Virus record (IMG/VR): IMGVR_UViG_3300023174_000023
Location: 1 to 28,961 of that record
DNA from: a virus
Direction: 5' to 3' (one strand)
Length of the DNA stretch: 28,961 nucleotides
A program made the position numbers and the translations under genes. This document shows, in pieces, positions 1-28,961 of the stretch (positions within the stretch are counted from its first letter, which is position 1; each line of letters starts with the position of its first letter). Below the pieces are notes generated by a model. That model was not told the DNA's origin and searched no databases. It was given only the letters and a program-made list of their open reading frames with translations.

Positions 1-127
1 CCAAGAGCCGCCACTGTGCGGATCGTCTCCGCGATTGGCAGGATCGTGTACGGATGCACGCGACGCTCCTCCAGCATTTGCGCGAGCGTTGACTTACCGG
101 AGCCTTGCGGCCCTACGAATGCGATGT
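1..127. repeat. 127-bp direct terminal repeat, left copy (circular assembly overlap)
   Basis: These bases are identical to the last 127 bases of the window. An exact repeat of 127 bp equals a common largest k-mer of de Bruijn assemblers, so I read it as the overlap of a circular contig and not as a physical terminal repeat. The gene cut by the left edge continues at the right edge, which supports circularity. Confidence 0.93.
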
Positions 128-131
128 TCAC
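1..131 (-). CDS. dNMP kinase, N-terminal fragment (5' part at the left edge)
   Basis: This is the 5' end of the kinase whose body lies at 28372-28961. Translation starts at a GTG at 131-129, which overlaps the stop of the endonuclease VII gene (GTGA, 131-128) and follows a GAGGAGG ribosome site. It encodes N-I-A-F-V followed by a Walker A P-loop, GPQGSGKST. It is partial only because the circle was opened here. Joined across the overlap, the gene is 594 nt long (197 aa). Confidence 0.85.
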   Translation of the reverse strand, partial: MNIAFVGPQGSGKSTLAQMLEERRVHPYTILPIAETIRTVAAL

Positions 132-592
132 TTCTTGTCCTCCTCTACGCTATTTGCTAGGTAAGTTACTACCCAAGTTAGATGAGGCATCAGCGCCTCA
201 AACTGACCGATGAGCAAGTTGTGCCTAGCACACAATACGCCTCTCACGCATTGACCACACGATCTTCTACCAGCGCAACAGGCGTGATCGTGATCGACGT
301 GAAGGCTCCCTTGATGATCGTCCTGCGGAAACTGGCAACCTGCTGCGAGCATCTCATGCAGCACGGCCGGCGAAAGGTTGTATCTGACGGCTCTCCCCTT
401 CACAGACTCCACGGCTTTCTGTCCAGGAGTCAAGGAAGACCACCAAGAGCGCCACTTAGCCGCCCTCTCAGCCTTTCGCTCTGCGTCGTACTGTTGCCAA
501 TACGTTTGCCTGTACGCCTTACGAGCTGCAATCTGTTCTGGCGTTCGCTTCGCCCAACGCTTACGTTGGCGCTCTGCGTCACTCATAGCCAT
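128..592 (-). CDS. Recombination endonuclease VII (Holliday-junction/branched-DNA nuclease)
   Basis: 154 aa. The C-terminal half has the endonuclease VII signature (T4 gp49 family): HVDHDH at residues 98-103, a cysteine set (C105, C106, C112, C115) for the structural zinc, then RGVLCARHN at 117-125. The N-terminal 50 residues are basic and rich in Arg, Lys and Ala. The family resolves branched DNA before packaging. That suits a phage that appears to rely on recombination, because an exonuclease and an annealing protein lie upstream in the same transcription unit. The ATG at 592 directly follows the TAA of the upstream gene; a second ATG two codons later is possible. The dNMP kinase start overlaps this stop by 4 bp. 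Confidence 0.85.
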   Translation of the reverse strand: MAMSDAERQRKRWAKRTPEQIAARKAYRQTYWQQYDAERKAERAAKWRSWWSSLTPGQKAVESVKGRAVRYNLSPAVLHEMLAAGCQFPQDDHQGSLHVDHDHACCAGRRSCGQCVRGVLCARHNLLIGQFEALMPHLTWVVTYLANSVEEDKK

Positions 593-1027
593 TTAGCGCT
601 TCACTCCAAGGATCTCGCCTAGCGGCGTGAGCCGCTGAGAGCCAGTTCTTTTAGGGGATATAGGGGTTCTATTCTCTTCTCTTTCTCTTTCTCTTTCTCT
701 GTCCGTCAACCTACCCTCTTTTCGTGCTCGGTACCTTTCTCCACGAGCGGTCGACGAAGGGTCGACCTGGTATCGAGAATAGTTCGACACGGCAATGACA
801 CCGTCTCCAGATTCGGTCAGCAGACCACTTTTCAACAGTCCTTCCACACCCCTGTACAGGCGCGGACCAATGACCGTCTTGAGGTGCTGTCGGTTCTTGA
901 AGACACCACCGGAGCGCAGCAGCTTCACCTCACCAATGATCGTGATGAACGCGCGGAACTGCGTGTCAGTCAGCGCCGAGATCTCCGCATCTCGATGTGC
1001 GTTTGCTACCCACTTGAACCAAACCAT
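593..1027 (-). CDS. Winged-helix phage replication-type protein
   Basis: 144 aa. Residues 1-90 follow the pattern of small phage replication or helix-turn-helix proteins: a WFKW opening, a predicted helical region, a GG turn, then a GLLKSGLLTES segment and a short strand ending in NYSRYQVDPSS. The family link (initiator/DnaD-N-like winged helix) rests on this pattern only. The C-terminal half is highly charged and contains a run of alternating Arg-Glu encoded by a DNA hexanucleotide repeat, then a Pro/Arg-rich tail, so it is probably disordered. AAGGAGG lies 5 nt before the ATG. As the only candidate replication protein in the genome, it may recruit host replisome parts, but that is inference. 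Confidence 0.5.
   Translation of the reverse strand: MVWFKWVANAHRDAEISALTDTQFRAFITIIGEVKLLRSGGVFKNRQHLKTVIGPRLYRGVEGLLKSGLLTESGDGVIAVSNYSRYQVDPSSTARGERYRARKEGRLTDREREREREENRTPISPKRTGSQRLTPLGEILGVKR
673..700. repeat. CTCTTT hexanucleotide microsatellite inside the winged-helix gene
   Basis: A pyrimidine-only run of about four and a half hexamer units. On the coding strand it reads AGAGAA repeats and encodes the alternating Arg-Glu stretch of the winged-helix protein. Gain or loss of a unit would keep the frame and change the tail length by two residues. Confidence 0.8.
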
Positions 1028-1036
1028 ATGTCCTCC

Positions 1037-1618
1037 TTACTTCCTCAGCCGATATGTGTAGCAATACTTGCCTGCGGTCTCGGCATACACCGCCTGCTTG
1101 CTCTCCAGTGCTTCCACTAACCTCTTAGCAAATGGCTTCAGTTCGCCTTTGTACATTGTTCGAACGGCCTTATCGTGATAGCGCTTGCCCTGGTACAAGA
1201 TGACCTTCGCTCCTGCTCGCTTACCTTCCAGTTGGAAGTTGCTCGCCTTGTAGATCGTTCCTGAATGGCCATATTCAGCGTCTGCATAACTGACCACCAC
1301 CTTGATCTGCGTGTGCTTCTTCAGCCAGCGAAGCGTCCAGCCAATGAAGTACGACTCTGTGTTCTTCGGCGTGTCATCAATGCAGCACAAGCGCCTCAGC
1401 TCGATCACCTCCTCTGGCTTGTCAGCGAACCTGCGCCACTGATTAGCCATTGCCATTCGACCGTAGAACATTGCTCCGACCATCTGCATTCCGTCGTAGA
1501 GACCGAAACAATAGTCAGCGATGCAGCCGTTGATGCTTCCTGAGTAGTGCCACTGCTCTATGAACGCTGCTACCTCTGAGCGCGGCACTGGTTCAACCGT
1601 GAACTGCGTTGCGCTCAT
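1037..1618 (-). CDS. Mom-like DNA adenine-modification enzyme (GNAT-fold)
   Basis: 193 aa. It resembles the phage Mu Mom family, which turns adenine in DNA into N6-(methylcarbamoyl)adenine and so protects phage DNA from restriction. Visible motifs in order are WHYSGSIN at residues 23-30, ELRRLCC at 73-79, a TPKNTESYF block at 83-91, SYAD at 110-113 and YGHSGTIYKASN at 116-127. The spacing and the block of N-x-x-S, SYAD and G-H-x-G-x-x-Y-x-A-x-N match my memory of Mom. AGGAGG precedes the ATG at 1618. It sits between the Rad52-like and winged-helix genes, in the early block, where DNA modification before packaging is expected. The family call is fairly firm; the exact chemical product is inferred. 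Confidence 0.75.
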   Translation of the reverse strand: MSATQFTVEPVPRSEVAAFIEQWHYSGSINGCIADYCFGLYDGMQMVGAMFYGRMAMANQWRRFADKPEEVIELRRLCCIDDTPKNTESYFIGWTLRWLKKHTQIKVVVSYADAEYGHSGTIYKASNFQLEGKRAGAKVILYQGKRYHDKAVRTMYKGELKPFAKRLVEALESKQAVYAETAGKYCYTYRLRK

Positions 1619-1637
1619 CGTGTCCTCCTGTGTTGGT

Positions 1638-1674
1638 GGCGAGAGGAGGTGGAGGTCGCCAGTCTCCTCTCGCC
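1638..1674. promoter_or_regulatory. Perfect 11-bp inverted repeat upstream of the mom-like gene
   Basis: GGCGAGAGGAG at 1638-1648 pairs with CTCCTCTCGCC at 1664-1674 across a 15-base loop. In the minus-strand RNA the hairpin lies between the Rad52-like stop and the ribosome site of the mom-like gene. There is no T-run after it, so it is not a classic intrinsic terminator. Possible roles are attenuation, an RNA-processing site or translational control of the mom-like gene. Mu mom is itself under tight post-transcriptional control. Confidence 0.6.
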
Positions 1675-1683
1675 GTAGATGAG

Positions 1684-1703
1684 GCCGTTCAGATCAGAAC
1701 GGC
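1684..1703. other. 7-bp hairpin overlapping the stop codon of the Rad52-like gene
   Basis: GCCGTTC at 1684-1690 pairs with GAACGGC at 1697-1703 with a 6-base loop. The loop contains the TGA of the Rad52-like gene. A similar hairpin with the same GCCGTTCT-plus-stop arrangement lies at 4299-4315. Confidence 0.6.
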
Positions 1704-2380
1704 AGATCCTCAAGCGTGTTCTCGCTGCGCTCAGGTTCACCAGTTGGTGCCTGCTGCGCGTTGACCCACGCAATGCTTGGCTTGCGCTTGCAGAATTGGC
1801 CGTCCGTCTTGCCACCACAGGCATAGAACGCGCTGTACGGTTTGCCAGCCTTGCTTACGCCTGCCGGCTTGAACTGCCAGGCGGTGCGGTGGTCAGGACA
1901 TTCACCCTCTGCAAAGAGCATGGCGGCGGCTACAGCAAGGTCTGGACTCAAAGGAGCAGCCTGAGGCTGCTTCACAGAATCAACGGAGACCGCCCTAGGA
2001 GCCACGGAGAGCGGCGTTTGACTGCCAGAGGTATATAGAGACCTCCCCACGCCAATCTGAGCGGCACAGCGACGCAAAGCGTCAGAGGCTGCTGACTTGT
2101 ACGGCTCGTCATCCTGAGCGCTATTTGGGTAGCCGAAGTCTTGTCGAACGGTCGTGGTGCCGTCAATGACTGCAACCAGTGTGCCGTGGACGACCTTGGA
2201 GGCAGCGTCTGCCACCTTGACCTCAAACTGCCAGCCAGCCAGACCGAGCACATCGTCAAGGCGCTGAGCTACGGCTCGCGCGTCGGCGTAGGTGTAGATC
2301 ATGCCGCCGCGTCCTGGACGCGTCTTGAGATCCGTTCCGGTGAACGGTGCGGCCAGTGCCGCTGCAATTTCCTTACTCAT
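1694..2380 (-). CDS. Rad52/22-like single-strand annealing protein with zinc motif and SSB-like C-terminal tip
   Basis: 228 aa. Residues 1-118 fit the Rad52/22 annealing domain: YTYADARAVAQRLDDVLG, then GWQFEVKV, a GTLVAVIDGTTTVRQDFG strand pair, and the signature KSAASDALRRCAAQIGVGR followed by LY. The middle is a linker. Residues 160-205 carry C-x2-H and two further Cys (ACGGKTDGQFC), a likely zinc ribbon. The last residues, NTLEDLPF, end like the acidic tip of bacterial SSB (D-D-I/L-P-F), which binds replication and repair partners. The protein probably anneals single strands made by the YqaJ exonuclease two genes upstream. Start: ATG after AGGAGG, overlapping the upstream stop by 8 bases. 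Confidence 0.8.
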   Translation of the reverse strand: MSKEIAAALAAPFTGTDLKTRPGRGGMIYTYADARAVAQRLDDVLGLAGWQFEVKVADAASKVVHGTLVAVIDGTTTVRQDFGYPNSAQDDEPYKSAASDALRRCAAQIGVGRSLYTSGSQTPLSVAPRAVSVDSVKQPQAAPLSPDLAVAAAMLFAEGECPDHRTAWQFKPAGVSKAGKPYSAFYACGGKTDGQFCKRKPSIAWVNAQQAPTGEPERSENTLEDLPF

Positions 2381-2939
2381 GTTCAGATCCTCCTAGTGTC
2401 TCGATTGGTCGCAACTGCGACGCGTGTAGGTTGAGCGAATCAAACATCGCTACAACGCCATTGAGCAACTGCTCGCCTTTCTTTACCTCATACCCCTCCT
2501 TCTTGTACTCATCCGATTGCTTGACTCCTGCAATCCACGCGCGCTGGAATCTACGAGCGTGTGGCGGACCATCACGGAGCTCTCCTTCTGCGAGCTGCAA
2601 GAAGACGAACGCGTAATAGTCACAGGTCTGGTGATCGATGATGTAGTCATAGAGCGACACCTGATGCGTCACCTGTGGCTGCACCGTATATGCCTTGGCC
2701 TTCACCTCAACGCGAAGACCGCAGACGATAAAGTCTCGGCGCGTCGTGTTGACGAACTGATACGGCATCTGGCGTTCCTTTAGCGCAGCAGCGAAGACAG
2801 CCTGACCAACGCAGCCAGTCCAGTCCGTGTTGCCTGGCGCCTTGTCGGTGCGCAGGCGCATGGAGTCTGTTGACTTGTGAGTGCGGAACATCTCCTCTGC
2901 GGCGATGATGATTGCCGGTGTGATTGGTACTTCGATCAC
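2373..2939 (-). CDS. PD-(D/E)XK-fold nuclease-like protein
   Basis: 188 aa. The order fits a minimal PD-(D/E)XK nuclease: a helix with GNTDWTGCVGQAVFAAAL (residues 36-53), D69 in RRDFIV, then E78-V-K80 in LRVEVKAK, and a later Gln/Tyr-rich helical region. No specific family is recognised. It lies between the YqaJ exonuclease and the Rad52-like gene, coupled to both: its GTG start overlaps the exonuclease stop (GTGA), and its last 8 bases overlap the Rad52-like start. A role in recombination or host DNA degradation is likely. Confidence 0.6.
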   Translation of the reverse strand: MIEVPITPAIIIAAEEMFRTHKSTDSMRLRTDKAPGNTDWTGCVGQAVFAAALKERQMPYQFVNTTRRDFIVCGLRVEVKAKAYTVQPQVTHQVSLYDYIIDHQTCDYYAFVFLQLAEGELRDGPPHARRFQRAWIAGVKQSDEYKKEGYEVKKGEQLLNGVVAMFDSLNLHASQLRPIETLGGSEHE

Positions 2940-3898
2940 GCGTCACCGTCCTTGCCGTGGACGCGGAACACGCGCGCACCTGGCTTCTCTTCTGTGAAGC
3001 GCTTGACCGCTTCCTCATAGGTTTGTGGCGCAGTGGTGCGGAGCACATCGGCAATGCTCTCCCAATCCACCTTGATGCTTGGCTTGTTCTGCTTCCATGT
3101 CGCAAGCCAACCGTGACCCTTGACGCCTTCGCCGTCACCGATGGCTTCCTTGATGGCGATTGCCATCTCCTTCAGCGCAGCGTCGGCAGCCTCAGCCTCA
3201 GCCTTCGCCTCAATGTAGAGACGCGCGATGTGATCGAGCTGCGGATCAGCTACGGCGTAGGTCTTGCTGCTCTGCGGATTTACTTCAGCGAGCGTGTCGC
3301 TGTCGTTGCCGGTCAAAGATGGCGGAGTCTTGGACTGCACCAACTCGCGGAACAGGACGGCCTTGTCAAACAGTTGAGTCTGGTAGACAGGGTCAGCCTC
3401 TACTCGCTCAATGCGGAAGACCAAGCCAGAGAGCAGTACTGCGACGTCGGCGTACTTAGCGCCAGTCACAAACATCTGCCACTGGACCTGGTCAACATAT
3501 TCAGGCGGCACAGGGAACAGCGCCCACCTACTAGAGGTTGACGTCTTGATCTCAACCAAGCCTTCAGGATCGCCAACGATGGTGCGGTCGAGCGACGCCA
3601 TCGCCCAAGGGTGCTCCTTGAGGCGCACAATGCCATTCGACTTGCGCAGCTTGGCTCCAGTCTCCAGCGTGTAGAAGTCGGCGACAGCCTGCTCAAGCAA
3701 CTGGCCGCGCTGCGCGGCTGCTCCTGCCTGCTGCTCTTCAACCTGACCAGTCAACTCCGCCCACAGTCGGTACGCCGTCTTGTATGGCGACGTGCCGTTG
3801 ATCGCGGTGATACCGGTGGCAGTGATGCCGCCCTTGCGGATCTCGAACCACTGAGGACTGCGCTGCGGTGCGTTGATGAACTCGTAGCGGCGGCTCAT
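2936..3898 (-). CDS. YqaJ/lambda-exonuclease-type recombinase nuclease
   Basis: 320 aa from the ATG at 3898, chosen because it makes an ATGA overlap with the upstream small membrane protein; the open frame extends 13 codons further. It has the YqaJ signature: QRSPQWFEIRKGGITAT (residues 12-28), a helix with E70 in RGQLLEQAV, D104 in ASLDRTI, E116-I-K118 in LVEIKT, and QVQWQM. This is a complete lambda-exonuclease active site. The enzyme resects double-strand ends 5' to 3' and feeds ssDNA to the annealing protein. The C-terminal 100 residues are helical and rich in Ala/Glu (AEAEAADAALKEMAIAIKEA), typical of the family. Confidence 0.88.
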   Translation of the reverse strand: MSRRYEFINAPQRSPQWFEIRKGGITATGITAINGTSPYKTAYRLWAELTGQVEEQQAGAAAQRGQLLEQAVADFYTLETGAKLRKSNGIVRLKEHPWAMASLDRTIVGDPEGLVEIKTSTSSRWALFPVPPEYVDQVQWQMFVTGAKYADVAVLLSGLVFRIERVEADPVYQTQLFDKAVLFRELVQSKTPPSLTGNDSDTLAEVNPQSSKTYAVADPQLDHIARLYIEAKAEAEAADAALKEMAIAIKEAIGDGEGVKGHGWLATWKQNKPSIKVDWESIADVLRTTAPQTYEEAVKRFTEEKPGARVFRVHGKDGDA

Positions 3899-4065
3899 CT
3901 GCTCACCAACCGGAATACAAGTACGCCAAGAACCCACAGCGCCATGATGGCGACGGTGAAGTTGAAGCGCTCGCGGTTACGAGCTTCTCGCTCTAGGCGC
4001 TGATAGTCGCTTACAAAGTGCGGCCGCACAACCATCTTGGGTGTGCTTTTACGATTGACTTTCAC
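3895..4065 (-). CDS. Small single-pass membrane protein (56 aa)
   Basis: GTG at 4065 is preceded by GGAGGG five bases upstream and overlaps the stop of the 28-aa gene (GTGA). A longer frame opens at 4101, but its start has no ribosome site. The N-terminal 37 residues are basic (RKSTPK, RLEREARNRERF). Then comes one transmembrane helix (NFTVAIMALWVLGVLVF) and a short RLVSR end, so it is probably a membrane-anchored cytoplasmic basic domain. Function is unknown. It is among the first genes after the early promoter, a place where host-takeover or exclusion proteins are common. Confidence 0.7.
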   Translation of the reverse strand: MKVNRKSTPKMVVRPHFVSDYQRLEREARNRERFNFTVAIMALWVLGVLVFRLVSR

Positions 4066-4148
4066 AGTGACCCTCCAATGACTAGGACGATGTAGATGCA
4101 CGCGATAAAGAGCGCGTAGCCGATACCGTCAATGATTGCTGTCCTCAT
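4062..4148 (-). CDS. 28-aa mini membrane protein, first gene after the early promoter
   Basis: ATG at 4148 follows GAGGAGG with a 5-base spacer. The product starts MRTAIIDGIGYALF and is hydrophobic from residue 4 to the end (FIACIYIVLVIGG), which makes one transmembrane helix. Its TGA overlaps the GTG of the next gene by 4 bp. Good ribosome site, coupling and hydrophobic pattern together make it convincing despite its size. It lies about 45 nt downstream of the predicted transcription start. Confidence 0.7.
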   Translation of the reverse strand: MRTAIIDGIGYALFIACIYIVLVIGGSL

Positions 4149-4200
4149 CTTGACCTCCTCGTCAGTCCAGCCGAATGGCTGTGTCCTGCCTGACATCGGC

Positions 4201-4230
4201 ATCATAGGGTCAACGCTTCGCGGCTGTCAA
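4201..4230 (-). promoter_or_regulatory. Near-consensus sigma70 promoter for the early block
   Basis: On the minus strand TTGACA (4230-4225) is followed by an 18-base spacer and TATGAT (4206-4201). The -35 box is perfect and the -10 box has one mismatch. It lies between the paired hairpins that end the late block and the first mini-gene, so it is the best candidate for the main early promoter. A second TTGACC lies inside the spacer. Confidence 0.8.
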
Positions 4231-4267
4231 CCGTGTTGCGTGAGTATCTTTTATGCAGAGTGGATAG

Positions 4268-4297
4268 CCCCTAGGTGGAGGAGGGACCACCTAGGGG
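4268..4297 (-). terminator. Strong hairpin closing the lysis/late transcript
   Basis: CCCCTAGGTGG at 4268-4278 pairs perfectly with CCACCTAGGGG at 4287-4297 (11-bp stem, 8-base loop). It stands between the last late gene and the early promoter, where a transcript end is expected. No T-run follows on either strand, so it may act as a factor-dependent terminator or an RNA 3'-end protector. Confidence 0.55.
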
Positions 4298-4298
4298 A

Positions 4299-4315
4299 AG
4301 CCGTCTAGAACGGCT
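4299..4315. other. Small hairpin over the stop codon of the 47-aa gene
   Basis: AGCCGT at 4299-4304 pairs with ACGGCT at 4310-4315; the 5-base loop holds the TAG stop of the 47-aa gene. It sits directly before the large 4268-4297 hairpin, so the RNA carries two stems in tandem. The arrangement parallels the stop-codon hairpin of the Rad52-like gene. Confidence 0.55.
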
Positions 4316-4448
4316 GCGATAAGTCCTCAAGGCTGACTGCTACCAGCAGCCGTAGGCAGACCCCACAGAGGATCTCGTCCGTAGACTCGACCTCCCACAC
4401 CCTAGCCACCATCTCGCACACCGAGCAGGTGCCGAATGGCTTAGGCAC
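4305..4448 (-). CDS. 47-aa zinc-knuckle protein (CxxC...CxxC) with LEDL-PF tail
   Basis: GTG start at 4448 with AAGGA six bases upstream, two bases after the lysin stop. The product begins MPKPFGTCSVCEM and has a second pair, CGVC, at residues 28-31, so one four-cysteine zinc site is likely. It ends SLEDLSQPF. That ending resembles the LEDLPF end of the Rad52-like protein in this genome and, loosely, the tip of bacterial SSB. As the last gene before the early promoter it could be made late or from read-through. Function unknown. Confidence 0.65.
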   Translation of the reverse strand: MPKPFGTCSVCEMVARVWEVESTDEILCGVCLRLLVAVSLEDLSQPF

Positions 4449-4450
4449 GG

Positions 4451-5653
4451 TTAGTCCTTGTGTGGACCGTTGCCGTTGCGGATCTCTTGCTTCGCCTTGC
4501 CGACACCGAACTTCGGATCGTCAGGGTTGAGCGCGCGCACGATGACCTGGAGGCACGCAGCGATGGCGCCTGCGAAGATCATGTCCGCCTGATCAGCGTC
4601 CAGCTTGGTGATCTGCGAGCCGCTCGCCAAGGCGATGGCGAGACCTGTGCCGATACCAGTGCGGAGCGCTTCAATGATCATCTCGTCAATGCCGGTATTG
4701 GCAACGATCCAACCGATTGATGCGCCGATCTTGGCGCGGATACCCTTCTTGCCATTGCTCGCCTTCGCGGCTTCAACGAGCGCAGAGATGGCCTCCTTGC
4801 CCTTGTCATCCCAATCAACGCGCTGCAAGGCTTCCTCAGCGTCAGCAATCACAGCGGCTGTCTTAGTACCCTTTGGCATAGAACTCCTCTCTGCGTGGCT
4901 CTTAGGTGCCTCTACGGCGATTCTAGGAGCGGCTGCGAGCCGCGAATCAATGTGCTCGTCTAGAGATGCTACCGCGACTGGCGTCGCTACTGGCGCTGGA
5001 GCCACAGCCTTGCCAGGGTGCGTGACGATGAGCAGCGCCTTGTAGTCGGCGGCAAGTTTGCCAGCCTTGACCTTGCTGTTGGCAATCTGGCGCAGCTGCG
5101 CTTCGGTGACTGGCACGCCGTACTTCTCGGCTGCGGTCTTATCGTCGCGCGTCGGACACGCCCACTGCCAGCCGTGGTCTTCGCACCACGCTGCGCTGGT
5201 CATGTGACCGTAGCCAGCCTTTAGGTGTGCAGGGTCTTTCTTTGCCCACCACTTCTTCCAAACGTCATGCCACTTGGAGATATGCACGTCTTCTGGATAG
5301 CCGACAGGCTGCTGCACCCATACCATGAGCGCAGCGCCCTGCTTGGCTGCTGCGACTGCGTCTTCCCACGACTTGGCGTAGCGAGCCTTGCCGCCGAGTT
5401 GCGCAATGGTCTTGACGGCCTCAGGCAGCGAGCCACCGGCATCGTTGACGCCCTGCTTATCCTTGCGACCTGTTGCCTTCTCGAATGCTGCTACGCCGTC
5501 AGCGGCGCTGTAGTCCACGGTGTAGCCAGAAGCCCACGAGACTGCGGCCGCGCAGGATGACCAGGTGCAGTCATCTAGGATCTGATTCGCAGCGCCCTTG
5601 ACCTGCGCTTCAGCGTCGGCGTAGAGCTGCGACTTGACGCGGTACAGCGGCAT
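4451..5653 (-). CDS. Probable endolysin: N-terminal cysteine-peptidase domain, C-terminal membrane-active region
   Basis: 400 aa. Residues 1-170 look like a papain/C39-type cysteine peptidase: DDCTWSSCAAAVSWASG (27-43) offers the catalytic Cys, and HMTSAAWCEDHGWQWACP, near residue 150, offers the His. An Ala/Pro linker (PAPVATPVAVA) follows near residue 225. Residues 300-385 contain two hydrophobic helices (ALRTGIGTGLAIALASG; DMIFAGAIAACLQVIV). Its place after a holin-like gene and at the end of the late block supports a lysis role, cutting peptidoglycan cross-bridges. A two-helix tail on a lysin is unusual and might aid membrane crossing. Alternative: a virion or processing peptidase. ATG at 5653 overlaps the upstream TAA by one base. 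Confidence 0.6.
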   Translation of the reverse strand: MPLYRVKSQLYADAEAQVKGAANQILDDCTWSSCAAAVSWASGYTVDYSAADGVAAFEKATGRKDKQGVNDAGGSLPEAVKTIAQLGGKARYAKSWEDAVAAAKQGAALMVWVQQPVGYPEDVHISKWHDVWKKWWAKKDPAHLKAGYGHMTSAAWCEDHGWQWACPTRDDKTAAEKYGVPVTEAQLRQIANSKVKAGKLAADYKALLIVTHPGKAVAPAPVATPVAVASLDEHIDSRLAAAPRIAVEAPKSHAERSSMPKGTKTAAVIADAEEALQRVDWDDKGKEAISALVEAAKASNGKKGIRAKIGASIGWIVANTGIDEMIIEALRTGIGTGLAIALASGSQITKLDADQADMIFAGAIAACLQVIVRALNPDDPKFGVGKAKQEIRNGNGPHKD

Positions 5654-5904
5654 TAGCGGTTCTCCTGCTTGATCAGCACTGCCAGCGCACGACCAGCGGC
5701 CTCATAGTCCAGCGCAGCGCTGATAGGGTGACCCTCCGTGACACCGACTGCGTACTGGTTGCCGTCATTCTCAATGCGCCAGAGCGTGCCGCCGAATGCC
5801 GTGTGATCGTCGTTCGGAACGACTGCCACCCACTCCATTGGCGCGGTGTCAACGCGCGTCCAGCCCTGCTCGTGGATCTGTTCGATGTGGTCTGCTGCGC
5901 TCAT
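5653..5904 (-). CDS. Conserved-looking small protein of the lysis block (83 aa), unknown
   Basis: ATG at 5904 is chosen because GGAGG lies 4 bases upstream and its A is shared with the upstream TAA (TAATG). The frame opens 5 codons earlier without a ribosome site. No family is recognised. It has no signal or membrane segment, mixes acidic and aromatic residues, and contains a compact beta pattern (WVAVVPNDD, GTLWRIEND, YAVGVTEG) followed by an Ala-rich helix. It lies between a holin-like gene and the lysin, so it may be a lysis regulator, but nothing in the sequence proves this. Confidence 0.6.
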   Translation of the reverse strand: MSAADHIEQIHEQGWTRVDTAPMEWVAVVPNDDHTAFGGTLWRIENDGNQYAVGVTEGHPISAALDYEAAGRALAVLIKQENR

Positions 5905-6077
5905 TACTCCTCCATCCACCTAAGTGGTCCAGTGATTAGCCAGATCAGCGTCAGTCCGCCGAACAGCGTCGCCATTGTGGACTGCGTGTCGCCCTCTGGC
6001 AAAACAACAACGGCGAAGAGCAGACCGAGAATGGTCCAGGCTCCGCCTACGAGATCAACGATGATGCGCTTGATCAC
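5904..6077 (-). CDS. Two-helix membrane protein, holin candidate (57 aa)
   Basis: GTG at 6077 overlaps the stop of the PA14 gene (GTGA). The product has a short basic start (MIKRIIVDL), a first transmembrane helix (GGAWTILGLLFAVVVLP), a polar turn (EGDTQS), a second helix (MATLFGGLTLIWLITG) and a charged end (RWMEE). Size, topology and place one gene before the lysin fit a class II holin. Start and stop are coupled to both neighbours. The holin role is inferred from topology and context. Confidence 0.65.
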   Translation of the reverse strand: MIKRIIVDLVGGAWTILGLLFAVVVLPEGDTQSTMATLFGGLTLIWLITGPLRWMEE

Positions 6078-7216
6078 TTGTCTACCTTTCTCGCCGCAGC
6101 CGCAGCGCTTGACGCAGCGGCGACGGCCGCACTTGCAACCTGGCTGATGACGATGGCGACCGCCACCGGTGCAGCCTTCTTCTTCTCGGCAGGTGAGAGA
6201 TCCTTGCCGAGATTGGTGATGGCTTCAATCGCCTTGCTCACCGTCTCAGCGACAGCAGCGACAGCCTCACCAACCACTGCCGCCGTTTGTTCTGCAATGT
6301 TATCTGGCGATGCGCTCGGAGACGGCTCTGGCTCCACGCTTGGAGTTACGGACGGTGAGTCACTAGGTACAGGAGTGGGATCAGGAGAAGCGGACTCAGG
6401 CGCACTAGGTTCTGGCGTAAGGTCAGGCGTGGGCGACGGCTTGGGTGTGGGAGTCGGTGATGGGATCGGCGATGGTTGAACACTTGGCACCTCACTTGGT
6501 GTTGGCTCTACAGATGGTGACGGCTCTGGCGTCGGTGTTGGAGACGGCTCCACGGATGGCGTAGGATCTGGCGATGGAGATTCTGAAGGACTTAGTTCTG
6601 GCGTTGGCTCAACAGATGGCTCTAGGCTTGGCTCTGGTGACGGTGTTGGAGTGGGTTCTGGTAGAGCGCTCGTAGTCAGCCACGCAGCCGGCACGACGCC
6701 GTAGCCAAGCGTTGGTGCGCCGTACCAGAGACGCGCACACGCGCCACCACCCCACTCAAACATCCAGATGTCGAGCGCGTAGGACTGACCTGCGACAAGC
6801 TGCGAGTAGCCCTCATTTGGTCCAGACCAGTGACCGCCGCAGCCGTGAAAGTTCCAGTCATCAATTGTCAGCACGCCATCTAGCGTCATGTACCAGCCAT
6901 CGTCTGACCAGTTGAGGAACTCCCACTGGCCGCTCTCTGGCACGGTGAGCCAGCCTGTGAAGTGGACCATGAAGAAGTTTTGAGGACATCCCTCAGCAGC
7001 AGGTGCGCCACCCCAATCGAAGTCGATCATGGTGACTACGCCTGAGTAGCAGACTGGCTGCTCTGGCTCTTGCTCCCATGGACCGAGACCGAGCATGACG
7101 CCGTCATAGACCGTCATCGTCACGCCCTGCTGTGGCACATCCTCAGCGCGCACGATGGGCAGGAAGATGAGCGTGCTGAAGACGATCCCTAACAGTGGGA
7201 ACGCGGCGCGCTTCAC
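6074..7216 (-). CDS. Exported PA14-domain protein with Pro-Ser-Glu stalk and C-terminal hydrophobic anchor
   Basis: 380 aa from a GTG at 7216 (GTGA overlap). Residues 1-25 form a clear signal peptide (MKRAAFPLLGIVFSTLIFLP, cleavage after VRA). Residues 30-180 are a PA14 domain: YSGVVTMIDFDWG, FFMVHFTGWLTVPESG, WEFLNWSDDGWYMTLDG and YALDIWMFEWGGGACARLWY. PA14 domains often bind sugars. Residues 183-305 are a long Pro/Ser/Thr/Glu stalk of repeated P-x-P-S units. The C-terminus has a helical region and an Ala/Val-rich hydrophobic segment (VAVAIVISQVASAAVAAASS) ending in basic residues. This predicts a protein displayed on the host cell surface and held in the membrane, perhaps for superinfection exclusion or lysis. 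A virion-attached adhesin is an alternative. Confidence 0.75.
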   Translation of the reverse strand: MKRAAFPLLGIVFSTLIFLPIVRAEDVPQQGVTMTVYDGVMLGLGPWEQEPEQPVCYSGVVTMIDFDWGGAPAAEGCPQNFFMVHFTGWLTVPESGQWEFLNWSDDGWYMTLDGVLTIDDWNFHGCGGHWSGPNEGYSQLVAGQSYALDIWMFEWGGGACARLWYGAPTLGYGVVPAAWLTTSALPEPTPTPSPEPSLEPSVEPTPELSPSESPSPDPTPSVEPSPTPTPEPSPSVEPTPSEVPSVQPSPIPSPTPTPKPSPTPDLTPEPSAPESASPDPTPVPSDSPSVTPSVEPEPSPSASPDNIAEQTAAVVGEAVAAVAETVSKAIEAITNLGKDLSPAEKKKAAPVAVAIVISQVASAAVAAASSAAAAARKVDK

Positions 7217-7380
7217 TTAGCGAGCAGCGATGCGAGTAGCGGCACGAGTACGCTGAACAACAGCGCACCGATAGCCACTAGTCCTCCTTTGAGTTTGTCC
7301 ACATCCGAGCGCACCTGATCCAGCTTCGCGGAGTGTGCGTCCAGTCGTTCGATCAATGAGTCAATCTGGCGTGGCGTCAT
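7213..7380 (-). CDS. XhlA-like holin/lysis accessory protein (55 aa)
   Basis: ATG at 7380 has GGAG five bases upstream and overlaps the TGA of the 37-aa gene (ATGA). Residues 1-31 form an amphipathic coiled coil (IDSLIERLDAHSAKLDQVRS, then DVDKLKGG), followed by one transmembrane helix (VAIGALLFSVLVPLLASLL) and a Lys. This layout is that of hemolysin XhlA and related phage lysis proteins. It is the first membrane protein of the lysis block and is translationally coupled to the PA14 gene. Confidence 0.65.
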   Translation of the reverse strand: MTPRQIDSLIERLDAHSAKLDQVRSDVDKLKGGLVAIGALLFSVLVPLLASLLAK

Positions 7381-7490
7381 GGTCGCTCCTGAATCGCGCC
7401 GCAGATTGCACAGCACGCGTTCTCGCCGATTACTTCTTGACTTTGACCTTTGAGTTCACATCCAGGCGTTGTGCAGATCAGTTCCCACAT
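7377..7490 (-). CDS. 37-aa zinc-ribbon mini-protein
   Basis: ATG at 7490 is preceded by GAGGAG with a 6-base spacer. The product starts MWELICTTPGCELKG and contains CCAIC later, so Cys6, Cys11 and Cys28-Cys31 could hold one zinc. The stop overlaps the next start (ATGA). Together with the 47-, 63-, 68-, 70- and 89-aa proteins it belongs to a set of small Cys-pair proteins in this genome. Function unknown. Confidence 0.65.
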   Translation of the reverse strand: MWELICTTPGCELKGQSQEVIGENACCAICGAIQERP

Positions 7491-7500
7491 ATTGCGCTCC

Positions 7501-8850
7501 TCATCCAATTGGGAATGCTGTGATTTGGGTATAGGAGAGCGAGAGCGTCAATCCGTTAGTCGTTTGTGTTGTGCCGTAGAGTTTGATCTTGCGCTGGCTT
7601 GTGCTGTCCGCGATCCATACCTTAGTCACAGCAACAGTTCCTCCGCGTCCGGATTGTCCAAAGTTATCAGCACGACCGTAACCGAGCACAGCAATCTGAG
7701 TATTTACGCTGTCGGTGACGTCTGCTCGTACAAAAGCATATTGAATGGTTGTTGTGTTGAGTGACGCATACGCGGTATACGTAAGGAGCCATCGTTGTCC
7801 AACAAAATCAGGTGTAAATGTTGCTTCAGCATTAGTGAGCGCGTAATAAGTTCCTGCGGTCGTGATCGTCGTTGTATCAGCAGATCCACCTCTGTCGTAT
7901 CGACTGAGCAATGATCCTTCTAGGTTGGAATAGCCAGTAACTCTAAAGTCACCGAGTGCTTCAACGCTGGTAGCTTGTAGCGACACACTATCGGTGCCGT
8001 TGAGCAGCGAGTTGTTGCCAACATCTAATGCGCCAAGGCCAGGTCCATCGCCCAAAGATAGCGTACCGGCATCATTGATGATGTATGCAGGAGAGTTTGT
8101 TGGCGTGCTTTTATCTGTCAAGATCATTGCAGGTGATCCATTTGCAATACGAACTTCTGTTAGGTCAACGGTTCGATTGGCAGACTGAGTTGCAACTGTC
8201 GCAATGGTGATGGTCACCTTCAAAAACGCAGCATCTGCCGGAGCGGTTGTGCTTGCTGAAGGCAATAAGGCAAAAATATCTGGAGCCGTCAGCCCTGTTG
8301 ATGTTGTGAGAGCCGAGAATGGGGCGTTGCTAGAACTAAACGCTGTTCCAGTTGTTGTTGTTTGATCTCCCTGATAGAACTGGCAGGTGAGCTGTGCGGT
8401 TGCTTGGCTGGTGTTCGTCGCATTGTCAAAGCTTGCCTCAGCATAAAAACTGAACGAGCGAGACGCTGATGATGGAACAGGCACATAGCGCGTCAGCGTG
8501 GCGCTCTTACCAGTCAGGGTGCCGCTTGCAATCGTGAATCGCAACACATTGCCAGAGCCTGCACCAGAGTCAGCGACGATAGCCGCAGTGATCGCGCCTG
8601 CACTGTTGACATCGGTGAATGTCCAGTACGGCAGTGGATTGTCTTCTGCAATGGTTGCGGTCGCCTGATCCGGTGGAATGGCAAAATCGCCATTCGCTAC
8701 ACCAGCCTGGATTTCGCGTAACGCAGCTGGACCGAAGAGCAACGACGTCTCACCATCGGTATTATTTGCGACGAGTGGTGCGCCCTTGTCGTTGTTGACG
8801 CCGCCTTCATATGCAGCAAGGCCAGTGACGTTCGTGCCGTACTTACCCAT
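7501..8850 (-). CDS. Distal tail / receptor-binding candidate protein
   Basis: 449 aa. ATG at 8850 lies two bases after the stop of the tail hub gene, with GGAG about 9 bases upstream. The frame opens five codons earlier but overlaps the hub gene. Composition is Thr/Ser/Ala/Gly-rich and beta-strand-rich, with no Cys-rich or membrane segment. Residues 95-240 look like a jelly-roll or carbohydrate-binding-type fold (SRSFSFYAEASF, AFLKVTITIATVATQ). Residues 330-449 form a second beta domain (ALTNAEATFTPDFVGQRWLL, then SYTQITAFPIG). Its place after tape measure and hub suits a tail-tip or host-recognition protein. No specific family is recognised. Confidence 0.55.
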   Translation of the reverse strand: MGKYGTNVTGLAAYEGGVNNDKGAPLVANNTDGETSLLFGPAALREIQAGVANGDFAIPPDQATATIAEDNPLPYWTFTDVNSAGAITAAIVADSGAGSGNVLRFTIASGTLTGKSATLTRYVPVPSSASRSFSFYAEASFDNATNTSQATAQLTCQFYQGDQTTTTGTAFSSSNAPFSALTTSTGLTAPDIFALLPSASTTAPADAAFLKVTITIATVATQSANRTVDLTEVRIANGSPAMILTDKSTPTNSPAYIINDAGTLSLGDGPGLGALDVGNNSLLNGTDSVSLQATSVEALGDFRVTGYSNLEGSLLSRYDRGGSADTTTITTAGTYYALTNAEATFTPDFVGQRWLLTYTAYASLNTTTIQYAFVRADVTDSVNTQIAVLGYGRADNFGQSGRGGTVAVTKVWIADSTSQRKIKLYGTTQTTNGLTLSLSYTQITAFPIG

Positions 8851-8851
8851 A

Positions 8852-10288
8852 TCAATCCGCTCCAATCAATACGCCGAGACCCTTGAGGTACTGCCGACGA
8901 TAGTCTGCTTCGATCTCGTACTGCACCTGATACGTGCCGCCACCTTCAGCGAAGCGCATCGTGACTGACGGAATGTAAAGGATCACGTTCGACAGATCAA
9001 GGCTCGGCGCATTGATCTTGACGTACTGCCCTGGCAGCCATGCCTTGATAAGAGCGTATGGTGTTGCGGCCGCAGCTGCATAGCCCTGGCTGTAACCGTA
9101 CGACCAGTCAGGGTTTGATGTCTGGCTGAGGCTCGCTCCGCCAACCGTGAATGAAACGGTACGCACTGGCTTGCCACGCGTGACCATCGTTGCACGCGCG
9201 AGCGAGCCAATTGTCGCGCCACGATCACTGAGGTTCTTGACCTTAGGCGCACTGAATACCTCATGTGGAAGCGGACCATTGCGCGACGCCTGACCAGCGC
9301 CGTTGCGGCTATAGGTTCCGGTGTAGGTGCGGAAATACGGATCGTTGGTTGGCGCGCTTGGATACGCGCTGTTGCTGTCGTATCGAGCGACCGTATCCGC
9401 AGCTTGAACAAAGATGCCCTTGACGATCTGCGAATGATCCAGATTGACGCTGAGGCCGCGTGCCAGAATTCGCGTTGGCGTAGTCGTACTGCCAGTCTGG
9501 ACGTTGGCAGGATCAGTCACGATCTCTGCTGGTGCCGTTGCATACGTCGGAGCCACAGTCTTTGGTCCATAGTTGAGACGGCCATCCCCATCAATCCAGT
9601 AGCGGTACTGAACCTCTGCCACGCCGCCTGCTGCCTCTGCAATCTGGTCAAGCGCGCTCTGAAGCGTGGCCGCCTTGAAGGATTGCTTGCCAATTGTCTG
9701 CGCTGAGCCAGTGAAGATGGCACGATTACCGCTCACGAGTGAGGTGTCCAGAATCTGACGTGTTGTTGAATCGTTGACCTGATCGTGGATCTTTGCCAGC
9801 AGCGCATTGACGTGAGCCTGGTCAGTTGATGCCGTGCCTCCCTGCGTGAATGAGTCCATGGAGGACTTGACGTTGATGTTGGTCTTGGGATTGCGAACGA
9901 TGGTCTTCTGAAGCCAGCCGTCAGCATCTTCAACGCTTACCGTTGCGCGCGTACCAATGCCGTTCTCTAGCAGCTGCGCATCAATACCGCTGATATAGCC
10001 AAGAAAGAGTGGCGTCGTGCTGCTGTACCGGCTATCAAAGAACTGGACGCGCGCATTGTCGTAGACCGCTCCTGAGCGCCACCATGGCGATGTGCCACTT
10101 GGCGTCTTTGGCTCGATAACATCGAACGACATAGAGCCACCACCGCCATCGCCTGAGAGCGTCATCGTCAGGCTGCCAAGATCAACGTATGGCGTGGTCG
10201 TAGCAGTTGGTGATGGAAAGGTGAGCAGGTCTCCGCCAGTGCCTGCGCCAGTGACTCCTGCAACGATGAGCGTGAACGGATTCGCCAT
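8852..10288 (-). CDS. Minor tail protein / tail hub-like protein
   Basis: 478 aa. It follows the tape measure gene with a one-base TAATG overlap, the usual place of distal tail/hub proteins. The sequence is beta-rich: an N-terminal domain (FTLIVAGVTGAG, LTMTLSGDGGGGSMSFDV), a strand set like hub proteins (NARVQFFDSRYSSTTPLFLG, then ISGIDAQLL), a central section with repeated Ala/Gln helices (FKAATLQSALDQIAEAAGG) and a C-terminal section with GQYVKINAPSLDLSNVILY and IEADYRRQYLKGLG. The layout resembles actinophage-style hub proteins, but the assignment rests on context plus pattern. Confidence 0.65.
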   Translation of the reverse strand: MANPFTLIVAGVTGAGTGGDLLTFPSPTATTTPYVDLGSLTMTLSGDGGGGSMSFDVIEPKTPSGTSPWWRSGAVYDNARVQFFDSRYSSTTPLFLGYISGIDAQLLENGIGTRATVSVEDADGWLQKTIVRNPKTNINVKSSMDSFTQGGTASTDQAHVNALLAKIHDQVNDSTTRQILDTSLVSGNRAIFTGSAQTIGKQSFKAATLQSALDQIAEAAGGVAEVQYRYWIDGDGRLNYGPKTVAPTYATAPAEIVTDPANVQTGSTTTPTRILARGLSVNLDHSQIVKGIFVQAADTVARYDSNSAYPSAPTNDPYFRTYTGTYSRNGAGQASRNGPLPHEVFSAPKVKNLSDRGATIGSLARATMVTRGKPVRTVSFTVGGASLSQTSNPDWSYGYSQGYAAAAATPYALIKAWLPGQYVKINAPSLDLSNVILYIPSVTMRFAEGGGTYQVQYEIEADYRRQYLKGLGVLIGAD

Positions 10289-11820
10289 TATGGATTGCGG
10301 CCCTGTCGCTTGAGTCGCGTGATTGAATCGCTAACTACCGTGTCAACTTTGCCAGTGCCAATATATACATTAGTTGTTGTTTGTCCTGGCACTGAAGCGC
10401 CAGGAAAGAACAGCATCCGAACAATGTTTGACTGACTGTCTGTTCCAGTCGGTGCGGTGATCAATGGTGTTGTTCGATTTTTTAGATTGAGACTTTGAGC
10501 AAGTTTAGCGAGTGCGTCCGCCATTTGTCCCTGTTTGATTGATTGATCAATCACAAACGCTGAAGCGACAATTGGAATTGCAGCCAGAAGAGCAGTACCA
10601 ACAATCGCTGAAATGCTTGCAGTAGCGGCAGCAGCAGCACCTCCTGCTGCGGCTGCACCACCAGCGGCACTAGCCGCAGCTGCGGTAGCAGTTGAGGCAG
10701 CCATCATTGCACCAAACTTAGTAACGGCAGCGGCGACGAGTTGGCTAGTAATGGCACTTGCAAGAGCCGCAGGAATCGTTGCGGCAATGTTTGCCACAAT
10801 CAATGCGGTGAATGGATCCATGCCATCCTTCACTAGGTTGGCTATAATCGCGCCCTTGAGTCCACCGAACGCTGCGCCAATGCCTGAGACCAAGAGCGTG
10901 ATCGATCCACCTGGTCCGAGCAGGTCATCAGCGCCCTTGCCGATGCCAGCAATCTTGTCAACGAATCCTTCAATCGCTTTGAGCGCTCGTGGCACTCCAC
11001 GCTGAACCGCATCAAACATCTGTGGCAGTTTGTCGATGATCTTGTTGACGATAATGTCAGCCCACTTCTGAAGCTGTGGCGTGTTTGCCTTGATCGTATT
11101 AGAGAGTTTCTCGATATACGGATTCAACGCCTTGAAGAGTTTCGCAACGGCTGGAAGGAAGGCCTTTCCGAACTGTTCCTTCAGTTCAGACGCACCAATC
11201 TTTAGCGACTCAAACGATCCGGCGACCGTATCTGCATAGGCTCCTGCTGCACCCTTGGTCTTCTTGAAGAGCGCGTTCAGCGCCTCCTGACCCTTGATGC
11301 CCTTCTTCGTAATACCGAGTGAGGCGAGCAACTTGGCACCGCTTCCTACATACGCCTTACCTACGGCAATGGTTGCATCGCCGAGAGACATACCAGTCGT
11401 GCGTGCCAGGTTCATTGCAATGGTCTGCATCTTCTGCGCCACTGCGTAGTTTTTAGTGAATCGTGTGCTGGCCTCTACGGAGGCACGGACCTCATCGTCC
11501 GTGAAGGCGAGCTTCTGACCAGCAACGATCTGCTTCTCTACGGCCGCAGCGACAGCCTCAGTTGCGAATCCGCGCGCCTTGAGCGCTGCGTTGAGCTTCG
11601 CCGTAGCTTGCTCATCGAGCGCGGCATCCTTGATGGCAGATGCGGTGAATGCGCCAACGCCAGCAGCGATACCGGCAATGCCGAATGTCAGTTTCTTGAA
11701 GTCAGAGCCAATGCCACTCGCCGTCTTGCCAAGGGTGCCAAGCGCCTTGTTGACCGTCTTGATGTTTTTAGACGCGGCATCACGAGCGCTGATCGTTGCA
11801 TTGACTTGGACGTTAGGCAT
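10288..11820 (-). CDS. Tape measure protein (short tail)
   Basis: 510 aa. It is helical, Ala/Gly/Lys-rich, with an N-terminal half of coiled segments (RDAASKNIKTVNKALGTLGK) and the usual TMP core (LDEQATAKLNAALKARG). Two hydrophobic stretches are visible: residues about 45-65 (FGIAGIAAGVGAFTASAI) and a long Ala/Gly-rich section near residues 370-430 ending SIVGTALLAAIPIVASAF-like sequence that may enter the host membrane. At about 0.15 nm per residue the tail would be roughly 75 nm. ATG at 11820 follows GGAG. Context (chaperones before, hub after) fixes the call. Confidence 0.85.
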   Translation of the reverse strand: MPNVQVNATISARDAASKNIKTVNKALGTLGKTASGIGSDFKKLTFGIAGIAAGVGAFTASAIKDAALDEQATAKLNAALKARGFATEAVAAAVEKQIVAGQKLAFTDDEVRASVEASTRFTKNYAVAQKMQTIAMNLARTTGMSLGDATIAVGKAYVGSGAKLLASLGITKKGIKGQEALNALFKKTKGAAGAYADTVAGSFESLKIGASELKEQFGKAFLPAVAKLFKALNPYIEKLSNTIKANTPQLQKWADIIVNKIIDKLPQMFDAVQRGVPRALKAIEGFVDKIAGIGKGADDLLGPGGSITLLVSGIGAAFGGLKGAIIANLVKDGMDPFTALIVANIAATIPAALASAITSQLVAAAVTKFGAMMAASTATAAAASAAGGAAAAGGAAAAATASISAIVGTALLAAIPIVASAFVIDQSIKQGQMADALAKLAQSLNLKNRTTPLITAPTGTDSQSNIVRMLFFPGASVPGQTTTNVYIGTGKVDTVVSDSITRLKRQGRNP

Positions 11821-11829
11821 TCGTTACTC

Positions 11830-12567
11830 CTACCCTGCTCGGAGGTTGGACATATTCGGCTTGATGCCGAATACCTGTGCGTCTTGCTTCAACTGCGCAA
11901 GACGCTTGTTTGCCGCAAGCACCTTGATCTTGTCGCTCGCTTCTCGGCGGCGCTTGCCTTCAGCCTGAAGCGGCGTGAGTGGACCAATGAAGTCAGGCTT
12001 GTTCCATTGCCGGAGCGCCTGCTCCTGCTGGAACTTTGTTGCGGTGCCGTTGGCGTACTCGATCTCAAGACCAAGCACCTTATTGCGCATCGCTTCATCG
12101 TTGATCAGCAGGACAATGGTCTTCGCCATGGCGTCCTTGGCTAGTTGAATATTAGCCTCTACCGCCTCAATGACGAAGTTGTTGCCACGAATTCCTGGAT
12201 GCTCAATGAACTTGCGGTCGGAGAAGAGATTGGCAGCAGTGATCTTAGGGATGGTGTGCGGCTTGGTTCCCTTGACGGCGAACCATGCGTACCATGCGTG
12301 CTTCTTGCCTGCGACTGGTCCGACGATGGCGCCTGGTCGAGTGATGCGCGAGCGACGACCGCGGACGCTCTTGGCAAGTTGACCGAGATCCTTGGGAGCC
12401 TTCTCGCGTACCGGCTTCGCCAGCGCACGCGCAGCGTTGACCGTAGCGAATTGCTCTAATTTGCGAACACCACGCCAACCAAGGGAATTGAGAAAGACCT
12501 TTTGGAGCGCTTCGGCTTCTGCTCGGACATTGCCTTGCAGCTGGATCTCGACTGTTCCCTTAGCCAC
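11830..12567 (-). CDS. HK97-gp10-like head-tail/tail-completion protein, with C-terminal extension
   Basis: 245 aa. Residues 1-160 resemble the HK97 gp10 family: a helix (FATVNAARALAKPVREKAP), KDLGQLAKSVRGR, a strand with AWYAWFAVKGTKPHTIPK, then FIEHPGIRGNNFVIEAV. The family is usually about 110-150 aa and is normally encoded between connector and major tail protein. Here it lies between the chaperones and the tape measure and has about 85 extra, mostly helical, basic residues at the C-terminus. GTG at 12567 starts exactly after the chaperone TAA. Whether it is a neck protein or was recruited to tail-tube work is open. Confidence 0.6.
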   Translation of the reverse strand: MAKGTVEIQLQGNVRAEAEALQKVFLNSLGWRGVRKLEQFATVNAARALAKPVREKAPKDLGQLAKSVRGRRSRITRPGAIVGPVAGKKHAWYAWFAVKGTKPHTIPKITAANLFSDRKFIEHPGIRGNNFVIEAVEANIQLAKDAMAKTIVLLINDEAMRNKVLGLEIEYANGTATKFQQEQALRQWNKPDFIGPLTPLQAEGKRRREASDKIKVLAANKRLAQLKQDAQVFGIKPNMSNLRAG

Positions 12568-13013
12568 TTACTTGCTCCTTGGTTGAATCTCGCAATACAA
12601 ACCCCAATAGGTCATGAGGTCTTCGGCGGTTGCGGTCTTCAGTATCTCCCAAGGTGGCACGCCGTAGGCGGTGCCGAGTGTGTGCGCGATGATCTCAGGG
12701 CTGGTTACCACGACCGACTGTCCGATGGACAGCCGCTTGGCTTCCAGCCTTACGCGTTTGGGAGTGCTGAGATTGTGGCTGCCCACTTCTCCATCGCAGC
12801 CGTGATGGCCGTCACTGGAGCATCAAGGATGTCTTCGGCAGCGTTGCCTTCAATGTCCTTGAAATTGTGGCTAACAACCAACTTAGCGAAGGCTGCGAAC
12901 TGGACGGCCGTGTCGCCCTGTAGGTCGATCAAGATACGAGCGCTTACGTTGCGTCGCAGCTCAATCGTCCAACCGGCATACGAGCCGTCCAGTTCAATCT
13001 TTACCGTGTCCAT
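12568..13013 (-). CDS. Tail assembly chaperone GT, -1 frameshift product
   Basis: The predicted product is 148 aa: residues 1-86 come from the upstream frame (start 13013) and then, after a -1 slip at CCCAAAC (12762-12756), 62 residues come from the frame that ends at 12568 (RVRLEAKRLSIGQSVVV onward, ending EIQPRSK). The downstream segment has an ATG at 12786, but that start has no ribosome site and lies inside the upstream gene. Gene order (major tail protein, G, G-T, tape measure) is the classic place of lambda-like G/GT chaperones, which keep the tape measure unfolded for tail assembly. Confidence 0.8.
12718..12762 (-). promoter_or_regulatory. Programmed -1 ribosomal frameshift signal (CCCAAAC plus stem-loop)
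   Basis: In the upstream gene frame the codons read C CCA AAC at 12762-12756, a canonical X-XXY-YYZ heptamer. The zero-frame stop (TAA, 12752-12750) follows one codon later. About 23 bases downstream, CTGTCC and GGACAG (12732-12718) form a 6-bp stem with a 3-base loop, and a smaller GGCT/AGCC stem lies in between. The downstream frame is exactly the -1 frame and is open to 12568. Confidence 0.85.
12750..13013 (-). CDS. Tail assembly chaperone G (zero-frame product)
   Basis: 87 aa. It is acidic and small, with an N-terminal beta section (MDTVKIELDGSYAGWTIELR) and a C-terminal helical section rich in Ala (APVTAITAAMEKWAATI). It ends two codons after the slippery sequence. Its place directly after the major tail protein and before the tape measure region identifies it as the G-type chaperone; sequence similarity to lambda gpG is not visible by eye. 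Most ribosomes should make this product and a minority the longer GT form. Confidence 0.75.
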   Translation of the reverse strand: MDTVKIELDGSYAGWTIELRRNVSARILIDLQGDTAVQFAAFAKLVVSHNFKDIEGNAAEDILDAPVTAITAAMEKWAATISALPNA

Positions 13014-13050
13014 ATTGACCCTCCTACTAGCGCACTAGGCGCTGCTTCTA

Positions 13051-14076
13051 TCAGCCTGGTACCGCCGAGAGCGGCGAGTCAATGATCACTTGGATCGACT
13101 TGCCAGCGCCAGCCGCTACCGTACTGTCCATTGCCAAGCGGCAAGTGACTTCATTGACCACGACGCCATCGGTATCAGCCGAAAGTGGAACGACGTTCTC
13201 CACCGTCCACGAGCCGAGAATCCAGAGCCCATAGTTATCGCTGGTCGTGCCAAAAAGGCGCAGGAACTTCTGGCTGCCAATTGACGTGATTGGGAACGAC
13301 GTCGTGGCGGCTGAGTTGCTCGCTGCCGTGAAGGTCAGCGTTGCATCAAGCACGCCAGTCAGTGCAGCCGTGGCTGCCGTGAGGCTTCCGTCAAGCGCCG
13401 TGATCATGCCAGCACCAGTCTGAATTGACAGATTGAAGTTATAGATCGACGCAAAGTCGGTTGCAGTCGGCGAACTACCAGCCTTCGATGGAAAGGATGG
13501 AGCCGTGCTCAGCTTCATCAGTCGGCCAGGGATGAGCGGATTCGTATTGATCGTCGTTGGATACGTCGCCGACGTGCTCGTCACAACCGTTGCAGCGAGC
13601 GTTGCGCCAGCCTGCACCAAGCCGTTTGCATCTGCCGACAGCGTGATCTCAGTTGGAACGGCGTCGCGGATGGTGTACTGCTGCACACCGTCAGTCACAA
13701 GGAATGACAGGAAGTCAAGCGTATCGACATCGCTCTGGTTTGGCGTCCACGTCCAGGTATACGGCGAAGCCGTACCGGAGGTGGTCGCGCCAATCGCCTG
13801 GAAGAAGATCGGCAGGGTGCGGAGCGACGCAGGCGACTCAGCGATGGTCAGTACCGGAGCCTTGGCCGTAATCGTTGGCTGGCTGGACTGAATCGCGGTG
13901 CGCTTGCCAACAGAAGTCGTCTCGCCAAGGTCAATCGTCACGCCCAAGTCGAGCGAGCCGATGGTCTCGTTGTAGAGCACTTCGCCTGTAGCGGTGCCGA
14001 ACGTAGCTGCGGTTCCGAAAGCAGACTGCGACGCAACAGCGATTCGCGTCAGAGCCTTTGCGCCGTAGGTTGCCAT
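13051..14076 (-). CDS. Major tail (tube) protein
   Basis: 341 aa. It starts MATYGAKALTRIAVASQSAFG, a start pattern common in actinophage-type tail tube proteins, then is beta-rich with many Thr/Ala/Ser repeats. Internal features include PYTWTWTPNQSDVDTLDFLS (residues about 103-122), a typical tube-protein segment before the QYTIRDAVPTEITLSADANG block, and a C-terminal NYGLWILGSWTVENVVPLSA. ATG at 14076 follows AAGGAG. It sits between the tail terminator and the frameshifted chaperones. At 341 aa it is longer than lambda gpV and may carry an extra surface domain. Confidence 0.8.
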   Translation of the reverse strand: MATYGAKALTRIAVASQSAFGTAATFGTATGEVLYNETIGSLDLGVTIDLGETTSVGKRTAIQSSQPTITAKAPVLTIAESPASLRTLPIFFQAIGATTSGTASPYTWTWTPNQSDVDTLDFLSFLVTDGVQQYTIRDAVPTEITLSADANGLVQAGATLAATVVTSTSATYPTTINTNPLIPGRLMKLSTAPSFPSKAGSSPTATDFASIYNFNLSIQTGAGMITALDGSLTAATAALTGVLDATLTFTAASNSAATTSFPITSIGSQKFLRLFGTTSDNYGLWILGSWTVENVVPLSADTDGVVVNEVTCRLAMDSTVAAGAGKSIQVIIDSPLSAVPG

Positions 14077-14091
14077 TGTTTACTCCTTGCT

Positions 14092-14523
14092 CTACGCGGT
14101 GAATGCCACGGTGTCATAGACCGTGACTTCCGCAGTTGCCTGAACCGTCAGGTAGTCCTGATCGGCATATGTATCTGTGCCGAGTGTAGTACCGGTGACA
14201 GCGACCTGCACCGCGTTTCCACTAATCGTCACAGCTCCGTCAAAGGCTGTTCGCAGCCAAGCACGCCAAGTGTAAAGGTCGCGGTACTTCTCATCCATGC
14301 GCGGAATCGGCAGGATGAAGAGCACGCAGTTCACTGTTAGTACCGTCGTTCGATTGCCATTGCCAACCGTGATCTGATCGCCGCCAGGGAAGAGCACGGC
14401 CGCAGGCGTGACAGGCAAGCCTTCAGGTGGCGTCGCGTAGACCTTACGCAGCTGATAGCCGGCAGGAGGATTGACTGAGGCTAGTCGATCAGCAATGGCA
14501 TCAAGGATTGTTAGGTCAGTCAC
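14092..14523 (-). CDS. Tail terminator / tail completion protein
   Basis: 143 aa. A helical opening (LTILDAIADRLASVNPPAGY) is followed by QLRKVYATPPEGLPVTPAAVLF, a beta core (TTVLTVNCVLFILPIPRM), a helix (DEKYRDLYTWRAWLRTAFDG) and C-terminal strands. This pattern and the place directly before the major tail protein fit the lambda gpU/HK97 gp17 type tail terminator that caps the tube and joins the head. GTG at 14523 overlaps the stop of the 42-aa gene (GTGA). Confidence 0.65.
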   Translation of the reverse strand: MTDLTILDAIADRLASVNPPAGYQLRKVYATPPEGLPVTPAAVLFPGGDQITVGNGNRTTVLTVNCVLFILPIPRMDEKYRDLYTWRAWLRTAFDGAVTISGNAVQVAVTGTTLGTDTYADQDYLTVQATAEVTVYDTVAFTA

Positions 14524-14648
14524 TCAGGGGCCTCCTCAGGCATACGCTCGTTCTTGCCGATGATTTTTCCAGTCTCTGCGTCTCGGACGATCTCGGTGAG
14601 CATACCAGTCTCAGGGTCTAGGTAGGCTGGCTCAGTGATCACTGCCAT
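14520..14648 (-). CDS. 42-aa acidic mini-protein between fiber and tail terminator
   Basis: ATG at 14648 shares one base with the fiber stop (TAATG) and its TGA overlaps the next GTG. The product opens MAVITEPAYLDPETG, has a repeated D-x-E-T-G element (DPETG, DAETG), and ends RMPEEAPE. Many phages encode such a short acidic protein after a fiber gene. Function unknown; it may be a chaperone or a structural add-on. Confidence 0.65.
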   Translation of the reverse strand: MAVITEPAYLDPETGMLTEIVRDAETGKIIGKNERMPEEAPE

Positions 14649-16408
14649 TACGATACCTCCGCATACTTGCCAACCTGAGTAGCACTGGCTGTTCCTGTTG
14701 ATGATGCGCTGAGGTCGGTGCGACCAGTTTGAGTGTAAACGGCAACGCCGGTTGCAGCGTTTGCTGCGCTAGATGTGCGAGTTGCTCCGGCAAGCACTGT
14801 CGGACCTGCAGTAGCAACGACAATCAACGAGATCCAGTACTCAGTACCAGCCGTCATTGTATACGTTGCAGGGTAGCCACCTGTCGTGTCTAGTGCGCGA
14901 GTGTATTTGGTATTGTTTGAACCAAAAATCGTCGTATCCGATGCTGTACGAGCGACCAGTGTGAACGTTGTTCCGCTGCGCGTGTAGATTCCATATCGAA
15001 TCAGTGTTGGCGTTGTCGGCAAAGTTCCTCCACTGGTAAAAGAAATGTTGCTAACCGTAAAGTCTCTGTGAGGAATAAGAATATTGTGATAAATCGTTCC
15101 GCTTGTAATCGTTTCAGTTGTTGTCAAAATAAACTTTGGAAGGTTGCCAATAACTCCACTTGCGCCAAAGGTATATGCCTCCCATCCTGCCGTCGCGATG
15201 TCATAGGTGGTCTTGACGTTCTTCGGCGTTGCAGCCGTTGTGGTGCTTGTACTACTTGTGGAGTCAGTCAGTTGTAGTACGCCAGCCGCACTGGTTGATC
15301 CTGCGCTGACGCTGACCGTAATTGCAGTCGTGCCGCTCGTGCTGATTGGCGACGTGCCGCTGACGGTTGCGACCTTTGCATCCGCAGCATCCTTTGCTGC
15401 TTTTACTGCGGTCGAAGTAGCGGCAAGCACGCTGCTCGTGGTCGATGTGGAGTCGCTGAGCTGCACCACGCCAGATGCTGAAGTCGATGCGGCGGTGACG
15501 CTGATGGCTGGCGTCGTTCCGCCAGACGAGACAATCGGCGCAGTTCCAGTGACGCTCGTGACGGTGCCTGCTGCTGGCGTCGTCCACTGCGTGTTGTAGT
15601 TGGTTCCGTCAATCTTGGCGAGCACCTGTCCTGTGGTGCCGCCAGTTGGAACGCCAGCACCTGTAGCGCCGGTGGCACCGGTGGCGCCGGTAGCACCTGT
15701 CGCGCCTGTCGCGCCGGTTGCGCCCTGAATCCCTTGTGGGATCGTGAAGTTGAAGACGGCGGCGCTTGACGTGCCGACGTTTGTGACGCTCGCAGATGTG
15801 CCAGCCGCGCCAGTAGTAGTGCTGCCAGCAGCGATAGTCGCGGCTGCACCAGCATCGCCAGTGTCGCCCTTATCACCTTTAGCGCCAGTCGCACCAGTCG
15901 CGCCTGTTGCTCCTGTAGCGCCAGTCGATCCTGTAGCGCCAGTCGCACCTTGAATCCCTTGAGGAATAGTGAAGTTGAACACGGCCGCGCTTGAAGTACC
16001 GCTATTGGTGACCGTTGCGGAGGTGCCTGCTGCGCCTGTCGTCGTGGTACCAACAGCGACCGTAGCGGCTGATCCTGTTGCGCCAGTGTCGCCCTTGGCT
16101 CCTGTTGCACCGGTCGCACCTGTTGCGCCGGTGGCGCCAGTGGAACCTGTGGCGCCTTGGATACCCTGTGGAATGGTGAAGTTTAGGACAGCAGCCGTCG
16201 AGGAGCCTGAGTTGCTAACGGATGCTGAGGTGCCAGCAGCACCTGTGGTGGTCGAGCCGACGGCAACGCTAACGACGGTTGCGCCAGTTGCGCCCTGTGG
16301 TCCTGCGGCGCTGACATCAATCGTCTGCGTGACTGGAGCAACTGTGACGGTCTGATTGTTCTGCGTGACCGTGACCGTCTGCTCGGTCTTGGTGACCGTT
16401 ACGCTCAT
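14648..16408 (-). CDS. Collagen-like tail fiber with three Gly-X-Y blocks
   Basis: 586 aa. It starts MSVTVTKTEQTVTVTQNNQT (beta). Residues about 45-255 contain three tandem modules, each made of a short beta segment ending NFTIPQGIQG and a collagen-type GAT/GST/GAK run (with GAKGDTGATG). Then GTTGQVLAKIDGTNYNTQWT, two tail-fiber-type repeats (GVVQLSDSTSTTSSVLAAT, GVLQLTDSTSSTSTTTAAT) and a C-terminal beta domain from about residue 400 that is likely the receptor-binding tip. The protein should be a trimer. Its ATGA overlap ties it to the small protein before it. It lies among neck genes, which is an unusual place for a fiber. Confidence 0.85.
   Translation of the reverse strand: MSVTVTKTEQTVTVTQNNQTVTVAPVTQTIDVSAAGPQGATGATVVSVAVGSTTTGAAGTSASVSNSGSSTAAVLNFTIPQGIQGATGSTGATGATGATGATGAKGDTGATGSAATVAVGTTTTGAAGTSATVTNSGTSSAAVFNFTIPQGIQGATGATGSTGATGATGATGATGAKGDKGDTGDAGAAATIAAGSTTTGAAGTSASVTNVGTSSAAVFNFTIPQGIQGATGATGATGATGATGATGATGAGVPTGGTTGQVLAKIDGTNYNTQWTTPAAGTVTSVTGTAPIVSSGGTTPAISVTAASTSASGVVQLSDSTSTTSSVLAATSTAVKAAKDAADAKVATVSGTSPISTSGTTAITVSVSAGSTSAAGVLQLTDSTSSTSTTTAATPKNVKTTYDIATAGWEAYTFGASGVIGNLPKFILTTTETITSGTIYHNILIPHRDFTVSNISFTSGGTLPTTPTLIRYGIYTRSGTTFTLVARTASDTTIFGSNNTKYTRALDTTGGYPATYTMTAGTEYWISLIVVATAGPTVLAGATRTSSAANAATGVAVYTQTGRTDLSASSTGTASATQVGKYAEVS
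15650..16310. repeat. Three tandem ~200-bp repeats in the fiber gene
   Basis: The three beta-plus-collagen modules are visible in DNA: near-identical stretches around the NFTIPQGIQG codons occur at about 15720-15765, 15945-15990 and 16150-16195. They are followed by short GCGCC/GTAGC-rich Gly-Ala-Thr codon runs. Such repeats can recombine and change fiber length. Confidence 0.7.
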
Positions 16409-16761
16409 CGCGTCACCTCAGGCGAGACGTTCGCCGATCCCTCCAACAGTCGAGTGACCACGCCGCCGCCTGAGACAAGTTCGAGATCCCACACGCCAGC
16501 CCACGGCGCTGTCAGCGCAGCGGTGACCGTTGCGGATGCGGTGATCGCAATCGTGCCAGCTGCGCCGCCGAGCACAATGTCACCAGCAGCGCTGGTCAGG
16601 CTGAGAATCGTTGCGCTCGCATCGTAGGTTGAGCGCACCTGCATTCGCGCCGTGTAACCAGTCAAGTTGACGGCCGTGCCGGTTGAGTCCTTCCAAGTAG
16701 CAGTCAGCGAGAGCGTTGCGCCTTGCTTGATCTCCAAGTCGTAGCGATTGCCCAATGCCAT
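16405..16761 (-). CDS. Fiber-partner protein, BppU/DUF2479-like N-terminal fold
   Basis: 118 aa. The pattern DLEIKQGATLSLTATWKDST, then AVNLTGYTARMQVRSTYDA, then AGTIAITASATVTAAL and GVWDLELVSGGGVVTRLLEG matches small immunoglobulin-like phage proteins that attach fibers or baseplate parts. The family name is from memory. Coupled on both sides: TGATG with the connector gene and ATGA with the fiber gene. It is probably the adaptor for the fiber. Confidence 0.6.
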   Translation of the reverse strand: MALGNRYDLEIKQGATLSLTATWKDSTGTAVNLTGYTARMQVRSTYDASATILSLTSAAGDIVLGGAAGTIAITASATVTAALTAPWAGVWDLELVSGGGVVTRLLEGSANVSPEVTR

Positions 16762-17360
16762 CAGCGTGCCAACCCTTCTCGTCGTCGATATGGCTCAAGA
16801 ATCAAGGCGGACTCTGGATGCAGAGCGCGGCTCATGCGGAGGATGCCACCAAGGTCAGCAGATCCGATCACGCCGAATGGCGCAGTGCGGCTATTCCAGA
16901 CAGCGCCTGCCTGGATGATGGCAGCCTGTGTGACCGCAGATGGAACGCTCGGCCATCCAAAGACGCCAACAACCTTGACGCCAAGGAATACGCCCTTAGG
17001 GAAGTTCTTGGTCCATTTCGCCGAGCGGCTGATTCCGGTGTATGCCCAACCATCAAGCGCATAGTTCTTTGGCGTGAGCTGGAAGTCGGTGCCAGCAGTC
17101 CACGTCGTTGAGTAGGTGCCATCGGCGAGATCGTCAGTGGTCAGCGTCGTGACGCTTACGAGATCATCGGTGAGGCAGTAGTCGTAGGCTTCAGCCGTGT
17201 AGTAGCGCGTCTCGGTCGCTGTGCCGAAGCCAGTCTTACGGTCACAGTACAGATCGATCAGCGTATCGGTTGCGTCCAATACGTTCTGGAGTGCAATGTC
17301 ATCCGTTGAATCTGTGATCTGCACGGCCGCCTTGAACTGCGCGAGTGTTGCGTAGCTCAT
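16761..17360 (-). CDS. Head-tail connector (gp6/adaptor-like)
   Basis: 199 aa. It starts MSYATLAQFKAAVQITDSTD and has the repeated helix seen in HK97 gp6-type adaptors (DIALQNVLDATDTLIDLYC), a beta middle (ETRYYTAEAYDYCLTDDLVS) and a C-terminal helix region (AVTQAAIIQAGAVWNSR). It comes two genes after the major capsid protein. ATG at 17360 overlaps the stop of the small gene (ATGA). The adaptor call is strong on pattern and context. Confidence 0.7.
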   Translation of the reverse strand: MSYATLAQFKAAVQITDSTDDIALQNVLDATDTLIDLYCDRKTGFGTATETRYYTAEAYDYCLTDDLVSVTTLTTDDLADGTYSTTWTAGTDFQLTPKNYALDGWAYTGISRSAKWTKNFPKGVFLGVKVVGVFGWPSVPSAVTQAAIIQAGAVWNSRTAPFGVIGSADLGGILRMSRALHPESALILEPYRRREGLAR

Positions 17361-17593
17361 CCCTCATTCTCCACGATTTCTGCCACGTCAGCAGCCTCAA
17401 CAGGCACGATGGCTGTCTTGGTGCTCTGCTTGACAGAAGCGCGCTCTACGTGGCGCGTTGGTGCCTCTGCGTCGACATCTGCAACAACCTCAGCCAAGCC
17501 AAAGCCGATCAGGCTCTCCGCCTCTGCCTTAGGCAGATCAACGATGGAACCAGCTGGATATTCACCGCGTCGCTTTGCAAGTCGAACGAGCAT
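17357..17593 (-). CDS. Small head-region protein (78 aa)
   Basis: ATG at 17593 with AAGGAG eight bases upstream. The frame opens 19 codons earlier but would run into the 17620-17643 hairpin. It reads MLVRLAKRRGEYPAGSIVDL, then PKAEAESLIGFGLAEVV, a short KOW/SH3-like pattern common in small phage proteins after the capsid gene, then an acidic, Ala-rich tail. Exact function unknown; head decoration or completion is possible. Confidence 0.65.
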   Translation of the reverse strand: MLVRLAKRRGEYPAGSIVDLPKAEAESLIGFGLAEVVADVDAEAPTRHVERASVKQSTKTAIVPVEAADVAEIVENEG

Positions 17594-17619
17594 TGAGAAT
17601 CTCCTTACCTGCGGTTCAG

Positions 17620-17643
17620 GGGAGCCGCCGAAGCGGCTCCCCT
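17620..17643 (-). terminator. UUCG-tetraloop hairpin just after the major capsid gene
   Basis: GGGGAGCCGC and GCGGCTCCCC form a perfect 10-bp stem closed by C(UUCG)G in the minus-strand RNA, an extra-stable loop. It lies 29 bases after the capsid stop. There is no U-run, so it likely works as a partial terminator or protects the capsid mRNA 3' end, raising capsid output above downstream genes. Confidence 0.65.
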
Positions 17644-17671
17644 TCCCCACTAACTAACCGTCGCTAGACGA

Positions 17672-18814
17672 TTAGGCGTTCTTGAGGAACTTGACAGCCG
17701 AAGGCTGCGCAAGGCCAGTCGCGCCACGGACCTGAACCTTGTACGAAACAAGGCCAAGGTTCCACGCGTACTCGCGGCTCGCCTCAACAGTCACGCCACC
17801 CACGATGACACTCTTGATCTGGTTGAGGTCACCGAAGAGCACAGCCTTGACACCGGTCGCAGGAGCGGCGATGCCAGGGGCGGTGTAGACAGGCTTGCCA
17901 AGAAGGCGATCAACGCCACCCTGACCACCTGGCTGGAAGAGCGGAAGGCTGCTCGACGTTGTGCCAAGGATCTGCCCAAGAGCGGTGTCGCTCATGAGGA
18001 AGCCTGACTTCGGCGCGTTGCGGTACTGCTGCTTCACCGAGTACTGAAGAGCAACAAGCTCAGCGTAGGTGAAGGCAACCGTGCCAGCAGCAGTTCCACC
18101 GGTACCAGCAGCGCCAACAACGGCGGTGCTTGCAGCGGAACCGTGAGCAATCGCCATCTCCTGACCAGCGGCTTCGCTGATCATCGCGGCAACGTCAAAC
18201 GCTGCATCGTTGATAAGCTCGTCCGAGACCTGGACAAGAACGGCGTACTTCACAGGGGTCAGGCTCAGAGCCGAACCAGTGAAGTCATCTTCCGTGATCG
18301 TGCCGGCTTCAGCGACTGAACCAGCCGTGGTGCCGAGCGCCGATACCGTTGGGAACTTGATGTTGTTGCCGGTGGCAACGTTCATCACATCCACAACCGC
18401 AGGGTTGATGTATGGGTTGATCTGACCAGCGATGACGTTTACGCGGTTGTAAACGGACACTGGATTACCAAGACCGGTGCTGGTCGTGATGTCGCGATAC
18501 TCAAAGGTATCAACACCACCAACAAGACCGATTGAGCGAAGGCGGTCATTGTCCGAAACGGCCTTAGGAGCCGTCGGAGCAACAACGGCAGCGAACTCGG
18601 CGCGAGCCTCGTCAGCAGCCTTGCGAGCCTCGTCAGAAGCCTTCTCTGCGCGGAGAGCCTCGGCGATAACGCCAGCCTCAGCGACGAGCTTCTCGAAGCG
18701 CGCCTTATCTTCACCCTCAAGGGCGATTCCCTTGTCGGCTGCCTCTACGGCAATGCCGCGAGCCTCAACCAACAGATGCGCTCGCTTGTCAGCAAGCTTT
18801 GCGATGTCAGACAT
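17672..18814 (-). CDS. Major capsid protein (HK97 fold)
   Basis: 380 aa. Residues 1-85 are a helical, charged scaffold-like delta domain (DKARFEKLVAEAGVIAEALR, DEARKAADEARAEFAAVV) expected to be removed by the protease encoded upstream. The rest has the HK97 pattern: TGLGNPVSVYNRVN, NIKFPTVSALGTTAGSVAEA, KYAVLVQVSDELINDAAF (P-domain), AELVALQYSVKQQYRNAPKS and the ending AVKFLKNA. ATG at 18814 follows AAAGGA. The 112-base gap upstream is the largest in the head block and may hold a promoter, though I see no convincing boxes. Confidence 0.92.
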   Translation of the reverse strand: MSDIAKLADKRAHLLVEARGIAVEAADKGIALEGEDKARFEKLVAEAGVIAEALRAEKASDEARKAADEARAEFAAVVAPTAPKAVSDNDRLRSIGLVGGVDTFEYRDITTSTGLGNPVSVYNRVNVIAGQINPYINPAVVDVMNVATGNNIKFPTVSALGTTAGSVAEAGTITEDDFTGSALSLTPVKYAVLVQVSDELINDAAFDVAAMISEAAGQEMAIAHGSAASTAVVGAAGTGGTAAGTVAFTYAELVALQYSVKQQYRNAPKSGFLMSDTALGQILGTTSSSLPLFQPGGQGGVDRLLGKPVYTAPGIAAPATGVKAVLFGDLNQIKSVIVGGVTVEASREYAWNLGLVSYKVQVRGATGLAQPSAVKFLKNA

Positions 18815-18926
18815 TGGTCTGCATCCTTTCTCCGCACATAGGCGGACTAACTATTCTTTGCTCTCCTCGGAGGGTTGCTCTAGCGCGGACTCGCCTACTT
18901 AGGGCGGTGGGGCGCAGGCACGAGTC

Positions 18927-20405
18927 CTAGAGTGCGTCACCTTCTGCCGCTTCAACAGCAAGCATTGCCGCAGCGACGGATGGGTCAATGACCTTCTCCT
19001 GCTTTGGCGCGAGCTTCGAGCGGACAGCATCAATGACAGCCACTTCCTCGGTGGACAGTTCGCGTCCAGCCTTGACTGCTTCAAGTGTGGCGACCAGCGC
19101 CTCAGCCTCTACGCCGATCTTTGGCGCAGTGACTTGGCGGATCGCCGTGAGACCAAGGGTCGCAGGATAGGCAGGAGTCTGGCCACCGGCGGCAAGGATG
19201 CTCACCTCGAAGAGGTTGGCTTCCTTGATCGTGCGCTGATTGCCATCCCATGCATCCTGCACCTTCTGGAATCCGAATGACCAGCCTGCGGCTTCACTCT
19301 CGTGCGTCAGCATCGAGATCACCTTGGCTGCGTCTGGATCGGCTGGATCAAGTTTCGCCTCAACGCGAAGACCAGTCTCGTCCTCAGTCAGCGTTAGGCG
19401 GCCACTCTTGGTCGTTGCCAGAGCGCGTTGCTCGTCATGACCGAAGAGGAAGGCGATGATCTTCTGCCCTGCGGATGCGCGTGAGAGTGAGCGCTTGAAT
19501 GCGCCAGGAGCGATGCGCTCCTCGAATGGAAGACCCTGCGAAGGGCTGTTCCATACGCTGGCATATCCGGTCACGGTGCGCTGACCGTTAGCGTCAGCCT
19601 CTCCGAGTCGGAACTCGCCAATCGGCAGTGAGCGAACTTCTTTCTCTTTCACGTCAACAATCTCCCTATCTTCAGATGCGATGAGACGATCTGCCCATGA
19701 GAGTACGCGATCAGTTGCTTCTGGATCAGTTGTTTCCACACCCCACAGGAAGCCTGCGACGGCACCTGGTCCAGGGAAGTCTTCGTTGTTTGCATCGCTG
19801 TTTTGTGGCACGCCTTCCCAATCGCCACGATGACGGCGAATCCATGCGGCCATGCGTACCAACTTCTCGGTCTCAACGCGACCGGCTGCGAGTTCTCGCG
19901 CCTCTGTGATTGTCTCTGGCTGCAAGCCATCGCCTGCAAGACCGTCCTCTACGAATGCCAATCCGCGAGCTGCGGCATTGCGCACATAGTCAGGAACGTC
20001 ATAGACGGCGCGCTCCTCTTCGGCGAGATACTCGTCAGGCGTGTAGGCATCAAGACCGAGACCGCGAGCCATCTCTCGAACGGCTGCGTCATTGTCAATG
20101 GCGTACTCCAACTCGTCGCCGTACTGCTCCTTTAGGAGACCGTACTTGTACTCCTTGAATGCCAAGCCGGTTGCGAAGGCGCTGCCCTCAAAGTCATTGA
20201 GGTGAACCTCTTCAACGCCAGCGACCTTGTTCTCTTGCAGCCATGCGCGCGTCTCTTGGAGTCGATCAATCTTGCGAGCAGAGACGATGATGATCTGCTT
20301 ATCGCCAGACATAACCTCTTCGTTCAGCGCATCGATTAGCGGCTGGTTTGGCTGCTCGTTCTCAAGGATGAGTGTGCCGTCCAGATCTACGATGACGTAG
20401 CTCAC
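18927..20405 (-). CDS. HAD-phosphatase / helical domain / HK97-type prohead protease fusion
   Basis: 492 aa from a GTG at 20405 (GTGA overlap with portal). Residues 1-115 form a small HAD hydrolase: DLDGT at 7-11 (nucleophile D7 and D9), SAR at 42-44 and IDND at 103-106, so the active site looks intact and resembles the polynucleotide-kinase-phosphatase branch. Residues 137-245 match a domain seen ahead of some phage proteases (VRNAAARGLAFVEDG, TEKLVRMAAWIRRH, AGFLWGVE). Residues 258-420 are an S78-type prohead protease: RTVTGYASVW, FEERIAPGAF, FGHDEQRALA (H323) and GWSFGFQ (S376). The protease trims capsid scaffold. The HAD role in heads is unknown. Confidence 0.85.
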   Translation of the reverse strand: MSYVIVDLDGTLILENEQPNQPLIDALNEEVMSGDKQIIIVSARKIDRLQETRAWLQENKVAGVEEVHLNDFEGSAFATGLAFKEYKYGLLKEQYGDELEYAIDNDAAVREMARGLGLDAYTPDEYLAEEERAVYDVPDYVRNAAARGLAFVEDGLAGDGLQPETITEARELAAGRVETEKLVRMAAWIRRHRGDWEGVPQNSDANNEDFPGPGAVAGFLWGVETTDPEATDRVLSWADRLIASEDREIVDVKEKEVRSLPIGEFRLGEADANGQRTVTGYASVWNSPSQGLPFEERIAPGAFKRSLSRASAGQKIIAFLFGHDEQRALATTKSGRLTLTEDETGLRVEAKLDPADPDAAKVISMLTHESEAAGWSFGFQKVQDAWDGNQRTIKEANLFEVSILAAGGQTPAYPATLGLTAIRQVTAPKIGVEAEALVATLEAVKAGRELSTEEVAVIDAVRSKLAPKQEKVIDPSVAAAMLAVEAAEGDAL

Positions 20406-21580
20406 GCGTTTGGCTCCTTGCCTACGGTGCCGATATTGAGCGGCTTCCAGAACTCATTGCCACCGGCAGGCAGCGGCGCTCGGTCTTCCAGTGCGCGGAC
20501 TTCGTCAAGACTCAGGAAGCCGTTGTTCAGTGCCACGCTGTAGGCGTCGTAGCGCTCTTTGGTCGTAGGTCGAAGCAGGCCGTCTAGGTTGAACTTGACG
20601 AACGTCGTGTTGCCAACGATCAGGCGCTGAAGCCCTGCCTCAATGCGAGCGATGAGCGGCCCAAGTCCAAGACGCAGCCACTCAATGCTGATTACCTCAA
20701 CGCTGCTGTATGAGGTGTTGCCACCTGGATACTGCATGAGGTGAAGCGGCACGCCATAGATGCGAGCGATGGACTCAACGCCCCAATGCATCGTCTCAAC
20801 GAGCTGCAAGTCGGAGATCTTCGCGCTCATCTGCTGGAAGTCTGCACCACCGGTAAGGACGGCAACCTTGTGCATCTTCTCTACGCCTTCGTGGCGTCGG
20901 CTGAATGATGCGCGGAGTGAGTCTGCAACGTCCTGCGTCAACTCGCCTGGCACCTTGATGACAGCGCTTGGAGCAGCGCCGTTCTCGTAGAACTTCGCGC
21001 TAAACAACTGCGTCGCAGATGCGAGACCAAGCGTCGTGCGGTGATGCTCAACAGGCGACATACCGCGCTGATGACCAGCGGTAGCGAAGAGCGGAATATG
21101 CACCATCTTGTCTGGACCAACGGTGAATGCACCAGCGTCAGTCGTGACGGTATAGAGCGGCACGCCCTTCTCGTCCACCTTGATATCCACTTTCTGCGGA
21201 TCAAGGACGCGCGTCTCAACGACGTCGCCAAGTCGGTCGGTGAGGAACAGGACGAACGCGTTACCGTCTAGGAGCAGTGAGGATGTCAATGCATGACGGA
21301 ACTGGAAGCCTGTGTAGTTTGGGTTTGCAGGGATAGGCTGGTCAACCCATGATGGTCGTGTGACTGGACGTCGAACGCCACGGTCGCGAATATATGCGCC
21401 AACTGGCAGGCTAGCAACAGTGTCAGCGTACAGCTTGACGGCCGCATACACAGCGCCAATCGATGTGGCGTTCTGCTGATTGATTGGAACACCGGCGGAC
21501 GAATCTGCTGGCTTATCGCTGAACCATTGTGCGCCAGAGATGGTGCGCTGCTCAGAGAGCAGGCGGCGAAGGATGCTCAC
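20402..21580 (-). CDS. Portal protein (HK97 family)
   Basis: 392 aa, with the HK97-type portal pattern: ATSIGAVYAAVKLYADTVAS (residues 35-54), HALTSSLLLDGNAFVLFL, PVEHHRTTLGLASATQLF, SAKFYENGAAPSAVIKVPG, ARIYGVPLHLMQYPGGNTSY and EWLRLGLGPLIARIEAGLQ. It forms the dodecameric vertex ring used for packaging and tail attachment. GTG at 21580 overlaps the stop of the 45-aa gene. It is followed by the protease fusion and capsid gene, the usual HK97 order. Confidence 0.92.
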   Translation of the reverse strand: MSILRRLLSEQRTISGAQWFSDKPADSSAGVPINQQNATSIGAVYAAVKLYADTVASLPVGAYIRDRGVRRPVTRPSWVDQPIPANPNYTGFQFRHALTSSLLLDGNAFVLFLTDRLGDVVETRVLDPQKVDIKVDEKGVPLYTVTTDAGAFTVGPDKMVHIPLFATAGHQRGMSPVEHHRTTLGLASATQLFSAKFYENGAAPSAVIKVPGELTQDVADSLRASFSRRHEGVEKMHKVAVLTGGADFQQMSAKISDLQLVETMHWGVESIARIYGVPLHLMQYPGGNTSYSSVEVISIEWLRLGLGPLIARIEAGLQRLIVGNTTFVKFNLDGLLRPTTKERYDAYSVALNNGFLSLDEVRALEDRAPLPAGGNEFWKPLNIGTVGKEPNA

Positions 21581-21714
21581 TTACGATCTCCTAGCGTGTA
21601 GCCGAGCGCAGCAATGGCTACGCCTGTGGCAATCAATGCGACTGGTACTGAGAATAGCGCCACACCTGCGATGATAAGTACGCCACCCACAATCTCAAGA
21701 ATATTGCTGATCAT
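21577..21714 (-). CDS. 45-aa two-helix membrane protein between terminase and portal
   Basis: ATG at 21714 overlaps the terminase stop (ATGA) and its own stop overlaps the portal start (GTGA). The product begins MISNILEIVGGVLIIAGVAL and continues with a second hydrophobic run (VPVALIATGVAIAALGYTLG) ending DRK. It must be real to explain the otherwise empty 130 bases in a fully packed region. A membrane protein inside the packaging cluster is unusual; function unknown. Confidence 0.75.
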   Translation of the reverse strand: MISNILEIVGGVLIIAGVALFSVPVALIATGVAIAALGYTLGDRK

Positions 21715-23303
21715 AGATTCACCCACTCCACTTTCGCTATCTGTTTTGGTTCAACCTGCAAGAACTTTACACCCTGATACGCCACGACGGCAGAGACGGC
21801 CGCGTCAATGCGGTCAGGCGACGCCTTGTACGCCTTGGTCAAGACCTGCCCATAGCGCGTCAGGCGCGTATGCACATTGCTGATATGGCGAGCCAAGAGT
21901 GGATTGCCGTCATGCCGCAGCCCTTCGCCAGTCGCTACCGCCGTGAAGAATCGGTCTACGGCTGGACCCATGCGCTCAATCGTTGCGGTGGGGAAGACCG
22001 CCACGCGCTTGCCATACCGGCGCGTCCACTCCTCGATCTCGGAAGCCCACCCTGGAGGGTCGCAGAACAGCGTGGCGTTGTAGGTAGTCATGATCTGCTC
22101 AACGACGGCGTCCACCTCAGTGCGCGGCACCGTCCAGTCAGGGTCTCGGTTGGTGTCGGATTTCTCCCATGCCTTGATGAGGAAGACATAGCCGTCCATC
22201 GTGCTGCCAGTCAGCACCGTAGCGTCGCGTGCATACGAGCCGTCAAAGCCCACGCTGATCTGCTCGCCTGGCACGAGTACGCGGTCAGGATCTTTGAGTC
22301 GCGCCCATGCCTCTGCGCCAATCCAGCGGTCTGGCGGCTGCACGAAGCGGTTCAGGTGATAGCGCTGCCACTCATGCATCGGCACCTCGTTGGCGCGTGC
22401 GAGCAGTCGATCAATGTCTACGAATGCCGGAGCGCTCGGATTCGCCTGTTCAAGCGCAGCCCTGCGGCCAGCGTCAGTCTCTAGGTCGTGGCTATCAGCA
22501 GCAGCCCACCACTCGACTAGGAAGCCAGGGTCGGAGACTTCGCCAGAGGCGATCTTCTTTGCGTAGGTCAGCATCCGGCCGAGCAGCGTGTTCTCGTCGG
22601 AGCCTGCGGTCGAGATGTTCAACTCCAGCGCCTCGGCTCGCTTGGCAAGTGAGTTAGAGAGCACGAGATGCACGCGCTCTTTGTTGCCTGTCCACTCGTG
22701 CAGCTCGTCCGCAATGAAACAAGTAGGGCGTCCACCGTCATTGGTACCGGCTGCAGCAGCCACGCGGTACATACGCCCTGGACGATCTTTGATCAGGATC
22801 TCGGTGTCGTAGACCTCGAAGTGCGCAGCGAGTGGACCCTGCGTGAGCATGATCCGTGCGGTGCCAAAGAGCAGGTCAGCCTGCTCGAATGATGCGGCTG
22901 CGATGGGGATATTTGGCGAGCGTGGAGCCTTTGGTCCAGCCAACTCAGCCAAGGCAATAGCAGCGAGCAGCTCGGTCTTGCCGTTGCCCTTTGGTGTGCC
23001 AAGTAGCGCGCGCTTGACGATGCGTCGTTCGGTTTTGGCATCGTACTCGTACAGACGCCAGATGTAGGCGCGCTGCCACGGCTCCAGTCGAAACGGTTCG
23101 CCGAACTTGTCGCCCTCACCGTGGACTAGGTTCGTCTCAATCCACCGGCAGACCAGCCCACCCCACGACGGTGGAGGTGGACTACTGATCGGCGACGAGT
23201 AGAGCGGCCTCTTCGGTGACGCCTTCGGCGTCGCCTTGATCAACGTAGCGTGGGTCTTCCTCGCTGTTGGCTTCGGCGACTGCGGCGTTAGCGATTCTGG
23301 CAT
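21711..23303 (-). CDS. Terminase large subunit
   Basis: 530 aa. Walker A GTPKGNGKT at 102-110, Walker B CFIADE at 195-200 with ELHEW following, then the coupling motif STAGSDENT (231-239). The nuclease half has GFDGS at 352-356, FCDPPGW at 413-419 and a C-terminal SPDRIDAAVSAVVA. ATPase and nuclease are both complete. The ATG at 23303 is supported by GGAGG six bases upstream, which gives a Pro/Lys/Thr-rich, probably disordered, N-terminus of about 50 residues encoded over the last 122 bases of the small subunit gene in another frame. Confidence 0.92.
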   Translation of the reverse strand: MPESLTPQSPKPTARKTHATLIKATPKASPKRPLYSSPISSPPPPSWGGLVCRWIETNLVHGEGDKFGEPFRLEPWQRAYIWRLYEYDAKTERRIVKRALLGTPKGNGKTELLAAIALAELAGPKAPRSPNIPIAAASFEQADLLFGTARIMLTQGPLAAHFEVYDTEILIKDRPGRMYRVAAAAGTNDGGRPTCFIADELHEWTGNKERVHLVLSNSLAKRAEALELNISTAGSDENTLLGRMLTYAKKIASGEVSDPGFLVEWWAAADSHDLETDAGRRAALEQANPSAPAFVDIDRLLARANEVPMHEWQRYHLNRFVQPPDRWIGAEAWARLKDPDRVLVPGEQISVGFDGSYARDATVLTGSTMDGYVFLIKAWEKSDTNRDPDWTVPRTEVDAVVEQIMTTYNATLFCDPPGWASEIEEWTRRYGKRVAVFPTATIERMGPAVDRFFTAVATGEGLRHDGNPLLARHISNVHTRLTRYGQVLTKAYKASPDRIDAAVSAVVAYQGVKFLQVEPKQIAKVEWVNL

Positions 23304-23733
23304 TCAGTTCCTCCAGGCTTCTCGCGGCTTCACCGTAGACGATGCCGAGTTGCAGCCCTGCCTTAGGGTGCAAACCGAACCGATCCTCTAGCTGACGGAT
23401 CTCTGCATCTACGGCCGTGCGTTGACGATACATCGGATTCAAGATCTTCTGCCCTTGTGAGCCAGTGGTCATCGGCTCCTCGCGCAGATAGATGTCCATT
23501 CGCTCGCGCTCCTCGTACATCGAGAAGAGCCGCTCAAGCGCAGGGTACTGCGCAGGCTGAACGACCTGAGCGAAGGGCGATGACCAGAACACTTCCCAAG
23601 ATTTGACCCAACGCTCGGTCAGATGTGCCGGTGGCGTAGGCACTGAGCGTGGATCTACGGCGATTTGCGGCAGCACGCCAAGGTCTTTGGTCGCTCGGTT
23701 CTGCCGTTTCTCAGCTGGTTTCTTGGCGCTCAT
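23182..23733 (-). CDS. Terminase small subunit-like protein (P27-type)
   Basis: 183 aa. It has a basic start (MSAKKPAEKRQNRATKDLG), PPAHLTERWVKSWEVFWSSP, a helical core (PALERLFSMYEERERMDIYL) and the region EDRFGLHPKAGLQLGIVYGE that is typical of P27-type small terminases, then an acidic tail. It recognises phage DNA and loads the large subunit. ATG at 23733 follows GGAG. The long 3' overlap with the large subunit gene couples the two. Confidence 0.75.
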   Translation of the reverse strand: MSAKKPAEKRQNRATKDLGVLPQIAVDPRSVPTPPAHLTERWVKSWEVFWSSPFAQVVQPAQYPALERLFSMYEERERMDIYLREEPMTTGSQGQKILNPMYRQRTAVDAEIRQLEDRFGLHPKAGLQLGIVYGEAARSLEELNARIANAAVAEANSEEDPRYVDQGDAEGVTEEAALLVADQ

Positions 23734-23750
23734 AAATAAATCTCCAGACC

Positions 23751-23852
23751 CTACGCAGGCTCCACACCGTACACGAGATTGACGAACTCGTCGCTGGATA
23801 CCGTAGCACGCTCAACGTTTAGAATTCTGACCGCCCCTCCCCTTGAGGTCAC
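23751..23852 (-). CDS. Possible 33-aa mini-gene between FmdB-like and TerS genes
   Basis: An open frame from GTG at 23852, reading MTSRGGAVRILNVERATVSS and ending NLVYGVEPA, fills the 78-base gap before the terminase small subunit. Its second half has a coding-like look, but no good ribosome site precedes the GTG. A start nearer 23832 after GGGAGGGG would need a rare codon. Treat as tentative. Confidence 0.3.
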   Translation of the reverse strand: MTSRGGAVRILNVERATVSSDEFVNLVYGVEPA

Positions 23853-24018
23853 GGTCGCGCTTCGCCCACCCCTTGCCCTTGTAGACCACGGCGCTTGGCG
23901 TGAGCTGCAAGATCATCCATGGTCCGCACTCGCAGCGCGGAGTGACTGGCTCAAAGCCAGACTGCAAGCGCTCTTCAATCCGTCCGCAGGTCGGACACTT
24001 GAAGCTATAGAGCGGCAT
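23812..24018 (-). CDS. FmdB-type zinc-ribbon protein (68 aa)
   Basis: ATG at 24018 is chosen because it gives the classic FmdB start MPLYSFKCPTCG. The frame opens 45 codons upstream, but that part is out of frame with the overlapping zinc protein. Cys pairs CPTC (8-11) and CEC (33-35) form one zinc ribbon. The tail is basic (KGKGWAKRDRDLKGRGG), suggesting nucleic-acid contact. In phages such proteins often sit near the terminase genes. The role is unknown. Confidence 0.7.
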   Translation of the reverse strand: MPLYSFKCPTCGRIEERLQSGFEPVTPRCECGPWMILQLTPSAVVYKGKGWAKRDRDLKGRGGQNSKR

Positions 24019-24217
24019 GAGGAGTCCAGTCTGCGCCAGCCCAATACGGCTTGCCTGCCTTGCGCTCTTCAGTGCGGCGGCAGTAACTGCACTCGCCGCA
24101 GGTTGGAGCGTCAGGCACGATGGCGCGTTGACAGAGTCTGCACCACAGCACACGGCTGCACGGTCTGCGCTTCCCTAGTCCACGGATGTCGCCAGGCTTG
24201 CAGAGATGCTCGATCAC
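24005..24217 (-). CDS. 70-aa zinc-ribbon protein
   Basis: GTG at 24217 overlaps the glycosyltransferase stop (GTGA). The sequence has two Cys clusters, WCRLC at 25-29 and CGECSYC at 40-46, in a basic context (GLGKRRPCSR; RRTEERKAGK). It likely binds one zinc. Its last 14 bases overlap the FmdB-like gene. It is another member of the small zinc-protein set; function unknown. Confidence 0.7.
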   Translation of the reverse strand: MIEHLCKPGDIRGLGKRRPCSRVLWCRLCQRAIVPDAPTCGECSYCRRTEERKAGKPYWAGADWTPHAAL

Positions 24218-25425
24218 TTCTTGGCTCGGCGCGCGGCGCGGTTCATAAGCTGTGGCTCTGGCTGCTGGATGCCGAGCCGGATCTTGCCTGACTGGACCGA
24301 CTGGAAGAGCGGCTCCCACTTCTCCTTGTAAACCGTGTCAGCGTCGTACTCGTTCATCGTTGCGGCTAGGCGTGCGCGGTCAACCGTGCCAGCCTGCGTG
24401 TTCCTGTAGTTCTCGCAGAGCGCTTGGTAGATCTCGATCACATTAGGAATCATTGCGAACGACTCGTGGAAGTCCTCCCAATGAACCTGACCATTAACGA
24501 CGTGACCGTAGTCACGCACAAGCTCTGGCTGCGCGGTGTGATTGCTAACGATGACTGGAGTGCCGACGGCCTGAGCCTCAATGACTGGTAGCCCAAAGCC
24601 CTCAGATCGAGAGGCTAGGAGCAGCACATCGGCGGAGCGCATTAGTCGAGCAACGGTCTCTGCCGGTACGCCTGCACGCATCTGCACAGAGTTCACCCAT
24701 CGGATGCGATCCTCTGGAGCGTTGAGCGACTTCAGAAGTGGGATCAAGTTGATGCCGTCCATATGGCCCCATTTGTCGGTGTGCAGGTACAGGTAGGCAT
24801 CTTCGTGACCAATCGCAAAGATGGTCCAGGCGTGGAGCATCTCAGGGAACGACTTGCGCTTTCCCTTGTTCATTGCGGTGATGATCGTGAGGTGCGCGTC
24901 TTCTGGCACTCGGAGAGTCTCGCGCATTGGCTCTACGCCGCTGTGCCAGATTGCGCGGTCGATGGCGTGAGGAATGTAGGTCAAGCGGTCTCGTGGTACG
25001 CCAGCCTCCAACAGAAGCTGCTCGCCATTCTTGCTCATGGCCACGATGTACTTGTTGCCACCCTTGATGCACCACTCCGCCACGCGGCGTGGCACAGGCG
25101 AGTGATCCACCGGCACCCAACAGACGAGCGGCAGGTGATGCCATGCGTCAGCGACGCCAGTCCAGACATCAAAGAGCGTCAAGCCGAAGCCACCATCTCG
25201 CGCAGCCAGCGCGATGTTCTCTGGTCCTGAATCGTTGGCGTACTTGAGCAAGCCCTCTGCGTAGATGTTGATGCCGTTCCACTCCATGTTGACTGGAGCG
25301 CCGTAGTTAGCAGCCACGCTGAAGTCATGACCTGCTTTGAGTGCGCGTAGTCCGAGCTGCGCGATCTGCGTGCCATAGCCGGTCGGTGCCATGGGCGTGT
25401 TAGAGACTGCGACGATCTTTGCCAT
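24214..25425 (-). CDS. GT4-family glycosyltransferase
   Basis: 403 aa with the GT-B fold of retaining GT4 enzymes: N-terminal NTPMAPTGYGTQIAQLGLRA (residues 9-28), a middle VPVDHSPVPRRVAEW and SKNGEQLLLEAGVPRDR, and the C-terminal nucleotide-sugar site ASRSEGFGLPVIEAQAVGTP with the E-x7-E signature (E275 and E283). No membrane segment. ATG follows AGGAGG. It lies just upstream of the packaging genes. It may glycosylate a host surface polymer, a virion protein or modified DNA; the sequence does not decide which. Full length, not a fragment. Confidence 0.85.
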   Translation of the reverse strand: MAKIVAVSNTPMAPTGYGTQIAQLGLRALKAGHDFSVAANYGAPVNMEWNGINIYAEGLLKYANDSGPENIALAARDGGFGLTLFDVWTGVADAWHHLPLVCWVPVDHSPVPRRVAEWCIKGGNKYIVAMSKNGEQLLLEAGVPRDRLTYIPHAIDRAIWHSGVEPMRETLRVPEDAHLTIITAMNKGKRKSFPEMLHAWTIFAIGHEDAYLYLHTDKWGHMDGINLIPLLKSLNAPEDRIRWVNSVQMRAGVPAETVARLMRSADVLLLASRSEGFGLPVIEAQAVGTPVIVSNHTAQPELVRDYGHVVNGQVHWEDFHESFAMIPNVIEIYQALCENYRNTQAGTVDRARLAATMNEYDADTVYKEKWEPLFQSVQSGKIRLGIQQPEPQLMNRAARRAKK

Positions 25426-25433
25426 GTGTCCTC

Positions 25434-25766
25434 CTACTTGTGCTTAGTCACTTTGCCGTGACAGATCCTGCATAGCGTCCGAAGCATATACGTCGGAACG
25501 ATAAGAGCGCCACCCTCCGACAGTGGCACGAGATGATCGGCGCTGAGTGGGTTGCTTGGGTTGCCATCCCTCTGGCCGCATAGTTCGCAATAGGGAACCT
25601 CCTTGCGCTTCTGGATGCTGAGCCGGCGCCACTCTGGCGTGTGATACGGCGAAGGTCCACGGTTGCGTGCCCACTCGCTCGCCTTGAGTGGTCCGCAGAC
25701 GTTGCAGCGGTTGCCGTGCGTTGTGAGCACGCCACAGGTCAGGCATGGTCGCTGTGTCCGCTTCAC
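25434..25766 (-). CDS. HNH endonuclease with extra zinc fingers
   Basis: 110 aa from a GTG at 25766 (GTGA overlap). Two CxxC pairs at 8-11 and 21-24 form one zinc site; a second pair at 60-63 and CRICH at 99-103 frame the HNH core SADHLVPLSEGG (76-87). Free-standing HNH proteins next to terminase genes are common in HK97-like phages and help the terminase cut DNA. Its position, a few genes before TerS, fits that role. Confidence 0.85.
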   Translation of the reverse strand: MKRTQRPCLTCGVLTTHGNRCNVCGPLKASEWARNRGPSPYHTPEWRRLSIQKRKEVPYCELCGQRDGNPSNPLSADHLVPLSEGGALIVPTYMLRTLCRICHGKVTKHK

Positions 25767-26167
25767 GTCTTAGGGAAGTTTGGCAGGCTGAGATATGGCG
25801 CGATGATGCGAGCAAGGTGCTCAACCGTGCGCTCTTCGCCATCTTCAAGCTGCGGCTCAATGACCGCCCACGCCAACTTGCCGAGCGAGTCCTCAAGGTT
25901 CTCGGAGATGCGTGCGTAGCGTGAGACCACCAGGTGCATCAACTCGTGCGCCAAGATCAGGCGCTGCTTCTCTGGCTCCTGCTTCCAGAAGTCGAATGCG
26001 ACGCGCAGGTCAGCGGTCGGAGCCTGAGCGTGCGCTTCAATGTCAGCCCATGCGTCAACGTCGGACGCGGCCTCAACGATCGTGACCTCCCAATGGTCAA
26101 GACCCATGACGGCCTGTGCCTCGGTGACCCACGCCTTCATGACGGCGAACTTGTCCTGCTTAGCCAT
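25763..26167 (-). CDS. Phage metallopeptidase-like protein (HExxH)
   Basis: 134 aa from the ATG at 26167, chosen because AGGAGGG stands three bases before it; the frame extends 21 codons further without a site. HELMH at 74-78 is a zinc-binding HExxH helix, with E89 and E93 as possible third ligands (RISENLEDSLG). The remainder is compact alpha/beta (WEVTIVEAASD, ADLRVAFDFWKQEPEKQRL). It resembles the small putative metallopeptidases found in many phages; substrate unknown. It is the first gene of the late block after the 190-base spacer. Confidence 0.75.
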   Translation of the reverse strand: MAKQDKFAVMKAWVTEAQAVMGLDHWEVTIVEAASDVDAWADIEAHAQAPTADLRVAFDFWKQEPEKQRLILAHELMHLVVSRYARISENLEDSLGKLAWAVIEPQLEDGEERTVEHLARIIAPYLSLPNFPKT

Positions 26168-26357
26168 TCGCCCTCCTGTCGTGGTGGAGCAGGAGTGGAG
26201 TTGCACCACTCGTACCTCGCTGACCGGCAATAGCCATGATGGTCGTGCGAGCGTCTACGCTGCCCCAAGGTAGGCCCTGCCGATGGGAGGACACCACCGG
26301 CAGGGCGAGAGACCGCAGCGCCATAAGGCGCGCGGCCGCACAGGAATCGTAGCGCAT
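26160..26357 (-). CDS. Weak candidate ORF in the early/late spacer (65 aa)
   Basis: An ATG at 26357 overlapping the upstream stop (TGATG) opens a frame that ends 8 bases inside the metallopeptidase gene. Its composition (Leu/Arg/Ser/His-rich, no motif) does not look like a folded protein, and the stretch contains several inverted repeats. I consider it more likely a non-coding spacer with chance openness. Confidence 0.25.
   Translation of the reverse strand: MRYDSCAAARLMALRSLALPVVSSHRQGLPWGSVDARTTIMAIAGQRGTSGATPLLLHHDRRANG
26274..26306 (-). terminator. 9-bp hairpin in the 26.17-26.36 kb spacer
   Basis: GCCCTGCCG at 26274-26282 pairs with CGGCAGGGC at 26298-26306 (15-base loop). A second small stem, GCGCC/GGCGC, lies at 26318-26331 and a NotI-type palindrome next to it. 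They stand between the last early gene and the metallopeptidase. No U-run follows, so termination may be partial or factor-dependent. No clear promoter is seen in the remaining spacer. Confidence 0.45.
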
Positions 26358-26626
26358 CACTTCTTCACCTTGAGTGGAAGATGAGACACAGGACGGAGAG
26401 GGCAGGCGGCGTCCCAACAGGTCGGCGTCTTGGTCTCGTCGGCGCCAGCGCAGTAGTTACACATCCGCTCAATCGCGGTGACGTAGAGGCGCATTCGGTC
26501 AACTGGCAGCGTGGCTGCTTCGCCTACTTGTGCAGCTCGTACCCACTCGATGTCGATGTCCTCAACGAAGGTGCCGCCGTAGTAGCGCTCGCGCATCCAG
26601 TGAACGCTGCGGCCGTAGTTCGGCAT
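26357..26626 (-). CDS. Cys-rich small protein with phage zinc motif (89 aa)
   Basis: The ATG at 26626 is used; the frame is open much further upstream, but that part lies over the RlpA-like gene. The ribosome site is weak, so a rarer start between 26655 and 26626 is possible. The N-terminal two thirds read YGRSVHWMRERYYGGTFVED and then helices. The C-terminus has CNYC and CWDAACPL, a C-x2-C-x9-C-x4-C arrangement seen in many small phage proteins. Function unknown. Confidence 0.6.
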   Translation of the reverse strand: MPNYGRSVHWMRERYYGGTFVEDIDIEWVRAAQVGEAATLPVDRMRLYVTAIERMCNYCAGADETKTPTCWDAACPLRPVSHLPLKVKK

Positions 26627-26655
26627 CAGGTTGAAGAGCGCGTTGAGTTTGATCC

Positions 26656-27156
26656 CTAGCGATCCACTCCATGCCGAGCAGGCGAGTTGGAACTCTCGTT
26701 GCAACTTAGGCACTTCACCTCGGTGATGGTCACCGCCAGCACGCCTTTGCCGAGCGGCGCGAGACGAGAGAACGCGGCTGGACTTAGGTCGATTGCTCTG
26801 CTCTTGCTTGTCCATGGCTTCTTTAGATCCCTCCTGCACCCTCCGGCGCACTCATCTCTTACCCACACCACAACGCAGCGGCTTGGCTGGTCAGCCCTGC
26901 ACACGCGTACCTGATATGGCTTCGCATAGTACGAGAAACTCGCCACCGCTGCATACCAGACCTGCTCGCCACCTCTGCCGCCTTCTGCGACGGTCAGGTA
27001 TGGCACGCAAGCATCTACGCGTCCAAAGTTTGTTACGCCCTTCGGACAGTGCGTGCCGTACCAGGTAGCGACGCCATGCGTCGGTACGCCGTGCGGCGTT
27101 AGGTCTGGTCCTCCACTGCCAGTTAGCAGCGACAAGGCCAGCAGTGCGGCTATCAG
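26656..27156 (-). CDS. Secreted RlpA-like double-psi beta-barrel protein
   Basis: 166 aa if translation starts at the CTG at 27156, which overlaps the upstream TGA in the same 4-bp manner as other genes here and yields a hydrophobic signal-like start, MIAALLALSLLTGSGG. A TTG at 27135 would remove that segment. The mature part shows VATWYGTHCPKGVTNFGR, VRVCRADQPSRCVVVWVRDE with the conserved Asp, and RAIDLSPAAFSRLAPLG, the RlpA/expansin-type barrel. RlpA family members cut or bind peptidoglycan glycan strands. Six or more Cys suggest an extracytoplasmic, disulphide-held fold. Lysis help or cell-wall change during infection is inferred. Confidence 0.7.
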   Translation of the reverse strand: MIAALLALSLLTGSGGPDLTPHGVPTHGVATWYGTHCPKGVTNFGRVDACVPYLTVAEGGRGGEQVWYAAVASFSYYAKPYQVRVCRADQPSRCVVVWVRDECAGGCRRDLKKPWTSKSRAIDLSPAAFSRLAPLGKGVLAVTITEVKCLSCNESSNSPARHGVDR

Positions 27157-27515
27157 CTTCTCGGCCCTAGCAGGTCGATGAAGTCCTCAAAGTCAAGGAT
27201 GATCATCGAGCGGCGCTTGGTGCCAGGTCCAGGTGCATCGCCCACAACCAGCGCGGCGATCTGGCTGCTGTTGCCCTTCACGGATCGAAGCCAGCCGTCG
27301 TAGCGCTCCGAGTAGGAGCCATTGCCAACCTTGCACTGGATGACGATCCAGTCGGACATGACGTCGGTCTTGCCGCCGTACTGGCCGACACGGACGCCAC
27401 CAATCTTCTCGGCGACCTCACGCTCAAAGGCGTTGCCCTTGTTGCGTGCGCGCTTGCCGCGCATCGCCTTGTCAGCGTTCTGCTGATCGATATCTAGGTC
27501 GCTCATCTTGCTCAC
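27153..27515 (-). CDS. Hjc-like PD-(D/E)XK resolvase/nuclease
   Basis: 120 aa. KGNAFEREVAEKIGG (26-40) gives the first acidic helix, GGKTDVMSD (48-55) the D51, and WIVIQCKVG (56-64) the Q-x-K pair, a full archaeal-Hjc/VRR-type active site. The last part is SMIILDFEDFIDLL. It probably cuts branched DNA. With endonuclease VII also present, the phage carries two candidate resolvases. GTG at 27515 overlaps the upstream stop (GTGA); an ATG three codons later is the alternative. Confidence 0.7.
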   Translation of the reverse strand: MSKMSDLDIDQQNADKAMRGKRARNKGNAFEREVAEKIGGVRVGQYGGKTDVMSDWIVIQCKVGNGSYSERYDGWLRSVKGNSSQIAALVVGDAPGPGTKRRSMIILDFEDFIDLLGPRS

Positions 27516-27802
27516 TTTCTCACCAGCCGTGCGAGCAATGCCTGCCCACCATCTGAGAGTGTAAACCGCGTGGACTGGATCTCGATATGTCCAGCCTTGA
27601 GTAGGTCAGCGATGGTTGCGCGGTTGAAGATATGCTCGTTGAGAAAAAACCAACCCTCCGGCGCAACAGCATCGGTGTAGCGGATGCTTAACTTGGCAAA
27701 CTGGCGACCAATCTTTGGGTCATAGCACCACGCATCTGCGCCATCCTGAACGCACCGAATCCCTTCGTCTAGCTCAGGTGTGAGGATCTCGATCTGGCTC
27801 AT
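27512..27802 (-). CDS. Hypothetical early protein (96 aa)
   Basis: ATG at 27802 overlaps the upstream stop (ATGA). No family recognised. It is alpha/beta, with DGADAWCYDPKIGRQFAKLS and a helix-turn-type C-terminal part, FNRATIADLLKAGHIEIQST, followed by FTLSDGGQALLARLVRK, which resembles a winged-helix 'wing plus helix' pattern. A small DNA-binding regulator is possible. Confidence 0.55.
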   Translation of the reverse strand: MSQIEILTPELDEGIRCVQDGADAWCYDPKIGRQFAKLSIRYTDAVAPEGWFFLNEHIFNRATIADLLKAGHIEIQSTRFTLSDGGQALLARLVRK

Positions 27803-27990
27803 TTAACGCACGCCTTGTGCCGCCACTCAAAGCGACGACCCTTCTCGTGAATCACTAGCACGCGCTGACCAGGGAAGACGATCCGCTTCGGATCAGTGTA
27901 GTCAATGAGCTTGCCGCACTCGGTGCAGTTAGTGACAGTCCATACCGGCGGCTTGGCCGCACCAGCGCGTTTGGTCTTTACGCCTGCCAT
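27799..27990 (-). CDS. Small zinc-finger-like protein (63 aa)
   Basis: ATG at 27990 follows GGAGGG. It has a basic start (MAGVKTKRAGAAK) and one possible zinc site: CTEC at 22-25 with RHKAC at 57-61. It overlaps the upstream membrane protein by 13 bases and the next gene by 4. Function unknown. Confidence 0.65.
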   Translation of the reverse strand: MAGVKTKRAGAAKPPVWTVTNCTECGKLIDYTDPKRIVFPGQRVLVIHEKGRRFEWRHKACVK

Positions 27991-28163
27991 TGCAACGCCC
28001 TCCAGATCCAGACCACTGTCGCTGCCGTAGTGAGCAGATAGATCATCGACGGTGCGATGCCCTGCCGACGCTTGATGCTAATCGGCAACGACGCGAAAAC
28101 GATCAACGCGAGCGCGCTGTTCAGCACGACGAGCGTCACGCCAATCCAGTTAAAGCCGCTCAT
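27978..28163 (-). CDS. Two-helix membrane protein of the early block (61 aa)
   Basis: ATG at 28163 overlaps the upstream stop (ATGA). Two transmembrane helices are visible: WIGVTLVVLNSALALIVFA and IYLLTTAATVVWIWRALQW, with a basic loop (KRRQG) between them. The N-terminus is probably outside by the positive-inside rule. It could be an exclusion or takeover protein; nothing more can be said. Confidence 0.65.
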   Translation of the reverse strand: MSGFNWIGVTLVVLNSALALIVFASLPISIKRRQGIAPSMIYLLTTAATVVWIWRALQWQA

Positions 28164-28375
28164 AGGTCACACAGCCCTGACAGCAGCGCCATCCGATCGG
28201 TCGCTAGTTCTACAACCTGCTCAATGGTCTCGCCTTGAAAGGTGAGTTCCGAGCCTGCCGTGTCGATCAGGACAATCGTCCAGATGGCCGGATCGCCAAC
28301 GCGTACTAGGCCGTCGTAGTGATAGCCGAGCTGCGCAGCGCGCGTCTCAAGTTCCGTCAATGCAACGTTGCTCAC
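28160..28375 (-). CDS. Hypothetical early protein (71 aa)
   Basis: GTG at 28375 is chosen over the ATG at 28402: AGGAGG lies six bases before the GTG, which overlaps the dNMP kinase stop (GTGA). The protein reads MSNVALTELETRAAQLGYHY, then DGLVRVGDPAIWTIVLIDTA, GSELTFQGETIEQVVELATD and a short end. The look is that of a small alpha/beta phage protein; no family recognised. Confidence 0.6.
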   Translation of the reverse strand: MSNVALTELETRAAQLGYHYDGLVRVGDPAIWTIVLIDTAGSELTFQGETIEQVVELATDRMALLSGLCDL

Positions 28376-28961
28376 GATTCCTCCTCGTAGGATGACTGCC
28401 ATAGACCGTTATTCACCATGTGCTTCCGCAGGATTGCGTAGGACTGATCGGCTGTCAAGTCTGTCGTGTCGATCTGGAGGTCGTACTCCGTCTGGAGATA
28501 GCCAAACTCGGTCACATCGCTGACGCCCTGAAGGACGCCACGACGCTGTGTGCGCGCCTCGGCCGTCGCATGGACTCGGACGATGACGATGCCAGGGATG
28601 TGATGCCGGAGGTAGTGCGCCTCTAGCGGCAGTCGGACGTCATCCACCACCACAAGCCGATTGGAACTCTTGACCTTGAGGTACTCGGCGTGCCACGCCT
28701 TGATCCAGAACGACGCGTCTAGATCTCGGAGCTGCGCGCCAATGTCTTGCAGGATCTCGCGACCTGAGACCTCAATGTCTAGACCCATGCGGCGCTGGCT
28801 GTACTTCTTGCTCTTGTCGAAGTCCTCTCCGTAGCCAAGAGCCGCCACTGTGCGGATCGTCTCCGCGATTGGCAGGATCGTGTACGGATGCACGCGACGC
28901 TCCTCCAGCATTTGCGCGAGCGTTGACTTACCGGAGCCTTGCGGCCCTACGAATGCGATGT
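28372..28961 (-). CDS. Deoxynucleoside monophosphate kinase (dNMP kinase), lacks only the first 4 bases
   Basis: The complete gene is 197 aa and begins at the GTG found at 131 in the other copy of the overlap. The product has the P-loop GPQGSGKST, then AALGYGEDFDKSKKYSQRRM, LDASFWIKAWHAEYLKV, LVVVDDVRLPLEAHYLR (Walker-B-like strand) and a lid-type region (TEARTQRRGVLQGVS), similar to T4 gp1-type kinases. It phosphorylates dNMPs to dNDPs for phage DNA synthesis. In an early block that also holds a Mom-like enzyme it may serve nucleotide supply only, since there is no sign of a modified-nucleotide pathway. Confidence 0.78.
   Translation of the reverse strand, partial: IAFVGPQGSGKSTLAQMLEERRVHPYTILPIAETIRTVAALGYGEDFDKSKKYSQRRMGLDIEVSGREILQDIGAQLRDLDASFWIKAWHAEYLKVKSSNRLVVVDDVRLPLEAHYLRHHIPGIVIVRVHATAEARTQRRGVLQGVSDVTEFGYLQTEYDLQIDTTDLTADQSYAILRKHMVNNGLWQSSYEEES
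28835..28961. repeat. 127-bp direct terminal repeat, right copy
   Basis: Exact copy of 1-127. Removing one copy gives a 28,834-bp circle in which the dNMP kinase gene is whole. See the left copy for the reasoning. Confidence 0.93.

Follow-up and report, generated by a model that had tools for sequence, protein, structure and literature searches.

An SSB-Ct-like C-terminal tip conserved on the Rad52-like annealing protein of a small-phage clade

Known annealer-SSB modules and the phage genome

The C-terminus of bacterial SSB is acidic, ends in Pro-Phe (DDDIPF in E. coli) and follows a disordered linker of variable sequence. PMC10164576 describes this linker as a spacer of which the length matters and the sequence does not, and assigns the chemistry of the SSB-Ct pocket to the terminal Phe, its carboxylate and Asp side chains. 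In well-studied phages, the annealing protein and a tip-bearing SSB are encoded by two cooperating genes. Such SSAP-SSB modules are described for 80alpha (Sak and Ssb; PMC5499656), HK620 (Sak4 and SSB; PMC5928155) and Firmicutes (erf/rad52-ssb; PMC8093625). In HK620, deletion of the SSB tip NDYPPF decreased recombineering tenfold and abolished the binding of Sak4 to SSB-covered ssDNA (PMC5928155). Further, the C-terminal part of SSB was placed on another DNA-binding protein in the chimeric PriB-SSBc (PMC8509808). That protein is artificial, whereas the phage annealing protein studied here, which has the same arrangement, would be a natural counterpart.

We analyzed a window of 28,961 nucleotides (positions 1-28,961 of IMG/VR record IMGVR_UViG_3300023174_000023). 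An exact 127-bp repeat at its two ends (1-127 and 28835-28961) indicated that the genome, of 28,834 bp, is circular or terminally redundant, and suggests that the window is a complete 28.8-kb phage genome. The closest matches of its terminase were to phages of Streptomyces, Arthrobacter and Corynebacterium at approximately 30% identity. A contig search for a prophage or host found none, and its sole match was to residues 121-161 of the annealing protein (39%), outside the Rad52 domain.

The SSB family PF00436, the single family model by which SSB absence was judged, matched nothing in a profile search of the window and 47 related records (33 of approximately 80 records from the first scan and 14 others), and these related records were mostly fragments or possibly so, with many loci near copies of one another. 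The T7-type SSB model PF21265 matched nothing, the control genomes included, and is thus uninformative. DnaB was not detected in 8/8 records searched and DNA polymerase A was not detected in 7/7, the window being among them in each case. As in the modules of 80alpha, HK620 and Firmicutes, annealing and SSB-type functions would lie within one recombination module. However, the tip of those modules is carried by a separate, adjoining SSB, whereas in the window it is carried by the annealing protein and no SSB gene was found.

The annealing protein and conservation of its C-terminus

The 228-residue protein encoded at 1694-2380 (minus strand) belongs to the Rad52 family and has the Rad52 fold. 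It matched PF04098 (Rad52_Rad22; E 5e-12, 46.4 bits against a curated cut-off of 20.3, which relatives L258, L254 and L253 also passed) and PHROG 1097 (Erf-like annealing protein; E 1e-18). Residues 1-126 of the AF2 model superposed on human RAD52 (Z 13.3, 123 residues, rmsd 3.7) and on phage 80alpha Sak (Z 10.8, 102 residues, rmsd 2.4), and the model gave a Foldseek E of 9e-7. The model was built from a 55-sequence alignment (pLDDT 77.6); a run with 33 near sequences (pLDDT 44) was set aside. Only Rad52 and Mgm101 models matched the protein at E <=0.1, which places it outside the SSB family PF00436, and a PDB sequence search yielded nothing useful. The Rad52 family or fold is common to Sak of the Lactococcus phage ul36, P22-like Erf, human RAD52 and yeast Mgm101; unlike the window protein, ul36 Sak and P22-like Erf have C-termini without the tip.

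Blocks of 10 residues within the predicted annealing core (residues 1-118; 2027-2380, minus strand) had pLDDT values of 79-97 as far as residue 110. A small folded C-terminal domain was predicted at residues 159-209 (1754-1906, minus strand; pLDDT ~76-87), in which the Cys/His spacing, judged by eye, resembled that of a zinc ribbon and would form a putative zinc site; one Cys was missing in L162, L256 and L257. Residues 210-222 (1715-1753, minus strand; pLDDT ~48) form a disordered tail, the sequence and length of which differed among relatives, with two unrelated linker types swapped between subgroups. For the C-terminal 78 residues, named phages gave no match and Pfam and PHROGs gave no convincing family. 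The protein ends with the SSB-Ct-like tip LEDLPF (residues 223-228; 1697-1714, minus strand), defined by the invariance of LPF together with acidic residues. This flexible linker followed by an acidic Pro-Phe terminus is the arrangement of bacterial SSB-Ct, from which the phage tip differs in that its binding is a prediction and that it lies on a Rad52-fold annealer instead of an OB-fold SSB and has fewer acidic residues.

The initial annotation had pointed out this end (SENTLEDLPF in our translation) and had set conservation of the terminal Phe and the acidic residues beforehand as the test that could overturn its SSB-tip reading. Relatives were collected with patterns that contained no tip residues. 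All complete relatives ended with LPF in the first scan (79/79 from 80 loci, duplicate loci unmerged) and in the larger near set (147/147 from 148 loci, comprising 73 unique proteins after same-contig duplicates were merged by identical protein); one locus truncated by a contig end was left out of both counts. The LPF end was also present in 10/10 divergent relatives, which were 39-72% identical to the window protein. Among 41 representatives, L226, P227 and F228 were invariant, residues 221-222 varied freely and position -4 was Ser in 19. Of the last nine residues, two were Asp/Glu in 4 representatives, three in 33 and four in 4. The presence of 2-4 acidic residues in place of a DDD run, like the Ser at position -4, speaks against an SSB-Ct function.

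Two other readings of the terminal motif bear on these columns. First, LPF may mark the annealing protein for degradation by ClpXP and so keep its level down; according to PMC5143411, LPF at the C-terminus is sufficient to turn GFP into a substrate of ClpXP in some strains of Streptococcus mutans. In E. coli, S. gordonii, S. sanguinis and three further S. mutans strains, the same source reports that GFP was not degraded in this way. Further, a degron needs LPF only, whereas the clade retained acidic residues in 41/41 representatives, and we regard this role as quite improbable. Second, the hydrophobic spacing of LxxLPF is somewhat similar to that of sliding-clamp binding motifs of the QLxLPL or QLxLF type. 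However, the 41 representatives have L, I, F or G in column 223 and E, S or G in column 224, and thus lack the Gln-Leu pair that characterises clamp motifs. The motif of the annealing protein is, moreover, strictly C-terminal and accompanied by acidic residues, and there is very little likelihood that it binds a clamp in place of mimicking SSB.

Outside the clade, a terminal PF was found in 0/67 unique Rad52-type relatives (the best 80 of at least 600 candidate stretches, ranked against a query without the tip, with one dropped and same-contig duplicates merged by identical protein), in 0/12 named Rad52/Erf/Sak proteins of phages or plasmids and in 0/5 RecT-type annealers adjoining a YqaJ gene (one from each of five phages). 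Separate SSBs ended with DDDLPF (ul36 and SV21), SEPPF (Abba) and AEPPF (Brent). The tip mapped to a single branch of the tree with 100/100 support. From these comparisons, it is likely, as part of our best overall explanation, that the clade gained an SSB-Ct-like tip on that one branch. Among the open-licence papers searched, no title or opening lines of an abstract described an annealing protein with an SSB-like tip.

The presumed partner of the annealing protein is a YqaJ/RecE-like exonuclease (2936-3895, minus strand; PF09588, E 6e-32; PHROG 434, E 1e-66), separated from it by a gene for a 188-residue protein (2373-2939, minus strand) without a Pfam or PHROGs match. Exonuclease and annealer are held together in the case of lambda Exo and Red beta, and the tip may similarly dock the phage's own exonuclease. 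Consistent with this, a YqaJ gene lay upstream in 54/54 near loci for which the upstream DNA exceeded 2.6 kb, and 46 of these loci also had the 188-residue gene. In L253, L254 and L255, however, the upstream DNA (5.0, 1.7 and 2.4 kb) contained no YqaJ homologue and a gene of ~287 residues took its place, yet the tip was retained (e.g., IGEELPF and DLESLPF). The product of this gene has nuclease-like motifs by eye and gave no Pfam or PHROGs match in the two of the three that were scanned. These loci weaken a tie between the tip and YqaJ, and we hold docking of the exonuclease to be rather unlikely. The tip thus persisted where the linker was replaced, where a Cys of the second domain was lost, where the exonuclease was exchanged and where the stop-codon hairpin described below was missing.

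The 47-residue protein, gene-end hairpins and tip codons

A 47-residue Cys-rich protein (4305-4448, minus strand) ends with VSLEDLSQPF, and its C-terminus had likewise been proposed as an SSB tip. From the Pro and Phe frequencies of the window, 0.064 PF ends were expected among 45 genes and two were observed (chance probability ~0.002). However, the relatives of the 47-residue protein ended with PS in 57/57 cases (duplicate loci unmerged) and in 3/3 divergent ones, and the terminal Phe occurred in 0/60, being private to the window. The window codon is TTC, against TCC in the nearest relatives L012 and L018. The terminal Phe is, judged by these relatives, a one-off mutation, and we rejected this C-terminus as an SSB tip. 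Conservation separates the two ends: the SSB-Ct-like reading is supported for the annealing protein, which withstood the test set beforehand, and fails for the 47-residue protein.

The two genes have alike 3' ends, both containing CTTGAGGA and, before the stop codon, CCGTTC, as had been pointed out, although the CTTGAGGA string was not fixed among relatives of either gene. A duplicated 3' cassette had been suggested as the origin. The best match between these ends was 8 bp (score 16), a score matched or exceeded by 68/990 pairs of gene ends; the similarity is at background level and we rejected the duplication. The other origin suggested, convergent mimicry of the SSB tip, is compatible with the data for the annealing protein. 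The 47-residue gene was upstream of yqaJ in 57/57 loci containing both. A strong terminator-like hairpin 3' of it (4268-4297, minus strand; RNA fold, no T run) and a promoter-like site before the recombination genes (4230-4201, minus strand; TTGACA-18-TATGAT) lie between the annealing and 47-residue genes, which are thus apparently transcribed as separate units. The hairpin was maintained in relatives despite changed bases; the site has 11 of 12 consensus bases, in a scan that overall gave no more sites than shuffled sequences.

As also described initially, each stop codon lies in the loop of a hairpin with a 7-bp stem: GCCGTTC(TGATCT)GAACGGC for the annealing protein (1684-1703, minus strand) and AGCCGTT(CTA)GACGGCT for the 47-residue protein (4299-4315, minus strand), in which the final stop base is already within the stem. 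A stem of at least 6 bp around the stop was present at just 3/45 gene ends of the window, two of which were these. The RNA fold z-score of 1625-1720, which spans the annealer stop hairpin and a second hairpin, was -5, and the stop hairpin of the 47-residue gene was retained in relatives ending with PS.

These structures raise the possibility that the codons are what is conserved, with the hairpin fixing GCCGTTC and the peptide arising as a by-product. A stem of at least 6 bp was present at the annealer stop in 41/54 distinct contexts, and the Pro codon of the tip was CCG in 15/15 diverse members, whereas CCG makes up 26% of the window's Pro codons. All 13 contexts without the stem nevertheless encoded LPF, and synonymous changes (TTT, CCC and TTG) and changes of the stop codon (TAA, TAG and TGA) left the residues unchanged. 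We therefore rejected the by-product as the whole story and consider it very improbable. The tip Leu codons of the 15 diverse members were limited to CTG or TTG; with the CCG bias, this means that some constraint on the tip may act at the DNA or RNA level.

Proposed role of the tip

We consider that the protein probably provides strand annealing in a phage recombination system of two components, and that its clade has probably gained a working SSB-Ct-like tip for docking to the host. The Rad52-like protein would coat and anneal single strands made by the exonuclease, usually YqaJ, and its tip would dock host proteins that possess an SSB-Ct pocket. Candidates are PriA, RecO, RecQ, RecG and RecJ. 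Host repair and replication restart would then take over the phage recombination intermediates, although neither an SSB nor a DnaB or DNA polymerase A was recognised in the phage itself. We infer that the tip binds, which host proteins it would bind and that it recruits rather than blocks them.

A blocking role would make the tip a competitive decoy that fills SSB-binding pockets and keeps host proteins off phage DNA. The conservation of the tip and all of the sequence data fit a decoy equally well. However, the tip belongs to a DNA-annealing protein that is expected on phage ssDNA, and recruitment should be more useful to phages whose searched records lacked the tested replication families, which is an argument and not a test. 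We regard the decoy as unlikely. Beyond recruitment by the tip, it is conceivable, as a more tentative proposal, that the annealing protein is also an SSB-type hub and that this clade of small phages merged two proteins into one, replicating by recombination without an SSB or replisome of its own.

In genome editing, the portability of annealing proteins is limited by how well they match the SSB of the host, and a functional tip would guide the choice of such proteins. Provided that it functions, the tip represents the repair-hub signal of bacteria grafted in nature onto a different protein, and it would help to explain the entry into host replication restart of a 28-kb phage in which no replisome was recognised.

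A conserved tip on the Rad52-like protein

The Rad52-like annealer of the window (228 aa; 1694-2380, minus strand) ends in SENTLEDLPF. The initial annotation likened this end to the acidic Pro-Phe tip through which bacterial single-strand-binding protein (SSB) docks its partner proteins (SSB-Ct), and the likeness held throughout its clade. In a first scan of 80 loci, all 79 genes complete to the stop codon ended in [LIF]E[DSE]LPF, and once a second scan was included LPF ended all 147 genes that were complete among 148 loci (73 different proteins). The linkers in front of this tip were of two unrelated types, found in 45 proteins of 228-230 aa and in 28 of 241-242 aa, respectively. Divergent relatives were sought using a second-domain pattern from which the tip was left out; 3 of its 11 hits were Rad52-like genes (L162, L163 and L171), and the other eight were a different small protein without the tip. 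Two further scans added L254-L257 and L259-L261. All ten divergent records (39-72% identical to the window) ended in LPF, which was kept in L162, L256 and L257, where a Cys of the second domain was lost. LPF also ended a second, 60%-identical annealer copy on contig G006. Across 41 aligned representatives L226, P227 and F228 were invariant, and each carried two to four acidic residues among the last nine. The tip of the Rad52-like protein is a real, clade-wide and strictly conserved feature.

The match of this protein to Rad52_Rad22 far exceeded the curated cut-off. An AlphaFold model built from 55 sequences contained a confident core (residues 1-118), followed by a disordered linker, a small second domain (approximately 159-209) and a disordered tail ending in the tip. 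The core resembled human RAD52 (Z 13.3, 123 residues aligned), yeast Mgm101 (Z 12.2, 120 residues) and Sak of phage 80alpha (Z 10.8, 102 residues). By eye, the Cys/His spacing of the modeled second domain looks like that of a zinc ribbon. Its KPAGxSKxTGKxYxAFYAC module was shared with small phage proteins in L164-L170 and L172, which carried the module without the tip. The annealer belongs to a known family; its terminal module is unusual.

In a tree built on the annealing core of 55 sequences, from which the tip columns were excluded, the tip mapped as one change with branch support of 100/100. Beyond the clade, the window aligned with seven named distant relatives served as the query of a scan, and no PF ending occurred among 67 different proteins (79 complete genes of 80 loci, the best 80 of at least 600 candidate stretches). 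One Rad52-like protein outside the clade (L182, match from 2501) ended in ALDDEIPY, near the classical SSB tip, possibly an independent gain. The tip was absent from named Rad52/Sak/Erf proteins of seven phages, then of two more phages and three plasmids, and, in five phages, from RecT-type annealers adjoining a YqaJ gene. A neighboring SSB, rather than the annealer, ends in DDDLPF in ul36 and Paenibacillus SV21; in Arthrobacter phages Abba and Brent, a separate SSB ends in SEPPF and AEPPF, respectively.

The 47-aa protein and a possible constraint on the annealer 3' end

The same tip had been proposed for a 47-aa Cys-rich protein (4305-4448, minus strand) ending in VSLEDLSQPF, and here the proposal failed: its relatives ended in QPS at 57 of 57 near loci and in PS at three divergent ones. 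Since the nearest relatives (L012 and L018, 98% identical over residues 1-46) had TCC where the window has TTC, and the hairpin around the stop codon persisted in PS-ending relatives, the terminal Phe is a change private to the window. Deletion of the last Phe of SSB abolished docking, according to an excerpt of PMC10164576, and relatives ending in PS should therefore not mimic SSB-Ct. The likeness of the two gene ends had also suggested a duplicated 3' cassette. Their best local match was CTTGAGGA, and 68 of 990 gene-end pairs in the window scored equally high; no duplication is needed, and this explanation was dropped.

The tip did not depend on the stop-codon hairpin: a stem of at least 6 bp surrounded the annealer stop codon in 41 of 54 distinct stop contexts, and the 13 contexts without it all encoded LPF. 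Among diverse members the tip Pro codon was CCG in 15 of 15 (against a 26% share of CCG among all Pro codons of the window), and the Leu codon was only CTG or TTG; a nucleic-acid constraint may therefore act beside that on the protein, which counts against the tip reading. YTGCCGTTY at the annealer 3' end (1697-1705, minus strand, and relatives) showed synonymous-site conservation exceeding codon usage, and was kept also where the hairpin does not form.

Genome and early region

The window, an IMG/VR virus record of 28,961 bases, carries exactly the same 127 bases at both ends (1-127 and 28835-28961). It is therefore in all likelihood a complete genome, assembled as a circle of 28,834 bp, and the gene for a dNMP kinase apparently spans the joint (ORFs read by eye). 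The early region lies on the minus strand. In transcription order the 47-aa gene comes first, then hairpins and a promoter-like site. Two small ORFs precede the gene for YqaJ exonuclease (2936-3895), after which come those for a 188-aa protein (2373-2939), the annealer and a Mom-like protein (1037-1618). Next is a gene whose 144-aa product weakly matched a replication-initiation protein (593-1027) and, last, that for endonuclease VII (128-592).

YqaJ lay upstream of the annealer in all 54 near loci with enough upstream DNA. In L253 (4144-5004), L254 (833-1702) and L255 (1540-2403) a gene of approximately 287 aa took its place, and the annealer tip was kept, which weakens the idea that the tip is tied to YqaJ. 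Read by eye, its product has a PD-(D/E)XK-like, nuclease-like motif and a Cys-rich end; of the three, two were scanned and matched nothing in Pfam or PHROGs. Directly 3' of the annealer, the window and L253 carried a Mom-like gene for DNA modification. It followed the annealer in just 2 of the 61 near loci whose downstream DNA exceeded 0.9 kb, suggesting recent gain or frequent loss. Between the two genes of the window (1625-1720, minus strand) stand two strong tandem hairpins (RNA fold z approximately -5). In G006 (37 kb), two different early recombination regions (1468-3122 and 28488-30803) flank one structural region, with exonuclease and annealer approximately 57-60% and 89-90% identical to those of the window; this contig appears to be a chimeric assembly or two joined phages.

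Replication genes and the predicted role of the tip

No match to SSB (PF00436) was found in the window, 33 related records or 14 more, in a search whose positive controls matched; likewise, none of eight records searched matched DnaB and none of seven matched DNA polymerase A. Given exact terminal repeats also on records G044 (123 bp) and G047 (127 bp), these two and the window (27-29 kb) are probably three complete genomes without a match to any of these families; the remaining searched records were fragments or possible fragments.

In excerpts of the respective reports, staphylococcal Sak and its Ssb were both required for full phage replication and concatemers (PMC5499656), and in HK620 the SSB tip was required for Sak4 to bind SSB-covered ssDNA (PMC5928155). 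SSB-Ct pockets contact Asp side chains as well as the terminal Phe and its carboxylate, and the SSB linker acts as a spacer, for which the minimum length falls between 11 and 20 residues and the sequence is unimportant (excerpt of PMC10164576). Recruitment and blocking of host proteins by a docking tip would both fit the present results. In this clade the annealer itself would present the tip, and host SSB-interacting proteins would thereby meet phage recombination intermediates directly.

Follow-up and report, generated by a model that had tools for sequence, protein, structure and literature searches.

In a phage genome fragment, an S78 prohead protease gene carries a HAD phosphatase and a helical phage module in the same reading frame. 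The gene probably yields two proteins, the full-length fusion and a short protease translated from a start at codon 252. As an explanation of the whole, such a dual-product head gene is given a probability of roughly 0.7. Sequence comparisons and structural models establish the fusion itself, an intact HAD active site under selection, a PNKP-like fold, a modular N-terminus, and a conserved internal start; the presence of both products and the role of the long one are predictions built on them.

Gene Architecture and Neighborhood

The window, the whole 28,961-nucleotide stretch that was analyzed, corresponds to the entire IMG/VR virus record IMGVR_UViG_3300023174_000023, which is linear and possibly incomplete. 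The fusion gene is open for 492 codons, and its GTG start shares four bases with the stop codon of the portal gene. It is located between the portal and HK97-type capsid genes, as is usual for S78 prohead proteases (Table 1). The joining of a HAD phosphatase to an S78 protease in one gene, proposed in a preliminary description of this DNA, is real: the Pfam and PHROG matches fall within one open frame, and the same frame was observed on more than 200 contigs, which rules out a chance ORF or an assembly artefact.

Table 1. Coordinates of the fusion gene, its parts, and the neighboring head genes in the window
Feature	Position	Strand	Basis or remark
Large terminase	21711..23303	-	Pfam and PHROG profile matches
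Portal protein	20402..21580	-	Directly upstream of the fusion gene; Phage_portal E=1.3e-78
Long-form Shine-Dalgarno, AAGGAG	20414..20419	-	8 nt upstream of GTG 20405-20403; from sequence
Long-form ORF: HAD phosphatase–helical module–S78 prohead protease	18927..20405	-	492 aa
HAD domain, residues 1-130, PNKP 3'-phosphatase type (predicted)	20016..20405	-	D7, D9, S42, R44, K84, K87, D104; profiles; model
Helical phage module, residues 136-249	19659..20000	-	phrog_2859; helices in full-length model; in most relatives
Internal Shine-Dalgarno, AGGGAG, codons 247-248	19662..19667	-	AGG at codon 247 in 76/76 with Arg
Internal start codon GTG, codon 252	19650..19652	-	ATG/GTG/TTG column
Predicted short form, free S78 protease, residues 252-492 (241 aa)	18927..19652	-	Inferred from internal start
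S78 protease domain, residues 255-416	19158..19643	-	Profiles; H323 and S376 invariant
HK97-type major capsid protein	17672..18814	-	Phage_capsid E=4.6e-29, residues 140-378

The protease assignment is clear. Residues 270-416 match Peptidase_S78 (PF04586) in Pfam with E=2e-31 (109.8 bits against a cut-off of 21), and the NCBIfam model of the HK97 protease, TIGR01543, scores 85.9 bits (cut-off 59). H323 and S376, singled out in the preliminary description, are found at the positions given there in 82/82 relatives and are also invariant in 39 diverse members. E400, which we take to be the candidate third catalytic residue, is invariant as well, and the protease part has a structural likeness to T4 gp21. 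The HK97-type major capsid protein, with about 130 residues ahead of its Pfam match, is the likely substrate. At the N-terminus, a Pfam search with the whole protein gave weak HAD-family matches, and residues 2-134 matched polynucleotide kinase in PHROGs. The helical domain described earlier could likewise be confirmed by its match to phrog_2859.

Four other genes of the window, all on the minus strand, were noted. A Mom-like DNA modification protein (1037-1618; Pfam Mom 4.5e-40, PHROG 1e-61) suggests, at the level of sequence, that the phage's DNA contains a modified adenine. A deoxynucleoside monophosphate kinase-like gene (28372-28911; PHROG 3.5e-13) is of a kind often linked to modified-base phages. 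A glycosyltransferase gene (24214-25425) lies upstream of the terminase genes, and a PA14-domain protein with a long proline/serine-rich repeat tail (6074-7216) is possibly a surface-binding protein.

Conservation of the HAD Active Site

D7 and D9, at the places of the nucleophile and acid/base aspartates of DxDGT, are present in all 80 sequences spanning the HAD part, and S42 and R44 (motif II), K84 and K87 (motif III Lys), and D104 in 79 of them. In a wider set of 40 diverse HADs, D7, D9, T11, and R44 are invariant and position 42 is either S or T. The motifs had been read earlier as DLDGT, SAR, and IDND. D7, D9, S42, R44, and D104 are placed as proposed, but IDND is not strictly kept: in motif IV, where T4 has the adjacent DD pair of 'AIDDR', the residue following D104 is N in the window and D in other lineages, and D106 is present in 67/80 sequences and replaced by S in 12/80, in lineages with DDS. 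Median dN/dS was 0.10 for the HAD, 0.13 for the helical module, 0.06 for the protease, and 0.27 for the C-terminus, values which indicate that the HAD is under purifying selection. Together, motifs and dN/dS rule out a degenerate HAD. The intact-looking enzyme of the preliminary description is thus borne out, neither aspartate having been lost in close relatives and the N-terminal part showing no sign of decay among the relatives.

Probable Specificity of the Phosphatase

Profile and structure searches place polynucleotide kinase-phosphatases (PNKP) first. The HAD part of the window alone matched HAD_PNKP at E=5e-5, its 23.8 bits falling below the Pfam cut-off of 27.6; the same model was matched by 39/40 relatives, the best with E=7e-9. 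Polynucleotide kinase PHROGs were matched by 40/40 members (1e-11 for the window HAD alone). The HAD model, with a pLDDT of 93.2, is closest to the T4 Pnkp 3'-phosphatase, which ranked first in Foldseek (E=2.5e-6) and in VIA (Z 16.4, 2.0 Å, 118-119 aligned residues). A search of the PDB with the single protein (phmmer) gave no match; with the family profile, Pnkp1 of the bacterial RNA repair complex (1.9e-11) and T4 Pnkp (2.9e-4) were matched. In tblastn of a related HAD against cultured phages, all among the matches listed were annotated as polynucleotide kinase. The phage domain shares with the T4 and bacterial enzymes a HAD fold over ∼119 residues at 2.0 Å; D7/D9 lie opposite the point where the T4 domain begins, and the second motif is S-x-R, as in T4 Pnkp. 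Unlike these enzymes, it lacks a kinase domain, is shorter, and has a helical module and a capsid protease attached to it. From these matches, our best guess is a 3'-phosphatase without kinase. Of the roles suggested earlier, the trimming of DNA 3' phosphates therefore stands as the best guess of substrate, the closest solved relatives being 3'-phosphatase domains; the activity is a prediction.

Such an enzyme might heal damaged RNA or DNA ends in the cytoplasm (e.g., after the action of a host ribotoxin or nuclease), in which case fusion to a late head gene would serve expression only and nothing would be packaged. The nearest relatives are indeed RNA/DNA repair phosphatases, and among the alternatives considered here this one has the most in its favor, while still being on the unlikely side. 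Head genes are late and so are unlikely to serve early repair; the 29-kb window, the record of which may be incomplete, showed no ligase; and every fetched HAD of this clade sits on a protease, none being free-standing save where contigs end.

A phosphatase acting on another substrate (nucleotides, sugar phosphates, lipids, or protein) appears somewhat less likely again. HAD folds are promiscuous, models of Hydrolase_3, acid phosphatase B, and the lipin-type LNS2 match too, and lipin/Nir2-type phosphatases are next in rank in VIA with Z 14-15 (others Z 13 or lower). PNKP nevertheless comes first in Pfam, PHROGs, Foldseek, VIA, and the profile search of the PDB.

A Predicted Internal Start at Codon 252

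Release of the phosphatase by self-cleavage near residues 250-260 had been suggested earlier. Within this stretch, codon 252 is a conserved internal start of translation, preceded in the window by AGGGAG at a spacing of 9 nt. In close relatives, wherever Arg247 is present it is encoded by AGG, a codon that makes up a few percent of arginines elsewhere (150/3028 Arg codons in total, 76 of them at codon 247). Codon 248 is GAG in 79/82 close relatives, and codon 252 is ATG in 74 and GTG in 5, the window included.

The same preference extends beyond close relatives. A non-redundant set of 89 members has very different residues around codon 252, and 84 of these have a clear boundary motif. In them, the column of residue 252 contains Leu in 25 (all TTG), Val in 25 (24 GTG), and Met in 22, which is 72/84 in all, against a background in which TTG encodes 18.6% of Leu and GTG 24.9% of Val. 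The corresponding binomial chances are 6e-19 for TTG and 6e-14 for GTG, values that are overstated because the sequences are related and shared ancestry is ignored. No other Leu- or Val-rich column among 120 scanned behaved like column 252. When synonymous diversity was scored for 483 single codons over 100 genes less than 95% identical, codon 1, the known start, had the lowest value and codon 252 the next lowest, with codons 247 and 248 ranking 16th and 25th. A sliding-window view was not clear-cut, the window starting from codon 247 being among the lowest dozen of 484.

Where the column departs from this pattern, the signal is often shifted. Twelve sequences with GCA in column 252 are of the ENSMAREHETR type and have ATG one codon earlier, and in the AEEAERYDV type the Shine-Dalgarno sequence is found in a new register (GAGAGG, 6 nt spacing). 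Over the whole family, the Shine-Dalgarno test gave a mean of -6.4 versus -4.5 for shuffled sequences, the lowest shuffled mean being -5.4. The TTG sub-clade (EGRAKGEAL...) has a weak Shine-Dalgarno, no better than its synonymous shuffles, and in a few members (L075, L219, L220, and L225) the tested stretch lacks a start codon.

In the full-length model, codon 252 falls within a linker (residues 247-252, pLDDT below 50) directly ahead of the first protease strand. The linker is, as modeled, a flexible joint, and the conserved DNA-level feature in it is the start site. Residue 252 also aligns with residue 1 of free proteases annotated in Streptomyces phage Samora and in Halomonas phage QHHSV-1; for Arthrobacter phage Kuleana the correspondence is approximate. 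These observations, drawn from sequence comparison, indicate that the gene probably yields two proteins, the full HAD-helical-protease and a shorter protease on its own. The stoichiometric link between phosphatase and capsid assembly proposed in the preliminary description is not supported: the conserved ribosome-binding site and start predict extra free protease, so that the phosphatase would not be in a fixed 1:1 ratio with it, and the two initiation sites would set the ratio.

A reading in which translation yields the long protein alone, the internal start is a relic of two fused genes, and any release of the protease comes from self-cleavage in the linker is improbable. Self-cleavage is established for HK97-type proteases, and the linker is predicted to be disordered. 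A relic would decay, yet ATG, GTG, or TTG is kept amid differing residues (EDREIIDM, AEEAERYDV, SVEAKEM, TTQQEENSM, EGRAKGEAL), and in synonymous constraint codon 252 stands behind only the true start.

Exchange of N-Terminal Modules

A scan of viral contigs gave 231 relatives. Two further scans and another made with the second HAD lineage were added, and profiles were used to type 311 loci in all; one contig may bear several locus identifiers, so the architecture counts are not all independent. HAD-helical-S78 is the commonest arrangement (202 of 311), followed by helical-S78 with another N-terminus (39), HAD-CxxC-helical-S78 (24), CxxC-helical-S78 (16), HAD-S78 (8), KFT (DUF3721)-helical-S78 (6), and HAD-KFT-helical-S78 (3). 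Additional N-terminal modules include DUF3721, Hva1_TUDOR, DUF5824, and weak matches to DUF2188.

In seven loci (L053, L058, L062, L063, L071, L074, and L079), the HAD is only 43-59% identical to that of the window and the protease 85-98%, a difference that points to module exchange between two HAD lineages with the active site kept. As HAD identity falls while the protease stays near-identical, and as other modules replace the HAD, the N-terminus is, by sequence, an exchangeable accessory. This wide variation would fit the HAD and helical parts being structural, scaffold-like elements whose phosphatase activity is irrelevant, a reading made very improbable by the retention of the catalytic residues through both lineage swaps and >50% sequence divergence.

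Two of the small modules have recognizable motifs. A cysteine-rich one (CGNC...C...YCAAW; L044, L051, L082, and others) lies between the HAD and the helical module, and is able to substitute for or join the HAD ahead of the protease. In L059, L061, L154, L184, and L217, the N-terminus of the prohead protease bears a DUF3721-type module (KFTTREEA...GCEGAH...MPC), Hva1_TUDOR, or DUF5824. Structure matches in BFVD included uncultured phage proteins of 420-733 residues named major capsid or HAD-like (A0A6J5R4A1, A0A6J5PR75, A0A6J5PW45, and A0A6J5R7M5), which suggests that head proteins of other kinds contain some of these modules too. A scan of genome contigs with the full-length alignment gave 42 pattern matches, none of them a relative, and hence no link to a host or prophage emerged; aquatic actinobacteria are the likely hosts of this group of uncultured phages.

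Relation to Known Systems

Both enzyme parts of the fusion, HAD phosphatase and S78 protease, belong to known families. With the HK97-family prohead proteases (S78, TIGR01543), the gene shares the invariant H and S, the position between portal and capsid genes, and a score above the TIGR01543 threshold. Those proteases are normally free and about 200-250 residues long, whereas here the protease makes up the C-terminal half of a longer product, within which a short form is predicted to be nested.

Among records of cultured phages, this helical module was seen together with the protease in one alone, that of Pontimonas phage phiPsal1 (MG835450), whose prohead protease is 37% identical over 63% and has TTG at the internal start column. 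It differs in having the cysteine-rich CxxC module in place of the HAD. In this phage, glycosyltransferases directly follow the capsid gene; it was mentioned briefly in a genome paper and is no longer available (PMC6106888). In the viral structure library, A0A6J5R419, an uncultured Caudovirales 'Prohead protease', matched over its full length with 56% identity, so the architecture is already in databases. It is annotated as a protease alone, its name giving neither phosphatase nor internal start.

Nested genes of this kind have a precedent in phage lambda, where C and Nu3 share one frame and head-assembly proteins of two lengths arise from two starts. The shorter lambda protein is the scaffold, and the lambda protease is N-terminal; in the present gene, it is the protease that would form the short product. 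The fusion also resembles the polyvalent phage proteins, which are mosaic, multidomain, and thought to be delivered with DNA (Iyer et al., 2017; PMC5512222); for the present protein, virion delivery is a possibility. The text of that survey makes no mention of HK97 or of a phosphatase and, as far as searched, does not describe the present family. No published account of a HAD-protease fusion or of the internal start was found in the open-licence literature. Four features appear to be undescribed: the joining of the two families, its occurrence on many aquatic phage contigs, the exchange of modules at the N-terminus, and the conserved start inside the gene.

Discussion

In the proposed dual-product scheme, initiation at codon 1 would give the long form, a PNKP-type 3'-phosphatase followed by the helical phage module and the S78 prohead protease, and initiation at codon 252 a free protease of ordinary size, fit for normal capsid maturation. 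Both products would be made. The HAD would act on DNA or RNA ends that bear a 3'-phosphate. As a minority species, the long form may enter the procapsid via its protease half, and a few phosphatases would then be carried into the head, to act on DNA ends there or after ejection; candidate targets are the ends of packaged DNA, ejected DNA, and host nucleic acids. Packaging of the HAD into the head is the weakest step of the scheme and is rather doubtful. More tentative still is the view of the protease as a loading device, in which mostly free protease is made and a minority of long form brings exchangeable enzymes into the head, here a 3'-end-healing phosphatase that would repair the packaged genome at its ends or accompany it on delivery.

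The two-start reading would explain the unusually long 'prohead proteases' that gene callers report in these phages. If the long form does enter the head, this would be a general way of loading enzymes via the protease, with the dose set by the two start sites.
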